The notes: a model not told the origin generated them from the sequence alone. DNA of 64,000 nt from a bacterium (GCA_020444265.1 JAHLLH010000001.1:1-64000); one strand, 5' to 3'. Positions 1-64,000 are shown, numbered from the stretch's first letter. Translations and numbers: made by a program.

Positions 1-349
1 CAAGGCCGGATACGAACTCGAGGGGGACAACACGAATATACAAGGCCGGATTCTTCGAATCCGGCGAGGATCGGTGTGAGCCGAACATTCCCTATCGCGT
101 CCCCTGGGACGCGAAACGGTAACACCTCCCTGCTCCCTTAACGAAAACCCGGCTTGCAAGCCAAGCCGGGGCACGTGTTGTGCTGCTTTCGACCAATGTC
201 TCGCGCCGCATCAACAACCTTTCTCACGTTGCTGCATCTCATACCCTGAGAGACGGAGTCCTGCTGGAACCTCCACAGCGGTCTCGCGTATCCCTCGATG
301 GATAGGGAAAAAGGCCCGGTATTCTAGAGCACGGGCTGGATGGAATTCC
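1..349. other. Left-edge region without a confident gene
   Basis: No gene can be assigned here. Forward frames 2 and 3 stay open from the edge to stops at 77-79 and 120-122, so the tail of a gene entering from the left is possible, but neither reading is recognisable. A 10-base direct repeat, CAAGGCCGGA, sits at 1-10 and 41-50. A hairpin repeat at 148-170 is listed separately. The rest, up to the groES promoter, shows nothing further. Confidence 0.4.
148..170. repeat. REP-like hairpin, copy 1
   Basis: Inverted repeat with arms CCCGGCTT (148-155) and AAGCCGGG (163-170) around a 7-base loop, followed by GGCAC-TGTT-type sequence. Nearly the same element recurs at 25129-25159, including the flanking CGAAAA on the left and CAC-TGTT on the right. 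The two intergenic copies look like a dispersed palindromic repeat. It could also end transcription of whatever lies to the left. Confidence 0.55.
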
Positions 350-378
350 TTGACTCATTGTTCGCCGCAAGCTACTTT
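350..378 (+). promoter_or_regulatory. Probable sigma-70-type promoter of groES-groEL
   Basis: A -35 box TTGACT (350-355) lies 17 bases ahead of a weak -10 box TACTTT (373-378). The CIRCE operator starts 8 bases further on, so HrcA bound there would cover the expected transcription start. Position relative to CIRCE is the main support; the -10 match is only partial. Confidence 0.5.
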
Positions 379-385
379 CTGCGCG

Positions 386-412
386 TTAGCACTCATCTCT
401 TGAGAGTGCTAA
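386..412 (+). promoter_or_regulatory. CIRCE operator (HrcA binding site)
   Basis: Perfect inverted repeat TTAGCACTC-N9-GAGTGCTAA, exactly the CIRCE consensus, 144 bases upstream of groES. In many bacteria CIRCE is the binding site of the repressor HrcA, whose activity depends on GroEL. The genome is therefore expected to encode hrcA, which is not in this window. Confidence 0.97.
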
Positions 413-555
413 CAACAAGAGTCAAAACCTTGTTTTTACTTCAAGATTCCCATCGCATCGCTGGATCACTGAGACCATCTGGGCATGCGGGCGGTGGGAG
501 ATGAGTATCCAATCGAATCATTCCCGGATGGTGTACACTCGCAAGGAGGAGCAGG

Positions 556-2528
<1,973 letters not shown>

Positions 2529-2555
2529 GCCGTTTCTACCCTACGCACTACATCA

Positions 2556-2590
2556 AACCCCCGCCGGATTTCCGGCGGGGGTTTTCTTTT
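2556..2590 (+). terminator. Rho-independent terminator of groES-groEL
   Basis: Arms CCCCCGCCGGA (2558-2568) and TCCGGCGGGGG (2571-2581) form a G+C-rich stem directly followed by TTTTCTTTTT. It lies 30 bases after the groEL stop. Confidence 0.95.
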
Positions 2591-2643
2591 TACTGCAGAT
2601 ATACAAGTTGTATATTTTAATACCCGCGGCAATCTGGAGAATA

Positions 2644-3582
2644 ATGATGATGTGGATTGAATACTCAAGAGATAGAGTTCATGGTGGTCCAGGCTGGGAA
2701 TTCGGTACTTGTGCGTGGGCGCCAACGATTAACAGAGCAAATAGACGTTGGCCTTACTGGATATCAATTGGGGATGTAGAGCGTGGGGATATGATCTTAC
2801 ACCTACAAGAGAGTCGAGAGGGCACCTTCTTCGTAGGGATTTCGGAGGCTACAGATGATGGATATATCACACAAAGTAAGCCGCCATATCCAGGTGAATG
2901 GGATGATTTTAGTGAGTTCTATCGGGTAGATCTGAAAAATTTTCAACCATTTCAGGAGTCGATTGGTTTGAGAGATATCTTCTATATTCATGATGAATTA
3001 TTGAGAAATTATTACTCTAAAAAGAGTAAAAGTGAGCATGTATTTTATGTAATACAAAATAGTAAGCTTCAAATTCTTAACGGCGCCTATTTTTCGCCAA
3101 TAACATTAGATTTATATAATATATTATTTGAAAATAATATAATAAGTAGAAAAACTCATTTTAAACTTGATAAAGTTATAGCAGGAGAAAAGCTATCAAT
3201 GGTTAAACAAAGAATAGGGCATTCAGAGTTTTCAAGAAAAGTAAAGTATAATTATAATTATAAATGTTGTTTTCCAGGATGTGAAATCAATGATGAGCGA
3301 TTTTTAGTCGGATCACATATAGAGCGATGGGCAGACAATGTGAAAAAAAGAGGTGATATATCTAATGGATTGTGCTTGTGTGTTTTTCACGATAAAGCTT
3401 TAGAGCGAGGATTATACTACATTACTGGAAATTATAAAATAAAAATCATTGAAAGCAAATCTTATACTTATAGTAATGTATATAAAATATTAAAGCCATA
3501 TGAAAATAAAACAATAAGGAAAGGCAGGGTGTTACCTTCCGTAGAGTCGCTTAATAGGCATTATCAGAGATCGATTAAGTAG
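2644..3582 (+). CDS. HNH endonuclease with PUA/EVE-like N-terminal domain (putative type IV restriction enzyme)
   Basis: About 312 residues. The C-terminal third is an HNH nuclease: a Cys-X4-Cys pair near residues 209-214, SHIERW near 224, and NGLCLC followed by HDKA near 241-251, the usual Cys/His zinc site with the catalytic His. The N-terminal ~110 residues (GDMILHL, FFVGISEA, PPYPGEWDDFSEFYRV) resemble the PUA-superfamily EVE/ASCH fold, which in EVE-HNH and SRA-HNH enzymes reads modified cytosine. A role in cutting modified foreign DNA is inferred from this architecture. The gene is strikingly A+T-rich, especially 2980-3520, unlike its neighbours, and no methyltransferase adjoins it, so recent transfer is likely. 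Three consecutive ATGs (2644, 2647, 2650) follow CTGGAG; the exact start is uncertain. Confidence 0.72.
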   Translation: MMMWIEYSRDRVHGGPGWEFGTCAWAPTINRANRRWPYWISIGDVERGDMILHLQESREGTFFVGISEATDDGYITQSKPPYPGEWDDFSEFYRVDLKNFQPFQESIGLRDIFYIHDELLRNYYSKKSKSEHVFYVIQNSKLQILNGAYFSPITLDLYNILFENNIISRKTHFKLDKVIAGEKLSMVKQRIGHSEFSRKVKYNYNYKCCFPGCEINDERFLVGSHIERWADNVKKRGDISNGLCLCVFHDKALERGLYYITGNYKIKIIESKSYTYSNVYKILKPYENKTIRKGRVLPSVESLNRHYQRSIK

Positions 3583-3616
3583 CCAAGGCTGACATTGTTT
3601 TCTTAGTGGTGGATAA

Positions 3617-4690
3617 ATGAATATCAGCAGTGTTGACTGGCTTCTCGACTCGAGCGACCCAGCACTCAGTGCAAAAGTCTTGACCGACCTGCTCGACCGT
3701 CCGGAGGATGATCCGGAGGTGGTGGACGCGCGATCCAGGATTCAGGAGATGCCGTGGGTGAAGGAGACGCTCAAGGCGTTTGAGACGGGGGAGGTGTGGG
3801 ACCTGGGGTTCTACATCAAGTACCGGGGGCCGAGCTGGTCGTTGGCGCACTTGATGAACATCGGCCTGCCGGGCGATCATCCGGTGATGCAAAAGGGCGC
3901 CGAGTACATCCTGGAGCAGGCAAAACCGCTCTCCTCCCTCAAGCCGGGTAGCCGTGAGGCGGAGCGGTATGAAGGGAAGCCGGATGGGACTTGCTGGCTC
4001 TACCCGCTTTCCTGCCTGTCGGCACGGATGGCGATGGTGCTGACCCATGCGGGCTATGGGTTGCATGAGGTCGCACGCGGGGCGCGGTCTCAGTGCATCA
4101 GCGCGTTCCGTCCCGGTGTTGGCTTCGACTGCATGGCGATTGACCTCTCGCTGATCCCCGGCTGTGTGATGGCGGTGCCGGAGGTGCTGAAGGCGATGAT
4201 CGCCATCCCGGAGGCGGACCGCAGCAAAGAGGAACGTCGCTTCATCGGCGAGGCGATCTCCCTGCTGATGCAGCACGAGATCTACAAGTATGTCGTGGTT
4301 GCCACGAAAGAGTGGAACGAGCTGACGTACAAGGAACCATTCGACTGGGTGCTCGATCAGAAACGGGACTGGCTCGCGGCGGGCCGGGCCGACGAGCGTA
4401 CCGCGAAACCGAGCTGGCTGCGTTTCCACTACCCCCACGGCTACAACCCCGACCTCATTGAAGTCCTAAACACCCTCGCTGATGCGGGCGTGAAACGATC
4501 CCCCGAAATCGATGCCGCGCTCGAGCAGGTGCTCGCGAAACGGACCAAAGACGGCTATTTGAAGATGACCGGTGGCCTCAACGGCAAGATGTGGGCAGAC
4601 CTCGAGCAGAAAGGCAAGCCGAGCCGTTGGGTGACGTATCGGGCACTTCGTGCACTGAAAGGGTTTGGGTTGACCGAGATTGAAGCGTAG
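3617..4690 (+). CDS. Conserved hypothetical protein, alpha/alpha-toroid (prenyltransferase/squalene-cyclase-like) family
   Basis: A 357-residue protein beginning with a WLLDSSDPALSAKVL-type motif followed by LLDRPEDDPEVVDAR. This opening is typical of a widespread uncharacterised family whose helical repeats resemble the toroid of terpene cyclases and protein prenyltransferases. Short repeats rich in Trp, Tyr and Gly recur (WDLGFYIKYRG, CWLYPLSCLSAR, GYLKMTGGLNGKMW). No signal peptide or membrane segment is visible, so it is probably cytoplasmic. No substrate can be named. The ribosome site is weak (GGTGG). It stands alone between the A+T-rich nuclease and the GNAT pair. Confidence 0.6.
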   Translation: MNISSVDWLLDSSDPALSAKVLTDLLDRPEDDPEVVDARSRIQEMPWVKETLKAFETGEVWDLGFYIKYRGPSWSLAHLMNIGLPGDHPVMQKGAEYILEQAKPLSSLKPGSREAERYEGKPDGTCWLYPLSCLSARMAMVLTHAGYGLHEVARGARSQCISAFRPGVGFDCMAIDLSLIPGCVMAVPEVLKAMIAIPEADRSKEERRFIGEAISLLMQHEIYKYVVVATKEWNELTYKEPFDWVLDQKRDWLAAGRADERTAKPSWLRFHYPHGYNPDLIEVLNTLADAGVKRSPEIDAALEQVLAKRTKDGYLKMTGGLNGKMWADLEQKGKPSRWVTYRALRALKGFGLTEIEA

Positions 4691-4724
4691 ATTATAAGCC
4701 GGGTTAGATTGTCTGGGGGGATGC

Positions 4725-5525
4725 ATGACGACAATCGTAGATCTGGATTCCGACTACCTCGACAGCTATTGCTGCTGTTTTGAGGACTACGACGACCGTA
4801 TGAAGCTGGGCGCAGAGCGTAAACACGAGTGGGTGGAACGCATGCGCCCTCTCGGTTTACGGTGCAAGTTGGCGATTGATGATGATAGAAAACCGTTTGG
4901 GATGATTGAGTACATGCCCATTGAGGTCGCCCCGGCAGAAGGTAATGGATTGTACTTCATCAACTGCATTTGGGTGCATGGGCACAAGCGAGGTCTTGGA
5001 AATCGGCAAAAGCGAGGGGTTGGTAAAGCCCTCCTCCGTGCTGCGGAGCTGGATGCGATGGACCTTGGCGCTCAGGGGATGGCTGCCTGGGGATTGAGTC
5101 TTCCACTCTGGATGAAGGCAGCCTGGTTCCGCAGGCATGGCTACAGAAAGGCGGATCGCAAAGGGTTGATGAGACTCGTCTGGAAACCCTTTATCAGCAC
5201 AGCCAGCCCACCCACATGGATTGCGGGAAAGCCGAACCCGGCAATTCAGCCTGGACGTGTGACAGTCACCGGCTTCCTTAACGGTCAATGCCCGCTCATG
5301 AATTTTCGTTTTGAGCAATTGAAACGGATTGCAGCAGAGTTTGAGGGGAACGTCGACTTCATCGAGATCGACACCTTTGATAAGGCTGCCCTGCAAGACA
5401 ACCGGGCGAAGGACGCTCTATTCATCAACCGCCAAGAGCTGCCCCCGGGACCACCTGTTCCCGATGCCAAGCTGCGGAAACGGATTCGGAAGGCGGTCCG
5501 GAAACTGGGATCTGCTCCACACTAA
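4725..5525 (+). CDS. GNAT N-acetyltransferase with C-terminal thioredoxin-like (YoaP-type) domain, paralogue 1
   Basis: 266 residues. Residues ~1-150 form a GNAT fold: the acetyl-CoA loop appears as KRGVGKALL near 100, followed by the usual WFRRHGYRKADRKG region. Residues ~175-266 are an extra domain starting VTVTGFLNGQCPLMN and ending FINRQELP..., which resembles the thioredoxin-like C-terminus of YoaP-type acetyltransferases, with a single conserved Cys in GQC. The acceptor substrate is unknown. A G-rich ribosome site (TGGGGGG) precedes the ATG. A diverged second copy lies at 5925-6710 and a terminator lies between them, so each is probably transcribed separately. Confidence 0.75.
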   Translation: MTTIVDLDSDYLDSYCCCFEDYDDRMKLGAERKHEWVERMRPLGLRCKLAIDDDRKPFGMIEYMPIEVAPAEGNGLYFINCIWVHGHKRGLGNRQKRGVGKALLRAAELDAMDLGAQGMAAWGLSLPLWMKAAWFRRHGYRKADRKGLMRLVWKPFISTASPPTWIAGKPNPAIQPGRVTVTGFLNGQCPLMNFRFEQLKRIAAEFEGNVDFIEIDTFDKAALQDNRAKDALFINRQELPPGPPVPDAKLRKRIRKAVRKLGSAPH

Positions 5526-5550
5526 TTGTTGGTGGAAAGCCAATCCATAC

Positions 5551-5586
5551 ATGCCCGGGTGATCGTCCATCCCGGGCATATTTTCT
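5551..5586 (+). terminator. Rho-independent terminator after GNAT paralogue 1
   Basis: Arms ATGCCCGGG (5551-5559) and CCCGGGCAT (5571-5579) with an 11-base loop, followed by ATTTTCT. It lies 25 bases after the stop codon. Confidence 0.75.
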
Positions 5587-5912
5587 CGAATGCGAACAGG
5601 GCGGGTTCCCTGAGGCGACTCACATTTTGGAGTTCTGTTGCGCCATTTCGAGGAGACGATAAACGTGAAGAATGGCCATAACCTGCTATTCTCGTACAGG
5701 ATAAGCGCAGGAAATGAGTGTGTACAGAGGGCTCTCTTTAATCCAAAAAATAACGGCATACTTATGAGAGATATTACAAATATGACGCAAACCGCTGCTA
5801 TATTTACATAACGGGAGATTCATCCAGTTCAACTAGTCTAGCTATCACGAAAGGAAGCGGATCACCCCCAACCTTGAACCGTGGCCGGAACGGGAACCGG
5901 ATGGACTCCGAA
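5587..5912. other. Intergenic region between the GNAT paralogues
   Basis: About 330 bases with no credible reading frame. The part 5690-5820 is richer in A+T than its surroundings and is the likely promoter region of the second paralogue, but no clear -35/-10 pair could be fixed. No repeat or structured element was recognised. Confidence 0.4.
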
Positions 5913-5924
5913 GGGGGAGGTGAG

Positions 5925-6710
5925 ATGATTACCATCGCTGATTGGGATGCCTCCGAGCTGAACACGGGCTGCTGTTCCGTCTCCTATGACAAGCGTCTGA
6001 AGCCTGGATATGGTCTGAAGCGATACTGGGCGAAAAAGATGCTGTCAAATGGACTGCGCGCAAAAGTGGCACTGAATGAATACAGGCAAACCATCGGGAT
6101 GGTCGAATACACGCCGATCCAAGTCGCGCCGGCCGAAGGGGTCGGCTTTTATTTTATTCACAGTATTTGGGTGGAGGGGGTTAGCAGTCCTACTCGTAAT
6201 CTAAGCTGGAAGGGTATTGGAGCGGCACTGCTGAGCGCTTGCGAAAAAGATGCCCTGGATCATGGCGCGAAAGGAGTCGTTGCCTGGGGATGGAAACCGC
6301 CGCATCGGATGCGTTATACCTGGTTCAAACGTCAAGGGTATCGAGTTGCAGACAAACGAGAAAACCGTATTCTGGTTTGGAAATCGCTGTCGGATGATGC
6401 AGAAGCGCCAAGTTGGTTACGTGGCGACGTTCCCACGTATTTCTCCCCTGAACTACCCGTAATCACCGTATATGTCAGTGGACAATGCCTGATCATGAAT
6501 CATCGCTTCCTGCAACTGAGACAAATTGCTGCAGAATTCGGGGATGAGGTACAGTTTAACGGTGTGGCGACCCTCGATAAGCAGGCGATGCGAAGATGTT
6601 GCACAATGGATGCGAGCTTCATTGATGGCGAACGATTGCCTGATTGTGTCATTCTCAGCGATGAAGAGTTGAGGAAGCTGGTCAAGAAGGCATTGAAGAA
6701 GCGGGGCTGA
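5925..6710 (+). CDS. GNAT N-acetyltransferase with C-terminal thioredoxin-like (YoaP-type) domain, paralogue 2
   Basis: 261 residues, co-linear with the protein encoded at 4725-5525. Shared blocks are IEY/VEYTPI-VAPAEG near 60, the WKGIGAALL acetyl-CoA loop near 105, WFKRQGYRVADK near 150, and a C-terminal domain beginning SGQCLIMN. The pair clearly arose by tandem duplication and has diverged strongly. The ATG at 5925 follows GGGGGAGG at 5913-5920; upstream in-frame codons lack such a site. Paralogue 1 has CPLM after GQ where this copy has CLIM, and the FI-D/N-x-E-x-LP motif is kept in both. The substrate is unknown. Confidence 0.75.
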   Translation: MITIADWDASELNTGCCSVSYDKRLKPGYGLKRYWAKKMLSNGLRAKVALNEYRQTIGMVEYTPIQVAPAEGVGFYFIHSIWVEGVSSPTRNLSWKGIGAALLSACEKDALDHGAKGVVAWGWKPPHRMRYTWFKRQGYRVADKRENRILVWKSLSDDAEAPSWLRGDVPTYFSPELPVITVYVSGQCLIMNHRFLQLRQIAAEFGDEVQFNGVATLDKQAMRRCCTMDASFIDGERLPDCVILSDEELRKLVKKALKKRG

Positions 6711-6799
6711 CCGGGTTGCATCCTGTTTCCGGTAACCGAGTCGCGATGAGGTTGCGCCAGGTCCAAAGGCATGACGCGTTTCACACATGAAAAGAACGA

Positions 6800-6817
6800 A
6801 TCCGGCAAGTGCCGGAT
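6800..6817 (-). terminator. Possible terminator of the methyltransferase gene
   Basis: Stem ATCCGGC (6800-6806) with GCCGGAT (6811-6817), followed on the minus strand by TCGTTCTTTT. It lies 28 bases beyond the minus-strand stop at 6845, in the gap between converging genes. Confidence 0.5.
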
Positions 6818-6844
6818 CGGGCCACCCACCAGGTCCCACCTGCA

Positions 6845-7501
6845 TTACCCTCGCAGCCTCGCCACATAGACCCCGTAACGGATATCCTCATGCTCCCCGG
6901 GTCCGCCGATGACCAACAGCCGTTGCCGTTTCAGCAGCTCAAATCCCATTTGCTCGAGCAACTCCAGCACATGGCCATAAGGATGTAAAAAGATGGGTAC
7001 TCCCCAAGCAGTCGGCATTTCGACGGGATCGATGCCTGCACGGTCTGTCGTCGGCTTGTCCGATTCGGGAACAGCAACTGTAAAGGCGAAGATCCCACCC
7101 CGCCGGAGGAGTCGTTTTACCTCACTGAAGACGGGTTGAAGATCACCGAAGAAGTGGAACAGACCGGATGAAATCACGATGGAATATGTGTGATCTGCCA
7201 CAGGCCAGGGGAAGTGGGAGAGGTCTGTCTGGATCAGCTCTTCGGCGAGGTTTTTAGCACGGCACGCCGTGAGCATGGTCTCAGAACCATCCATCCCGCT
7301 GATCCGCAAACCGTGTCGCTGAAAGAGTTCGGAGGAAAGTCCTGTTCCGATTCCCAGGTCGAGGAGGGACTGGCCTGGTTTGATCAGGTCGAAACACATC
7401 CCGAAAAGGGCTTCATGACCATGGTACTCATACTTACGTACCTGCTCATCGTACTGCGATGCATCCTCATCATGCACACGAATGCGATCATTCGAATCCA
7501 C
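6845..7501 (-). CDS. Class I SAM-dependent methyltransferase
   Basis: 218 residues from a GTG start. Motif I is LLDLGIGTGLSSELF near residue 50, followed by the acidic GMDGSE loop, the DLSHFPWP / VISSGLFHFF region and the LRRGGIFAFTV strand, all typical of Rossmann-fold methyltransferases of the Methyltransf_11/25 type. The methyl acceptor cannot be told from sequence. The GTG at 7501 follows GGGGGAG and avoids an 80-base overlap with the upstream gene that a longer reading would need. It is probably transcribed with the membrane-protein gene at 7551-7991, 49 bases upstream. Confidence 0.8.
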   Translation of the reverse strand: MDSNDRIRVHDEDASQYDEQVRKYEYHGHEALFGMCFDLIKPGQSLLDLGIGTGLSSELFQRHGLRISGMDGSETMLTACRAKNLAEELIQTDLSHFPWPVADHTYSIVISSGLFHFFGDLQPVFSEVKRLLRRGGIFAFTVAVPESDKPTTDRAGIDPVEMPTAWGVPIFLHPYGHVLELLEQMGFELLKRQRLLVIGGPGEHEDIRYGVYVARLRG

Positions 7502-7550
7502 ATCTCCCCCTGCAAAGTTGTCTTCGTTCCTGGTTAGGAGAAGGGGGGAT

Positions 7551-7991
7551 CTAGCCTGCTTTCTCTCCCTGGAGGTGTGTATCTCCTTCACGATAGGGCG
7601 CCGCACCCGCCATAATGATGATCGGCAGTTCAAAAAAGCGCCAGAGCAGCATCACCCAGACAATGGGCCAGGGCAAGTAGCCGATCCCGAGTGCCGCCAT
7701 CCCGGGGATCAGGGCGACGAAGACCCAAATCATAAAGCCAGTCATGATCGCAGTCTTCGGGCCGGGACCGAAACGATCCCGCATGATGACATAAAGCCAG
7801 ACCGTCGTAATCCCGAGCAGGAAATTTGCGAGGATCATCCAGATCGATTCCGACATGCCGAACGTGACCCCCAACAGCGCATCCCAAAAGGAGATCAGGG
7901 CGGATCGATGCAGCACCATCTGGCTGACATTCAGCAGAAAGCCGACAAGCAACCCGCCGGTGAAAATCCGTCTCACATTGATCGCATTCAT
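7551..7991 (-). CDS. Small conserved inner-membrane protein
   Basis: 146 residues with about four hydrophobic segments (near 8-28, 45-68, 77-98 and 105-125) and a polar C-terminus. It starts MNAINVRRIFTGGLL, a beginning seen in a common family of unknown four-helix membrane proteins. The ATG at 7991 has GGAG 6 bases upstream; an earlier in-frame ATG at 8012 lacks one. No function can be assigned. Confidence 0.6.
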   Translation of the reverse strand: MNAINVRRIFTGGLLVGFLLNVSQMVLHRSALISFWDALLGVTFGMSESIWMILANFLLGITTVWLYVIMRDRFGPGPKTAIMTGFMIWVFVALIPGMAALGIGYLPWPIVWVMLLWRFFELPIIIMAGAAPYREGDTHLQGEKAG

Positions 7992-8183
7992 CCTGGCTCC
8001 GGAATCAAGCATGTTGAGGGGGAGCGACGAGTTCGTCTTCCAGATTCAGTGTATGCCGCTTCTTCGAACCGTCCAAAAATAGAACGAGGATAGAAGAGAG
8101 GCAATCGGATCAGCTACTCGATTGATTTCTTCTTGCATACTCCGAGCGCTGTTGTTCAGCCGTAGCGTCCGTGTCTCGCGCTA

Positions 8184-9476
8184 TTACCAGCTGCTCCGTT
8201 TGATCTGTACCGGTTGAAAACGTTGCAGTGCCTCATCACTCAAACCGATGTTCGCCCGGCTGCCATCCACATCCGATTCCAGCAGGCTGCCGCGATCCAG
8301 CAAGGGGGAGGAGGGGAGAGGGCGGAAATCATTGTTGTCCGGATCGGTGAAGCAGGGATCAAGGATCATGAAGCGTCCGTCCAGGGTGCTGTCCGGTGGA
8401 AGGGTGGTGTTTTCCGCATCGTCTGAACCCTCGCTCCAGAAACTGGCCCGCCATGCTTCCTCTTCTGGATCGAAGATGATGTTGTTATGCGCGAGAAAGG
8501 CATCATTCGGCCCATTGTTCCAGACACCAACCCGAGGACAGACCCATTCATCCCGCCAACCGGGAGCGTAAATAACCGTATTTACCAGCCGTCCACGGCT
8601 TTCCTCACTCCAGACTGCAAAGCCACAATTACCCGCTCGAGCGATGATGTTGTTGACACAATCAAGAGTCGAGGAACCGGTAGCGATGATGCCCCAGCCG
8701 AGGACATCATGCACCACATTATCCCGCAGGACCACGTGCGATGAGCCGAAACTGCCAATCCCTTTCCAGTACCCGGAGACATCGTTTCGTTGAATGGTCG
8801 CGACAGCATCCCAGGTGACCCCGATACCCACACCGCGACCATCGGCAATGATGTTGTCACGAATCAGGGCACGTGCGCCACGATAGAGGGCGATACCATC
8901 CCAGGAGTTGCCACGAATCAGGCAGTTTTCGACGAGTAGGTCTGCACCCTCTCGTCCCACGATTCCGGCGATTCCAACGACGACACTGTCTGCACGGTGG
9001 TTGTTCTCCGTGATTGAGCAATCGCTGATTGTGAGCCGGGTCTGACGAGCGACAACAGCAGCATCGGTCGCGGCACCGTCGAGATCACGGATTCCCCCCG
9101 TAATGGTCATTCGTTCAAGCGTGGCACGACCCGCATTCTCAAAGAGAACACCGTACCCTGCATGTGTAACAAGGACGGTCTGGTCACGATCCTCGCCGAG
9201 CAAGACGATTGGCTTGTCAATTAGCAGTCCATAGGTATGATGCACCACCGTCTGGTGGTTCTCGCAATTGCCGCAGAGGGCCTCAGATCGTTCTCGAGGT
9301 GCCAAGTGAAACAGCCCCGGCTGCAGCACAAGGGTGTCACCAGCTGCGGCTCTGTCGACCACCTCCTGAAGCGATTCGGTGGGGTGGACAAATCGGGTTT
9401 TGGCCTCGACTCCAGTCAGCAGGAGCAGCAGTGGAAGGATGATCGCGGCTAGTCGCGGCACATTTTGTTGAGTCAA
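8184..9476 (-). CDS. Secreted right-handed parallel beta-helix protein (NosD/pectate-lyase-like repeats)
   Basis: About 430 residues. A signal peptide (hydrophobic run PLLLLL ending GVEA) is followed by LQEVVDRAAAGDTLVLQPG, the typical entry to a beta-helix. Then come ~20-residue rungs such as VENCLIRGNSWDGIALY, IRDNIIADGRGVGIGV and LRDNVVHDVLGWGIIA. Such PbH1 repeats occur in polysaccharide lyases, NosD-type proteins and other surface proteins; no lyase active site was identified. Two Cys near the N-terminus (CGNC) could form a disulfide. The start is uncertain: TTG at 9476 follows GAGAG, while a GTG at 9461 would begin directly at the signal peptide. The protein is exported, probably periplasmic or extracellular. 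Confidence 0.72.
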   Translation of the reverse strand: MTQQNVPRLAAIILPLLLLLTGVEAKTRFVHPTESLQEVVDRAAAGDTLVLQPGLFHLAPRERSEALCGNCENHQTVVHHTYGLLIDKPIVLLGEDRDQTVLVTHAGYGVLFENAGRATLERMTITGGIRDLDGAATDAAVVARQTRLTISDCSITENNHRADSVVVGIAGIVGREGADLLVENCLIRGNSWDGIALYRGARALIRDNIIADGRGVGIGVTWDAVATIQRNDVSGYWKGIGSFGSSHVVLRDNVVHDVLGWGIIATGSSTLDCVNNIIARAGNCGFAVWSEESRGRLVNTVIYAPGWRDEWVCPRVGVWNNGPNDAFLAHNNIIFDPEEEAWRASFWSEGSDDAENTTLPPDSTLDGRFMILDPCFTDPDNNDFRPLPSSPLLDRGSLLESDVDGSRANIGLSDEALQRFQPVQIKRSSW

Positions 9477-9699
9477 AATGCTCTCGAGTGAGTAAAATGG
9501 GTTTGTGCATAAAAAGCACAAGCATCCAGGCTGGTAAACGGCTGATCGTGCAGACTATGCTCCAAACTGCGCACAGTATATACAGCAATCCGAGGATGAT
9601 TCAAGTGAGAAGGTTGTAAAAACACCATCCTACCTACTTGGCATGACCATTGCGCTTTGTAGAAGCGGACCCGGTCATGGAAACATGGCAAAAGCTGGT
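9477..9699. other. Divergent intergenic region, left part
   Basis: Together with the region up to 9898 this forms a ~420-base gap between divergently read genes. It must hold promoters for both, but no convincing -35/-10 pair was found. The only clear structure is the nested inverted repeat at 9700-9772. Confidence 0.35.
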
Positions 9700-9772
9700 G
9701 ATTGACATCGGGCAAAGACTCTCTCCCACCCTTCCGAAGCCTTTGTAATTCGAAGAGAGTCTGATGTCAATC
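9700..9772. other. Nested inverted repeat, possible structured RNA element
   Basis: Outer arms GATTGACATC (9700-9709) and GATGTCAATC (9763-9772) pair perfectly over 10 bases. Inner arms AGACTCTCT (9716-9724) and AGAGAGTCT (9754-9762) pair perfectly over 9. The left side has a 6-base bulge and the right side none, which leaves an apical loop of 29 bases. It lies between divergent genes, 127 bases before the glycosylase start, so it is not an obvious terminator of an annotated gene. Confidence 0.5.
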
Positions 9773-9898
9773 TTTCCAGCCCGGGTCCATTTTTTTATTC
9801 CGGCTCCAGGTAGCACGTGTCCCGGTTTCTGAGGCTCTTCCGAGATGGATGGTGGCGATTCCATTGTGTTGAGGCTATTTTCTGGAAAGGCGGGGTGT

Positions 9899-10810
9899 AT
9901 GGTGGAAATCATTCGCGAGATACATGTCCACGGACCTTTCCGCCTCTCGACGACAGTCAAAGTACTGCGTCGAGAGAGCACGCCGACTCATGCCCCGGAA
10001 TTTCCTGCCATCCTCAATATGTCTCTCGAAGTCCCCGGTGGTGCGGTTGAGGCGCGTGTCGTACAGAGACGTCCCAACACCAACCTCGAGGTGAGTATCC
10101 TTGGGGATGATGCAGATGAAGAAGCTGCCGAACTGGTTTGCGACCAGCTTTCCCGGATGTTGTCGCTGAGGTTTGACCCCAGCCAGTATTTCGAACAGAT
10201 CCAGGAAAATCCCTACCTGAGCAACATCGACAAGGTGCTACCCGACTTGCGGCCTTTGCTCTACCCAACTCCGTTCGAGGGGGTAGTGACCGCATTAATC
10301 GGGAGCCAGTTGTCGCCGCGTGAAACAACGATGCTGCTCAGCAATCTTCGTGAAGTCTGCGGGATTGTCCCCACCGGCCGTGTATCGGCTTCTCCGGCAT
10401 TTCCGGGGAAGTTTACCATGCTCGCCTTGCCAGACCGGATGCTTGAAATTGCTGGAATCCCCTTGCTTAAGGTGAGGATGATCAAGGATGTGACCGCCAT
10501 GATGGTGGGCGAGCCCGATTTGCTCGAGCACCTCGAGACAGTGGGGGATGTGGAACGAAGTATCAATCTTTTGACCACCCTGCCCGGGATCAATCGCTAC
10601 ATGGCTTTACGTCTCCTGAACTATGCATACGGACATCCTGATCTGCTGCTGGACAGTCCGATGCTGCGCAAGTCGGTGCAACGATTTTACCGGATGGGAA
10701 GCCTGCCGGATAGTTCCACGATTCAACGCTTGGCGGAGCCGTTCATCCCCTGGAGATCGTGGTGGACATTCCTGCTGGTGACTGCAGATGAAGTGGCTGT
10801 GAGTGTTTGA
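9899..10810 (+). CDS. AlkA-like DNA-3-methyladenine glycosylase (HhH-GPD family)
   Basis: 303 residues. The N-terminal ~110 residues match the AlkA N-domain layout. The HhH-GPD core follows: PTPFEGVVTALIGSQLS near 115, the helix-hairpin-helix TLPGINRYMALRLLNYA near 235, and LLLDSPMLRK where the family's catalytic Asp is expected. PWRSWWTFLL near the end equals the conserved PWRS helix of AlkA. It should remove alkylated bases and start base-excision repair. The ATG at 9899 gives a normal-length protein; an earlier in-frame ATG at 9845 would add 18 residues without family character. It appears to be a single-gene unit. Confidence 0.82.
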   Translation: MVEIIREIHVHGPFRLSTTVKVLRRESTPTHAPEFPAILNMSLEVPGGAVEARVVQRRPNTNLEVSILGDDADEEAAELVCDQLSRMLSLRFDPSQYFEQIQENPYLSNIDKVLPDLRPLLYPTPFEGVVTALIGSQLSPRETTMLLSNLREVCGIVPTGRVSASPAFPGKFTMLALPDRMLEIAGIPLLKVRMIKDVTAMMVGEPDLLEHLETVGDVERSINLLTTLPGINRYMALRLLNYAYGHPDLLLDSPMLRKSVQRFYRMGSLPDSSTIQRLAEPFIPWRSWWTFLLVTADEVAVSV

Positions 10811-10965
10811 TTTTACTGACCACTCGGTCAACTTACTACTGAGTACCCTGCACTTGGTTCTCCTACGCTTTTCTTTGTACTTTCCTAAGATAGAACAAAA
10901 GTTTCCGGTGGGCTCCATGGTACCATCCGGAGATGGACGGTTGACTTAGCACGACCGGAGGGGAG

Positions 10966-12654
10966 ATGAAGGGTTTGAACATTGAAAATGCTTGGGTAAA
11001 ACGGTTTGCTGTGGTTCTGCTTCTTCTGATGGTCGTGACATCAGCCGGGCAAGCCAGGTGGATCAACTTGCTCAATGAAAATTTCGAGTTGTGGCCGCTT
11101 GAGCACTGGGCGAATGGACTCTGGTTCTCAAATGGGCACTATTGGGATATTGCAGCTACTCCTGGTGGTCACGTTTGGGGGGTGGAAGAGAATACCATTT
11201 ACCACCCGGGTCATCCGATGGACATCAACTCACTCTGGTGTGCGGGGCTTCCAAATGACTTGCAGGCCGGTGTCGATTTTTACCCACCCAACTTCCTGGG
11301 CATTGCGTACTGGGGTCCCTTCAGCCTTGCTGAGGCGGTTGCAGCCTCCGGCAATCTCTATCTTTTTGCCGACTTAGAGAGCAATGCGTTCGGCAGTGGC
11401 GATGATTTCCTGATCATTGTCTCTCCGGAACCAACTGATGCAGCGACTTGGGATACCCTGTATGTCCGGGGCGATGAAGGGACCATGAACGAGTGGCGTC
11501 CTGTCTCCTTCGATTTCACCAATGCACGTGAACATGAGACGGGTGATTCGATTAGCGTGCTCGGTCAGGAAGATCTCTTCTTCGGAATCGTTTTTAACGC
11601 GGATGCAGACCAGAACGTTGGGTTTGGTGCCTTTGTCGATGACATCAACTTCGGGTATGACAACGGCGAGTTTGATTTTGAGCGCCGTTCGGTCAACCTT
11701 GAAGATCCGAACGATCCCAATCTTCAGTTTCAGAGTCTCTATGTGAACACGACCGTGCGTATCCGTGGTCGGTTCATGGCTCACGGGAATTATCTCAGCA
11801 ACGAGGTGACTCACCAGCTGATAATCAATGATGTCGTGGTCGACAGTGCCCGTGGCCAGTGGCAAGGTAGCACGTATGGTCAGCAGTACGAGATCTCGTT
11901 TGATTACCTTTATACTCCTACCGATACTGGAACGTGCGACATCTCATTCAGGCTGGATGTCTACGGCGAGCAGGAAGAGTATTCCGAGGAGAACAATGTC
12001 CTCGATTTCTCCTACCCGATCCTTGCTGAGAATGCTCCGCCATCCATCACTTTCATCCAGCCGGATGCTGACGGTGCCTGGGCAGGTGGGGACAGATTCC
12101 GGATTATCTACGAGGCCGTAAACACTCCCGCCAATGAGCTGGCGCACGTGAGCTTCTTCTACGATACTGACCTTGATCCAGTGCCGTCTACACCGGTTCA
12201 GGGAGCCTTGGGGCTTCCGATTACGAGTGTGCAGGATACGGCTTTCTGGTATATGGGAAGCGTGCCCGATGGTGAGTATACGATTCTCGCAATCTTGGAC
12301 GATTATTTCCATGATACGCGTCAGATCTACGCACAGGGCACCGTGACGGTGAATCATACGGATGTCGAAACTGATCCGGAGGGTCTGCCGGAAGAATTCG
12401 CCATCCAGTCCGCCTATCCTAACCCATTCAACCCGACGGTTGAGATCGCTTTTGCGCTGCCGCAACGTGCCGATGTCTACGCGACGTGGTACTCGGTGGA
12501 TGGCCGTCAGGTGGACAAGCAATTCCACCTGAACCGTTCCGCAGGCAACCAGCGTATCAGCTGGACCCCGCATAACCTGCCCAGCGGCGTTTACCTGTTG
12601 AACCTGAAGGCCGGTGATACCAGCCTGACACGGAAAGTGGTCTACATGAAGTAG
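10966..12654 (+). CDS. Secreted multidomain protein with type IX-style C-terminal sorting domain
   Basis: 562 residues. A signal peptide (residues ~1-32, ending GQA) is followed by a jelly-roll-like region (LLNENFELWPLEHW, then DDFLIIVSPEP), as in secreted adhesion modules. Next is a CARDB-like domain around 245-345 (VNTTVRIRGRF, EENNVLDFSYPI) and an Ig-like domain around 350-455. The last ~85 residues contain YPNPFNPTVEI and end GVYLLNLKAGDTSLTRKVVYMK-like, the sorting domain that routes proteins through the type IX system in the FCB group. The role is inferred to be on the cell surface or secreted. GGAGGGGAG directly precedes the ATG. No secretion machinery gene is in the window. Confidence 0.8.
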   Translation: MKGLNIENAWVKRFAVVLLLLMVVTSAGQARWINLLNENFELWPLEHWANGLWFSNGHYWDIAATPGGHVWGVEENTIYHPGHPMDINSLWCAGLPNDLQAGVDFYPPNFLGIAYWGPFSLAEAVAASGNLYLFADLESNAFGSGDDFLIIVSPEPTDAATWDTLYVRGDEGTMNEWRPVSFDFTNAREHETGDSISVLGQEDLFFGIVFNADADQNVGFGAFVDDINFGYDNGEFDFERRSVNLEDPNDPNLQFQSLYVNTTVRIRGRFMAHGNYLSNEVTHQLIINDVVVDSARGQWQGSTYGQQYEISFDYLYTPTDTGTCDISFRLDVYGEQEEYSEENNVLDFSYPILAENAPPSITFIQPDADGAWAGGDRFRIIYEAVNTPANELAHVSFFYDTDLDPVPSTPVQGALGLPITSVQDTAFWYMGSVPDGEYTILAILDDYFHDTRQIYAQGTVTVNHTDVETDPEGLPEEFAIQSAYPNPFNPTVEIAFALPQRADVYATWYSVDGRQVDKQFHLNRSAGNQRISWTPHNLPSGVYLLNLKAGDTSLTRKVVYMK

Positions 12655-12680
12655 GTGGACGAGTTGAGTTCAGCAAAATG

Positions 12681-12706
12681 TGGCCCGGTGCTGAAGCGCC
12701 GGGCCA
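12681..12706 (+). terminator. Probable terminator of the sorting-domain gene
   Basis: Arms TGGCCCGGTGC and GCGCCGGGCCA form an 11-base-pair stem (one G-T pair) closed by TGAA, 26 bases after the stop. The following run is only moderately T-rich. Confidence 0.7.
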
Positions 12707-12817
12707 CTCTGGTTCTGGGATGTGTGATTGGCTCTGTCGGCATGAAGATGGGGTAGATACTGTGCGTTCTTGTCAGTCATGACCTATCGTCGGACCAGCC
12801 TCTAGCGGGAATACAAT

Positions 12818-12845
12818 AAAGAAGCCCGGGAAGAATCCCCGGGCC
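12818..12845 (-). terminator. Terminator of the MFS gene
   Basis: Read on the minus strand, GGCCCGGGGA and TCCCGGGCTT form a stem followed by CTTTATTGT. It lies 30 bases beyond the minus-strand stop at 12875. Confidence 0.75.
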
Positions 12846-12874
12846 ATACGAACGAATCAAATCTATGCGTCATC

Positions 12875-14284
12875 TCAGGCAGTTTTGCGCCGTTCCACAT
12901 CCAGCCACTTCCGTGCGAGAATCAGGGTGATCGGGCTGATCATCGTTGAGATACCGACAATGATCCACATGAGTTCGGAGTTACGAGTTGCCTCGGTGGA
13001 CCCGGCCGCGCACAGGTTGGCAAGCAGGATGCCGGTAATCGGCCCCGCTCCGACCTTGGCAAAGAACATCGGAGCCTTGGAGTAGGCCATGTAGCTCGCC
13101 TCCTTGCCCTTCGGTGCGATGGTCGCGGTGTAATCATAGATACGCGGGGAATAGATCGCTTCACCAAGTGAAAGCATGACCTGGTACATCACAATCAACA
13201 TGATGGATTCACCAAACCCCATGAAGAAGACTGATCCCGCCGCAATGAAACTGCCCACCACAATCACATTGTAGGATTTCATCTTCGAGGTGATGGAAGT
13301 CATCACTGGAACAAGGAAGATAATGATCAGCGGATTGATGGAGTAAAGCTTTCCGGTCCACTCCATCAACCCGATTCGTTCCATGTAGAGGGGATAGAGG
13401 GAGTGATTGTACTGGAAGATCATCTTGACCAGCACAAGCAGGAAAATGAAAGCCATGAAAATCCAGAAGACTTTCTCGCTGACTACCTCCTTCATTACTT
13501 GCCAGGCCGATTTCCCTTCTGATTCTGCACGTGCCTTCTCAGTCTCCTCCGCATCCCCGGAACTGTCGCCTTCTTCATCACGTCCCAGCTCCTCTGCGGG
13601 AATGTGGGTTCGGACAAAGAAGATAACGACCACCAGCGAGACCAGAGTCGCAAGAACGGCAACAAAGAAGATGATCTGGATGGGGCGGACAATCAGGTCG
13701 AGCCCGATGAAACTGAACTGGATCGCTTCAGTGAAGGTGCTTCGCAGCCAGTCAAGGCTTATACCAGCGATGAAGCTGCCGACATTCATGACGACGTAAT
13801 ACCACGAGAAGGCGTACTTCTGCGCTTTCTTTGTGCTGAAAAGTTTGACTGCCGCCGCGATCAATGGAATCATGTAAGCGAAGCCGACCGACAAGACAAA
13901 GAGGCCGGGATAGACGATCCACGGTTCGGTGGTAAAGGTGATCGCAAGACGACCCACCAGCGCGATAAGCAGACCAACAATCAGTGCCTTTTTGATCCCC
14001 ATACTGTCTGCGATGAAGCCGACAAACAGCATGAAGAATGACATCGACGCAGAGAAAACACCGAATATCGTCCCTGCGGCCGTATCTGTCAGCCCCATGT
14101 CCTGTGTCAGGAAAATCATCAGAACCAGGACGGAACTGAAGTAGCAGAGGCTTTCGAGAACCTTGATCAGGTATGCAAACCAGATTTCACGTGGACAGTG
14201 GACGAGATTTTTTAATCCATCCCAGTAGTCCGTGGCGATACGCGCAAATAAAGTTGGTTGCCCTGCGGCGGTTGGTGCGGCCAT
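12875..14284 (-). CDS. MFS transporter, possibly peptide/POT-like
   Basis: 469 residues with about 12 hydrophobic segments and a charged, Glu/Asp-rich central loop near residues 240-265 (EELGRDEEGDSSGDAEE...). The segment GKEASYMAYSKAPMFFAKVGAG in the second half resembles PTR2/POT-type carriers, in which a proton drives peptide uptake. The substrate is not proven. The ATG follows AAAGGA with 7-base spacing. It is read divergently from the sugar dehydrogenase gene; the 294-base gap between them (14285-14578) must carry both promoters but shows no clear boxes. Confidence 0.75.
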   Translation of the reverse strand: MAAPTAAGQPTLFARIATDYWDGLKNLVHCPREIWFAYLIKVLESLCYFSSVLVLMIFLTQDMGLTDTAAGTIFGVFSASMSFFMLFVGFIADSMGIKKALIVGLLIALVGRLAITFTTEPWIVYPGLFVLSVGFAYMIPLIAAAVKLFSTKKAQKYAFSWYYVVMNVGSFIAGISLDWLRSTFTEAIQFSFIGLDLIVRPIQIIFFVAVLATLVSLVVVIFFVRTHIPAEELGRDEEGDSSGDAEETEKARAESEGKSAWQVMKEVVSEKVFWIFMAFIFLLVLVKMIFQYNHSLYPLYMERIGLMEWTGKLYSINPLIIIFLVPVMTSITSKMKSYNVIVVGSFIAAGSVFFMGFGESIMLIVMYQVMLSLGEAIYSPRIYDYTATIAPKGKEASYMAYSKAPMFFAKVGAGPITGILLANLCAAGSTEATRNSELMWIIVGISTMISPITLILARKWLDVERRKTA

Positions 14285-14578
14285 GTGCCATCCTTTCTAT
14301 GCCAGCCGTCGAAAAAACTACTTTGGAAAGTACAGCCAGAACCCCGGTCTATCCACAGCCCCGGGAGGTCGTTTCAAAAATCACGACAGGGATACGAGAT
14401 TAAAAGCACGTCGAAAACTCCCGGGGACGGACTGTATCGCTTGAAGAGGCACAAGAACCGTCTCTATCTCTCAGCAGGTGACAACAGGCCGCCGTTGCCA
14501 CATCCCTATCGGTCTGAGGATCGGTCCGAATGTGGCGAACGGGTTGTCGCTTTTCACACGGATGCAGGGGGAGGAGGA

Positions 14579-15715
14579 ATGATCACGTTCGCGAAACGCT
14601 CCGGGTTGCTCACCAGTGCAGGTGCGCTGATTATAAGTGCTGCATTGGCGATACTGCTGGGTTGCACAGACCCGGGTCAGGCTGATCCCAACGGGATGTC
14701 GCTGCCGGAAGATTTTATCCTTGAGGAGTACGCCACTGTTCCCAATGCCCGCTCAATGACACTGGGAGCAGAGGGGACGCTGTTTGTAGGAACACGCGAG
14801 AGCCGTGTTTACGCCGTCGTCGATGATGATCAGGACATGGTGGCGGATACGGTGTACGTGATTGCGGACGGTCTCACCCAACCGAATGGTGTCGCCTTCC
14901 GTGACGGCGCCCTCTATATCGCTGAAATCTCGCGTGTGCTGCGATTTGATGAGATCGAATCCAACCTCGACAGCCCACCGGACCCGGTGGTGATTCGTGA
15001 CGATTTCCCCACAGACCGTCACCACGGCTGGAAGTTCATAGCCTTCGGGCCCGATGACAAGCTCTATGTCCCGGTCGGCGCACCCTGCAATGTCTGTGAT
15101 TCGGAGGATGAACGGTACGCGTCCCTGATGAGGATGAATCCGGACGGTAACGAGCTCGAAATCTATGCGCGTGGCATCCGGAATACCGTCGGCTTCACCT
15201 GGCACCCGGAAACAGAGGAGCTCTGGTTTACCGATAATGGCCGAGACTGGCTTGGTGACAACCTTCCCCCGGATGAACTGAACCACGCACCCGAACAGGG
15301 TCTTCATTACGGTTTTCCCTTCGTACACGGGAACGGGATAACTGATCCGGAATTCGGCGATTCCTCTCCGGACGGCTTCAGCTACCAGCCTCCAGCGCAG
15401 GAACTTGGCCCGCACGTGGCCGCACTGGGGCTTCGTTTTTACACGGGAGAAATGTTCCCTGAAGAGTACAAGGGACAGCTTTTTATCGCCGAGCATGGTT
15501 CCTGGAATCGTTCAAGTAAAATCGGCTACCGTGTCATGCGAGTCCGTCTTGAGGAAGGTGTAGCGATGGAGTATGAGCCTTTTGTTACAGGTTGGCTGAA
15601 GGGGGATGGCCGTGTGACTGGGAGGCCTGTAGATGTGCAGCAACTCCCGGATGGGTCCATGCTGATATCCGATGATTTCGGCGGAAAAATCTGGCGTCTT
15701 CGCTATGGCCGGTAA
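14579..15715 (+). CDS. PQQ-dependent sugar (glucose/sorbosone) dehydrogenase-like lipoprotein
   Basis: 378 residues. The N-terminus is a lipoprotein signal: a hydrophobic stretch ending LLGC, with acylation expected on that Cys. The rest is a six-bladed propeller of the GSDH type: NARSMTLGAEGTLFVGTR, TQPNGVAFRDGALYIAE, the HHGWKFIAFGPDDKLYV blade with its His, RGIRNTVGFTWHPETEELWFTDNGRDW, and a final blade ending GGKIWRLRYG. Such proteins oxidise sugars in the periplasm using PQQ. A CNVCD pair near residue 178 may form a disulfide. Start chosen at the ATG with GGGGGAGG just upstream; longer readings lack a signal peptide. The stop overlaps the next gene by 11 bases, so the two are cotranscribed. 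Confidence 0.82.
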   Translation: MITFAKRSGLLTSAGALIISAALAILLGCTDPGQADPNGMSLPEDFILEEYATVPNARSMTLGAEGTLFVGTRESRVYAVVDDDQDMVADTVYVIADGLTQPNGVAFRDGALYIAEISRVLRFDEIESNLDSPPDPVVIRDDFPTDRHHGWKFIAFGPDDKLYVPVGAPCNVCDSEDERYASLMRMNPDGNELEIYARGIRNTVGFTWHPETEELWFTDNGRDWLGDNLPPDELNHAPEQGLHYGFPFVHGNGITDPEFGDSSPDGFSYQPPAQELGPHVAALGLRFYTGEMFPEEYKGQLFIAEHGSWNRSSKIGYRVMRVRLEEGVAMEYEPFVTGWLKGDGRVTGRPVDVQQLPDGSMLISDDFGGKIWRLRYGR

Positions 15716-16115
15716 ACCCCGCAAACCGACCGGGCCTGTTATTGTCTATGATGGCTCCTGTGGTATTTGTGAAGCGCTCAAAAGCTTCGCAGCATCTCAC
15801 CTTGCCCAGGGAATGCAACTCCAGTTCATCGCGCATCAGGATCCTGATCTCGCGAAATACGCTCCCGGTGTAAAGGTTGAACACGCTCAGGAGAAGGTGA
15901 TCGTTCTTTTAGAGGACGGTACACAACTGGAAGGCGCAACCGGGGTAGCCTGGGTGATGAAAAAAATGACCGATCCCTGGGCGCAGGTCGGTCACATCCT
16001 CGCGGTCGGGCCAATCACACAGCTTGCCCAACCGGTCTATCGTATGGTCGCTCGTTATCGCTCCCGCTTGTCGCGTCTCTTCGGCCTGACAGCCTGTCCC
16101 TTCCCGGCAGAATGA
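15705..16115 (+). CDS. DCC-family thiol-disulfide oxidoreductase-like protein (DUF393)
   Basis: 136 residues. It opens with VIVYDGSCGICEALKSF, the DxxCxxC signature of the DCC (DUF393) family, a thioredoxin-related fold with a presumed redox Cys pair. Pro/Gly-rich and basic segments follow (GHILAVGPITQLAQPVYRMVARYR), and the protein ends LTACPFPAE. No signal peptide, so probably cytoplasmic or membrane-associated. The ATG lies inside the end of the upstream dehydrogenase gene, giving translational coupling. Only one base separates its stop from that of the converging gene at 16117. Confidence 0.8.
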   Translation: MAGKPRKPTGPVIVYDGSCGICEALKSFAASHLAQGMQLQFIAHQDPDLAKYAPGVKVEHAQEKVIVLLEDGTQLEGATGVAWVMKKMTDPWAQVGHILAVGPITQLAQPVYRMVARYRSRLSRLFGLTACPFPAE

Positions 16116-16116
16116 C

Positions 16117-17160
16117 TCAGTTTTCGACCGTATCCATCCAGCCGTCCTGCGTGTGAATGAACGCGGCCCGCAGTGATTTTCCATCGCGTACTTCTCGTTT
16201 CAGCGCTTCGTAGGCTCGCTTCCGTGCACCACCATGGATGATCTCACCACCCTGTCGGACCGATGCGAAGGCTCGGTAGGCCAGCAGTGTGCCATCACTA
16301 CGGAAGACAGTGATGCCATCGCTGTGTAAGGCGCCTGTCAGGAGCTCGGTCAGTCCAGCCAGCTTTCGCGACTCAGCAAGCCCGGTAGGGTTGGCGTAGC
16401 CAGTCAAGATTTCTGCCATGTCAACAGGAGGCTGCGGACGAACCGCATCGGTGAAGCAGGAGGGCAGCTCATCGGAGCCATGAGGCACCACAGCAATCAA
16501 CGCTCCATGCGAGCCGAGGATGCCATGCTTGATCGAGTTGAAGAGGTACTCCCGCAGAAAGTTTCGTGCCTCTTCAGGAGCATCCTTGACCGCTGCGCTG
16601 GCAATGCGGTTGACCAGCTCGTAGGGCGATTGGGTGATGTCGCCATCGGCAGAGAAGAAGAAACGGCGGGTGTGGGCACGGTTCGATTCGAGCTCGAGGC
16701 AGCGATTAGCGATCCGTGCCACCTTAACCACGTTGATCGCGCGCTGGCTGTGGTTGACAAGTACATGCCTTGGCTCGTGGCCAATCGGCAGCGCCAAGCC
16801 GGCAAAGAGGCCGTACTCAAACTCGTCGCCGTTCGCGCAGATATATAGTTTCCAGCGATCTGTGCTCAGCGGAGCTCCTTTCAGAAGCATCTCTTCGGCC
16901 ACTGCATCGGAGTGATGGCTGTGACCGAGACAAATGCGCTGATGGGGGCCGAGAACCGATTCGAGGGGGTCAATCGTATCGAAAAGGTAGACCACGGGAA
17001 AGTAAGAGACTTCTTCGATTCGATAATCGATCATCGCCGCGACAAGGTGGGTCATGAAGCGGGTCAGCGATTCCTCGCCAAATCCTGCTTCCGTCAGGAA
17101 GCTACGTACCTCGTCCTGATAGAGGTTGATCAATGCGATGTGACGATTGCTCGAATCCAT
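16117..17160 (-). CDS. DAC-like putative nucleotide-sensor domain protein
   Basis: 347 residues, no signal peptide. The C-terminal part (TELLTGALHSDGITVF, then GTLLAYRAF and GGARKRAYEALK) follows the layout of diadenylate-cyclase-like sensor domains (the DACNV-type group), where GARxRA stands in place of the catalytic GxRHRA of true DisA-type cyclases. The N-terminal ~240 residues are a conserved region of unknown role with His-rich (LGHSHHSDAVAEE) and YLFDTIDPLES segments. This suggests a cytoplasmic nucleotide sensor rather than an active cyclase; the assignment rests on motif likeness only. The ATG at 17160 follows GGGGAG. It converges on the DCC gene. Confidence 0.55.
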   Translation of the reverse strand: MDSSNRHIALINLYQDEVRSFLTEAGFGEESLTRFMTHLVAAMIDYRIEEVSYFPVVYLFDTIDPLESVLGPHQRICLGHSHHSDAVAEEMLLKGAPLSTDRWKLYICANGDEFEYGLFAGLALPIGHEPRHVLVNHSQRAINVVKVARIANRCLELESNRAHTRRFFFSADGDITQSPYELVNRIASAAVKDAPEEARNFLREYLFNSIKHGILGSHGALIAVVPHGSDELPSCFTDAVRPQPPVDMAEILTGYANPTGLAESRKLAGLTELLTGALHSDGITVFRSDGTLLAYRAFASVRQGGEIIHGGARKRAYEALKREVRDGKSLRAAFIHTQDGWMDTVEN

Positions 17161-17364
17161 CCTCTCCCCATAGTCGATTCCAAGACGCAACAAGGTACAA
17201 TGTAAAGCGGGCTGGTGCAGGGAAGCTGAAGGTTTGACTGGTTTCCGATCTGGTCCTCTGAGCCATGTTCTCCAACCGGGGGTTAGCTTTCCTGTTGGTG
17301 TATCCTCTTTGCTTTTCAACAAGGAAAGATCGTCCTACTTTAGGCCATTCAACGGGAGATTGGA

Positions 17365-17577
17365 ATGACCAGAGGACAACTTACCTGGTTGGTGCTGTTG
17401 GCGTTGCCGTTCACGGTACCCTGGTGGTTCAGTGGGACAGCAGGCACAAGCCTGCTCGGGATGCCGTCCTGGGCGCTCTATGGCCTCATTTCAACCCTTG
17501 CCTATGCCTGTTTGGTTGCATGGATTATGGCGAAGAAATGGCATGTGCTGGCGAGCGAGGAGGATGAGGATGAGTGA
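17365..17577 (+). CDS. Small two-helix membrane protein preceding a sodium symporter (DUF3311-like)
   Basis: 70 residues with two hydrophobic segments (8-27 and 31-53), a KKW step and an acidic tail (ASEEDEDE). Small proteins of this size and topology often lie just upstream of, and overlap, SSS symporter genes, as here: its stop codon overlaps the symporter start as ATGAGTGA. It is probably an accessory subunit; that role is inferred from context. Confidence 0.72.
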   Translation: MTRGQLTWLVLLALPFTVPWWFSGTAGTSLLGMPSWALYGLISTLAYACLVAWIMAKKWHVLASEEDEDE

Positions 17578-19030
17578 GTCCGGATCGCTCCTCGGGCCCG
17601 GAGGGATAGTCGTCCTGATGCTCTACCTATCCGGCCTGCTGCTGATTGGTTGGGTGGGTCGGCGTGCCAAAAAAGAGAATACCCTCGCCGATCATTTCCT
17701 CGCAGGACGGAACCTTGGGCTGGTTGTCCTCTTCTTCACTCTCTACGCCACTCAGTACAGTGGCAACACGCTGATCGGTTTCGCGGGCAATGCCTACCGC
17801 CGTGGATTCATCATGATGATGAGTGTGACCGCGATGATGGCAGTCGTTGCCATTATCCTGCTCTATGCTCCTCGCTTGCAAGTACTATCCCGCAAACACG
17901 ATTACATCACTCCCTCGGATTTCATTCTCGACCGATACCAGTCGCCGCTACTCGCCCTGATGATCAGCCTGCTCGGTATCTGGGCGATGGCGAATTATAT
18001 CCTCTCCAATCTGATCGCGATCGGAACCATTGTCGAAACATCAACAGGCGGCACAATTCCCTTTGCGGTCGGTGTAATCGGGTTGTCGCTTGTGATGGTC
18101 GTCTATGAATCCCTGGGCGGGATGCGATCGGTGGCATGGACCGACCTGATGCAGGGTGCAATTCTGATGGTTGGGATCGGCTTGCTGTTTGTGTTGGTCT
18201 TCACTCTGTATGATGGCCCGTTGACCATCGCCCGCGAGTTGAACCTTTCACGCCCCGACCTATTCGCCGCTCCTAGCTGGGAGGAGAAACGTGGTTGGCT
18301 GAGCACGATCATTCTTCTCGCGTTTGGAATCGCGATTTATCCCCATCTTGTCCAGCGTTTCTTTGCGGCACGCGACCAGCGCGCTTTGCGACGATCCCTT
18401 CAATCGATGGTCTTCATGCCCTTTATCACGACCCTGCTCGTGGTTCTGGTCGCGATTGTCGGGCTCTGGCGTTTCCCAGAACTGAGCCGTGCGGACAGTG
18501 AACGGATTCTTCTGCTGGTCATCAACGACATGGCTTCTCATATCCCCCTCTTGTCGATCATGTTGGTGCTGTTTGTTTCAGCATCGGTGGCAGCGATCAT
18601 GTCGACGGTTGATTCCGCCCTGCTTACCCTCTCATCACTCTTCACCCAGGATCTCTACAAACCAGCCACCAAACGGACCGACCAGGCGCATTTGACGACT
18701 GTCGGTAAAGCCTTCAGTTGGGGAGTGATGGCGCTGATGGCGTGGTTGGCGATCATCCTGCCCAACACCATCTGGTGGCTGATCCAACTCAAACTTGCCT
18801 ATTTCGTGCAGGCTGCACCTGCAATTTTACTGGGAGTGGGGAAGGGTGCTCGACAGGATGCAGTCCCTGTCCTGGCAGGTCTCTTCGCAGGTCTGGGTAT
18901 TGTGTTGCTGCATACCATCCTCGTCCAGAGCGGAGTCGCCATCCCCGCGAAACCGTGGGGCATTCATGCGGGTGTTTGGGGGTTGGGGGTGAATGTATTG
19001 GTTGTAGCGGGGATGAAGGCGGTGCGGTAG
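17570..19030 (+). CDS. Sodium:solute symporter (SSS family)
   Basis: 486 residues with about 12-13 hydrophobic segments. It shows the SSS pattern: an early SGLLLIGWVGRRAKKENTLADHFLAGRNLG motif region, FFTLYATQYSGNTLIGFAGNAYRRG, VYESLGGMRSVAWTDLMQG in the middle (the family signature) and SASVAAIMSTVDSALLTLSSLFTQD with the conserved SxxDS. It couples sodium entry to uptake of a small solute, unidentified here. Translation is coupled to the small protein at 17365-17577. A hairpin at 19032-19060 separates it from the converging glgC. Confidence 0.88.
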   Translation: MSESGSLLGPGGIVVLMLYLSGLLLIGWVGRRAKKENTLADHFLAGRNLGLVVLFFTLYATQYSGNTLIGFAGNAYRRGFIMMMSVTAMMAVVAIILLYAPRLQVLSRKHDYITPSDFILDRYQSPLLALMISLLGIWAMANYILSNLIAIGTIVETSTGGTIPFAVGVIGLSLVMVVYESLGGMRSVAWTDLMQGAILMVGIGLLFVLVFTLYDGPLTIARELNLSRPDLFAAPSWEEKRGWLSTIILLAFGIAIYPHLVQRFFAARDQRALRRSLQSMVFMPFITTLLVVLVAIVGLWRFPELSRADSERILLLVINDMASHIPLLSIMLVLFVSASVAAIMSTVDSALLTLSSLFTQDLYKPATKRTDQAHLTTVGKAFSWGVMALMAWLAIILPNTIWWLIQLKLAYFVQAAPAILLGVGKGARQDAVPVLAGLFAGLGIVLLHTILVQSGVAIPAKPWGIHAGVWGLGVNVLVVAGMKAVR

Positions 19031-19031
19031 C

Positions 19032-19060
19032 GGTAGCACGGGCAAGATGCCCGTGCCACC
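19032..19060. repeat. Palindromic hairpin between converging genes
   Basis: GCACGGGC (19036-19043) and GCCCGTGC (19049-19056) pair perfectly, extended by GGT/ACC. It fills the gap between the symporter stop and the glgC stop and may end transcription from both sides, although no T-run follows. It resembles short palindromic repeats spread in many genomes, but differs from the pair at 148 and 25129. Confidence 0.55.
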
Positions 19061-20355
19061 TAAAACACCAATTCTGTACCATCCGGTACGACGGCATCCT
19101 TGTGAATAACCAGTACGCCATCGCGCAGGGTCCAGAAGTTGCCCTGCTTATCCTCGACATCGTTCCCGACCAGCTTCACATTGTTGCCGATGCGGGCGTT
19201 TTTGTCCACAATGGTCCGCTCGATGTGGCATCCCGACCCGATCCCGACAGCGGGACGGTTCTTCAGGGAATTTTCGGCGCGATCCTCGTCATTCTCATAG
19301 TAATCCGCACCCATCAGGATCGAGGACTTGATCGTGGACCGTCCGATCAGGCTGCGAATGCCGACCATCGCACGATTAATGCTCGCGCCATCGAGAATGC
19401 ACCCCTCGGTCAATAAGGTTCGCTCGAGCTGGGCATTGTTGACTAGCTTCGCCGGGGGCAGGTGACGGGTGCGGGTGTACATCCGGTCAACTTCATCGTA
19501 GAAACTGAACTTTGGCACCGGGTCGGCGAAGGCGAGGTTGGCATCGAAGAAGGCACGAATCGTTCCAATGTCCTCCCAATAGCCGTTGAACATGTGCGAA
19601 TACATCTTCATACCATGCTCGATGGCATAAGGAAGGATCTGCTTGCCGAAGTCCTCGTCATCACTTGCTTCCAGCAGCTCGATCAACGCTTCCCGTTTGA
19701 AGACATAGACACCCATGTTCGCGAGGAACAAGCCCTTCCGGACTTCTTCATCGCGCAGCTCAAAGTAACGGGGCGCGATTTCGAGCGTATCAACAATCGC
19801 ATCATCCTTCGGTTTCTCGACAAAACGCTGAATCCCGCCGTGATCGTCGATCTCCATCACCCCCAGTTCGGAGACCTTGTCGCGCGCGACTTCGAGGGCC
19901 GCGACGGTGATATCGGCATCGCGTTCACGGTGCTCGGCGATCATCTTCTCATAGTCCATCCGGTAGATGTGGTCGCCGGAGAGGATAAGGAACTCGTCGA
20001 AACGGTAGCGGTTGGTGTGCCTGAGCGTCTTGCGCACGGCATCAGCAGTGCCCTGGTACCAGTCGCTGGTGCCCATCCCTTCCGTCTGCTCGGCGGCGAG
20101 GATGCTGACAAAACCGGTGCGACGGAAACTGTCAAAACGGTAGGCCTGGGCGACATGGTGGTTCAGGGATTGGGCGAGGAACTGGGTCAGTACAAAAATC
20201 CGGTTGACCCCGGAGTTGATGCAGTTGGAGATCGGAACATCAATCAGACGGTACTTGCCTGCGAGAGGGACTGCTGGTTTGGAACGTTCCTTGGTCAGGG
20301 GATGGAGGCGGGTGCCACGTCCCCCACCAAGAATCAGGGCCAAAACGTTGTGCAT
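19060..20355 (-). CDS. glgC: Glucose-1-phosphate adenylyltransferase (ADP-glucose pyrophosphorylase)
   Basis: 431 residues, normal for GlgC. It makes ADP-glucose from glucose-1-phosphate and ATP, the committing step of bacterial glycogen synthesis. Key motifs: LALILGGGRGTRLHPLT nucleotide loop at the N-terminus, KPAVPLAGKYRLIDVPISNC, GTADAVRKT, SGDHIYRMDY near 130, and FVEKPKDD. The C-terminal left-handed beta-helix (ILDGASINRAMVGIRS) carries allosteric sites. The third of three tandem start codons (20355) has GGGAG at 6 bases and is preferred. It follows deoC after a 67-base gap and is the last gene of the minus-strand run from rnhB. Confidence 0.95.
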   Translation of the reverse strand: MHNVLALILGGGRGTRLHPLTKERSKPAVPLAGKYRLIDVPISNCINSGVNRIFVLTQFLAQSLNHHVAQAYRFDSFRRTGFVSILAAEQTEGMGTSDWYQGTADAVRKTLRHTNRYRFDEFLILSGDHIYRMDYEKMIAEHRERDADITVAALEVARDKVSELGVMEIDDHGGIQRFVEKPKDDAIVDTLEIAPRYFELRDEEVRKGLFLANMGVYVFKREALIELLEASDDEDFGKQILPYAIEHGMKMYSHMFNGYWEDIGTIRAFFDANLAFADPVPKFSFYDEVDRMYTRTRHLPPAKLVNNAQLERTLLTEGCILDGASINRAMVGIRSLIGRSTIKSSILMGADYYENDEDRAENSLKNRPAVGIGSGCHIERTIVDKNARIGNNVKLVGNDVEDKQGNFWTLRDGVLVIHKDAVVPDGTELVF

Positions 20356-20422
20356 CATCAACTCCCATGTTTACCGGAACATGTTGATCGAGCTGCTCGA
20401 AGGTTGGTGCACAGGATGAGGA

Positions 20423-21109
20423 TCATGCAAATACGGTGGCGGCCTCATCGAGAATCTTGAGGGTCGAGGAGGCACCGATCCGTGTTGCTCCTGCTTCGAC
20501 CATCGCCTGTAAATCAGCAAGCGTGCGGATACCACCCGCTGCTTTGACACCAACCGTCTCCCCGGCAACACTGGCCATGAGAGCCACCGCGCTGATCGTT
20601 GCACCACTCTTGGCGAATCCTGTGGAGGTTTTGATGAAATCCGCCCCACCAGCGATCGATGCCTTGCTGGCGGCTACAATTTCCTGATCCGTCAACTCGC
20701 AAATCTCGAAAATCACCTTGAGAACGTTGTCCCCAATCGCAGCTTTAACCGTACGCACGGCCTTCTCGACGGCGGCCCAGTCGCCCATTTTTGCCAGCCC
20801 GATGGGTTGGACCATGTCAATTTCGCTGGCACCATCGCGCACAGCTCGCTCCGCTTCTTGCGCGATCAATTCGAATCGATTCGCACCGTGCGGAAAACCG
20901 ACAACCGAGCAGGCGAGCACCTCGCTGCCTTTGAGCACGTCTGCAACATCGCGCACCCAATAGGGCTGGACACAGGCGCTGGCGGTGCCCGCGTTCAGCG
21001 CTTCCAGTGCAACGGCGATCACCTGCTCACGGGTTGCCGCAGGGGCAAGGATGGTGTGATCGATCAGTTTTGCAACCTCAGCGACCGAGTTTGGTTGAGA
21101 TACAGGCAT
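20423..21109 (-). CDS. deoC: Deoxyribose-phosphate aldolase
   Basis: 228 residues. It cleaves 2-deoxyribose-5-phosphate to acetaldehyde and glyceraldehyde-3-phosphate in deoxynucleoside breakdown. The fold is the expected TIM barrel with LIDHTIL at the start, VLKVIFEICELT carrying one conserved Lys, and GADFIKTSTGF with the Schiff-base Lys, then VGVKAAGGIRT. AAGGAA stands 6 bases before the ATG. It lies 10 bases after the ybjQ-like gene. A purine nucleoside phosphorylase gene on the other strand at 24217 belongs to the same salvage route. Confidence 0.95.
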   Translation of the reverse strand: MPVSQPNSVAEVAKLIDHTILAPAATREQVIAVALEALNAGTASACVQPYWVRDVADVLKGSEVLACSVVGFPHGANRFELIAQEAERAVRDGASEIDMVQPIGLAKMGDWAAVEKAVRTVKAAIGDNVLKVIFEICELTDQEIVAASKASIAGGADFIKTSTGFAKSGATISAVALMASVAGETVGVKAAGGIRTLADLQAMVEAGATRIGASSTLKILDEAATVFA

Positions 21110-21119
21110 GGGTCGTTCC

Positions 21120-21431
21120 TTAGATCCGGACAGCCGTTCCGGCCGCGGTTACCATCAGCATGCCTTCGCGAACGACTTCGTAGTCGAGGTCTACACCGAC
21201 AACAGCATTGGCACCCAACGTCAGGGCTTCTTCTTCCATCTCTTTCAGGCTGATCAGGCGTGCCTTTTTCAACTGACTCTCATAAGCACCGGATCGTCCA
21301 CCAATTATATCCGAGATCGACGCGAAGACATCACGAAATACATTGGCACCCATGATCGCTTCTCCGCTGACAACACCGAGATAATCCTTGATCGGGTGGC
21401 CCTCAATCGTAGGCGTGGTGGAAATAATCAT
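21120..21431 (-). CDS. ybjQ: YbjQ/UPF0145 family protein
   Basis: 103 residues, normal for the family. It runs [32 protein letters not shown]... and ends with the [13 protein letters not shown] and MVTAAGTAV strands typical of UPF0145 (YbjQ). Members form pentamers; the function is not established. The ATG overlaps the stop of the mutase gene as ATGA, so the two are translationally coupled. Confidence 0.9.
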
Positions 21432-22789
21432 GCCTCGTTCCCTTTCATCGCTTCGGTGGCACGATCTGCCAGGGTTTGCGCATCGTCGCGGTTTTTTGCT
21501 TCTGAGAAAATGCGGACGATGGGTTCTGTATTGGAGAGGCGCACATGGACCCACCCTTCGGGTAGATCGACACGGATACCATCCCGCTCGTCGTAGGCGG
21601 CCGATTCACCAAATTCGCCACGGATTCGTGCACGCATCTCAGTGGCATCAACACCCTTTGCAGGTGCCTTGCGCTTCAGCATGGTGTATTTCGGCAGACG
21701 GCTGACCAAGACACTCAACGGCTCACCCGCTTCGGCCATCAAGCTGAGGATCAGGGCGGTGCCGACCATTGCATCACGGTTCGAGTGAACCGTTGCGAGC
21801 ATCACGCCACCGTTCCCCTCGCCGCCGATGATAGAGTCGCGTGCATCCATCTCCATCGCCACATGAGCCTCACCGACCGGGGTACGGTAGCAGGGAACTC
21901 CGAACTGCTGGGCGATGTCCTCGACAGCACGAGTTGTAGAGAGGTTGCAGACTACTGGACCTGGCTTCAGCTGAAGCACTCGTTTGACTGCCAGTGCGAG
22001 TGTCAATTCTTCGCCAATCGGCTGGCCTTGCTCATCAATGATAGCGAGACGGTCTCCATCTGGATCGAGTGCCAGCCCGATATCCATGCCCTCGTTGCTG
22101 ACCAGATTGCTCAGGTCGCCCAGGTTCTGGGCCAGGGGTTCCGCTTCACGGGCAAAATCACCGTTCAGCTCTCCATGCACCTTCCGTAAATCGCAACCAA
22201 GTTCGTGCAGCAGGTTGGGCATGATCATGTTGCCGACCGAGTTGATCGCATCCACACCAACACGAAACTGACGGCGACGGATGGTAGCGACATCGACATA
22301 GGGGTCGTCGAGGATCTTACGGATATGGTGCTCGACTCCACCGCCCTCATAGGCAACAACCTTGCCGAGGTGCATGGAATCGACGTAGTCGAACTGGCCC
22401 GATTCCACGAGATCGTTCAACTCACCCCCCTCGTCTGGTCCGAGGAAACGGCCCCGGTTGTCGAGGAATTTCATCGCGTTCCAACCGGTTGGGTTGTGAC
22501 TGGCGGTGACACAGATGCCGCCCGAAGCTTCCAGGTGCTCCACCATCAGTTCGATTGTGGGTGTGGTTGCTAACCCGAGGTCGATCACTTCACAGCCCGT
22601 GGCAATCAAGCCAGAAAAAAGAGCCGAGCGGACCATGTGACGTGACGGACGGGTATCCCCGCCGACTACCACACGTCCACCTTTGAGCCACGTTCCGAAC
22701 GCAGCTCCGTACCGTGCCACAACTTCCGGAGTGAGGCCGTCTCCGACCACACCACGAACTCCTGCGACACCTGTCATCAAGGTTGCCAT
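21428..22789 (-). CDS. Alpha-D-phosphohexomutase (phosphoglucosamine/phosphomannomutase type)
   Basis: 453 residues, all four mutase domains: [16 protein letters not shown] at the start, the catalytic phosphoserine loop [15 protein letters not shown] near 95, the metal loop [12 protein letters not shown] near 235, the sugar-binding loop IGGEGNGGV near 320 and the phosphate loop [11 protein letters not shown] near 425. It interconverts 1- and 6-phosphates of a hexose. GEGNGG in place of the GEQSGH of bacterial GlmM is the form common in archaeal-type phosphoglucosamine mutases, so the exact sugar is open. Start at the ATG before ATLMTGVAG; longer readings lack family residues. Confidence 0.88.
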
Positions 22790-22921
22790 ATGCAACACTC
22801 TTCCGTTTGAACAATTGCTGCCCAATATACAGCGGGGGGTGGAGAACGACAAGCGGACAAGCTTGTACGCTACCCTTTCCCGCAAGGAAATGGGATGTCA
22901 ATCTATAGTGTTTTCAACCAA

Positions 22922-23290
22922 CTAAACTCGTCCCGGACGAACCGCATCCACAAAGTGGTGGATGGTCACTTTCGGCTCCAGCTCGACAACACAAACATCG
23001 ATTCGTACTGGTGGCAGGGGATCGGGCAACTCCGCCACCAATGCTTCTGCGACACGCAGAAGTTGTTTTTGTTTCGAGGGCGGTACCTTGTCCGATGGGT
23101 CGTAACCACCCAACAGGTGCACGGTTCGGACTTCAATGATCACCAGTTCGTCCCCGTCCCACATCAGCAAATCCAACTCGCCGGACTTGCGTCGCAGGTT
23201 TCTGGCGACCGCACGGAAGCCCTTTCGTTTCAGATACTTCTCCGCGAGCTGTTCGCCCTTCTTGCCAGTAGCGAGTCGATCGTGGCTCAT
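22922..23290 (-). CDS. yraN: YraN/UPF0102 family protein
   Basis: 122 residues. It shows the family's nuclease-like core: GKKGEQLAEKYLKRKGF, ARNLRRKSGELDLLMWDGDELVIIEVRT and a C-terminal RIDVCVVE strand. The acidic residues and the ExK-like step (here EVR) match the restriction-endonuclease-like fold of UPF0102, which has no firmly assigned role. The ATG lies 4 bases after the rnhB stop, the usual rnhB-yraN pairing. Confidence 0.9.
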   Translation of the reverse strand: MSHDRLATGKKGEQLAEKYLKRKGFRAVARNLRRKSGELDLLMWDGDELVIIEVRTVHLLGGYDPSDKVPPSKQKQLLRVAEALVAELPDPLPPVRIDVCVVELEPKVTIHHFVDAVRPGRV

Positions 23291-23294
23291 TGCA

Positions 23295-24017
23295 TCATCC
23301 CTTCGCCAGGGGCAAATCACCGATGGCGACCCGGTCACCGTCCAAGCCCGCAATGGTAAAGCTCAAACGGTGGATGGGGCAACGGCCATGTTGCAGCAGC
23401 GAGCGCCGGTGAAGTTCCGTCGGATAGCCCTTATGCTGACGGAATCCATAAACCGGGAATTTTTCATCTAGTTCGCACATGAGCTTGTCACGGTACACTT
23501 TAGCGAGGATTGACGCTGCGCCAATGCTGAAACTACGTGAATCGCCCTTGATCAGGTTGAGCTGACGACCTGTCGCAAGGGAGGGAATACGGCCATCGAC
23601 CAGCAGGGTCGGCCAGTCACTTCCTCGCTTGTCTGCCACCTCACGAGCTGCCAGGGTCATTGCTTCGGCTGTTGCACCGAGAATGTTGATCTCATCGATA
23701 CGGACCGGGTCTACCGCGACAATCGACCAGGCTACGGCCAATTCCTTGATCTGCTCAAAGAGAACTTCGCGTCGTTTCTTCGAGACAACTTTCGAGTCCC
23801 CAATTCCCTCCAAACGTGCGTCCGGGTCAAAGGATGTCGCCGCAGCAACCACCGGACCTGCGAGCGGGCCACGTCCCGCCTCGTCAATTCCGATCACCGT
23901 CACACCGTCCTGCCAGAGTTCGAGCTCTGGGCCGTATGCGGCACCATTGCCCTTGAGAGGGGATTGGGAAACAGGATCGAAGGGCAGAGGGGATGCAGTG
24001 GGTTTAAATCGCGGCAT
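23295..24017 (-). CDS. rnhB: Ribonuclease HII
   Basis: 240 residues. It removes ribonucleotides and RNA from RNA-DNA hybrids. Motifs are VIGIDEAGRGPLAGPVVAAA near residue 42 (Asp-Glu active site), DSKVVSKKRRE, and KGDSRSFSIGAASILAKVYRD with the third acidic site. There is a ~38-residue N-terminal tail ahead of the catalytic domain with no recognised motif; the start could lie further in. yraN follows at once. Confidence 0.93.
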   Translation of the reverse strand: MPRFKPTASPLPFDPVSQSPLKGNGAAYGPELELWQDGVTVIGIDEAGRGPLAGPVVAAATSFDPDARLEGIGDSKVVSKKRREVLFEQIKELAVAWSIVAVDPVRIDEINILGATAEAMTLAAREVADKRGSDWPTLLVDGRIPSLATGRQLNLIKGDSRSFSIGAASILAKVYRDKLMCELDEKFPVYGFRQHKGYPTELHRRSLLQHGRCPIHRLSFTIAGLDGDRVAIGDLPLAKG

Positions 24018-24216
24018 GGGTCGAACGTCTCTCCGGCCTGAGAGTTAGGTTGCGAAAGAAAGATGGGCCCACAAGGTGAGAGTCTGCAACGGATGCAACC
24101 ATCAAGTCCAAGCTCCCTGACCAGCACACAAGTGGAGAATTGTCTGCCAGATGGGGGCGCATCAGGACCAGAAGTTGGATTATCTTTACACACTCGGACA
24201 AAAGTGAGATTGTAGA

Positions 24217-25053
24217 ATGCGTGAAACCAATGATCCAGGTATACGAGCCGCACATGATTACGTCGCGGAACGTATACCAGAGACTCCCCGACTCGGACTG
24301 ATACTAGGTAGTGGCTTGGGATCCTTCGCAGATGAAGTCAGCAATCCGGTGGTCATTCCGACCGGCGAGATTCCCGGCTACCCGGTGTCCACCGTCCCTG
24401 GTCATGCGGGCCGTCTCGTGTTTGGACGGATTGATGATGTTCCCGTTGTGGTGGTGCAGGGCCGAGTGCACTTCTATGAGGGATACCCGATGGAGCAGGT
24501 GGTGATGCCGGCACGTCTTGTTGCTGCCCTCGGGGTAACTGTGCTTGTGGTGACCAATGCTTCCGGTGCGATGGGCGACCATCTCGACCCGGGCGATTTG
24601 ATGTCCATCACCGATCACATCAACATGATGGGTACCAACCCCCTGATCGGCCAGACCTGGGGTTTTGATCGTTTCCCGGACATGAGCATGGCCTATCATC
24701 CTGAATTGCGGAAGCGTTTGCATGCAGTCGCTGAGCAGGAAGGCATCAAGCTGAAAGAGGGCGTACTGGGGGGCTTCATGGGACCGACCTACGAGACCTC
24801 CGCTGAAGTCCGTTTTCTCAAATCGATCGGTGCGGATGCCGCCTGTATGTCGACCATTCCCGAAGTGATTGCTTCGGCAAGGCTGAAACTTCCGGTGGTC
24901 GGAGTTTCCTGCATCACCAACAAGGCAACCGGGATTAGCCCGACTCCGTTGACCCATGAGGAAGTGACTGAAACTGCTGCGAAGGTGGAGATGAAGTTCC
25001 GCCGCTTGTTGCGAGCTGCGGTCCCTGAACTTGCGAAGGAACTCGCCAGATAA
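24217..25053 (+). CDS. punA: Purine nucleoside phosphorylase (trimeric PNP type)
   Basis: 278 residues. It splits purine (deoxy)nucleosides with phosphate. Family motifs: LGLILGSGLGSFADEV near 26, VPGHAGRLVFG, VVVQGRVHFYEGYP near 80, VTNASGAMG near 112, the base-binding GFMGPTYETSAEVRF near 188 and VGVSCITNKATGIS near 227 with the Asn that contacts the purine ring. The deoxyribose-1-phosphate it yields could feed the DeoC route (deoC at 20423). A strong start at the ATG after GTGAG is plausible. Confidence 0.93.
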   Translation: MRETNDPGIRAAHDYVAERIPETPRLGLILGSGLGSFADEVSNPVVIPTGEIPGYPVSTVPGHAGRLVFGRIDDVPVVVVQGRVHFYEGYPMEQVVMPARLVAALGVTVLVVTNASGAMGDHLDPGDLMSITDHINMMGTNPLIGQTWGFDRFPDMSMAYHPELRKRLHAVAEQEGIKLKEGVLGGFMGPTYETSAEVRFLKSIGADAACMSTIPEVIASARLKLPVVGVSCITNKATGISPTPLTHEEVTETAAKVEMKFRRLLRAAVPELAKELAR

Positions 25054-25128
25054 CTTTAAGTGGCTTGGGTGCCCCGTCACCCAAGCGTGCATATCAGCTC
25101 ACACCGTTATCTACGTCCCGCGAAAAAC

Positions 25129-25159
25129 GTGCCCTGGCTTGCAAGTCAAGCCGGGGCAC
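25129..25159. repeat. REP-like hairpin, copy 2
   Basis: Arms GTGCCCTGGCTT (25129-25140) and AAGCCGGGGCAC (25148-25159) pair over 12 bases with one G-T pair; the loop is GCAAGTC. Its sequence matches copy 1 at 148-170 almost throughout, and flanking CGAAAA and TGTT are also shared. It lies between the converging PNP and RluD-type genes, where it could act as a terminator for both. Confidence 0.65.
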
Positions 25160-25193
25160 CTGTTTACTCCGATCCATTCAGTCCGAAACAGTG

Positions 25194-26192
25194 TCACAAC
25201 ATGTTTTCGCGCAGATACTCGACCAATGTGGCCATGTCCTCAGGTAGATCCCCCTCGAACCGCACCATTTCCTTGCTGACCGGGTGCTCAAAACCCAGTA
25301 ATCGCGCGTGCAGAGCTTGACGTGGCATCAGGTCGAGGGCTTCGCGTGCGATGGTCCGTTGGAAAGAAGTCATCCGGGCGAGACCGTGCATCCGTCCGCC
25401 ATACGTCGAATCGCCGAAGACCGACCACCCTTTGTGTGCCATGTGGACACGGATCTGGTGGGTGCGTCCAGTTTCCAGGCGTAACGCCACCAATGATGCG
25501 AATCCATACCGCTCACGTACCTTCCAGTGAGTGATGGCACGTTTCCCGCCTTCGACGACAGCATATTTTTTTCTGTTGCCGGGGTGCCGCAGGAGCGGGG
25601 CATTGATTGTGCCTTTATCAGGCGGGTCGCCCCAGACCACGGCGGCATACTCACGTTCGATATCGTGGTCGTGAAAACGGCGACCCAGGGTGGTCATTAC
25701 CTCGTCACTCTTGGCGATCACAATCAGGCCGGAAGTATCTTTGTCGAGGCGGTGAACGATCCCTGGTCGCATGGTCGGGCCACCCGGGTTAGGCAGGTTC
25801 TGGTAACGACCCAGCAGGGCGTTCACCAGAGTTCCGCTGCTGTGCCCTGCGGCGGGATGGACCACCATCCCGGCGGGTTTATCGATGACCAGCAGATGTT
25901 CGTCCTCAAAGACAATCTCCAGCGGGATATCTTCTGGGGCTGCCGGGGGACGAGGAGGATGGGGGAAGACGACCTCGATGATCGACCCGCCTGGCACAAT
26001 CGCCGAGGCTTTCGATGGATTGCCATTGACCGTGATCGAACCATCCGCGATCAGCTTCTGGACACGGTTGCGGCTGATTTTCGGGAGACGGCTGACCACA
26101 AGCTGGTCCAGGCGCTGCTGAGCGGAATAGCCTTCCTCCACTTCGAGCGTCACACGGTTTACACCATCTGCCGGAATCTCGGGTCGTTTCAT
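25194..26192 (-). CDS. RluD-type 23S rRNA pseudouridine synthase
   Basis: 332 residues: an N-terminal S4 RNA-binding domain (QQRLDQLVVSRLPKISRNRVQKLI) and the RluA/RluD catalytic domain with PGIVHRLDKDTSGLIVIAK, whose Asp is catalytic, plus LETGRTHQIRVH near 260. It converts chosen uridines of large-subunit rRNA to pseudouridine. The target positions cannot be told from sequence. ATG at 26192 is preferred; a GTG 18 bases upstream is also possible, and neither has a good ribosome site. Confidence 0.88.
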   Translation of the reverse strand: MKRPEIPADGVNRVTLEVEEGYSAQQRLDQLVVSRLPKISRNRVQKLIADGSITVNGNPSKASAIVPGGSIIEVVFPHPPRPPAAPEDIPLEIVFEDEHLLVIDKPAGMVVHPAAGHSSGTLVNALLGRYQNLPNPGGPTMRPGIVHRLDKDTSGLIVIAKSDEVMTTLGRRFHDHDIEREYAAVVWGDPPDKGTINAPLLRHPGNRKKYAVVEGGKRAITHWKVRERYGFASLVALRLETGRTHQIRVHMAHKGWSVFGDSTYGGRMHGLARMTSFQRTIAREALDLMPRQALHARLLGFEHPVSKEMVRFEGDLPEDMATLVEYLRENML

Positions 26193-26293
26193 AGGGGGAA
26201 GATAGGTCACACGAGGGCGGTTCGCATCTGGCGGATCGCAACAGGGAGCGTTAGCTTCTCACACACACACAACCTTCCGCGAAAGCTTGCGCC

Positions 26294-27529
26294 ATGCACG
26301 ATCCACTTGCTCAAGATAATCGGACCGATCCTCAGCTACCCCTCAAAGAGAAAGGCAGCCAGCGAAAAGAGTTGATACGAGCGTTGACCGCAACCCTCTT
26401 TTTTGGCGCGGCAGGCGGTATTGTCACCTCGATTTTGAACAATTACCTCGCCGATGTGCACCTGTTGGATGCGGAAGGTCGTGGCTGGCTGGAATTCCCG
26501 CGTGAACTACCCGGTTTCCTCATCATGTTCGTTGCGGGAGGCCTGCTCACCTTGATGCGTGAGACGAAAATGGCCGCCTTGGCGATGTTCTTCACCGCGT
26601 TGGGAGGAGTTGGCCTGGGATGGTTGAGCCCTACCACAGCCTTGATGGTGGCCTGGGTAGCCACATGGTCGATGGGCGATCATATCATTTTTGCGGTCGA
26701 AGGTCCCATCGGCCTGAAATTGGCGAAAAAGGGTGGGGAAGGACGGCGTCTCGGTCACTTCGGCGGGGCGCGAAACCTGGGGACGATCACCGGCGTGGGT
26801 GTGATCTACCTGCTCTCGAAATGGATCGGCCCACGATACGAAGTCTTCTTCACCGTCATGGCAGGGGCGGCGGTCATTGCGGGTGTGCTTTACTCGACGT
26901 TGAAGATTGGGAAAGGGGAGAAACGTTCCCGTCGGATCGTATTCAAGAAAAAATACGGCATTTTCTACGCCATCAGCGCGCTATTTGGGATCCGGAAGCA
27001 AATCTTTCTCGTTTTCGGATCATGGGTGCTGGTGTCGCTGCATGATGTTCCCGTCTCGACCATCGCTCTACTCTATTTTATCGCCGCTACGTTGGGTGTC
27101 TTCCTGCGACCCCTGTTGGGGGATGTGATTGACTGGGTCGGGGAGAGGGTGGTACTGGCAGCGGACGAGATTCTGCTGTTGGTCATCTGCCTGACCTATG
27201 CGTTTGCCACGGACATTTTCCCGCAACATGTCGCCCTCTACGTTCTGTTTGGCGCCTACATCTTCGATAATCTGTTGTTCGCCTTGCGTATCGCACGAAC
27301 CACTTACTTGAAGAAAATTGCGGACGATCCGGCCGATATCACACCGACCATTTCCATGGGAATAACCATCGATCATGCTGTGGCAATGTCGTTGCCCGTG
27401 CTGTCGGGATATATCTGGGAGGCGTGGGGTTTCCGCTACGTCTTCCTGATCGCGGGCGCTATTGCAATAGTAGGATTTTTTGTGTGCTTGCAAATCAAGG
27501 TGCCCAACGAGGAGACAGCAACCGTCTGA
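26294..27529 (+). CDS. MFS transporter
   Basis: 411 residues with about 11-12 hydrophobic segments and a basic middle loop (KIGKGEKRSRRIVFKKKYG near 210). The HFGGARNLGTITGVGVIY and GITIDHAVAMSLPVLSGYIWE segments are typical of the MFS fold. The substrate is unknown. Its stop and that of the converging histidine kinase lie only 3 bases apart, leaving no room for a separate terminator. Confidence 0.72.
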   Translation: MHDPLAQDNRTDPQLPLKEKGSQRKELIRALTATLFFGAAGGIVTSILNNYLADVHLLDAEGRGWLEFPRELPGFLIMFVAGGLLTLMRETKMAALAMFFTALGGVGLGWLSPTTALMVAWVATWSMGDHIIFAVEGPIGLKLAKKGGEGRRLGHFGGARNLGTITGVGVIYLLSKWIGPRYEVFFTVMAGAAVIAGVLYSTLKIGKGEKRSRRIVFKKKYGIFYAISALFGIRKQIFLVFGSWVLVSLHDVPVSTIALLYFIAATLGVFLRPLLGDVIDWVGERVVLAADEILLLVICLTYAFATDIFPQHVALYVLFGAYIFDNLLFALRIARTTYLKKIADDPADITPTISMGITIDHAVAMSLPVLSGYIWEAWGFRYVFLIAGAIAIVGFFVCLQIKVPNEETATV

Positions 27530-27532
27530 TCA

Positions 27533-29689
27533 TTAGAGCTCGGGCAAATGGGTAACGGGAGCATCGAGGACGAGGCGCACCTTGCTGGCGAGTTCCTCTG
27601 CTCGGAAGGGTTTGGAGAGGAGAGGGATGGAACCGACAACAGGATTGTGAATCCGCTCTGCGGTATAGCCGGAGATGAACAGCAGCCGTGTATCCGGTGC
27701 TCTCTTCAACACTTGTGTCGCCAGCTCGACCCCGCCCATTTCTGGCATGACCACGTCCGCAACGATCAGGTCGACCTTGACAGCCCCAGTTTCGATCATC
27801 TTCAGACCTTGCCTCCCGTCCCCTGCTGTTTCAACGGTGTAGCCATGTTCACGCAGAACTCGAGCGGCCATCTCTCGGACCGTCTCGTTGTCCTCGACCA
27901 GCAGGATGGACTCGGTGCCTGTATTATTGCCCTTTGTCGGCATCGCCGGGATAGTTTCGCGTGTTTCAATCTCCTCCTCAACCTTAGGGAAGTAGGCACG
28001 GAACTCGGACCCTTCTCCCAGCTGGCTGGCCACACGGATATGCCCATTGCTCTGCTGAATAATGCCGAAAACGGTTGACAGACCCAGGCCAGTACCCTTA
28101 CCCACATCCTTCGTCGTAAAGAAGGGATCAAATATCCGTTGCAGGTCCTCTGCCGTAATCCCGGTCCCGGTATCGGAGACCGAAATCATGACATAGTCAC
28201 CTTTTTCCGTTGGTCCGGATGGGTATTTCGCATCAGGCAGCAAGACCGCATTGCCGGTTCGGATGGTCAACTTGCCGCCCTCGGGCATTGCATCCCGAGC
28301 GTTGACGGCGAGGTTGATGATGACCTGCTCGATCTGCGAAGGATCAGAACGCACCGACCATAAATCCTCGGCATACCCAGCGTCCAGCTTGATATGCTCA
28401 CCCAGGAGGCGTCGAAGCATCGACTCGAGGCTTCGCAGTGTGTCATTGGGATTAAAGACCTGCAGGCGCATCGTCTGTTTCCGGCTGTATGCCAGCAGTT
28501 GACGTGTGAGGTCGCTGGCACGTCCTGTCGCTCGTGTGATCTCGTCCATATCACGTAGGGCTGGATGATCTGAGCCGAGGGTGAGACGTGCCAGATCGGT
28601 ATGGCCGGATATGGCGGTTAACAGGTTGTTAAAGTCGTGTGCGATCCCCCCAGCCAGCAGGCCGATCGCTTCCATCTTTTGTGAATGGCGAAGCTGTTCT
28701 TCTATCTGGCGACGAGGGGTGATGTCACGCAAAATGCCCTCGTAGCTTTCCACCTTACCATCTTCACCTTTAACAAATGTGATGCTCAACTCGATCCAGA
28801 TGGTTCGCCCATCCTTGTGCAGCCCACGTAAAACGACTGGTGCCTCCGGCGAGTCGCCGGAACGAATGAGTGTGTCCAGGGTGTTGCGATCATCCGGATG
28901 GATGGTCATCGCGATCAGGTTTGGGTTTGAGTAAAACTCATCCGCTTTGTACCCGAGGATTTTCTCGCAGGAGGGGCTGATAAAATCGAGCGTCTGTTCG
29001 TTGTCATTGATAACATGGAAAATAGCATCGCGTGCATTGTTCAGAATCAATCGAACCGTTTGCCCTTGTTCCGACAGCCGATTGTAGTTTTTTCGCAAAA
29101 TGGTGAGGAAAACTGCGAACGCAAAGATGAGTTCAATGGTTGCCGCGATCAGAAAACCCCACATGGCCAGCGATTCGTGTTCGCGTAGGAAGGGGTAGTC
29201 AAATTTGTGCAAGCCCCAGAGAATAGCCGCGATACCAGCCACAATTCTGCTTGGACCATAGACGCTGCTGCTGCGAAGCAGCGTACTTCCGAGATAGATG
29301 TAGACAAAGCCACTGAAAAGAAAGAGGGGAAGGGTCAGAGTTTTAAAGCTGGCATCAGTTATCACACCAATCGTCAACAGGAGCACGCCCGCTGGGATGG
29401 TCAACATCCAGAGGCGATTGAACCTACGCTCTAGGAAGAGGAAGGTCCCCCAGAAAAGAAGCACAGCGTTGCTGAGCGCAAAGGTTTGGTTCAGGATAAA
29501 AATGGATGGGTTTTCCGGATGGAGAAGTAGGAGCAATCCGAAAAGGTAGCGAATGGTGGATGCGCCCCATCCGAAAGCCCAGACGAGCAGGTATCGTTCC
29601 CGTTCCTCGAAATAGAGAAACGTGAATGCAAGGGTAACGACAGCAGATGCAGCCAGCATCACGCCGATTTCGGGGAGGAGTTCTACCAT
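27533..29689 (-). CDS. Membrane-bound hybrid histidine kinase (7TM-PAS-HisKA-HATPase-receiver)
   Basis: 718 residues. Residues ~1-205 hold about seven hydrophobic segments. A PAS domain (~215-330; [18 protein letters not shown]) leads to the HisKA domain with [16 protein letters not shown], where the His is the phosphorylation site. The ATPase domain has [14 protein letters not shown] (N box), DTGTGI (G1) and [13 protein letters not shown] (G2). A C-terminal receiver domain (~605-712; [27 protein letters not shown]) makes it a hybrid kinase. No DNA-binding partner is adjacent. Its stimulus is unknown. An in-frame TTG at 29707 is an alternative start; neither has a strong ribosome site. Confidence 0.88.
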
Positions 29690-29786
29690 TGGATAAAGGA
29701 TGCGCAATCCAAGCGGACTCAGGAGTGTCTCAGATCACAACAGCGAGGAGAGACCCGGGTCAATACAGGCGTCCCCACCGTGTGAG

Positions 29787-30935
29787 TTACCAGAGTTTGT
29801 AAGAGAGAACCAACCCTGCCCGCCAGGTCGAAAAGTCTTTCGCACGGACGACATACTGAATCGGTGAATCCGTGCTTCGTATCTCGTAGTCGACGACAGG
29901 TCCACCCTCAAGATTGCCGACAATCGGGCCAGCGATCTCCAAGCCGTACCGACTGTGCAGATGTTCTCGTCCACGATGGATCGGATCGTCCGCCAGCGAC
30001 AGGTCGCTGGTGTAGTACCGGTGACGGAACCGTGCGCTGAGGGAGACATCCCATTCACGTTTCAGGATCTTTGGCGTGTCATAGCTCAACACAACCTCGA
30101 ACCAATCCTCACCATTGGACCCATCACCATACTCTGCATCGGGCAACTCGACACCTGCCGCCTGGGCGGTGCCGTCGAAGCCGACATTGTCGGAGAGCCG
30201 TTTTTTAAAGATACCGGTCACTGACAGGTCGCTTGAGATACGGTACCGAGCGTCGAGACGGTAGCCCCATCCCTGGGTGTCATACTCGGTGAAACGGGGG
30301 TTGTAGTAGATCGTATAGCTCTCATAACGTGCAGACAGTCTCAGGCCCTTGACCATTTTTGGCGAATAACGCAGTCCGACACCACCGAGGCTGTACTGGA
30401 AATCGCAGGCGTACACTGCGCCGTAGTCACGGTCATAGTAGTCACGCAGGTAACGGCTTGGGATGTAAAGGTAGCTGCCGAAAATGTCGGCACGGTTGAT
30501 CAGGTCGTGAGTAAAGAAGAGGCTGTGCACAGCACGGTCATTAAACGAATTGTTCAGGTACTGCTGGTAGCTGATCGAATAAGTCAGGCCACCATTGCGC
30601 CACCCGAACAACTTCGGGGTCCGCAGGTGAAATTTCAGACCTGCAGACTGGACCAGGGCATCGTAGGACTCAATATCCGTCGCGAGGTTCAACTCGTTGT
30701 CGACGAAACGGTCCTGGTCACGGTCGGAGAACTCGAGGTAGTTGCTGTCGTAGCCGAGCTCGTATAGCACGTGGATACGGAGCTGGTCCTGAAAGGTCCA
30801 TGAGCTTTTCTTCGCAAACGCGGGTTGACCCGGAAGCAGAATAAGGAATAGCGCCGCCAGGGCAAACGCGAGGGAGGATCGACCGTGCTGGCAATCATCT
30901 GACAAGGGGGAGCCCCTGCCTCGCGAGTGAATCAT
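29787..30935 (-). CDS. Outer-membrane beta-barrel protein of the poly-gamma-glutamate cluster
   Basis: 382 residues. After a 19-residue basic leader comes a signal peptide (LAFALAALFLILLPGQPAFA). The mature part alternates short amphipathic strands rich in Tyr and Trp (GLTYSISYQQYL, LRLSARYESYTIYY, WGYRLDARYRI, LSARFRHRYY) and ends SYKLW, an aromatic C-terminal residue as needed for insertion by the BAM complex. It is the last gene of the pgs run, 11 bases after the periplasmic protein gene, with AAGGAGAAGG before its ATG. A role in export or anchoring of the polymer across the outer membrane is inferred from position only. Confidence 0.72.
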   Translation of the reverse strand: MIHSRGRGSPLSDDCQHGRSSLAFALAALFLILLPGQPAFAKKSSWTFQDQLRIHVLYELGYDSNYLEFSDRDQDRFVDNELNLATDIESYDALVQSAGLKFHLRTPKLFGWRNGGLTYSISYQQYLNNSFNDRAVHSLFFTHDLINRADIFGSYLYIPSRYLRDYYDRDYGAVYACDFQYSLGGVGLRYSPKMVKGLRLSARYESYTIYYNPRFTEYDTQGWGYRLDARYRISSDLSVTGIFKKRLSDNVGFDGTAQAAGVELPDAEYGDGSNGEDWFEVVLSYDTPKILKREWDVSLSARFRHRYYTSDLSLADDPIHRGREHLHSRYGLEIAGPIVGNLEGGPVVDYEIRSTDSPIQYVVRAKDFSTWRAGLVLSYKLW

Positions 30936-30946
30936 TGTCCTTCTCC

Positions 30947-31867
30947 TTATTTACCTGCTTCCCGTGCAAGATCCTTCTCCGGGAGAAAGAAGCGCAGAAT
31001 GGCATCATACTGGTTCTCAGGCAGCTCGAACGAGTACCGGTGCCTGCCCTCAGGTACATCAACGTAGATATCATCACCACGTGTTGGGCGACGGTCCGGA
31101 CGATCCACAAGGATCGACACATCGGAAGCCGTTGTGCTGATCCGGTACGTGTTCTTCAGCGTCCCATCTTCGTAGACGGCCAGTGGGAATTTGATGGTGC
31201 CGCGCATCGAATCATCCATCATGACACGCGCAAGGATTTTCATCGTGGTCGGACCATTGACTTCGACCGTGAGACGTTTCTCCTCATCCACCTGGTAGTA
31301 GGTGGTAAGGTTTTCACGGACGGAGAGGCCGACTGCTTTGGTATACCCAACAGGGGTGATGGCAACATAATGCCCGTCAATGTCCGGTTCAGGACGTTCA
31401 CGCTGAACACGGAAGAAGACAGGGTGTGCGGCCTTGGACCCAAGTTTGAGGACCAGGGTCTTCGGTGTGGTCTGGGAGCCGACTTCAATGATACGGCTTT
31501 CTGTCGCGGCTGCCTCCTTGCCACGGATGGTCACATTCTCATCCGGGGTGGATGCACGCGCCATCAGGCGGGTCTTGCTCCTGTCGAAACCTAGACGGAA
31601 GGAGTAAATCGCTTCCTTCGCCTTGCTGCCGCGCAGGTCTGCACGTGTGAAAATACGGACGGGATCGTTTTTCGAAAGCTGGTACTCCATGCTTTCGCCT
31701 GGGGCAAGACGGTAGTAGGTGCGGCGCTTGCCGTAAATCAGGAGTGTCGTCTTTTTTCCACCCTGTTTCGGTTTAATCGTCGCCCAATCCGATGCCTGCA
31801 ATGCCAGAGGTGTGAGCAGTGCGACAAGCAGGATGTAAGCAACCAGGCGAGCTGTGCGTGACTTCAT
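30947..31867 (-). CDS. Exported protein of unknown function in the poly-gamma-glutamate cluster
   Basis: 306 residues with a signal peptide (~1-26, ending LQA) and a soluble, beta-rich remainder without Cys. Segments such as RTYYRLAPGESMEYQLSKNDPVRIFTRADLRG and GRHRYSFELPENQYDAILRFFLP suggest beta-sandwich modules. It is expected in the periplasm. The ATG at 31867 has GAGG upstream; a TTG at 31876 is in frame but has no room for a ribosome site. It sits between pgsW (12-base gap) and the barrel gene (11-base gap), and probably links the inner-membrane synthase to the barrel. No known family was recognised. Confidence 0.65.
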   Translation of the reverse strand: MKSRTARLVAYILLVALLTPLALQASDWATIKPKQGGKKTTLLIYGKRRTYYRLAPGESMEYQLSKNDPVRIFTRADLRGSKAKEAIYSFRLGFDRSKTRLMARASTPDENVTIRGKEAAATESRIIEVGSQTTPKTLVLKLGSKAAHPVFFRVQRERPEPDIDGHYVAITPVGYTKAVGLSVRENLTTYYQVDEEKRLTVEVNGPTTMKILARVMMDDSMRGTIKFPLAVYEDGTLKNTYRISTTASDVSILVDRPDRRPTRGDDIYVDVPEGRHRYSFELPENQYDAILRFFLPEKDLAREAGK

Positions 31868-31879
31868 CGTTTCCAAACC

Positions 31880-33013
31880 TCACATCAGGGTGTCAGGGTC
31901 CACGCCGGGACGATCCAGCCGCATAGTTCGACGATCGAACCAGACGACAATAATCAAAGTAGCCAGGGTCACCAGCAGTGCCACAGCCGTGACCCATAAG
32001 TTATAACGAATTTCACTGAAAAGACGACCTGTTCCTGGTGCCGGAAGTGGATTAGGCGAGCGCGGCAGCTCATGTTCCCGGGCAATCTGGCTGATATTCA
32101 CAACATTGAGCACGGGCACGCCTCGGGCGTTCATCGCGTGAATCACACCACGGCGTGGGTAATTGAGATTTGGCAGAATTTCACGAACCCCTTCTCCAAT
32201 CAACCCGGCGTTCCGCGAGTGACCGAGTGATGCGAGACCCCCGCCGATGTTGATGTAGAGCTTGACCGGGTTATCTGTTGACAGGGAATCGTAAATTGCC
32301 ATACGGCGGGCAACACTCGCTTCCAGGTCAGCTTCCTCAATTACCTTAAGGTGGTTGCGCGAAATCGCTTCACGCAGGAGACGGCGTCCTTCGGGAGATA
32401 ACTGACGGCCCAAATCTTCGCCTCCACCCAGCGATGCAGCCGCAGAGCCACGCATCAGGATGGCACGATCCAGCAGGATCGTCTCCATGTCGAGCCAGGT
32501 GAAGGTCGGATCATTCGCACCCCAGGAGGATGCGCCGGCGGATGTGGTGACAATCGGGTAGAGCTGCAGAGCCTGGCAGGCTGCATACATCGCCAGGTTA
32601 ACTCCAGGCAGCGATCCTGACATACCGACCGCAATCGCATCGCCAGGTTGTACGCCCGCTTCCATCAAGTACTCAACCATGACCGCAGCCATGTTCGGAT
32701 TCAACGCAGTCCACTTTGCTTCGAGGTTGCCGGTCTCTGTGGTGATCGGCGAAAATTGCTGGCCGATCAAGGCCGAGAGGTTGGGGTCATTGATATCATC
32801 GATGAACCTGCCGCGCGGGAACTGGACGTCGCGAAGGGTGTCCATCGCAGCCTGCATCCAGTGTGCGGCATCCAGTTTCTGTTCGTATGCGTCGGTGCGT
32901 CGCTCAATGATTGAACTATTCGCCCAGAGGTACATGATCAGGCTGACAACCGTCAGCACGAGCAGGGTGCGGTGCGACCGCATGGAGGGGCGGTAACGGC
33001 GTGGACTAAGCAA
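31880..33013 (-). CDS. pgsW: Poly-gamma-glutamate system protein PgsW
   Basis: 377 residues with membrane segments at both ends (near 15-30, LLVLTVVSLIMYLWA, and 340-362, VTAVALLVTLATLIIVVWF). The middle is a conserved extracytoplasmic domain with AVGMSGSLPGVNLAMYAA, TSAGASSWGANDPTFTWLDME and INIGGGLASLG. This matches the protein regularly found with CapB and CapC in poly-gamma-glutamate loci. Its biochemical job is unknown. A TTG start at 33013 is supported by GGGAGGG 8 bases upstream and overlaps the pgsC stop; an ATG lies at 32983. Confidence 0.82.
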   Translation of the reverse strand: MLSPRRYRPSMRSHRTLLVLTVVSLIMYLWANSSIIERRTDAYEQKLDAAHWMQAAMDTLRDVQFPRGRFIDDINDPNLSALIGQQFSPITTETGNLEAKWTALNPNMAAVMVEYLMEAGVQPGDAIAVGMSGSLPGVNLAMYAACQALQLYPIVTTSAGASSWGANDPTFTWLDMETILLDRAILMRGSAAASLGGGEDLGRQLSPEGRRLLREAISRNHLKVIEEADLEASVARRMAIYDSLSTDNPVKLYINIGGGLASLGHSRNAGLIGEGVREILPNLNYPRRGVIHAMNARGVPVLNVVNISQIAREHELPRSPNPLPAPGTGRLFSEIRYNLWVTAVALLVTLATLIIVVWFDRRTMRLDRPGVDPDTLM

Positions 33014-33461
33014 GGATCTGCCCTCCCATGATCAGCATGACAGCGAGACGAACCACGATAGAAGCGATGGTGACAGCTGCAATCGTGCGGAACACACCCT
33101 GGCGCTCCATCCAGTTGGCAATCAGGCCGGGGATGATGTAACCAATCGCTTCGAGTCGAATATCTGCTGCAGCCAGAAAAGCCGAATGAACTATCAAGTT
33201 GCGCAACAAGGCGCCGAAGATGAAGCCGAAAAGGATCGCGAGGATGAGACGGCGACGTCCATAGACGAAGACGAAAAAGGAGGTCAATCGCACAGCGCCG
33301 AATGTGATGAAGCTTACGAGCAGGGTGCCAATAAGCATCCAAATGTTGTTGAGGTTCAGGGCGACATAGCCCGGCACAACAATACCACCGGCGGCGACCC
33401 CGAAGATCTCACTGAAGATCAGGCTGAAGGCGACCCCCAACCCCACCGCAATTTCAACCAT
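33006..33461 (-). CDS. pgsC: Poly-gamma-glutamate biosynthesis protein PgsC/CapC
   Basis: 151 residues, almost wholly membrane-embedded, with about four or five helices. It starts MVEIAVGLGVAFSLIFSEIFGVAAGGIVVPGYVAL, the conserved opening of PgsC/CapC, which partners PgsB to form the membrane synthase of poly-gamma-glutamate. AGAGGAGAG precedes the ATG, which overlaps the pgsB stop by 8 bases, so the subunits are translationally coupled. Confidence 0.93.
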   Translation of the reverse strand: MVEIAVGLGVAFSLIFSEIFGVAAGGIVVPGYVALNLNNIWMLIGTLLVSFITFGAVRLTSFFVFVYGRRRLILAILFGFIFGALLRNLIVHSAFLAAADIRLEAIGYIIPGLIANWMERQGVFRTIAAVTIASIVVRLAVMLIMGGQILA

Positions 33462-34632
33462 TCTGCACTCTCCTCTTGCGGAACAGGTCCGCGACTGCCA
33501 ATCCGCCGTGGCCGGCGTTGCCCATGGCGAATATGAACGCGTCCTTCTCAATCTCCGACCAGATGATGTCCCAGGCCTTGTCGGCACTTACATGGCCAAT
33601 GCGCTTCACCTTGTTGGCGGAAATTCCACTCCGCTTGATGCGCTGTGCAAGCATCTCTGTGCTTTCGCCCATCGAGAGAAGCAAGTCAAACTCCATGCTC
33701 CGGCCCATCATCTCGACCAACTGGACACTCCGGTCGAAACGGTCCCCTCGTGTATTCAGTAGCACAATTCGCTTGCCGACACTTGGGAAGAGATCCTGGC
33801 TACGTCGCCAGGTTACCAGTGTTGATTCCGGGTCGTTGGCTGCAAGGGCAGAGAGAAACATGGCTTGACGTTCCCCGTCCTGCACCTTGAAAACCTTCAA
33901 TGCCCCCGGGTCGGGGTGGGCTGCCACCATACCATTCAGGGCAGTATTCCGATCCACTCCACAGAACTCGCACACCTCGAGGGCCAGGGCCACATTGTCC
34001 GGGTGCTCGATGTAGGAGAACCTACGCATTACATCCAGCCCGATCGCTTCGGTATCTGGACGGACCAGTTTGCTGCCAATCGGTTCCGCTCGCTTCCGGA
34101 AGATGTCGAGGACATCGTCCCGGTAATCCGAGGTGAAGATCGGAGCATTTTTCGGGATGGTGTTGGCGAGGGAGTTGGCAATGTTCGACAAGGAGGGACC
34201 CATCTCGCGAACATGGTCCATCCTGGCGTTGGTGATCACTCCCGCAGTGGCGTGTACGAACCGATGTTCGCAGATCCACTGGTAATCGGGCATCACTGCC
34301 ATGCACTCGACAACCACAGCTTCCGGACGATGCCGGTCGAAAAAGCGAAATACCTTGACCTGTTCGATGATATTCACCGGATGCAGGCGGGTAATCGGAA
34401 TTTCGAGGCCATGTTCATCGATAATGCGGGGCAGAGTGCCTGTGACCTTTGCGAGGGTCTTGAGGCCGCCAGCACGTAAACCCGCTGCAACAAGCCGGGT
34501 GACTGAGCTTTTCCCACGGGTGCCGTTGACATGTACTCGGATGGGGATCGAATACACACGCCGCCTGTGAGCAGCGTATTCAAAGACGCCGTAGCCGACC
34601 AGCAAGACCGTGAGCAAGATAATGACGACCAT
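33454..34632 (-). CDS. pgsB: Poly-gamma-glutamate synthase PgsB/CapB
   Basis: 392 residues. One N-terminal membrane helix (IILLTVLLVGYGVFEYAA) is followed by a Mur-ligase-like ATPase: IRVHVNGTRGKSSVTRLVAAGL is the phosphate-binding loop near residue 35, with VVVECMAVMPDYQW and TNARMDHVREMG further on. The enzyme activates gamma-carboxyl groups with ATP and joins glutamates into poly-gamma-glutamate at the membrane. It heads a five-gene run with pgsC, pgsW and two exported proteins. No pgsA/capA is present. No clear ribosome site was found for the ATG. Confidence 0.93.
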   Translation of the reverse strand: MVVIILLTVLLVGYGVFEYAAHRRRVYSIPIRVHVNGTRGKSSVTRLVAAGLRAGGLKTLAKVTGTLPRIIDEHGLEIPITRLHPVNIIEQVKVFRFFDRHRPEAVVVECMAVMPDYQWICEHRFVHATAGVITNARMDHVREMGPSLSNIANSLANTIPKNAPIFTSDYRDDVLDIFRKRAEPIGSKLVRPDTEAIGLDVMRRFSYIEHPDNVALALEVCEFCGVDRNTALNGMVAAHPDPGALKVFKVQDGERQAMFLSALAANDPESTLVTWRRSQDLFPSVGKRIVLLNTRGDRFDRSVQLVEMMGRSMEFDLLLSMGESTEMLAQRIKRSGISANKVKRIGHVSADKAWDIIWSEIEKDAFIFAMGNAGHGGLAVADLFRKRRVQNG

Positions 34633-34867
34633 GTTCGGGGCGGTCCAGTGCTAAGGAACTCCTGCTTCACGGAAATTGTGCGTAAGATGAGGAAAAAACA
34701 ACGGCAACACAAGGCGAGGACGAGTCGGGATAAGTGGATGGTCCTGACAAGTTTTGCCCCTGTTCCCATGCCCTTAGCCTTGTTCGGAACTGGTATTCAG
34801 GCCAACGCTGTGTATATTCTCTGCTGGACAGTTTGTCAGGATGAAACCAGTGACACGGAGTGAGATC

Positions 34868-35935
34868 ATGGTACAGCCGGGGCGCACCTTTCTCGCGGTT
34901 TACCTCTTGCTTGCCTTTTTATTGCCAGCGGGTGGACTTGCAACTGCTCCCGAACGCATCGTCGAAGTCCGTGGCTTCGGCCCAAATCGGGAACACGCGG
35001 TCCAGGATGCCCAGCGCCGCGCGGTCGAAGAATCGGTTGGGATCGTGATCGGTGGCGAATCCTTTGTCCGCAATTACCAGATGGTCTCTGATCTGGTCAC
35101 ATCCCGGACCGTTGGATTTGTTCGAGACTATGAGATCCTCGATGAGGGTCCCAGCGGCAAGGCGGACTACCGGGTCGATATTCGTGCCGCTGTTCAACCT
35201 GTCCTCGACAGCCTGATTGCGGATCGTGCTGCGCGCGACCTGCTACTCGGCTGGATGCGTATCCCTACCGTCCGGTTTGACCTGCTTGAAGTCAATGTTG
35301 ATGATTCCACATCTACCAGTGCACAGACCATCATCGCAGATCGTCTGACGGAGCTTGGTTTCCGAGTCCTTGACGATCCATCCGAAGGCATTGAACCGGA
35401 TATTCTCCTCAGCGGAACTGTTATCGCACGTGAAGGTGCGACCCCCGAAATGTTGAAAAAGGCTGGAATGGTCAGTGTTCAGGCTGAAGCTACACTTTCG
35501 CTCGTTCAAGCAGACACGAAAGATGTACTGGTCAGCAGGAGTCGAATGGCCGCCTCCCCGCATATCGATTCGAAAGCGGGTGGTGCCCGTGCGATGGGCG
35601 AGGCGGTTAGGCCTCTGGTTGATGATCTGGTCAATGATGTGGTGCGCATCTGGGCGCTGCAACGTGTAAATACATTGCCTGTGACCATCACCTTTGAGGG
35701 TGCAAAGCAGGAGGAAGTGGACCTGCTTCTCGGCCAGCTTCGCAGTACGTCCGGGATACGGACAGCGTGGCAGAAAACCCTTTCGGATCAAGGTTTGACC
35801 TGCTATACCGAAGTGGAAGGCACGAGCGACCAGGTTGCAAAAAGCATGCAGCGTCTGTTCGCTGCGGAAGCAAGCGGTTGGGAGGTGGCCAGGACCTCAT
35901 GGGGCCGAATTGACATGGTGCGTGCTTCGCAATGA
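34868..35935 (+). CDS. Exported protein with FlgT-like N-terminal domain
   Basis: 355 residues with a signal peptide (residues ~1-28, AVYLLLAFLLPAGG). The segment VEVRGFGPNREHAVQDAQRRAVEESVGIVI is the pattern found at the N-terminus of FlgT and related lipoprotein-like periplasmic proteins, where a short domain of AxxxAxxxAxxxG type occurs. Later parts include a DILLSGTVIAREG strand region. No flagellar genes are nearby, so a flagellar role is not supported. The ATG at 34868 has GGAG 7 bases upstream. maf overlaps its stop. Confidence 0.65.
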   Translation: MVQPGRTFLAVYLLLAFLLPAGGLATAPERIVEVRGFGPNREHAVQDAQRRAVEESVGIVIGGESFVRNYQMVSDLVTSRTVGFVRDYEILDEGPSGKADYRVDIRAAVQPVLDSLIADRAARDLLLGWMRIPTVRFDLLEVNVDDSTSTSAQTIIADRLTELGFRVLDDPSEGIEPDILLSGTVIAREGATPEMLKKAGMVSVQAEATLSLVQADTKDVLVSRSRMAASPHIDSKAGGARAMGEAVRPLVDDLVNDVVRIWALQRVNTLPVTITFEGAKQEEVDLLLGQLRSTSGIRTAWQKTLSDQGLTCYTEVEGTSDQVAKSMQRLFAAEASGWEVARTSWGRIDMVRASQ

Positions 35936-36519
35936 ACCCAATCCGGCAGCACTGGACTCTCGCATCTGCATCGCCCCGTCGCCTTGCTCTCCTGCGTCAG
36001 GTGGGGATCGAGCCATTCGTACTGCCCGCTGCGGTGGAAGAAATTGAGAACGGCCATCCTGCCGGTGAACTGGCGATTCTGAACGCAGCATCGAAAGCAG
36101 ATGCCATTGAGCCCAGGGTGAAGGAAGGATTGCTGCTCGCGGCAGATACCATTGTTGTCGTGGATGGAACTCTGCTTGGCAAACCTCGAGATGTCGAGGA
36201 GGCACGTGAGATGTTGGACCGTCTTTCGGGACGTGTCCATGAAGTGATTACCGGGTACTCCCTGAGGTGTCCGGCACATCAACTTCGTGTGGATGACAGT
36301 GAAACGACCCATGTCCGGATGCGTACCTTGCAGCCGTGGGAGATTGAGCAGTACATCGCTACTGGAGAACCCTTTGACAAGGCTGGGAGCTATGGTATTC
36401 AAGGAGCTGCTGCGCCATTTGTTGATCGGATTGAAGGGTGCTATTTCAATGTTGTAGGCCTGCCGCTTTCCGCGATTCTGGGAAAGGTGGGCGAGTGGAG
36501 TGTTGATTCAACTTGTTGA
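35932..36519 (+). CDS. maf: Maf-type nucleoside triphosphate pyrophosphatase
   Basis: 195 residues. It carries the Maf pattern LASASPRRLALLRQVGIEP at the start, LLAADTIVVVDGTLLGKPRDVEEAREML in the middle and TGEPFDKAGSYGIQG near the end. Family members hydrolyse non-canonical or damaged NTPs such as dTTP/UTP or modified nucleotides. The ATG overlaps the previous stop as ATGA, and the rodZ-like gene follows after 12 bases. Confidence 0.93.
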   Translation: MNPIRQHWTLASASPRRLALLRQVGIEPFVLPAAVEEIENGHPAGELAILNAASKADAIEPRVKEGLLLAADTIVVVDGTLLGKPRDVEEAREMLDRLSGRVHEVITGYSLRCPAHQLRVDDSETTHVRMRTLQPWEIEQYIATGEPFDKAGSYGIQGAAAPFVDRIEGCYFNVVGLPLSAILGKVGEWSVDSTC

Positions 36520-36531
36520 CGGGATTGGGGT

Positions 36532-37812
36532 ATGAGTGAGCTGACGTTCCAGGATCCAAAAAAGAAATTCTGCGAAGAGCTGAAGGAAGCTCGGGAATTC
36601 AAAGGCCTGGATCTCTCGCGTGTGTCGGAGAAGAGTAAAATTTCACTGCCTTACCTCGAGAAGCTCGAGGCGGGGGATTGGGATTTTCTGCCTCACCCCT
36701 ACGTGCGCTCTTTCCTTCGTACCTACGCTTTGATTGTCGGGCTGGAAGTCGGGAAGGTCCTCGATCAATTTGATAATATCGTGGACGAACCACCTGTACC
36801 CGTTCCCGGAGTTTTTGAGGATGAAGAAGGCAGTCCGCTCATCGACCCTCGGCCGAAGAAACCTGTGAAGAAAAAGAAAAAGGAAGATGAGGTTGATGAA
36901 GGCCGAAAACCTCTGAAATTCAGCCTGGCGGGGGATTCATCCCCAAGCGCATCCACCTCGACTCGACATTCTGGTGGTGGTGGAAGAAAGAATGCTGGAA
37001 CCGCCTGGATAATCGGGGCGGTGGTTGTTGTACTGATTGTCTCCGGCATCCTTCTTTGGCCGGATGGCAATACGGATGAGCCGGTAGCCGAAATACCTTT
37101 CGATCAGGTCGTTGCAGAGCATGAGCGGGATGCTGGAGCCGCCGTTGAAGAAGAGAAACCAGCAGAATCCACTCCACAACCGACCACAACCCCTGTTGCT
37201 CAGCCTGCCACCACGCAGCAGGATGAGAATGAGCCCGACCCGACTGGAACGGACAAGCATGAGGAGGCGGGACAAGACGAGGAACCTGCGGAATCTGTTG
37301 CCACCACCAGCGATTCACTGGTGACCGGTCTTGATCCAAATGAACCGTTGGTCCTCTATGCGGAAGCATTGCAGAAGTGCTATCTGAAAGTCACTGCCGA
37401 CGAAGATTCGCTGCCGATGAGCGACATCGTGCTTGATCCGGGCATGACTCGTCGCTACGAGGCCGATTCACTGTTGACAGTGGTCCTCGGCAACGCAGCG
37501 GGGATGAGCCTTAAGCTGGGTGATGCAGAGCTGGGCGAGCTTGGTGAGGAGGGACGAGTTGTCACTGTCTATATCGGACGAGAAGGCATTCGGCGTATCC
37601 GCAATGGGATCCTGCGTCAACCCGAACCAGAGGCACCGAGCCTGGATACACTTGATCTGACTCGACCCGTTGGCCGGGCACGCGACAGCATCAACGCCGC
37701 AAGTGATTCCGGGGCACAGGCTATCCCAGGTTCAGCAGACTCGATTGAGGATACAACAGGCACAGTGACTGATACATCTGCGACAGGAACGGATTCCACG
37801 ATGACTGAATAG
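36532..37812 (+). CDS. rodZ: RodZ-like membrane protein (HTH plus DUF4115)
   Basis: 426 residues. Residues ~10-80 form a RodZ-type helix-turn-helix (FCEELKEAREFKGLDLSRVSEKSKI, PHPYVRSFLRTYA), which in RodZ binds MreB. A Lys/Glu-rich linker leads to a membrane helix at ~157-180. The exterior part contains a long low-complexity Glu/Thr/Ala stretch, then a DUF4115 domain (~270-360) and a Ser/Thr/Asp-rich tail. It organises rod-shape and cell-wall synthesis in rods; here that role is inferred. It ends the operon, with a strong terminator behind. Confidence 0.85.
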   Translation: MSELTFQDPKKKFCEELKEAREFKGLDLSRVSEKSKISLPYLEKLEAGDWDFLPHPYVRSFLRTYALIVGLEVGKVLDQFDNIVDEPPVPVPGVFEDEEGSPLIDPRPKKPVKKKKKEDEVDEGRKPLKFSLAGDSSPSASTSTRHSGGGGRKNAGTAWIIGAVVVVLIVSGILLWPDGNTDEPVAEIPFDQVVAEHERDAGAAVEEEKPAESTPQPTTTPVAQPATTQQDENEPDPTGTDKHEEAGQDEEPAESVATTSDSLVTGLDPNEPLVLYAEALQKCYLKVTADEDSLPMSDIVLDPGMTRRYEADSLLTVVLGNAAGMSLKLGDAELGELGEEGRVVTVYIGREGIRRIRNGILRQPEPEAPSLDTLDLTRPVGRARDSINAASDSGAQAIPGSADSIEDTTGTVTDTSATGTDSTMTE

Positions 37813-37828
37813 CCATATTTGATTTGAG

Positions 37829-37872
37829 AAGAACAGCCCCTTGTCTTCGGACAAGGGGCTGTTCTTTGTTGC
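37829..37872. terminator. Strong bidirectional terminator
   Basis: Arms AGAACAGCCCCTTGTC (37830-37845) and GACAAGGGGCTGTTCT (37850-37865) form a perfect 16-base-pair stem with a TTCG tetraloop, followed by TTGTTGCC. It sits between the converging rodZ-like gene and the redoxin gene. Confidence 0.95.
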
Positions 37873-37886
37873 CTGAAAACAAGCTA

Positions 37887-38489
37887 TCAGGAAGCGAACT
37901 TGATACTGCAGCCAATTGCCTTGGTTTCGGCCATCTTGATCGAGTTGCCCTCAGAAAGGGACATGACGGCATCCTTCAGGTAGGTCGCTTCGACAGCGTC
38001 CGGTTCCTGAGCGTTGTCGTCGATCGTGCCGTGATAAGCCAGTTTGCCGGTGCCATCAAAGAGGAAGGCTTCCGGGGTACGGGTCGCTCCGAAGGCCACC
38101 GCCATCTCAGAGTTGGCATCGTGGACATAGGGGAAGCCATAGCCTTGTTTTTTCGCCTGCTCGGCCATCTGCTCAAGGCCATCACCTGGCGATTTTTTTG
38201 TGCTGTTAGAGTTGATAAAGATAACGCCGAAACCGGCCTTTTTCGCGTCATTAGCGATTGCTGCCATACGGTCATCCCACGCTTTGACGTAAGGGCAATG
38301 GACGCAGGAGAATACAACCAGCGTACCTTTCTCGCCTGCAACAGATTCAACCGATACCATCGACCCGTCTGTTGCTTTCATCTCTTTGTCCGCCATGGGA
38401 ATCGCAGCGCCTAGGTCGAGTGCCAGTGCGGGCACACTTCCGATAAGCAGGGCTGCGAACAGCATCATCGCAATGGTTGTTCGCTTCAT
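37887..38489 (-). CDS. Exported thioredoxin-like (AhpC/TSA-type) redoxin
   Basis: 200 residues with a signal peptide (~1-23, ending ALA). The thioredoxin fold has FSCVHCPYVKAWDDRM as its active-site loop, with two Cys in a CxxC motif, and FGATRTPEAFLFDGTGKLAYHG with the cis-Pro. It ends in a single additional Cys (AIGCSIKF). The form with VHCP is common in peroxiredoxin-like exported proteins. The ATG overlaps the stop of the TlpA-like gene upstream (38486-38489) and the two are surely cotranscribed. Confidence 0.82.
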   Translation of the reverse strand: MKRTTIAMMLFAALLIGSVPALALDLGAAIPMADKEMKATDGSMVSVESVAGEKGTLVVFSCVHCPYVKAWDDRMAAIANDAKKAGFGVIFINSNSTKKSPGDGLEQMAEQAKKQGYGFPYVHDANSEMAVAFGATRTPEAFLFDGTGKLAYHGTIDDNAQEPDAVEATYLKDAVMSLSEGNSIKMAETKAIGCSIKFAS

Positions 38490-39025
38490 GAATCCCTCTT
38501 CTGTTTGGTTGTCGTCTCTATGTGCAGGAGTGGCAGAAGTTCTGCCTCAAGTTCGTCGAAACTCGCCTTGCCTTCCCAAGTACGTACCACATCACCCTCA
38601 CCATTGACCAGCATGCTGAAGGGCAGGGCACCGTTCCAATCCTGGTGAATCCCCTCGATGAACTCCATGTCCTTCTGGTCTTTCAGCATGGTGGGGTAGT
38701 CGACTCCTAGGCCTGTCAGGTAGTCGACAGCCTGTTGACGGCTCCTGGTGAAATCTGCGGACACCAGCAGCAAACTGAAGCCCTTGTCGTGGTAGGTTTC
38801 GCGTAGCTTCAGCAGGTCGGGCATTTCCTCACGGCAGGGTTGGCACCAGGTAGCCCAGAAGTTGACCAGTACAGCTTTGGACTCGCTTTTACGAATCGCA
38901 TCCCAGACCCCATCAGATGTCGTGTTGGTCATGCTGAACGCGGAATCCTCGGCTCGAAGCAGGCTGCCCGGAAACAGGATAAGCAGAACGAACAGGATCG
39001 GCATGAGTCGTCTTAGTGCAGCCAT
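38486..39025 (-). CDS. TlpA-type thiol-disulfide oxidoreductase
   Basis: 179 residues with a signal peptide (~1-25). The thioredoxin active site is VNFWATWCQPCREEMPDL near residue 60, typical of TlpA/ResA, which reduce exported disulfides in the periplasm. WNGALPFSMLVNGEGDVVRTW holds the cis-Pro. It overlaps the second redoxin gene by ATGA, so the pair probably works together in the periplasm. A source of electrons is not visible nearby. Confidence 0.87.
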   Translation of the reverse strand: MAALRRLMPILFVLLILFPGSLLRAEDSAFSMTNTTSDGVWDAIRKSESKAVLVNFWATWCQPCREEMPDLLKLRETYHDKGFSLLLVSADFTRSRQQAVDYLTGLGVDYPTMLKDQKDMEFIEGIHQDWNGALPFSMLVNGEGDVVRTWEGKASFDELEAELLPLLHIETTTKQKRDS

Positions 39026-39223
39026 GAACGGCTCTCGTGTCGGTCAACTAGAAGTTAGGCATCTTAAACCTTCCCGTCTAGTATACCTGCGAAGGGAGCA
39101 TCGGTTCCACTGGATTAAACGTGCCAGTGGAGTTCGTGCGGGATAGTGGAATCCAGAGCGAGCAGATTCGGCTTCTGATGATCGAGTGTCTATATTCCAA
39201 CAGATACTCGGAGGTAGGGCAGG

Positions 39224-40138
39224 ATGCAGACAAACTCACGCTGGGTCTATTTTGTACCCCTGTTGGCGATGTTCGCCTACGCGTGGGCCGCAATCCTGAT
39301 CCGCTATTCGGAAGAGGCGAGCCCTTTCGTGATCGCCTTTTACCGGATGGCAGTCGCCTCAGTTGTCTGGGCTCCCTTCTATTGGAGTTGGGACAGGAAA
39401 CGGTCCACGACGAAGCCGACTGCCCGACAGTGGAAACTGATTGTACTTGCAGGTCTGATGCTCTGCCTGCATTTCGCCACCTGGATCGCCTCGATCCGCT
39501 ACACGACGGTTTCCTCGGCAGTTTTTCTCATTCTCACCCAGCCTTTTATGGTTGCCATCGCCGCCCATTTCATTCTGCATGAAAAACTGAATCGTTTCCA
39601 CATGGTAGCCTTCGTACTGACCTTTGCCGGGGCGGCGCTCATCTTTGGCGGTGACCTGGCCCTCAGCAAAACACATCTGTATGGCGATTTTCTCGCGCTC
39701 ATCGGGGCTGCGGCTGCTGGTGCGTACCTCTTCATTGCACGGCTTGTGCGTTCGGACAGCGGTGATGCGCCCGGGGTGCCTTTACAGAAATACCTGCCGC
39801 CCGTTTTTGCTATCTCAGCAGTGGGATTGCTGCTCCTCTCTCTCGTCTCCGGACAATCGCTCGGCCCTTTCGAGAAAAATACCTGGATTGCGCTGCTACT
39901 TCTGGGGCTGGTGCCAACTGTAATCGGTCATTCGCTGCTTAACTGGTCGTCACGGTACCTTTCGGCCCTGGCGGTCAATATCTCCCTCGTCGGTGAGCCT
40001 ATAGGTGCCAGCATTCTGGCGTACGTTCTGCTGGATGAAATCCCGTCCACAGGATTGCTGATTGGTTCACCCCTGCTGGTGATTGCGGTCGTGCTCGTCT
40101 ATTTGCGTCCCCCGCTGGTTCGACCAGTCCCGAGATGA
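39224..40138 (+). CDS. EamA/DMT-superfamily permease
   Basis: 304 residues with about 10 hydrophobic segments arranged as two EamA repeats (FAYAWAAILIRYSEEASPFVIAFYR; GLVPTVIGHSLLNWSSRYLSA). Such carriers export amino acids or other metabolites; the substrate here is unknown. GGAGG stands 9 bases before the ATG. It is followed by 187 bases that contain the regulatory sites of the metal importer operon. Confidence 0.82.
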   Translation: MQTNSRWVYFVPLLAMFAYAWAAILIRYSEEASPFVIAFYRMAVASVVWAPFYWSWDRKRSTTKPTARQWKLIVLAGLMLCLHFATWIASIRYTTVSSAVFLILTQPFMVAIAAHFILHEKLNRFHMVAFVLTFAGAALIFGGDLALSKTHLYGDFLALIGAAAAGAYLFIARLVRSDSGDAPGVPLQKYLPPVFAISAVGLLLLSLVSGQSLGPFEKNTWIALLLLGLVPTVIGHSLLNWSSRYLSALAVNISLVGEPIGASILAYVLLDEIPSTGLLIGSPLLVIAVVLVYLRPPLVRPVPR

Positions 40139-40224
40139 CCGACTCCTGTGTAATGCGAGGGGGCTGGGAGGGGGAGTTGTTCTCGCGGAAAGAAAAGAGT
40201 TCCCTTTTGCCCTTGTTTTAAAAC

Positions 40225-40238
40225 TTAGTACAAGCTAA
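40225..40238 (+). promoter_or_regulatory. Possible DtxR-family operator
   Basis: Dyad TTAG-N6-CTAA, extended to AA-TTAG...CTAA-TT over 40222-40241. Half-sites and spacing match the core of DtxR-type metalloregulator sites (TTAG-N6-CTAA). It lies 88 bases upstream of the substrate-binding protein start and overlaps a weak promoter-like pair, TTGTTT (40213-40218) and TAACTT (40236-40241). Binding is inferred from pattern and from the metal importer downstream. Confidence 0.45.
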
Positions 40239-40255
40239 CTTTTCTGCTGAAACGA

Positions 40256-40311
40256 AGAGAGTGAAAGAACTCTCTATACATGTATACGATATATCATCCC
40301 ACCGGGATGAT
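40256..40311 (+). other. Leader region with three inverted repeats ahead of the metal importer
   Basis: Three elements follow one another: AGAGAGT/ACTCTCT (40256-40262 and 40269-40275), the palindrome TATACATGTATA (40275-40286) and ATCATCCC/GGGATGAT with a 3-base loop (40293-40311). The last stops just before the GGAG ribosome site at 40315. They may regulate the transcript or bind protein; no known riboswitch was recognised. Confidence 0.4.
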
Positions 40312-40325
40312 GCTTGGAGATAAAG

Positions 40326-41309
40326 ATGAATAGAACGAGATGGACCATCAGCTTTGCAGCGCTACTGGCCCTGGTGTTCCTTGTAGGCTGCGGGTCAGCA
40401 GAGAAGAAGGATTCGGATAAACTGAGCATTGTAACCACCGTTGGCATGATTGCCGATGCCGCTGCAATCATCGGGGGGGAGCATGTCGAGGTGACCGGGT
40501 TGATGGGACCAGGAGTAGACCCTCACCTCTACAAGGCGAGCGAGGGAGATGTAGCCCGGATGGCGGGAGCAGACATTATCCTTTACGGCGGATTGCATCT
40601 GGAAGGGAAGATGGGTGAGGTGTTCGAGCGCATGCAAACACGAATCCCTACCGTCGCCGTCGGAGAATCCATTCCGGTGGAGCGCCGCCTGCGAGTTGCT
40701 GGAAAGAAAGGCAACGTGCAGTACGATCCGCACATCTGGTTTGATGTGAGCCTCTGGATGCTGGTGACAGATCGTATCGCTGAAACGCTAGCCGAACAGG
40801 ACAGCGCCAATGCTGCCTATTACCAGGCCAACGCCGCGGCCTACAGGGATTCCCTCCAGGTGCTGCACGATTGGGTTCTCGAAAGAACAGCCCTGGTGCC
40901 GGAGGACAAACGAGTCCTGATTACTGCCCACGATGCCTTCACCTATTTTTCGCGAGCCTATGGCTTCGAAGTACGTGGCTTGCAAGGCATCAGCACAGCG
41001 ACCGAAGCGGGAACTGGTGATGTAATCAAGTTTGCCGACTTCATCGCAAAGCAGCAGATCCCCGCGATCTTTGTCGAATCGTCTGTCCCACCCAGGACCA
41101 TCGAAGCTGTCCAGGCGGCAGTACGTTCCAGGGGATTTGATGTTCAGATTGGTGGCGAACTGTTCTCAGATGCCATGGGCAATACGGGAACGCCAGAGGG
41201 TCACTATCTTGGCATGGTGCGCCATAACGTTAACACGATTGTCGACGCATTGACCGGAAAAGCGTCAGTTGAACTTGCAACCGAAGACTCGGATATAACA
41301 CATGAGTGA
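40326..41309 (+). CDS. Metal ABC transporter substrate-binding lipoprotein (Mn/Zn, TroA-like)
   Basis: 327 residues. A lipoprotein signal ends VFLVGC. It has the cluster A-I (ZnuA/TroA) layout: VDPHLYKAS near 67, [13 protein letters not shown] near 130, [10 protein letters not shown] near 200 and [10 protein letters not shown] near 280, which together offer three His and one Asp, the ligand set of Mn/Zn-binding Tro[14 protein letters not shown] also favours the manganese-type group. It catches the metal and passes it to the permeases. The ATG at 40326 has GGAG 7 bases upstream. The ATPase gene overlaps its end. Confidence 0.9.
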
Positions 41310-42105
41310 TAGCGGAGCGAAACAGGACCTCGCCATCGAGGTGTTCGACCTCACCGTCGCCTACCGCGACAAACCGGTTCTCTGGGATATCGATCTTGAG
41401 GTGCCGGAGGGTGTTTTGATGGCAGTGGTAGGCCCAAATGGGGCGGGCAAGACGACGATGATGAAGTCGCTGCTCGGCTTGATTAAACCCGCCGCCGGGC
41501 AGGTTCGCATCTTTGGGAAACCCTATGCTGAAGTGCGCAGTGAAGTTGGCTATGTCCCGCAACGCGGCACGGTAGATTGGGATTTTCCGACGACGGTTAT
41601 TGATGTGGTGATGATGGGAGCTTATGCAAACCTGGGCTGGTTTAAACGGCCTGGTCGCAAGGAACACGAAGCCGCTCTGCATGCCCTCGACCGAGTTGGG
41701 ATGAAACCCTTCGCGGACCGTCAGATCAGCCAGCTTTCCGGTGGTCAGCAGCAGCGTGTTTTCCTGGCCCGAGCCTTGCTTCAGGATGCACGTCTCTACC
41801 TGATGGACGAACCTTTTCAGGGCGTAGATGCTACCACAGAACGGGCGATCATCGATATCCTCCGTGAGATGCGCAAAGAGGGCAAGACGGTGATCGTTGT
41901 CCATCACGATCTGCAGACCGTCCCCGAGTATTTCGATTGGGTGACCCTGCTGAACGTACGCCGTATCGCCAGTGGTCCTGTCGAGGATGTATTTACTGAG
42001 GACAATCTGCGTCTGGCTTATGGTGGAAAAATCGCTTTCATCACAGGCCAAAATCATGACCATCCTGAGGTTGTTGAAGCTATGGAAGGGAAGGAGGAGG
42101 TATGA
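41302..42105 (+). CDS. Metal ABC transporter ATP-binding protein
   Basis: 267 residues. Walker A is [16 protein letters not shown] near 45, the signature motif is [16 protein letters not shown] near 145, and Walker B is [14 protein letters not shown] near 165, followed by the switch His in VIVVHHDLQ. It powers the importer from the cytoplasmic face. It overlaps the substrate-binding gene by 8 bases and the first permease gene by ATGA. Confidence 0.95.
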
Positions 42106-43229
42106 GTGACATCCTCCGCCTTTTGATTACGGACTACACCCTGCGCACCGTTGCCTTGGGCGCGACGGTCCTCGGGGTCACAAGTGGTGCACTGGGAGCA
42201 TTCGCTGTTCTGCGCAGGCAGGCCTTGCTCGGGGATGCGGTATCCCATGCGACTTTGCCGGGAATTGCCCTCGCCTTTTTACTCACACAGAGCAAGGCGC
42301 CACTTGTCCTGTTGGTCGGAGCTGCCATTGCCGGCTGGTTAGGCACTCTGTTGGTTCTCGCCGTGGTCAACAATACCCGGATTAAGGAGGACGCGGCACT
42401 TGGGTTAATATTGTCGGTATTCTTCGGTGGCGGATTGGTGTTGTTGACACTGATTCAGAAGATGCCAATCGCTACCCAGGCGGGGTTGGACAAATTCCTT
42501 TTCGGGCAGGCGGCAGCGTTGGTTGAAAGCGATGTGATCGCCATGGCTGTACTGGCCGTGCCGACCCTGCTTTTAACGGCGCTTTTCTGGAAGGAATTTA
42601 AACTTCTCAGCTTTGATCCAGAATATGGAGCTACCCTCGGCTTCAAGATGCGCACCATGGATATTCTGCTGACCAGCCTGATTGTGATTGCGATCGTAAT
42701 CGGATTGCAGACGGTCGGAGTAGTGCTGATGAGCGCGATGATTGTGGCTCCTGGTGCAGCGGCACGTCAATGGACAGATCGTCTGTCGGTCATGGTTATC
42801 CTTTCGGCCCTGTTCGGTGCTGTATCCGGGGTGACCGGGGCGGTTATCAGCAGCACGATGGCCCATTTGCCGACAGGACCGACGATTGTCCTGGTTGTCA
42901 GCGTTATCGTGGTTATCTCCCTCGCTTTTGCCCCGAACCGTGGCCTTGTCTGGTCGTACCTGCGGGAACGACGCAACCGTTCCCGTATGCGTCTCGAGGC
43001 GGTGCTGGGCAACATGGGTCTGATGGCGCGTCAACACGGCCAGCAGACGGTGGGACATACCTCGAGCGCGATTGGTGCGATGAGTGGCGGGCGGATTGGT
43101 ATCGATGCCCGTCTACGTGACCTCGAACAGGATAAACTCGTTGTGCAGGATAGTGATGGCCTCTGGGCGTTGACAGAACGTGGAAACCAGAAGGCTGCTG
43201 AAATCATGCAGCGGGGGGTGACCGAATGA
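42102..43229 (+). CDS. Metal ABC transporter permease 1 with C-terminal winged-helix-like domain
   Basis: 375 residues. Residues ~1-290 form an ABC-3 permease of the ZnuB/MntB type with eight or more helices ([24 protein letters not shown] is the conserved loop that meets the ATPase). Residues ~305-375 form an extra cytoplasmic tail with the pattern of a winged helix ([36 protein letters not shown]), similar to the DNA-binding end of DtxR/MntR regulators. Such fusions are known in some metal importers. The tail could sense metal or bind DNA; this is inferred. The ATG overlaps the ATPase stop. Confidence 0.88.
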
Positions 43230-44335
43230 GCACCGCCCAGCTTGAAATCCAGTTGATCGCGATTGTCGTTGCGGCTGCCGCAGCGCTACCCGGTGTATTC
43301 CTGGTGTTGAGACGGATGGCGATGATGAGCGATGCAATCAGCCACGCCATCCTGATCGGGATTGTGGTTGCATTCTTCATCGTGCATGACTTGTCGCACC
43401 CCCTCCTGATTGTCGGAGCGGCACTGACTGGCGTGTTGACGGTTACCCTGGTCGAGGCGTTGAGCCGGACCAAACGGCTGCACGAGGATTCCGCCATCGG
43501 GCTCGTTTTCCCGCTCCTGTTCAGCATCGGGGTCATCCTGATCAGCCGATACGCGTCCCATGTGCACCTTGATCTGGATGCCGTACTGATGGGTGAGTTG
43601 GCCTTCGCGCCCTTTGACCGTTTCGTGATCGCCGGGCAGGATCTCGGCCCGCGTGCGCTTTTTGTGATGAGTGGCATTCTCCTGCTCAACATCCTCTTCA
43701 TCGGTCTCTTCTATAAAGAGATAAAAATCGCCACCTTCGATGCTGGACTGGCGGCCTCCCTCGGTTTCGCGCCGGTGGCGATTCATTATGGCTTGATGAC
43801 AATTGTTTCGATCACAGCAGTCGGCGCGTTCGATGCTGTTGGCAGTCTGCTGGTCGTTGCCCTGATGATCGCCCCGCCCGCGGCGGCCTACCTTTTGACG
43901 GACCGTCTCTCGGTCATGCTGTTGCTTTCCGTCCTGTTCGGGGTCATCAGTGCCATCGTCGGCTACTGGGCTGCCCACATGTTTGACGTTTCGATTGCAG
44001 GCATGATGGCGACAGCTGCCGGAATTGTATTCCTTCTTGTCTTTCTCTTTGCACCACATCGTGGCATTGTCGCAGTAGCACGCAGGCGGATGCACCAGAG
44101 GTTGCAGTTTGCCGGGGGAGCCCTTGCGGTCCATTTGCTGAACCATGAGGGGTCGCCGGAAGCCATCGAGGAGTGTCGTGTGGATCACCTTGGCGATCAT
44201 CTGCGATGGGAAATGGTCTTTGCGCTGCGCGTGATTCGGTATCTGCAGCGAAACAATCTCATCCGTCGCGAGGGGGACTATCTCCATCTGACGGCGGACG
44301 GTCGCTCACTCGCGCGCGAGATGATGGTGCAGTAA
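43226..44335 (+). CDS. Metal ABC transporter permease 2 with C-terminal winged-helix-like domain
   Basis: 369 residues. Residues ~1-280 are a second ABC-3 permease (VLRRMAMMSDAISHAILIGIVVAFF; DSVGSLLVVALMIAPPAAAYLL-like core), paralogous to permease 1 but diverged. The tail, ~290-369, again resembles a winged helix (LAVHLLNHEG near the start, RVIRYLQRNNLIRREGDYLHLTADGRSLARE at the end). With permease 1 it should form the transport channel. The ATG overlaps the previous stop. A perfect terminator follows 20 bases on. Confidence 0.87.
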   Translation: MSTAQLEIQLIAIVVAAAAALPGVFLVLRRMAMMSDAISHAILIGIVVAFFIVHDLSHPLLIVGAALTGVLTVTLVEALSRTKRLHEDSAIGLVFPLLFSIGVILISRYASHVHLDLDAVLMGELAFAPFDRFVIAGQDLGPRALFVMSGILLLNILFIGLFYKEIKIATFDAGLAASLGFAPVAIHYGLMTIVSITAVGAFDAVGSLLVVALMIAPPAAAYLLTDRLSVMLLLSVLFGVISAIVGYWAAHMFDVSIAGMMATAAGIVFLLVFLFAPHRGIVAVARRRMHQRLQFAGGALAVHLLNHEGSPEAIEECRVDHLGDHLRWEMVFALRVIRYLQRNNLIRREGDYLHLTADGRSLAREMMVQ

Positions 44336-44355
44336 GATTGATTTCTATGAGCTGA

Positions 44356-44387
44356 ACAGCCCGGCATTCCTCTGAATGCCGGGCTGT
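44356..44387. terminator. Terminator between the metal importer and the EEP gene
   Basis: Arms ACAGCCCGGCATT (44356-44368) and AATGCCGGGCTGT (44375-44387) form a perfect 13-base-pair stem with loop CCTCTG. It sits between converging genes and can serve both. Confidence 0.9.
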
Positions 44388-44404
44388 GTCGGTTTAAAAA
44401 TCGA

Positions 44405-45454
44405 TCAGGGCGAGGGAACAGCTTCCTCAGAGACCGGGGGCAGGATCAAATCGACAACGTAAGCGACATGGTCGCTACGACCCAGCTTGATAAAGCGGGG
44501 ATTGGCCGCCCCTTCAAAATGATTGAAGAGGATGTAGTCGATGCGGAAAAGGCGGAAACTCCTGTGCCAGGTACCGCCATAGCCCCGTCCCGCATCCTTC
44601 CATGAATCACGCATCGATTGCAACAAGGGGCGGATGGCACGGTTAGTCGGGGTGGAATTCAGGTCGCCCGCCAGCAGAACGGGAGTACTCCCGCCGAGCA
44701 GCGCATCCTTGACTCGATTCGCCTGCTCCATGCGCAGCTTCCAACTTTCAATCACACCCCAGAGGTCCGATTTACGGTTTGTTGATTCGAGCTGAACCGA
44801 AGCAACCCGCACCGTTCGACCATGCGCGGTGGTGTTGACACGCGTAAAACGACGCACCTTCTCATTCCAGGAAGAGGTGAAGAGGGTATCAATGCGGGTG
44901 AGCGGCTCACGACTCAGGACAACGGTTCCCATTCCCGCATCATCACGCAGCAACACAAACCAGCCATCATAGCCACGACTCTTCGCACTATCGAGGAAAA
45001 TCTGGTGCCCGGTGATCGGGAATTCCTGCAAACAGGCGATCTGGGCGCCACTTTCTACAATTCCCTCCAACACACCATCCGTCCGTTCGGTGGCGTTGTT
45101 GAAGGTCAGCACACGAACCGTTTCTGCGTCCGGTGGGACAGGGTCCGTTCCACTGAAGGGAACGAAGATCCAGGTTTCGATCAGGATGACGAGAACAGGA
45201 ACCAGCGCAACTCCCCCCGAGATGGGACGTCGCCGGAGGAAATTGATGAGCGCGAAGAGGAGGGCGATCAGGCCTAAACCGAGACGCGCCACCTGGTTTC
45301 CTGTCAGCCATTCGAGCGAAATCAACCACTCTCCCGGCAGGTAGCGTATCCCGACGAGGGCGACCACGAGGACAACGAGTACATCGAGTATAAACCGTTC
45401 CTCGCGTCCCAACTTACGTTTGCGGCTTCTTGGCATGCCTTCTAGATCCTGCAT
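44405..45454 (-). CDS. Membrane-anchored endonuclease/exonuclease/phosphatase (EEP) family protein
   Basis: 349 residues. The N-terminus has three hydrophobic segments (near 24-42, 55-70 and 80-98). The rest is an EEP hydrolase: VLTFNNATERTDG, ACLQEFPITG with the metal-binding Glu, PVLLAGDLNSTPTNRAI near 250, RIDYILFNHF and GRSDHVAYVVDL with the catalytic Asp-His pair. Members cut phosphodiesters in nucleic acids, lipids or sugars; the target is unknown and the fold faces outside if the topology is as expected. A second ATG at 45436 follows GAAGG closely; the start is uncertain. Confidence 0.8.
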   Translation of the reverse strand: MQDLEGMPRSRKRKLGREERFILDVLVVLVVALVGIRYLPGEWLISLEWLTGNQVARLGLGLIALLFALINFLRRRPISGGVALVPVLVILIETWIFVPFSGTDPVPPDAETVRVLTFNNATERTDGVLEGIVESGAQIACLQEFPITGHQIFLDSAKSRGYDGWFVLLRDDAGMGTVVLSREPLTRIDTLFTSSWNEKVRRFTRVNTTAHGRTVRVASVQLESTNRKSDLWGVIESWKLRMEQANRVKDALLGGSTPVLLAGDLNSTPTNRAIRPLLQSMRDSWKDAGRGYGGTWHRSFRLFRIDYILFNHFEGAANPRFIKLGRSDHVAYVVDLILPPVSEEAVPSP

Positions 45455-45610
45455 GTGATCAGTTTCGTGTTTTCTGTGTTCAAACGCAAAAACCTACTTC
45501 CAGTCAAGGGAGGGGTGCAAGCCGTTTTCCATGGTCGCAATCAGTTTTCGGGGTTCTTGAGAGGAGGCCACAATCCATCCCCCTCTCAGATCGAGCGGCA
45601 AAGATTGCGA

Positions 45611-45616
45611 TACAAT
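45611..45616 (+). promoter_or_regulatory. Possible -10 box and leader of the cold-shock gene
   Basis: TACAAT is a good -10 box; no matching -35 box was seen. The resulting ~105-base leader before the ATG at 45730 is U-rich and holds a CCCC...GGGG hairpin (45683-45701), in line with the long leaders of cold-shock genes. Confidence 0.4.
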
Positions 45617-45729
45617 ATTTTTGGTTTATTATGGTTTCTTCTTGATTTTATCGAATTGTGCTTCGGATTTTTCGTATTGAGTCCCCCGAAGCGTGAGGGG
45701 AGGTTGATCTACCATAGGATGGATCTGTT

Positions 45730-45927
45730 ATGCTCGGTACCGTTAAATCGTTCAACAGTGAAAAAGGATTCGGATTCATCAGGATCGAAGATGGAGACGA
45801 TGTTTTTGTCCATCATACAGCAATCGAAGACGATTCAAAAGAGCTGGCGAAGGGTCAGCAGGTCGAATTCGAGATTGAACACGGTCCAAAGGGCGCCACA
45901 GCGCGAGATGTGAAGCGAGTTTCCTGA
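45730..45927 (+). CDS. Cold-shock protein (CspA family)
   Basis: 65 residues, one cold-shock domain: [20 protein letters not shown] holds the RNP1-like motif and VFVHHTAI the RNP2-like motif, both binding single-stranded nucleic acid. Such proteins melt RNA structure. It stands alone, read divergently from the EEP gene and followed by a hairpin terminator. Confidence 0.96.
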
Positions 45928-45977
45928 GTTGCGTTCCACAGCCTGCGCCACCATTTTGGCAGGCTGGTAGTGCTGGG

Positions 45978-46007
45978 AACGTTCCGGGCATGACCTGGGA
46001 CGTTTTT
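45978..46007 (+). terminator. Probable terminator of the cold-shock gene
   Basis: AACGTTCC (45978-45985) pairs with GGGACGTT (45997-46004) with one G-T pair, followed by TTTCTATT. It lies 50 bases after the stop. Confidence 0.6.
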
Positions 46008-46026
46008 CTATTGCCTTTGGACCGCT

Positions 46027-46254
46027 ATGCTTTTCGCCTTACTCATCTTGCTGGTCAGTGCCGCCCTGCTTTTGTCCCTGTTGAAGTTGACGGGGATTGT
46101 CGGCTGGAGCTGGCTGGTGATCCTGAAAATTGTCGGCTACCCCGCAGCTTTCCTCGGCGTTCTCGCTGGAATGGTGCTGATTGGCGTACTCTTTGTGCGC
46201 AGCGTGCGGGCACTACTCGAGTGGCGTGAGAAACATTTTGGCGAGTCCGAATAG
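46027..46254 (+). CDS. Small two-helix membrane protein, unknown
   Basis: 75 residues: two hydrophobic segments (residues 2-20 and 33-56, with a short WSW turn between) and a charged tail (ALLEWREKHFGESE). It resembles no named family. GGA lies 6 bases before the ATG. A bidirectional terminator follows, which supports that this stretch is transcribed. It could be a real small gene or an unused frame. Confidence 0.5.
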   Translation: MLFALLILLVSAALLLSLLKLTGIVGWSWLVILKIVGYPAAFLGVLAGMVLIGVLFVRSVRALLEWREKHFGESE

Positions 46255-46271
46255 CAGAACTGTGAAAACCA

Positions 46272-46303
46272 AAACGGTCGGTTCCATGGGGAACCGACCG
46301 TTT
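46272..46303. terminator. Bidirectional terminator between a small gene and tRNA-Arg
   Basis: Arms AAACGGTCGGTTCC (46272-46285) and GGAACCGACCGTTT (46290-46303), perfect over 14 base pairs with loop ATGG. A T-rich run follows on each strand (TTTCTTT on plus, TTTTGGTTTT on minus). Confidence 0.93.
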
Positions 46304-46309
46304 CTTTCG

Positions 46310-46383
46310 TACGCCTGTAGGGATTCGAACCCCAAACCTTCTGATCCGTAGTCAGATGCTCTATCCAGTTGAGCTACAGGCGC
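46310..46383 (-). tRNA. tRNA-Arg (anticodon ACG)
   Basis: On the minus strand the acceptor stem GCGCCTG pairs with CAGGCGT (first pair G-U), the D-stem is GCTC/GAGC, the anticodon stem TCTGA/TCAGA encloses loop CTACGGA with anticodon ACG, and the T-arm has TTCGAAT. The wobble A is normally made inosine, so it reads CGU, CGC and CGA. A3' CCA is not encoded. A terminator lies just behind. Confidence 0.95.
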
Positions 46384-46722
46384 TCGACGGCCCCAAAAGT
46401 AGCCAACGGGGCGGGTCGATGCAAGATGGAGAACAGGGTGGGTCTCTGTCAACGAGGCGTCGCATTATTGTCAGAACCACAATGTCATATCCCCGGCACC
46501 AATTCCAGTGGTCCCCACCTTGCTTCTCGTTGACTCATTCCGGCATCCTGCCTAGTTTACTAGAATTGGGGTGACCAGTCTCGCACCGGATGCGAGATGT
46601 ACACCCGCTTGAGCCTGCCGCCAATTAAGGTTCATTCACAGTTCATTACCTGATTCCCGGCCAGGTGGAGGCTCCCGCACCTCCTTTACTGGGGACAGCG
46701 ACCACGACAAGACGGTGATACG
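46384..46722 (+). other. Intergenic region with a possible promoter of the subtilase gene
   Basis: About 340 bases without a gene. TTGACT (46530-46535) with 17 bases to TAGTTT (46553-46558) is the best promoter candidate; it starts with the same TTGACTCATT as the groES promoter. That places a ~160-base leader before the ATG at 46723. No other structure was recognised. Confidence 0.4.
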
Positions 46723-49700
46723 ATGACAACCTCGCGATTGCTCCTCTTCGGATTGTTCCTGCTAGCTCTCGTTGCCAGTACGGCGGCAGTGCAATCTGAT
46801 CACTATGAAAACGGGCTCGACCAGGCCTTGCGGGAAACCCCGGCTGATCAGACGCTTCCTCTCTTAATCGTCTTCGAGGGGGCGCTCGATACTCGCATCA
46901 TGCAGCAGCAGGTCCGTGACCTACCCCTGCCGGAACGGCGTCGTGTGGTGGTGTCCAGCCTGCAAGAAAACCTTCGTAAACAGGGCGGGCTAGTTCTCGA
47001 CTGGCTGCGCAGCGAAGTCGCCGCAGGCCGTGCGGACCATCTGTATCCCTTCTGGCTGGGCAATGGAGTGGTTGTCGACCTGCGTTCGGATCGTATCCAG
47101 GAGCTTGGGAAGTTCAGCAGCATCGCACGAATTCGGTATGACCGTCGCTATCCCTTCGCAATGACCATCGATGACCTCGGCAATCCGCAGGGGGAAGACC
47201 CTGTTCTGCCGACGGACATCATCTCATGGGGTGTGACACGTGTCGGCGCACCCGAACTCTGGAACCAGGGCTTGACCGGTGAGGGTGGCTTGATCGCGAT
47301 GATTGACAGCGGTGTGCAGTGGAGCCATCCGGATCTGATCGACCACATCTGGAACAACCTCGGCGAGATCGAAGGCAATGGGGTGGATGACGATGGCAAT
47401 GGGTATATCGACGATGTACACGGCTGGAGCTTTTTTCGTGAGAGCGGCAATGTCGATGATAACCAGGGGCATGGCACAAAAACCGCCGGCATCGCGGTAG
47501 GGGATGGTACCAATGGCGACACCACCGGTGTCGCACCCGATGCCACTTTCATGGTGTTGCAGAACTACGATGCCGCAGGACAGTGGTCCAGCGAAGCAAC
47601 CCATTATGTAGCGGTCCAATATGCTTTGGCGAACGGTGCAGATGTGGTCAGCTCCTCGATGTCCTATGTACGGGATGAACAGGGCGGGTGGATCCCCGAC
47701 TACCTGACGGCTCGTTACACGATGGAAATGTCGCTCGCGGCTGGGTTGATCCAGGCGAACTCAACGGGGAATGATGGCGGCAGCATCGGCGTGCCCTGGA
47801 ACATCAATTGCCCTGCAAACTGCCCACCTCCTTTCCTGCACCCGGACCAGACCTTGGTCGGAGGAGTCAGCTCGATTCTCGCCTGCGGCATGGTCCGTTC
47901 ATCTGGCGTTATCCATTCATCAAGCGACCGTGGGGTTTCCGCGTGGGAAGATCCAGAGTACCCGGAAGCCTTTCAGGATTATCCCTGGAACGAAGGGGAG
48001 CTTCTCGGCCTTCTGAAGCCGGATCTTGTCGGTCCGAGTTCTGTGCCAACGACCACTTTAAACGGGAACTACATCAGCAGTTTTGCTGGTACTTCAGCAT
48101 CCACTCCAAACCTCGGAGGCAGTCTTGTTCTGCTGCGTAGCATTCATCAGCAAGCAACGCCGGAAGAGATTGCGGAAGCACTCAGCATGACTGCAATTGA
48201 TGCCGGCCCCGTTGGTTTTGATACGGCCTATGGCGCTGGTGAATACAGGGTTAACCTGGCGCACGACTACCTCGACAACATGTTTGAGTATGGCGGGCTT
48301 CATTTCGATATTAGCACCGAGGATGGCAATGAGCCGGAAAACCTGCGTGTCTTTATCGGTGATGGGGAAGTCGAAGCTTCCCTCGATTCTGCAGATGATG
48401 TCGTAGGGCGAATCCAGGCGGGGAGTTATGATATCCGTGTTACCGCGACTGGGTATGATTTTGCTGAAGCCGCGAGTGTAAATGTAGTGGCTGATGACAC
48501 GTTGCAATTGACCCTTGAACTACCCCTTACTCAGCCGTTCATCTCCCCGGAATTTGTGGACGAGAGCTGGGAAGTGAACCAGGATTACGTGCTCCACTTT
48601 GACATCGCGAATCCCTACATCGCTGAGCAGGAGTACGCTCTCAGCCTCGAACCGACCACCCTGCTCGACTGGGAGACGGACCAGCACTATGCCCTGGAAA
48701 ATGAGTTGGGATCGATTGTTGAACAGGCGCTGACCTGGTTCAACGGCGAGCTGATCGTCGGCGGGCAACGTGAATCCACCGCGCGATTCTGGCGATTCGA
48801 GCAGGGGGTCCAAGCAATCACCCTGATTGACAGCCTCGACCTCACTGCGCCGTTTGATCTCTATGGTGTCCGTTCACTATGTGGAGTGGCTGATTCCTTG
48901 TATGTGGCGAAGGGCAATGAGTTCGTCTACCTGATGGACACCACCTTCGCCCTGGTGGACAGCATCGACATGTCAGGTGTAACTGAATTTGTTCGTGCGG
49001 TAACTGTTGATCCCACTACCGGTCACCTCTACATCTCCCAGACCAGCGGGCATACGGTCTATAAGGTGGACCGTCAGGGTAGCCTGATCGGTCAGCACTC
49101 CCTCGACTATACCATCATAGGCCTTTCTTACTACGAGGATTTCAACCGCGGCCCATCGCTGTTGGTGGTTGACAATTCGCAGGGTGGACGAGGGGTGCTG
49201 AAGTCCTATGTCCTCGACTCGGGCAGCGAGCAGACAGAGGCCTACCTTTCCACCCCGGAACAGTTTAATTCAGTGTATGGGATTGCGGTTCATCCTGATT
49301 CCGCACGTGGTATCTACCAGGTTGCTACCCTTGCGCGGGATACCGGCATTGACATCCGCGACCGTGAAGTGTGGAGCGATCTCTACGATCTTCCGGAAAT
49401 GGTAACTGTGATGCCCGGCGGTGGGTCGGTTGACGTAACCCTGCATACGACCCCGTTGCCAGATTCCGGGAGCTACAACTTCCGATTGGAGTTCACCAAC
49501 CTTACCGACAATTGGCAGAGCTACATCCCAGTCAGCTTCACCCTCTGGGTGAATGATCTCGATGAACGGCAGGGAAGCACCCTGCCTGAGAGCTTTGCAC
49601 TGCATGCTCCCTGGCCGAACCCCTTCAATCCATCTGTCCACCTGGCCTTTGATCTGCCGCGAAGTGGGGAGGTCTCGCTACGAATTGTCAACCTGCTGGG

Positions 49701-49851
49701 TCAGACGGTGGCCACGTTGATCGACGGGCAGCTGCGCGCCGGCCGTCACACGCTCCAGTGGCATGGAGCGAACGCCGCCTCCGGATTGTATCTTGCTGTT
49801 CTGCAAGCTGGATCGGAACACCAAGTGCAGAAGTTGATGTTGCTGAAATAG
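46723..49851 (+). CDS. Secreted subtilisin-like serine protease with type IX-style C-terminal sorting domain
   Basis: 1042 residues. Signal peptide (~1-22). Residues ~30-140 form an inhibitor-like prodomain. The S8 peptidase domain runs ~155-515 with the triad Asp in AMIDSGVQWSHPD (~194), His in GHGTKTAGIA (~250) and Ser in FAGTSASTPN (~458). A carboxypeptidase-regulatory/PEGA-like beta domain lies near 545-605, then a propeller-like region ~680-890, and the last ~85 residues carry PWPNPFNPSVHLAFDLP and end VQKLMLLK, the sorting domain. It should be exported through a type IX pathway and act on proteins outside the cell. It may lead the TlpA and barrel genes behind it. Confidence 0.9.
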   Translation: MTTSRLLLFGLFLLALVASTAAVQSDHYENGLDQALRETPADQTLPLLIVFEGALDTRIMQQQVRDLPLPERRRVVVSSLQENLRKQGGLVLDWLRSEVAAGRADHLYPFWLGNGVVVDLRSDRIQELGKFSSIARIRYDRRYPFAMTIDDLGNPQGEDPVLPTDIISWGVTRVGAPELWNQGLTGEGGLIAMIDSGVQWSHPDLIDHIWNNLGEIEGNGVDDDGNGYIDDVHGWSFFRESGNVDDNQGHGTKTAGIAVGDGTNGDTTGVAPDATFMVLQNYDAAGQWSSEATHYVAVQYALANGADVVSSSMSYVRDEQGGWIPDYLTARYTMEMSLAAGLIQANSTGNDGGSIGVPWNINCPANCPPPFLHPDQTLVGGVSSILACGMVRSSGVIHSSSDRGVSAWEDPEYPEAFQDYPWNEGELLGLLKPDLVGPSSVPTTTLNGNYISSFAGTSASTPNLGGSLVLLRSIHQQATPEEIAEALSMTAIDAGPVGFDTAYGAGEYRVNLAHDYLDNMFEYGGLHFDISTEDGNEPENLRVFIGDGEVEASLDSADDVVGRIQAGSYDIRVTATGYDFAEAASVNVVADDTLQLTLELPLTQPFISPEFVDESWEVNQDYVLHFDIANPYIAEQEYALSLEPTTLLDWETDQHYALENELGSIVEQALTWFNGELIVGGQRESTARFWRFEQGVQAITLIDSLDLTAPFDLYGVRSLCGVADSLYVAKGNEFVYLMDTTFALVDSIDMSGVTEFVRAVTVDPTTGHLYISQTSGHTVYKVDRQGSLIGQHSLDYTIIGLSYYEDFNRGPSLLVVDNSQGGRGVLKSYVLDSGSEQTEAYLSTPEQFNSVYGIAVHPDSARGIYQVATLARDTGIDIRDREVWSDLYDLPEMVTVMPGGGSVDVTLHTTPLPDSGSYNFRLEFTNLTDNWQSYIPVSFTLWVNDLDERQGSTLPESFALHAPWPNPFNPSVHLAFDLPRSGEVSLRIVNLLGQTVATLIDGQLRAGRHTLQWHGANAASGLYLAVLQAGSEHQVQKLMLLK

Positions 49852-49917
49852 TACGTGTTTGTTGATACTGGAAACGTTTTGCCCGGGGGAAGACGGGAAA
49901 CGCTGAAGGAGGATGTT

Positions 49918-50448
49918 GTGAAGCTGTTGAACCGTATCGCTGTCCTGACGCTGCTGCTCACCTTGATTACCATGCCAGCTTTGGCGAGTGACCTCGAAGG
50001 AAAAACCGCACCCAATTTTCGCTTGAAGACTGCGGATGGCAAACAGATGAGCCTCGAGGATGCGTTGAAGGACGGCCCGGTCCTGATCGATTTCTGGGCA
50101 ACCTGGTGCCAGCCCTGCAAGCAGGCCTTGCCGCCGCTTTCCAAGATTTATGAGACCTACAAGGAGCAGGGCTACACGATGCTGGCGATCAGTGTCGACA
50201 ACACCCGAAGCGTCTCCAAAATCCGTCCCTATATCCGCAGTAAAGGTTTCAAATTCCCGGTCCTGCTCGACACAGACAGCCAGGTGCTTCGTCAGTATGG
50301 TGGCAACAATGTGCCCCATACCGTGCTGGTCGGTCAGGATGGCAAGATCCGCAAGGTCTGGATCGGCTACCATCCCGGTGAGGAGAAGGAAATTGAGGAG
50401 GAAGTGGTCGCACTTCTGGAGGCTGGCAAGGGGGAGATGGACCAGTGA
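49918..50448 (+). CDS. TlpA-type thiol-disulfide oxidoreductase
   Basis: 176 residues with a signal peptide (~1-22, ending ALA). The active-site loop is IDFWATWCQPCKQALPPL near residue 61; NNVPHTVLVGQDGKI holds the cis-Pro near 140. The protein is expected in the periplasm. The GTG at 49918 has a perfect AAGGAGG at 5 bases; a longer frame from 49855 has no ribosome site. It lies 66 bases after the subtilase gene. The barrel gene downstream starts inside its stop (GTGA), so they are coupled. Confidence 0.87.
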   Translation: MKLLNRIAVLTLLLTLITMPALASDLEGKTAPNFRLKTADGKQMSLEDALKDGPVLIDFWATWCQPCKQALPPLSKIYETYKEQGYTMLAISVDNTRSVSKIRPYIRSKGFKFPVLLDTDSQVLRQYGGNNVPHTVLVGQDGKIRKVWIGYHPGEEKEIEEEVVALLEAGKGEMDQ

Positions 50449-51998
50449 TCCGACGTTTCAGCTTCCTCGTTCTATTCGTGCTTCTTACGAGTACTGCCTC
50501 TTATGCCCAGGGTGTCAGCATCCAGGGCAGCAATGAGATGCGTTGGGCGGATGGACGAGAAACCCTCGGTGGGCAGGAGCAGACCAAACGCTACTTCGAG
50601 AATCGTCTCAACACCGATCTCTACTACGGGCAAGTTCGAATCGGCGCACGACTTACAGTGCTGCAACCATCCGAATTCGGCGAGACCCAGTATGGACCTG
50701 AGACACTCGACAAACGGTTTCTCGAGTACTACGATCCCGACATCAATTTCCGTCTCCGCGCAGGTGATTTTTACACCGTATGGGGACGTGGGCTGACCCT
50801 CGCCCTGGTCGAAGACATCAACCAGGGCTTCGATTCCGGGCTCGACGGTGTGCTCGCCAGCGGTGGTGTCGGCAACATCGAGATGGAAGCAATCGCGGGT
50901 CGTTCGAGGGAAGGATTTCTCGGGCTGGTGCGTCAATCGCAAGTCAGTGGTGGTCACATCGGTGCCACCCTTCCGGCGGGATTGGGTGTCGGCGGGCAGG
51001 CGCTATTGGTCACCCCGGTCGAAGACCCGACCATCTCCAGCTACGACGAAAATCGGACCTTCGGAGGGTACCTCTCCTGGGATGGTTCGTCGATGTCGAT
51101 CTGGGCGGAACATGCGATCGAATCGATTGACGGGGTGGACGATGATCACGATGCCAGCTATCTGAGTGTCAGCTGGTTCGGCAGCCGCGTCGGTGTGGTG
51201 ATGGACTATAAACGGTACCGCTACTACCGTTTCGCCAGTGGCCTTTCCGGCGCGGGCAGTACTTATGCCCAGTCTGTCGGCATTCTGCCCTTCCACAATG
51301 CGCCTATCGGGCAACGTGAGTTCACGAGTAACCTCTTCAGCAAACATCCACATATCGTGCTGTTCAACGATGAGGTTGGGCTACAGGCGGAAGTGACCTA
51401 CAACCCGACTGACGACATAACCTTCATCCTCGCGATGAGCCAGAGCAGCTCGTTTGTCGAGCGTGATGGCTGGCTGCCCTCTCTGGAAGAGGAGCAAAGC
51501 CCCTTCCGTGAAGTCTTTTTGGAGATGAATGCCTACCCATCGGCGAATTGGTACGCGACTGCATGGGCCGGTTGGAACGAGGACTTGGTCTACCACGCTG
51601 AATCGAACACCAGGGTGGATTGGAAACGGCAAGCCGTACTGGGGACTCAGAACGAGATCCGAGTTAGCAGCGATTGGTCGATCAAGTCATCCGTCGAAGG
51701 CGTCAGTGTGACCGAAGTGAGCACCGATGAATCCTTCATGGATGGACTCCTGGTGCTGGGCGCGACCTGGAATTCGCAGTACACGGCCTCAGTTACCTAC
51801 GAGTTTACCGGGGAAGAGAACCCGGCCAACGATGTTTCCAATTGGGTTAAAGCCGAGTTCGGTGCCTTCCTTGCCAATCGTCACGAGCTCTTGCTCACCG
51901 TCGGCCAGGAACGTGGCGGCCTCGTCTGTTCTTCCGGCAAGTGCCGTGTGGTGACCCCGTTTGATGGTGTCAAAATGACGTTGACCACCCTCTTCTAG
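50445..51998 (+). CDS. Outer-membrane beta-barrel protein (DUF6029-like)
   Basis: 517 residues. Signal peptide (~1-21, ending SYA). The mature protein alternates amphipathic strands with aromatic ends (TDLYYGQVRIGARLTVL, FLEYYDPDINFRLRAGDFYTVWGRGLTLAL, YTASVTYEFTG) and ends MTLTTLF, a terminal Phe as in BAM substrates. The RLRAGDFYTVWGRG-type segment is found in FCB barrel proteins of the DUF6029 kind. Role unknown; a Cys pair near the end (CSSGKC) may be a substrate of the upstream TlpA. GTG start overlaps the tlpA-like stop. Confidence 0.77.
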   Translation: MIRRFSFLVLFVLLTSTASYAQGVSIQGSNEMRWADGRETLGGQEQTKRYFENRLNTDLYYGQVRIGARLTVLQPSEFGETQYGPETLDKRFLEYYDPDINFRLRAGDFYTVWGRGLTLALVEDINQGFDSGLDGVLASGGVGNIEMEAIAGRSREGFLGLVRQSQVSGGHIGATLPAGLGVGGQALLVTPVEDPTISSYDENRTFGGYLSWDGSSMSIWAEHAIESIDGVDDDHDASYLSVSWFGSRVGVVMDYKRYRYYRFASGLSGAGSTYAQSVGILPFHNAPIGQREFTSNLFSKHPHIVLFNDEVGLQAEVTYNPTDDITFILAMSQSSSFVERDGWLPSLEEEQSPFREVFLEMNAYPSANWYATAWAGWNEDLVYHAESNTRVDWKRQAVLGTQNEIRVSSDWSIKSSVEGVSVTEVSTDESFMDGLLVLGATWNSQYTASVTYEFTGEENPANDVSNWVKAEFGAFLANRHELLLTVGQERGGLVCSSGKCRVVTPFDGVKMTLTTLF

Positions 51999-52024
51999 GG
52001 AGTATCGCGAACCTGTTTTCGTGG

Positions 52025-52058
52025 CCCGGGCAATCTTGTTGCCCGGGTTTCTTCTTTT
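52025..52058 (+). terminator. Terminator after the barrel gene
   Basis: Arms CCCGGGCAA (52025-52033) and TTGCCCGGG (52039-52047) with loop TCTTG, followed by TTTCTTCTTTT. It lies 27 bases after the stop. Confidence 0.92.
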
Positions 52059-52190
52059 CATCCCCGTCGCGATCCATTCTAAATTTACCCCTCCCACCAA
52101 GCTTTCCCGATTCAGATGGGTTACCCTTGGCCTTCGCAGTCCCTGTCGCTATTTTCCACCATCTGAGACTTGGTGAGCGAGGAAGCTGGA

Positions 52191-53594
52191 ATGGCGGGGA
52201 AAAAGGATAAATCGGACCTGAGCCGGTTGCCGAAAGTGGATATAGTCTTGCAGGAAAAGGTGCTCGATGTCTGGAAGGGGTCGACTCTTGCCACAGCAGC
52301 CGTGCGCGAGGTCCTGGAGATGGTTCGAAAAGATGCAGCTGCCCATTTGCCCACGATGGTTGATCCCGCCGAGGTCGCCTCGAGGGCGGCCAACCTGCTG
52401 CAAGATCGCTTTGCCCCCCAGTTGCGCCGTGTGATCAATGGCACGGGCATTATCATCCATACCAATCTGGGACGTTCTCCGCTCAGCGAAGCTGCAATTC
52501 AGGCCGTCGAACAGGCGGCACGATCCTATTCGACCCTCGAGTACGATCTCGATAAAGGGAGACGGGGTTCGCGTCACTTCCTTGTACGCGAGATGCTGCT
52601 CGCTCTGACCGGGGCTGAGGATGCTCTGGTCGCCAACAACAATGCATCAGCTTTGCTGCTCGCTTTGACCGCACTTTCGAAACGGAAACAGGTGATCGTC
52701 TCACGCGGTGAGCTGGTCGAGATCGGTGGCAGCTTCCGTATCCCGGACATCTGCCGTCTGTCCGGCGCAAAAATGGTCGAAGTGGGCACGACCAACCGGA
52801 CACGTATTGCCGACTACCGCAAGGAAGTGAGCGACAAAACCGGCCTGTTGCTGAGAGTTCACCCCTCGAATTTCCGTGTCGTCGGCTTTACAGAGGGCGT
52901 GACGATGCCGGAGCTGGTTAAGCTCGGTGAGGAGTCGGGAGTGCCGGTGGTCAACGATCTCGGCAGCGGAGCCTTGGTCGATGTGTCGAAGCTTTCCGGC
53001 CTGCCACGTGAACCGTTGGTTTCCGAAGCGGTTGCCGAAGGGGCATCAGTGGTCACCTTTTCAGGCGACAAGCTTTTGGGCGGTCCGCAGGCGGGGATTG
53101 CGGTGGGTCGTAAGGAGGTCATCGAAAAAATGCGACGTCACCCGTTGATGCGTGTCGTACGCCCCGACAAACTGAGCTTTGCCGCTCTCGATGCCACCCT
53201 GCGTGCCTATCTGAGGCCAGCCTCCCTGGCTGATGAATTACCCGTCTGGACAATGCTACATGCCAGGCCCGAAACCCTGGATGAATGGGCCAGGCCCCTT
53301 GTCTCGAAACTTGAAAAGAAGGCCACCAAGACGGGCTTGACCATTGGTCTCGGTGATTCGCAAGCTACTTCGGGCGGAGGCAGCCTGCCGGATGAAACCC
53401 TTCCAAGCCTTGCGATCCGTTTCGAGGGTCCGGCACGCGCTCTCAATTCGCTGCAAAAACGACTCAGACTGGGAGAACCGTCGGTCATCGGGTATCTTAA
53501 GGATGGCACCTTCTTCCTCGACATTCGTACGATGATCATCGAGGACCGGGATGAGATCTGTGATGCGCTAACACGTGCGCTTCTCAAAACTTGA
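52191..53594 (+). CDS. selA: L-seryl-tRNA(Sec) selenium transferase
   Basis: 467 residues, full length for SelA. It turns Ser-tRNA(Sec) into Sec-tRNA(Sec) with selenophosphate. Motifs: LPKVDIVLQ near the N-terminus, INGTGIIIHTNLGRSPLSEAA near 82, NNNASALLLAL, SRGELVEIGGSFRIPDI, and VTFSGDKLLGGPQAGI with the PLP-binding Lys near 300. The genome should therefore use selenocysteine and encode selB, selC and selD elsewhere; none is in the window. The ATG at 52191 has AGGA at 8 bases. The NfeD gene starts 8 bases after its stop. Confidence 0.95.
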   Translation: MAGKKDKSDLSRLPKVDIVLQEKVLDVWKGSTLATAAVREVLEMVRKDAAAHLPTMVDPAEVASRAANLLQDRFAPQLRRVINGTGIIIHTNLGRSPLSEAAIQAVEQAARSYSTLEYDLDKGRRGSRHFLVREMLLALTGAEDALVANNNASALLLALTALSKRKQVIVSRGELVEIGGSFRIPDICRLSGAKMVEVGTTNRTRIADYRKEVSDKTGLLLRVHPSNFRVVGFTEGVTMPELVKLGEESGVPVVNDLGSGALVDVSKLSGLPREPLVSEAVAEGASVVTFSGDKLLGGPQAGIAVGRKEVIEKMRRHPLMRVVRPDKLSFAALDATLRAYLRPASLADELPVWTMLHARPETLDEWARPLVSKLEKKATKTGLTIGLGDSQATSGGGSLPDETLPSLAIRFEGPARALNSLQKRLRLGEPSVIGYLKDGTFFLDIRTMIIEDRDEICDALTRALLKT

Positions 53595-53602
53595 GGTTGG
53601 CG

Positions 53603-54928
53603 ATGGACGGCAGATGGGGTAAGAAAATCCTGATGGTTGCGTTGCTGCTTGTTGGCTTCGTATTGCCAACAGTAGGTCGCGCGGAGGTGCACCTGTTGCC
53701 CGTCGAATCCGCCATTCATCCTGTCTCGATGCGTCTGATCGCCGCTGCTGTGGAACGTGCCGAAGATCAGAACGCCGAAGCACTCATCATCGAGCTGGAT
53801 ACACCCGGCGGCCTGATGGAGTCGACACGCGGGATCACCAAGGCGATTCTCAACAGCCGTGTCCCGGTGATTGTCTGGGTCGGACCGGAAGGAGCGCGTG
53901 CAGGTAGCGCGGGGGTCTTCATCACTATGGCCGCGCACATCGCCGCAATGGCACCCAGCACCAACATCGGTGCCGCAACCCCGGTCGGAATGGGCAATCC
54001 TACAACGGCTCCGGACAGCACTGAAGGCAGCCAGTCCGATGCCGAAGCGATGAGGAAAAAGGTGACCAACGATGCCATCGCGCAGGTGCGTGCGATGGCG
54101 GAACGTCACGGTCGTAACGCCGATTGGGCGGAAGAGGCAGTGCGTGAGGCGGCCTCGATCACCTCGAACGAGGCACTCGAACTGAACGTCATCGACCTGA
54201 TCGCGGATGATGTCGAGGACTTGTTGCAAAAGGTTGACGGGATGACGGTTGAAACCGTTGACGGCGAGGTGACCCTCGCTACCGCCGGGTCGATTGTGAC
54301 ACGCTATGAAATGACCTGGCGCGAGAAGTTCCTCGCACGTCTTGCCAACCCCAACCTCGCTTACATTCTGCTGTTGATCGGTTTTTACGGTCTCATTTTC
54401 GAATTGTACAATCCCGGCGCGGTGATTCCGGGGGTGCTGGGTGTGATTGCCCTGATCCTCGCCTTTTTCGCGATGCAGACTCTGCCTCTTAACTGGGCGG
54501 GACTACTGCTGCTCGTTGTCGGGATCATCATGTTGCTGTTGGAGATCAAAGTGGCCAGTTACGGATTTCTTACATTTGGTGGTGCGGTATCACTCGTCCT
54601 GGGCTCGATCATGCTCTTCGACAGCCCGATTCCTGCACTTCGTGTCTCCTGGACCGTCATCATTCCGACGGTCGGAGTCACCGTCCTCTTCTTCGTTTTC
54701 GCCCTCACCTACGGCATTCGTGCCCAGAAAAATAAGGTGACGACTGGCGAACAGGGCTTGGTCGGGGAAGATGGGATCGCCTTCGAGGAGCTGAATCCGA
54801 CCGGTCGAGTAAAGATCGGTGCCGAGTTTTGGCGAGCCGAAGCGGAAAACCCGCCTATCGAAAAGGGTGACCGGATTATTGTCACCGGCGGAGATCGTCT
54901 CAATCTCAAGGTGAAACGTCTGAGCTGA
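53603..54928 (+). CDS. nfeD: NfeD family protein with ClpP-class serine protease domain
   Basis: 441 residues. A signal peptide (~1-28) precedes a ClpP/crotonase-class domain at ~30-225 (LIIELDTPGGLMEST; EGARAGSAGVFITMAAHIAAMAPSTNIGAATPV, where Ser and Lys form the active site of STOPP-type proteases). Four or five helices follow (~250-380) and a C-terminal OB-fold NfeD domain (~385-441, GLVGEDGIAFEELNPTGRVKIGAEFWRA). Long NfeD proteins usually work with SPFH/stomatin proteins in membrane quality control; no such partner is adjacent. GAGG at 6 bases supports the ATG at 53603. Confidence 0.9.
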   Translation: MDGRWGKKILMVALLLVGFVLPTVGRAEVHLLPVESAIHPVSMRLIAAAVERAEDQNAEALIIELDTPGGLMESTRGITKAILNSRVPVIVWVGPEGARAGSAGVFITMAAHIAAMAPSTNIGAATPVGMGNPTTAPDSTEGSQSDAEAMRKKVTNDAIAQVRAMAERHGRNADWAEEAVREAASITSNEALELNVIDLIADDVEDLLQKVDGMTVETVDGEVTLATAGSIVTRYEMTWREKFLARLANPNLAYILLLIGFYGLIFELYNPGAVIPGVLGVIALILAFFAMQTLPLNWAGLLLLVVGIIMLLLEIKVASYGFLTFGGAVSLVLGSIMLFDSPIPALRVSWTVIIPTVGVTVLFFVFALTYGIRAQKNKVTTGEQGLVGEDGIAFEELNPTGRVKIGAEFWRAEAENPPIEKGDRIIVTGGDRLNLKVKRLS

Positions 54929-54930
54929 TC

Positions 54931-57276
54931 GTGCTGAACGCTCCGACACGAGGGGTGCTGCTAACCGCCATCGCTTTCACCCTGGGCCTGCTCGCTGGTC
55001 CTTTTGGTCCTGCGAGTTGGGTACGTCTCCTCCTCATCCTGCCGTTGTTTATTCTGATGCTGTTTCTCGCTCGTCGAGAAGCAGCATCTTCGTTATTGCC
55101 AACCGTGCTCGCGTTGTTTTTTCTGATCGGCTGGGCACGTTCCAGTCCGCATTTCGAGCCACCACTGCCAGAAGAATCGGTCTATATCGAGGGGACGGTC
55201 GCGTTTCCGAGTGAATCACGTGCCGATGTCCAACGAGTCCGTCTCAAACACCTCCGTTGGTCCGCCGGGCATGATCACGGCCGTCTGCCAGAAGGGGCGT
55301 TGCTTTACGTGGAGGGTGGAAGCTTCACGCCCGGCATGAGATTGCGTCTCGTTGGCCAGATTGAAACCATTCCGGGTGTGCGTAATCCTGGCGGATTTGA
55401 TGCCGCTTCCTACTGGGGCTTGCGTGGAATCAAGTACCGGGTACGAAGGGTTGAGCGAATCGAGGTACTTGGAACGGTTGGCGGCTGGAGCCGAGTGGAA
55501 GAGTTCTACGCAGCCCTTCGTCAACGAATCGAAACCATCCTTGCGAGGGATGCGTGGCCTGGTACAACTCCCCTCGCTGAAGCGCTGATTCTAGGCGATC
55601 GTAGCGGGTGGGACGAGGGAACTCGTGACCAACTCGCCCGAAGCGGCCTGATGCATATTTTCGCCATCTCCGGTTTACATATCGGGGTGATGCTGCTCCT
55701 TTTTCGTCTGCTGTTCAGCCTGTTGCCGGTCTCAATTCGACAAGCGGAAGCTGCTGCCTTGCTACTGGTCTGGCTGGTGCTGCCGCTTACCGGGATGAAC
55801 CCACCAGCGGTCCGTGCGGCGGTTATGCTTAGCTTCTATGTTTTTGGACGCCTCTTCCAACGAGTCAACCGACCCGGCTACACACTGACCCTCGCCTACA
55901 TCATCCTCCTCTTTTTCGCACCGGCAGGGTTACGCGATGCAGGATTTCAACTCTCTTTCGCCGGTACCGCCGGGGCGCTCTTTGTCGCGAAAGGGTTTGA
56001 TCGTGTCGAGGCGGCAGCGACCTCGAGGAAAATCGAGGGGTGGCGTCACTGGTGGAGTATCCAGTTGGCAAAAGTGCTGTACGCCTTTCTCATTTCGGTC
56101 GGAGCGTGGGCGGCGACCTCGCCTTTTGTCATCTACCACTTTGGAAGGATCCCCTGGCTGGCATCGCTGGTGTCGCTGCCAGCAATGTTTCTGTTGGGCC
56201 TGACTCTCGCTGCGGGTTGGCTCACACTGCTACTCGCCCCGATCCCATGGCTCACGGCCCTGTTCGGCAGCAGCCTGCATACGATGCTGCTCGGCATGAA
56301 ATGGCTGGCGGGGGTGTCCGAAAGCCTGCTTCCAATTACTGAACGTTTACCGGTACAAGCAGTTGTGATGGCGATGATCGCGGTCGTTTTCATGGCCTTA
56401 ATGACTCGGCGTATTGCGGATGCACCCGTTGCCGGAGGACTACTTGTTATCACAGGTGTCGCAGCATTGATGGTCTGGTTTTCCCTGATGCTGCCTGCAA
56501 ACCGCACGTTTCTGCTCGCGATCGACGTGGGGCAGGGAGATGGGTTTCTGCTGAGGCGAGGGGAACGAGCGGTACTGATTGACGGCGGGGATAGCTATCA
56601 GCACGCTACCGATCAGGTGCTACGTAGCAGCGGGATTCGTTCGCTGGATCTGTTGCTGCTCACTCATGGGGATGCTGACCATGCGGGTGCGGCGGCGCGG
56701 CTTGCGGAGCAGATTCCAATCCGTGCCGCGCTGGTTGGACCTGCGACCATGCGCGACAAAGCGGGAAAAGATGCCGTCTTGGCGTTGCTACGTGAAGGGG
56801 TTCCTGTGTTTGTTGGGCACGCAGGCACCAGCATTGATTTGGGCAAGATGGGGAAGATGAAGGTGATCAGTCCTTCGTCAGAGTTCTTGCAACAGCCCCG
56901 TCTAGGGGACAATGACCTCTCACTGGTCACCATCTGGGAAGTCGATTCCAGCCGTGCCCTCTTTCCGGGGGACGCGACGGATCGTACGGAACGATCGATG
57001 CTGCGTGAAGCGATCCTCCCCGATGTTGACCTATTGGTTGCCGGACATCACGGCAGCCGTCATTCCTCGCTACAGACCTTTCTCGAGGTGGTCGATCCAG
57101 AGGTGGTGCTCATCTCGGCGGGGCGGAACAACCGTTACGGCCACCCAGCAACGGAAGTACTGGGTCGGTTAGATCGGATGGGTCTAACTCCACTCCGAAC
57201 CGACCAGCAGGGTGCCTCTCTTCTTGAAGCAGTGGATGGTAGCTTTGTCAAGCGGCCGTGGTTCGCCTGGTGGTAA
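54931..57276 (+). CDS. comEC: ComEC/Rec2 DNA-uptake channel protein
   Basis: 781 residues: an N-terminal DUF4131 membrane part (~1-190, with an OB-like ectodomain EGTVAFPSESRADV), the Competence domain of seven or more helices (~225-500, LIFAISGLHIGVMLLLFRL) and a C-terminal metallo-beta-lactamase-like domain (~525-770) with AIDVGQGDGFLL, LLTHGDADHAGA and VAGHHGSRHSS. It should carry transforming DNA across the inner membrane. It begins at a GTG 3 bases after the nfeD stop. No comEA is nearby. Confidence 0.93.
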   Translation: MLNAPTRGVLLTAIAFTLGLLAGPFGPASWVRLLLILPLFILMLFLARREAASSLLPTVLALFFLIGWARSSPHFEPPLPEESVYIEGTVAFPSESRADVQRVRLKHLRWSAGHDHGRLPEGALLYVEGGSFTPGMRLRLVGQIETIPGVRNPGGFDAASYWGLRGIKYRVRRVERIEVLGTVGGWSRVEEFYAALRQRIETILARDAWPGTTPLAEALILGDRSGWDEGTRDQLARSGLMHIFAISGLHIGVMLLLFRLLFSLLPVSIRQAEAAALLLVWLVLPLTGMNPPAVRAAVMLSFYVFGRLFQRVNRPGYTLTLAYIILLFFAPAGLRDAGFQLSFAGTAGALFVAKGFDRVEAAATSRKIEGWRHWWSIQLAKVLYAFLISVGAWAATSPFVIYHFGRIPWLASLVSLPAMFLLGLTLAAGWLTLLLAPIPWLTALFGSSLHTMLLGMKWLAGVSESLLPITERLPVQAVVMAMIAVVFMALMTRRIADAPVAGGLLVITGVAALMVWFSLMLPANRTFLLAIDVGQGDGFLLRRGERAVLIDGGDSYQHATDQVLRSSGIRSLDLLLLTHGDADHAGAAARLAEQIPIRAALVGPATMRDKAGKDAVLALLREGVPVFVGHAGTSIDLGKMGKMKVISPSSEFLQQPRLGDNDLSLVTIWEVDSSRALFPGDATDRTERSMLREAILPDVDLLVAGHHGSRHSSLQTFLEVVDPEVVLISAGRNNRYGHPATEVLGRLDRMGLTPLRTDQQGASLLEAVDGSFVKRPWFAWW

Positions 57277-57327
57277 CAGTCAGGATGGAACCTCCCATGC
57301 AACATCCGTTATACAAGTAAAACAGAG

Positions 57328-58242
57328 ATGAACATGCATATCACGCCCCTTTCCCTTAACAGCAATCGATCCCTGCAAGCGCGACTCCGATTCGAGGACT
57401 CAATAAAGCCAACCTTGCTCCTGCTCCATGGTCTTGGGGATTCTTCCCAGGCATGGGAGAAATTGTTCGAGGACCAGCGATTCGACGGTTGGAACCTTGT
57501 CGCCCCTGACCTTGCTGGTTTCGGGGGAACAGGCGCGATTGCAGGATCGGATTTCAGCTTTGCAGGTCAACTGAAGCTGGTTGGAGACTTGCTGGCGACA
57601 CTCAAACCTCGTGATCTCGTCATCACTGGCCATTCGATGAGTGGGGTTATGGGAGGGTGGCTGGTCGCGTCGCTGTTAAATCATCTGAAGCGACAGGATA
57701 CCTCAAGTTTGACCGCTTGGACAGGAGTGACAGCAGAGGATTTGCTTACGGATGAGGCATTGGCAGGGATCAATCTGCGTGGATTTGTCAGCGTGGAAGG
57801 GACCATTGTCCTTGCCGATGCATCCATTTCGCATCGCGCGGTGACAGTGGCGGATCGTGGACGTTACGACCGTTGGTACGAAGCCTTTGTCGAGTTATCC
57901 AGCAGTAATGATTGGCTGAAAGAGAACCCCGGTGCGAATCATTACAAGCAATCGATCCGTCAAGCTCTACCCGAAGCCTTCCTCGCTTGCGCTCGAGACC
58001 TGGACAACTGGAAAAAGGCTTCCGACCAACCCGGCCTGACTCATGCAGCGCATCTTCTACGCTCGATTGATCTGCCACGAGCGTACTGCTATGGCAGCCG
58101 TAGCGTCCATCCGGAGGCGTTAAAAGTGCTGCGGGAAAGCAGCACTGAATTGATCCGTTTCGAGGGTGCGGGCCACTGGCTGATGATCGAACAGAGCGAA
58201 TGGTTTCGAGAAGTACTCGCAGAAAAGCTCAAGCAGTGGTAG
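57328..58242 (+). CDS. Alpha/beta hydrolase
   Basis: 304 residues, no signal peptide. The fold shows LLLLHGLGDSSQAWEKL (oxyanion loop) near 32, VITGHSMSGVMGGWLV with the nucleophile Ser near 98, and GAGHWLMIEQ with the catalytic His near the C-terminus. A cap region of ~100 residues lies between. Substrate unknown. It is separated by 51 bases from comEC and may share its transcript. Two hairpins follow. Confidence 0.77.
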   Translation: MNMHITPLSLNSNRSLQARLRFEDSIKPTLLLLHGLGDSSQAWEKLFEDQRFDGWNLVAPDLAGFGGTGAIAGSDFSFAGQLKLVGDLLATLKPRDLVITGHSMSGVMGGWLVASLLNHLKRQDTSSLTAWTGVTAEDLLTDEALAGINLRGFVSVEGTIVLADASISHRAVTVADRGRYDRWYEAFVELSSSNDWLKENPGANHYKQSIRQALPEAFLACARDLDNWKKASDQPGLTHAAHLLRSIDLPRAYCYGSRSVHPEALKVLRESSTELIRFEGAGHWLMIEQSEWFREVLAEKLKQW

Positions 58243-58266
58243 AGCTTTTGGTGGGTCAGAGCTACC

Positions 58267-58349
58267 GTTCCGCCAGGTCTCCCGACCTGGCGGAACAGCA
58301 CGGAACAGTATAAATCCATTGCGTTAGGCCCCTGAGCCTGACGCATTTT
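58267..58349. terminator. Hairpin cluster between converging genes
   Basis: A perfect 13-base-pair stem GTTCCGCCAGGTC/GACCTGGCGGAAC (58267-58296, loop TCCC) without a T-run is followed by GCGTTAGGC/GCCTGACGC (58321-58344), then ATTTTC. The second is a normal terminator for the hydrolase. A third stem GGTCAGACG/CGTTTGACC at 58351-58372 can serve the converging ATPase gene. Confidence 0.75.
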
Positions 58350-58389
58350 CGGTCAGACGTGGGCGTTTGACCGAACGACATAGATGGTT

Positions 58390-59916
58390 CTACTTCTCAT
58401 CCTTGTACGACTTCTTGATCATCGATTCGAGATACTCTTTCGGATTCTCGAGCAGGGCGACGGTCACCTGCAGGGAGTCACGTTTCAGCAGGTTAAAAGC
58501 GTACTGGAAGGGTTCGATCCTGTCCAGCAGCGACTCGCCCGGCGTTTTCCCGTCCTCCATGTTCTCCTGCAACCACCTCTTCGCAGCGGGGGAGAGAGTT
58601 AGAGAAATGTTGGTTTTCTCCTTGAAGGAGGTGATCGCATCCTTGAGGGTTTCACCCAGCACGAGGTCAAGGCAGGTGTTGAGCGGATCGTTGACCGCTT
58701 CACGGGTCACCGTCAGCTTTCGCACCGGGGTAGAGGGGAGGCGCTTCTCGAAGGGGATCAGCACACGTTCGGTGACACGAGTCAGCCCACGAGCGCCGGT
58801 CTTTTCATGGTTCGCCTGCTGTGCGATCATACGAAGTGCTTCATCGGTGAAGGTCAGCTCGATTCCGTAGGCTGCAAAGTCACGGATTTTCCCTTGCACG
58901 ACGGCATTGTAATCGTTGGTCAGCACCTCGAACAGGCCATCCTCATCGAGGTCCTGCAGGTGGGCGATGACCGGTAGACGGCCGATGAACTCGCTCTCGA
59001 AGCCGTATTCGATCAGGTCCTGGGTATTCACCTCGTCCATCAACTCGTCGATGTGTTTCGACTGGGTGTTGATGTCGCCGCCGAAGCCCATCGGCTGACG
59101 ATTCAAGCGCTTGAGGACAATCTTGTCCAGCCCGCCAAAAGCTCCGCTGACGATAAAGAGAATGTTTCGAGTGTTTACCTTTTTCTTGGGCGCCTTCCCC
59201 GTCTTCTGCGTTTCGATCACTGCTTCCATCTGGCTGGCGAGATCGTGCGGTACACGCAGCTCAACTTCCGTTTCTTCCATCAGCTTCAGCAGGTTGCGCT
59301 GGACTCCGGTACGGCTTACATCGGGCCCGCTGGCATTGCTGGTTGCCGCGATTTTGTCAATCTCATCGATGTAGATAATGCCATACTCTGCGGTCTTGAT
59401 GTTGCCATCCGCAGCGCGAACCAGGTCACGCACCAGATCCTCGACATCCCCGCCAACGTAACCCGTTTCACTGAACTTGGTGGCATCGCCTTTGACAAAG
59501 GGGACGCCGAGACGATCCGCGATCAACTTGATGATGTACGTTTTTCCGACACCCGTCGGGCCGATCATCATAATGTTCGGTTTGATCTGACCTGGAATGC
59601 GTGGATGGTTCTTGCCTTCGTCCCGTTCCCAGCGCATCCGGTTGAAATGGGTCGCAACCTTGGTCGACAGGATTTCAATCGCCGGTTCCTGGCGAACGAC
59701 GTACTGGTTGAGGTAGGCTTCCAGCTCCTGCGGTGTCATCGTAAAATCGAGAACCGGTTCCTCATCGTCAGGCTGATGTTCAGTCTCCTTGGTGCCGAAC
59801 GAATCCACATGGGTGCGGACATTGTCCTGTCCATACTTCTCAGACAAAAATTGTTCGACCTCTTTTTGCAGTTCATCGGGGGTCGGCATCTTGCCAGGGC
59901 CGCTGTAATCACTCAT
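58390..59916 (-). CDS. ClpX-like AAA+ ATPase lacking the zinc-binding domain
   Basis: 508 residues. The AAA+ core resembles ClpX: IMMIGPTGVGKTYIIKLIA (Walker A, near 115), GIIYIDEIDKIA (Walker B), SEFIGRLPVIA and KTGARGL (sensor 2). NRQPMGFGGD stands where ClpX has its IGF loop for ClpP, with Met for Ile. The first ~70 residues have no Cys, so the C4 zinc finger of ClpX is absent and an acidic segment (HQPDDEEPVLDF) takes its place. A longer C-terminal extension follows. It probably unfolds proteins with or without ClpP; no clpP is adjacent. ATG at 59916 has AGAGG 8 bases upstream. Confidence 0.85.
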   Translation of the reverse strand: MSDYSGPGKMPTPDELQKEVEQFLSEKYGQDNVRTHVDSFGTKETEHQPDDEEPVLDFTMTPQELEAYLNQYVVRQEPAIEILSTKVATHFNRMRWERDEGKNHPRIPGQIKPNIMMIGPTGVGKTYIIKLIADRLGVPFVKGDATKFSETGYVGGDVEDLVRDLVRAADGNIKTAEYGIIYIDEIDKIAATSNASGPDVSRTGVQRNLLKLMEETEVELRVPHDLASQMEAVIETQKTGKAPKKKVNTRNILFIVSGAFGGLDKIVLKRLNRQPMGFGGDINTQSKHIDELMDEVNTQDLIEYGFESEFIGRLPVIAHLQDLDEDGLFEVLTNDYNAVVQGKIRDFAAYGIELTFTDEALRMIAQQANHEKTGARGLTRVTERVLIPFEKRLPSTPVRKLTVTREAVNDPLNTCLDLVLGETLKDAITSFKEKTNISLTLSPAAKRWLQENMEDGKTPGESLLDRIEPFQYAFNLLKRDSLQVTVALLENPKEYLESMIKKSYKDEK

Positions 59917-60149
59917 CAACACATCCTCTGTTATCAAATCGCTCCGCTTCGTGGAGCGTGATCATCGCTTCGGGATGCAACCTGGGACACCTCAAGGTGT
60001 CTTGCTATTGATTCTCATTCTGGCACGAGGTGGCGGGGTATTCTGTTCCAGTTTCGCCATGATTCGCCTCGTGGAAGGAGACAGGTTGCTTGCTTGTTCG
60101 CAGGGGCTTGTCTACTTTGGTAGCAAAGTTCAGGCCAAGTGGAGATGAT

Positions 60150-60713
60150 GTGCCAAAGCTGATTACCGATCCCGCCCTTGCACCACACCTCGAGCGGATA
60201 CGCTGCATCGTGACAGACGTCGATGGCGTATTGACCGATGGCAAAGCCTACTACGATGAAAATGGTATGCGTCTGAAAGCCTTCTCGATGCGGGATGGCT
60301 TCGGATTCGTCATGGCGAAATTCGCTGGGATCGAGCTGGGTGTGGTTACAGGTAATGTTGCGGAGCTTGTGAAACGGCGGCTGGAGGCCTTTCATATCAC
60401 CCGCATCAAGGGTGGCCATTTCCGGAAGACAGCTTTTTTCCTGGAGATCATGGACGAGCTCGACCTGAAGAAGGAAGAGGTGATTTACATCGGCGATGAC
60501 CTGTTCGACATCCCGGTGATGAAGCTGGCTGGTGTCAGTGCGGCGCCTGCGGATGCTCACGATGATGTGCTCGCTTACGTCGATGGGGTAACCCGTGTGA
60601 ATGGTGGGGCTGGCGCGGTACGTGAGGTCGTGGAGGCGGTCGTCAAAGCGAAAGGCCTCTGGGAGGATGTCCTGCGTATGATCGAGGAAGATGAAGCAGG
60701 AGGACGTGGATGA
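60150..60713 (+). CDS. kdsC: 3-deoxy-D-manno-octulosonate 8-phosphate phosphatase, KdsC-type HAD protein
   Basis: 187 residues. The HAD motifs are IVTDVDGVLTDGKAYYDENG near residue 18 (two catalytic Asp), GVVTGN near 72, KTAFFLEIMDEL with the Lys, and YIGDDLFDIPVM near 125. KdsC makes Kdo from Kdo-8-phosphate for the lipopolysaccharide core. The GTG at 60150 has GGAG at 5 bases and starts the protein near its family beginning. It heads the kdsC-lptC-lptA-lptB-rpoN block, overlapping lptC by ATGA. Confidence 0.9.
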   Translation: MPKLITDPALAPHLERIRCIVTDVDGVLTDGKAYYDENGMRLKAFSMRDGFGFVMAKFAGIELGVVTGNVAELVKRRLEAFHITRIKGGHFRKTAFFLEIMDELDLKKEEVIYIGDDLFDIPVMKLAGVSAAPADAHDDVLAYVDGVTRVNGGAGAVREVVEAVVKAKGLWEDVLRMIEEDEAGGRG

Positions 60714-61483
60714 CCTCCTCGCGTTGGCAGAACAAAAACATTATCCGGCGCATAGTTCCTGCCGTTCTGGCAGGCTTGCTTCTTGTCGGCTGCGCTGACT
60801 TGACGGATGACACGCAACTCGCGGAAGAGCGAGTGCGTGATGCTCTGCCCACCCAGGAGTTTTTCAATGTTGAAATGATCCACACGGACAAGGGCGAGAA
60901 GACCTTCCTTTTGCGTGCCCCTTATCTGGATCAGTATGGAAACCAGAACCGTGCCGAGCTATATGGCGGCATTCAGATCGATTTTTTCAAAGAAGGCAGG
61001 GTTTCGAGCCACTTGACATCGGACAGCGGGGTTGTTCTGCGCAATGGCGATGAGTTGCGCGGCATCGGTAATGTGGTGGTCACCACGGATACAGGCACGA
61101 CGATTCTAACTCCGAGAATGAAGTGGACAAGACTTGATGGTCTGATTACCAGCGACACCATCGTTACCATCATTACCGAGTACGATACCCTGCATGGTAC
61201 CGGCTTGGTCGCTACGGATGATCTGAAGAAACGCAGGATTCTCCATCCTACTGGTGTGACGATGCGAAGTGTTAAGCGGGAAGAGGAAGGGGAGGAGCAA
61301 GCCCCACCACCGGCCCCCGTTGGTCAAGCTGCGAAGGTTGACACAACACTCTACCTCCAGGCTGCCGACTCGACCGGGGCGGCAATGGATACAATCCTGG
61401 CCGAACCCGACTCAACAACTCTTGATCCTGATACGACTGTTGCTAAACCAGATACGACCGACAGCACGGCGGCAGGCTTATGA
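60710..61483 (+). CDS. lptC: LPS export protein LptC
   Basis: 257 residues with a lipoprotein signal (AGLLLVGC), unlike E. coli LptC, which keeps a membrane anchor. The OstA/LptC fold is seen in VEMIHTDKGEKTFLLRAPYL, LTSDSGVVLRNGDELRGIGNVVV and ILTPRMKWTRLDGLITSDT. After ~180 residues comes a long Thr/Asp/Pro-rich tail of low complexity (EPDSTTLDPDTTVAKPDTT). It passes LPS from LptBFG to LptA. It overlaps lptA by ATGA. Confidence 0.85.
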   Translation: MTSSRWQNKNIIRRIVPAVLAGLLLVGCADLTDDTQLAEERVRDALPTQEFFNVEMIHTDKGEKTFLLRAPYLDQYGNQNRAELYGGIQIDFFKEGRVSSHLTSDSGVVLRNGDELRGIGNVVVTTDTGTTILTPRMKWTRLDGLITSDTIVTIITEYDTLHGTGLVATDDLKKRRILHPTGVTMRSVKREEEGEEQAPPPAPVGQAAKVDTTLYLQAADSTGAAMDTILAEPDSTTLDPDTTVAKPDTTDSTAAGL

Positions 61484-62691
61484 GGCGAACAAGCACCATA
61501 CTCCGTCTGCTGCCGCCCTTTTTTCTCATTCTGCTCCTTGTCAGCGGCATTGCCCAGGGACGAGAACGTCGCTACGGGAAGGACAACCCCTTCGATGTAA
61601 AACCCACCGAGGCAGTCCGTAACCCGGATCGAGGGGTGTACGATGGCCTTGGAAGAAGCACCAATGGTGCGACACGCCTGCTTCGTGCCATTGAACTTCG
61701 ACAAGAGGAGACCGCCGGTGGCGAGGTGGTCTACCTTGAGGGCGACGTCAAGCTGATCCAGGATTCCCTGACCATCTGGTGTGACCGGGCCAATCATCGC
61801 CGCAGCCGTGGAGTCCTCGAATTATTCGGCGATGTCATCATGATCGATCCGGAGAAGCGACTCAGTGCGGATCAAGTTGTCTACTATGAGGAAATCCGTC
61901 GCAGTCTGGCACGTGGCAATGTTGAGATGATCCAGGATTCCGTCGTTTTGACCAGTCAACAGGGGCAATATGACGAGCAGGCAAATCTCGCTACCTTCGA
62001 ACGGGAGATGAAGATTTACGATCTTCGTCGCGATGTCCAACTGACCGGAAAGGTCGGGACCTACGACACGGAACGAAAAAATGGCCGAGTACCGCTTGAC
62101 CCTGTATTGACCAGCTATGATTCCCTTGGCGTTGAAGAGGCGCGGATCACCGGATTGCAAATGGAATATGATTCCGATGATGGATATGCAACCGTTACCG
62201 ACAGCGTCACCCTGAGCTGGCATGATGTTCGAGGCTATTGCGACTTGCTCTATTACTACTCGGATCTGGACAAGGCGCTGATGGTCGGATCGCCGAGGGT
62301 GTTTCGCGACCGGGATGAGGCCGAAGGGGATTCGATCTGGCTCTATGTCACGGAAGGTGCTCTCGACTCGGTGGTGATTAAAGGGCAGGCAATTGCCTTT
62401 ACCCCGTCGGACAGCAGCGAATACTCACCACGCAGTACGCTTGAGGGACGGCGGATTGTGATGGATTTCGAGGAGGGGAAGGTATCACGCATGCAGAGTG
62501 ATGGGCAGGCGGTAGGAATCTATCATATCTTTGATGAGCACAAGGATCAGGGCTCAAACCGTGTCAGTGGCGACCGTGTCGTGCTGATGATGGGCGAAAA
62601 GGGGTTGACGGATGTTCTGGTCAATGGGGGGACTGAGGGCAAGTTTTTACCACCCAGAATGGCGAAGGAGCTAAGGCGTGGCGACAGGTAA
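61480..62691 (+). CDS. lptA: LPS transport protein LptA/OstA-like
   Basis: 403 residues, about twice the usual LptA length, with a signal peptide (~1-26). Multiple OstA-type repeats are visible: [84 protein letters not shown]. It should form the periplasmic bridge for LPS; the extra repeats could mean a longer bridge, or a protein closer to LptD's OstA part. The lptB gene starts inside its end. Confidence 0.85.
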
Positions 62692-63427
62692 CCCGCAGAA
62701 AAGCTGTTTGCGATCCGAACACCTTGTGAAGGTGTACGGCAGCAGACGAGTGGTCAACGATGTCTCCATCGAGGTAAACCAGGAGGAGATTGTTGGGCTA
62801 CTTGGTCCGAACGGAGCGGGGAAGACAACCACCTTCTACATGACGGTGGGAATGGTCCAGCCGACAGAGGGTCGCGTGCTGTTGAACGACACCGACATCA
62901 CCAAAATGAAGATGTACCAGCGGGCGCGGACCGGCATTGGCTACCTGCCGCAGGAATCCTCCATTTTTCGTAAAATGACCGTCGAACAGAACCTGATGGC
63001 TATCGCGGAAACCCTTTCCTTGACCCGCGCCCAGCGGAAAGAGAAGGTTGAAAAGCTGCTCGAAGAGTTCTCGATTACACATATCCGCAAGGGACGTGCG
63101 TACAATCTGTCAGGCGGCGAACGCCGTCGTACGGAAATCGCGCGCTCGCTGGTGACCGACCCCAAGTTCATCCTGCTCGATGAACCCTTTGCCGGGATCG
63201 ATCCGATTGCAGTCGCTGACATTCAGGAAATTGTGAAGGGGCTCGTCGAGCGCGGTATTGGTGTATTAATCACCGATCATAATGTTCATGAAACACTTGC
63301 GATCACCGATCGTGCGTACCTTCTCTACGAAGGACGTATCCTGAAATCGGGATCGAGTGAAGAATTGGCTACCGATCCCGAGGCACGGAAGCTGTACCTC
63401 GGTGAATCGTTCACGTTGAAGCGGTAA
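62678..63427 (+). CDS. lptB: LPS export ABC transporter ATP-binding protein LptB
   Basis: 249 residues. Walker [21 protein letters not shown] near 40, signature [17 protein letters not shown] near 143, Walker [17 protein letters not shown] near 166, switch His in [11 protein letters not shown], all exactly as in LptB. It powers LPS extraction with LptF/LptG, which are not in the window. GTG start with GGAG at 7 bases, 14 bases inside the lptA gene. rpoN follows after 12 bases, the classical order. Confidence 0.96.
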
Positions 63428-63439
63428 GGAGCACCCCTC

Positions 63440-64000
63440 ATGCAGTTGCGTCAGGAGATCGGGCTACGACAGGAGCTGGTAACCCAGCCCCAGCAGATTC
63501 TCCGTTCCGAGTTGATCCAGACTCCTCTGCTTCAACTTGAGGCGCGTTTCCAGCAGGAAATCCAGGAGAATCCCTTCCTTGAACTCGAGGACGAGATGGA
63601 GCAGCGTCTCGACAAAGAGGACGAGAAGGATGATCGGCTGGAGAGCAATGTTGTGCGTGAAGCAGTTCAGGATGGTGAGGACTCGCACCAGAAAGAAGCG
63701 GAACGTGAGGAACGGGAACCCGACTGGGAGCAGATGTTTGACGACCAGGAGGATGAACGTCAGATTTACCGCGCCAATCGTGCCATCACCGAACCTGTTG
63801 AAATCCCCCAGGCAGATATCCAAACCCTTAGCGATAATCTTCGTGAACAGCTCTACATGGACCGGCTCACGCACCGTCAGCAGGAAATCGGTGAGTTCAT
63901 TATCGGCAGCCTCGACGCACGAGGTTACCTCGATGCACCGGTTGATCTGATTGCTGCGCTAGCGGAAGCTGAGGAAGATGAAGTCGAAGAGGTTTTGTCC
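63440..64000 (+). CDS. rpoN: RNA polymerase sigma-54 factor, N-terminal part (cut by window edge)
   Basis: The first 187 codons are present and open to the window end. They encode the Gln-rich region I (LRQEIGLRQELVTQPQQIL, ELIQTPLLQLEARFQQEIQENPFLELE), an acidic region II (EDEKDDRLE, EREEREPDWEQMFDDQED) and the start of the core-binding domain (LREQLYMDRLTHRQQEIGEFIIGSLDARGYLD). Sigma-54 directs RNA polymerase to -24/-12 promoters that need enhancer-binding proteins. GGAG at 8 bases supports the ATG. It directly follows lptB, as in many diderms. Confidence 0.95.
   Translation, partial: MQLRQEIGLRQELVTQPQQILRSELIQTPLLQLEARFQQEIQENPFLELEDEMEQRLDKEDEKDDRLESNVVREAVQDGEDSHQKEAEREEREPDWEQMFDDQEDERQIYRANRAITEPVEIPQADIQTLSDNLREQLYMDRLTHRQQEIGEFIIGSLDARGYLDAPVDLIAALAEAEEDEVEEVLS

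Follow-up and report, generated by a model that had tools for sequence, protein, structure and literature searches.

A candidate outer-membrane exit module in the PgsBCW-type poly-gamma-glutamate operons of diderm bacteria

How does a polymer of gamma-linked glutamate leave a cell that has two membranes? The synthesis of gamma-polyglutamate has been studied mainly in Bacillus, which has no outer membrane, and takes place at the inner membrane, where the Mur-ligase-like PgsB acts with the membrane protein PgsC. A model for finding capsule loci lacks an outer-membrane part for this polymer, although, as its authors remark, a diderm would require one further protein or more (PMC5542703). The question is raised by the window analysed here, a stretch of 64,000 nucleotides (GCA_020444265.1, JAHLLH010000001.1:1-64000) from a bacterium that probably belongs to Ca. 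Electryoneota: two genes for exported proteins follow pgsB, pgsC and pgsW on the minus strand (34632-29787), in the order pgsB-pgsC-pgsW-PgsX-PgsY, the last two being working names coined here.

34632-33454, minus strand: pgsB, 392 aa; TIGR04012 at 410 bits (cut-off 223)
33461-33006, minus strand: pgsC, 151 aa, ATG at 33461; TIGR04011 at 118 bits (cut-off 96), Pfam Caps_synth_CapC
33013-31880, minus strand: pgsW, 377 aa; TIGR04332 at 317 bits (cut-off 100)
31867-30947, minus strand: PgsX, exported protein, 306 aa; AlphaFold2 pLDDT 92.7; linked to pgsW in three phyla
30935-29787, minus strand: PgsY, barrel, 382 aa; AlphaFold2 pLDDT 91, pTM 0.83; PDB fold matches to CymA and OmpG

The original prediction had described five tightly spaced genes in this order, and so they are: pgsB and pgsC overlap by 8 bases, as do pgsC and pgsW, and the two following gaps measure 12 bases (pgsW-PgsX) and 11 bases (PgsX-PgsY); a TTG at 31876 offers an alternative start for PgsX. 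PgsB is a Mur-ligase-like amide ligase of the poly-gamma-glutamate synthase family, with a hydrophobic segment at its N-terminus and the ATP-binding motif HVNGTRGKSSV retained; it is 47-53% identical to its relatives in the phylum and 34% identical to the PgsB of Cetobacterium. PgsC is its integral membrane partner; the two adjacent genes both score above the curated cut-offs of their families, and PgsW, beside them, scores above its own, which places the operon among the PgsW-containing systems (TIGR04332). In the alignment PgsW carries a hydrophobic segment at both ends, and the domain between them is probably periplasmic; sequence matches for its fold stay at chance level, and a literature search for 'PgsW' or TIGR04332 returned nothing relevant.

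The operon shares with the pgsBCA(E)/capBCA(E) operons of Bacillus the PgsB and PgsC families and the order pgsB-pgsC, but differs from them in having PgsW for PgsA, two extra exported genes, and an outer membrane to cross. It is not of the Bacillus type, since none of its five genes matches the pgsA/capA family (PF09587). The absence of pgsA/capA had been noted and holds for the operon, but not for the genome, where two CapA-family proteins are encoded elsewhere (C1:272218 and C2:65609); these say little, because PF09587 also matches in 7 of 14 control genomes. A hybrid histidine kinase gene 79 bases downstream of the operon (27533-29707) was considered as a sixth member and rejected: in the family member G016 (locus L203) no kinase gene stands at this place, and the barrel gene leads straight to MFS and RluD-like genes resembling those found beyond the kinase in the window, so that the kinase probably does not belong to the system.

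Within the phylum, a sample of 39 genomes including the window's own, the arrangement is nearly constant. A PgsW-family protein is found in all 39, and 34 of the 37 pgsBC loci show the complete five-gene order (in one the barrel is cut by a contig end), while the remaining three end at a contig edge; the arrangement is not due to chance. In two genomes, G001 and G016, the PgsX and PgsY missing from the locus turn up on separate contigs, again at a contig end (L202, L203). PgsX is present in 37 of the 39; in the other two (G030, G036) the sole PgsW is a paralogue without adjacent pgsBC. Separately, two full copies of PgsX in Electryoneota stand alone (L190, L191), beside amino-acid racemase-like, symporter and peptidase genes.

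Beyond the phylum, the five-gene order recurs in Marinimicrobia, Cloacimonadota, Bacteroidota, Ignavibacteriota and Gemmatimonadota, most of the surveyed genomes being metagenome-assembled. A search with PgsB gave at least 589 matching stretches, of which the best 80 loci were inspected, a similarity-ranked set and not a census; all 80 come from diderm groups. Models built from the proteins described here recognise the complete pair in 55 of them, PgsX alone in 14 (4 at or near a contig end, 10 with another barrel), PgsY alone in 1, and neither in 10, where 5 loci stop at a contig end and 5 have no such pair beside pgsW: one in Cloacimonadota (L124), three in Myxococcota (L145, L147, L157) and one in Planctomycetota (L154).

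Even samples of two phyla show the same association from the side of the genomes. Among 297 Bacteroidota, 12 have PgsC; strong PgsX matches occur in 7 genomes, all of them among these 12 and each adjoining pgsC, and a strong barrel match occurs in 6 of the 7, always beside pgsC, the seventh being a Winogradskyella with a divergent barrel (one further PgsX match is a weak fragment of 51 residues). PgsX and a divergent barrel are present in a named species, Winogradskyella haliclonae. Among 149 Marinimicrobia, PgsC is found in 55 and PgsX in 54; 52 have both, within 3 kb of each other in 49, and the exceptions are contig ends, type B clusters (see below) and one genome (G462) whose pair follows an unrelated gene on a contig of 4 kb. 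PgsX without pgsC is rare in both samples, and Fisher tests of PgsX against PgsC give 1.7e-10 (Bacteroidota) and 7e-34 (Marinimicrobia), values that ignore shared ancestry and serve as a guide only. In the 14 control genomes PgsW has no match, while PgsC matches in Bacillus subtilis. The linkage of PgsX and PgsY to pgsBCW in several diderm phyla is firm. Homologues scattered mostly away from pgs genes would have spoken against the original prediction, as would diderm pgsBCW clusters that always lack the pair; full-length PgsX homologues instead track pgsBCW in the three sampled phyla, and the pair is missing from a part of the diderm clusters only, namely the Myxococcota and Planctomycetota loci, the one Cloacimonadota locus, and type B.

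Type B clusters combine pgsBCW with a gamma-glutamyltransferase gene, mostly also with genes for DUF6305, AstE-like and DctM/TRAP-like proteins, and account for all judgeable pgsC loci without PgsX in the even samples. They are carried by the five Bacteroidota genomes that have PgsC and no PgsX, by two Marinimicrobia genomes, by a plasmid of Cetobacterium, of the Fusobacteriota (the only plasmid hit in a search with PgsW), and at a locus of a further Marinimicrobia genome (G420) whose PgsX lies on another contig. Type B shares pgsB, pgsC and pgsW in the same order, but no PgsX or PgsY was found in it, and its synthase is distinct: a tree built from 98 PgsB proteins groups the eight Bacteroidota and Marinimicrobia sequences of type B in a single clade with 100/100 support, separate from the PgsB of the window; the Cetobacterium protein has a long branch and an uncertain placement. 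In Bacteroidota and Marinimicrobia the absence of PgsX thus goes with a different synthase subfamily, and the pair helps to separate synthase operons of the window's type from those linked to gamma-glutamyltransferase.

What the two proteins might do is suggested first by their fusions. In two Cloacimonadota loci (L123, L138) PgsX and PgsY form a single protein of 641-642 aa, whose PgsX part scores 65-70 bits and whose barrel part scores 72-89 bits; in a Gemmatimonadota locus (L165) an extra PgsX half is joined to the N-terminus of the barrel, with a normal PgsX gene alongside. The barrel can also be exchanged. In Flavobacteriaceae the barrel that follows PgsX is a distant homologue of PgsY (hhalign 97.6%, E 3e-12), whereas in other Bacteroidota it is DUF2490-like, without profile similarity to PgsY (2%); two Bacteroidota loci have a lipoprotein-like gene between PgsX and the barrel. 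As divergent and DUF2490-like barrels occupy the same place, a barrel-like gene is evidently kept even when its family changes.

PgsX and PgsY match no family in Pfam or NCBIfam, which sets both apart from Wza/OPX capsule export proteins. PgsX is modelled as a signal helix followed by two tandem jelly-roll β-sandwich domains with a repeated Tyr...Arg pattern; a sequence search of the PDB gave no match, and its fold matches, which include tandem CBM22, PNGase F and the periplasmic protein BcsB, have low whole-length TM-scores. PgsY is exported and is modelled as a 14-strand outer-membrane β-barrel. Its nearest folds by Foldseek are CymA (E 1.4e-10) and OmpG (E 6e-9), with PgaA (4y25) and FadL among the matches, and the model fits the 14-strand monomeric porins; in sequence it has no PDB match at E 1 or below, so homology to CymA or OmpG is not seen at that level. 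PgsY shares with these porins the strand number and the overall fold, but differs in its conserved outer loops and its operon context, and is only ~11% identical to them.

When 50 PgsY sequences are mapped onto the strands, with sidedness and facing judged by the length of the loops, the alternation along strands and the usual convention for barrels, conservation is highest in the extracellular loops (1.88 bits per column), ahead of the strands (1.47) and the periplasmic turns (1.03); N65, S70, E217, D219, D317, H320, R323 and K366 are near-invariant. Residues facing the interior are hydrophilic, with 18% K/R, 16% D/E and a mean net charge of +2.2; an Arg/Lys-rich interior was looked for and not found, and the interior is not markedly cationic.

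We consider it rather probable that the operon is a diderm poly-gamma-glutamate synthase with an outer-membrane module of its own, in which PgsX and PgsY form a dedicated exit for the polymer. PgsB, together with PgsC, would polymerise glutamate at the inner membrane; PgsW, held in that membrane at both ends, would fill the place of the PgsA/CapA of Bacillus; PgsX, with its two predicted periplasmic jelly-roll domains, would receive or guide the chain and dock on PgsY, whose predicted monomeric barrel would let it out. The folds are predictions; the product, gamma-polyglutamate, is inferred from the gene families, and so far its route through the two proteins is a matter of inference too. This reading is favoured by the linkage in several phyla, the PgsX-PgsY fusions, the barrel swaps, the predicted folds, the hydrophilic interior of PgsY, and the DAPI-stained flocs described below; it is weakened by the lack of a markedly cationic interior, by the conserved extracellular loops, by the diderm pgsBCW clusters without the pair, by PgsX-like domains and stand-alone PgsX elsewhere, and by a literature search in which no transport or product report was found for any carrier of the pair. 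The earlier suggestion of a periplasmic adaptor and an outer-membrane exit or anchor is nevertheless supported, as the fusion proteins and predicted folds fit an adaptor plus a pore, and PgsX and PgsY are the best candidates so far for the passage of the polymer through the outer membrane in such cells.

The conservation of the extracellular loops is unusual for a plain pore and leaves room for a role in anchoring or processing, for which CapD, acting on the polymer at the wall of encapsulated Bacillus, offers a model: the outer loops of PgsY, with their near-invariant polar and charged residues, would bind, cut or attach a polymer fed to them by PgsX. We regard this as a real but minor possibility, since PgsY is predicted to have the fold of channel proteins, and since its replacement by a DUF2490-like barrel in some Bacteroidota is more easily squared with a simple conduit than with a specific enzyme. 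Somewhat less probable still is a different task for the operon, either the synthesis of another peptide polymer, gamma-linked or mixed, or the modification of an envelope component, in which case an exit through PgsX and PgsY could still hold; a chemical characterisation of the product of this clade was not found in the literature, and the support from Cloacimonadota consists of DAPI staining in an enrichment, but PgsB and PgsC lie clearly above their equivalog cut-offs and the ATP-binding motif is kept. An improbable third reading makes PgsY a porin for the uptake and recycling of gamma-glutamyl oligomers, which PgsX would bind in the periplasm. The nearest solved barrels include uptake porins (CymA), PgsX matches the folds of binding modules, and the neighbours of the two stand-alone PgsX copies would suit such a role; however, the pair lies inside a synthase operon, while the turnover-like clusters, with their gamma-glutamyltransferase and transporter genes, lack it. 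That PgsX and PgsY are passengers co-transcribed by chance with pgsBCW, as their sharing no family with any known PgsBCW partner might suggest, is rejected as scarcely credible, being contradicted by the fusions and by linkage across several phyla at low sequence identity.

Returning to the exit reading, its plan resembles that of the synthase-dependent polysaccharide exporters AlgK/AlgE, PgaA and BcsC, which use barrels of 16-18 strands and TPR repeats. Both combine a periplasmic part with an outer-membrane barrel, split or fused, and the fold matches include PgaA (4y25) for PgsY and BcsB for PgsX; PgsX and PgsY differ in the 14 strands predicted, in jelly-roll β-sandwiches in place of TPR repeats, and in that no sequence similarity was found. 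By these predictions they are not exporters of this type, and the step they may perform would be comparable to AlgK/AlgE or PgaA in plan, not in ancestry. Whether the pair is a dedicated and hitherto undescribed polyglutamate exit, made of a jelly-roll adaptor and a 14-strand barrel, split or fused and with exchangeable barrels, that is widespread in FCB bacteria and possibly ancestral there, we judge to be evenly balanced.

The one link to a phenotype comes from Cloacimonadota, where an enrichment shows DAPI-stained flocs resembling polyglutamate; the operon reported with them comprises CapB, CapC and 'CapA (PgsF)' and is likened to those of Gram-positive bacteria, the outer-membrane step going unmentioned (PMC13082233). 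It is probably of the same type as the window's, a comparison made through the Cloacimonadota loci of this survey, in which the pair, as separate or fused genes, accompanies pgsBCW. The distribution of the pair points to a polyglutamate surface polymer in many uncultured FCB bacteria, and the broad reading of the exit, if right, would make such a polymer a common trait of uncultured diderm phyla. With two defined genes, and PgsX at hand in Winogradskyella haliclonae, the outer-membrane question becomes testable.

Single PgsX-like domains are also found in the Myxococcota group, in 19 of the 195 genomes sampled. The stretches examined around these domains revealed no pgs gene, so that the domain is wider in occurrence than the pgs operon; several of its carriers have barrel-like C-termini. 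A BLASTP comparison of one domain-barrel protein from this group with a Cloacimonadota fusion found nothing.

In some of the gene neighbourhoods compared (L-numbers), namely L183, L184, L186, L187 and L189, the protein encoded directly upstream of pgsB is large, at about 1,100-1,260 residues, and both of the two that were scanned, from L183 and L189, combine a C25 (gingipain-family) peptidase with a type IX secretion-like tail:

L183 9010-12786, large gene immediately upstream of pgsB, C25 peptidase
L189 11799-15557, large gene immediately upstream of pgsB, C25 peptidase

The large genes of L184, L186 and L187 occupy the same position. At the other end of the cluster, the barrel gene is followed in L183 by a gene for an LVIVD-repeat protein, and in the window by a kinase gene, which is missing from the corresponding place in the relative G016 (L203):

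Window 27533-29707, same strand as the barrel gene and 79 bases downstream of it, CckA-like hybrid histidine kinase

PgsX, the exported protein with two predicted jelly-roll domains, also occurs as stand-alone copies in two Electryoneota genomes:

L190 7698-8714, stand-alone PgsX
L191 7510-8475, stand-alone PgsX, second genome

Both lie near genes for an alanine-racemase-like protein, a sodium:solute symporter and an M20 peptidase, with a DUF1611 gene additionally in L190. Myxococcota-group proteins join a single PgsX-like domain to a barrel-like C-terminus (L188, likewise L207-L212), and no pgs genes were recognised near them at these loci:

L188 5293-6687, one PgsX-like domain with barrel-like C-terminus, OMP_b-brl match

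In Electryoneota, a PgsW paralogue (PgsW2) is found with no pgsBC alongside:

L050 8134-9120, PgsW2
L055 7959-8930, PgsW2
L057 7849-8859, PgsW2

Here and in related loci the gene order is gamma-glutamyltransferase, PgsW2, DctM-like, AstE-like, DUF6305, and in type B clusters pgsBCW has this same set of neighbours; the PgsW2 cluster is possibly a module for gamma-PGA turnover or uptake. In a different Electryoneota group (L072, L073, L076, L078, L080, L083), the paralogue adjoins a conserved gene for a protein that resembles MBL-fold hydrolases.
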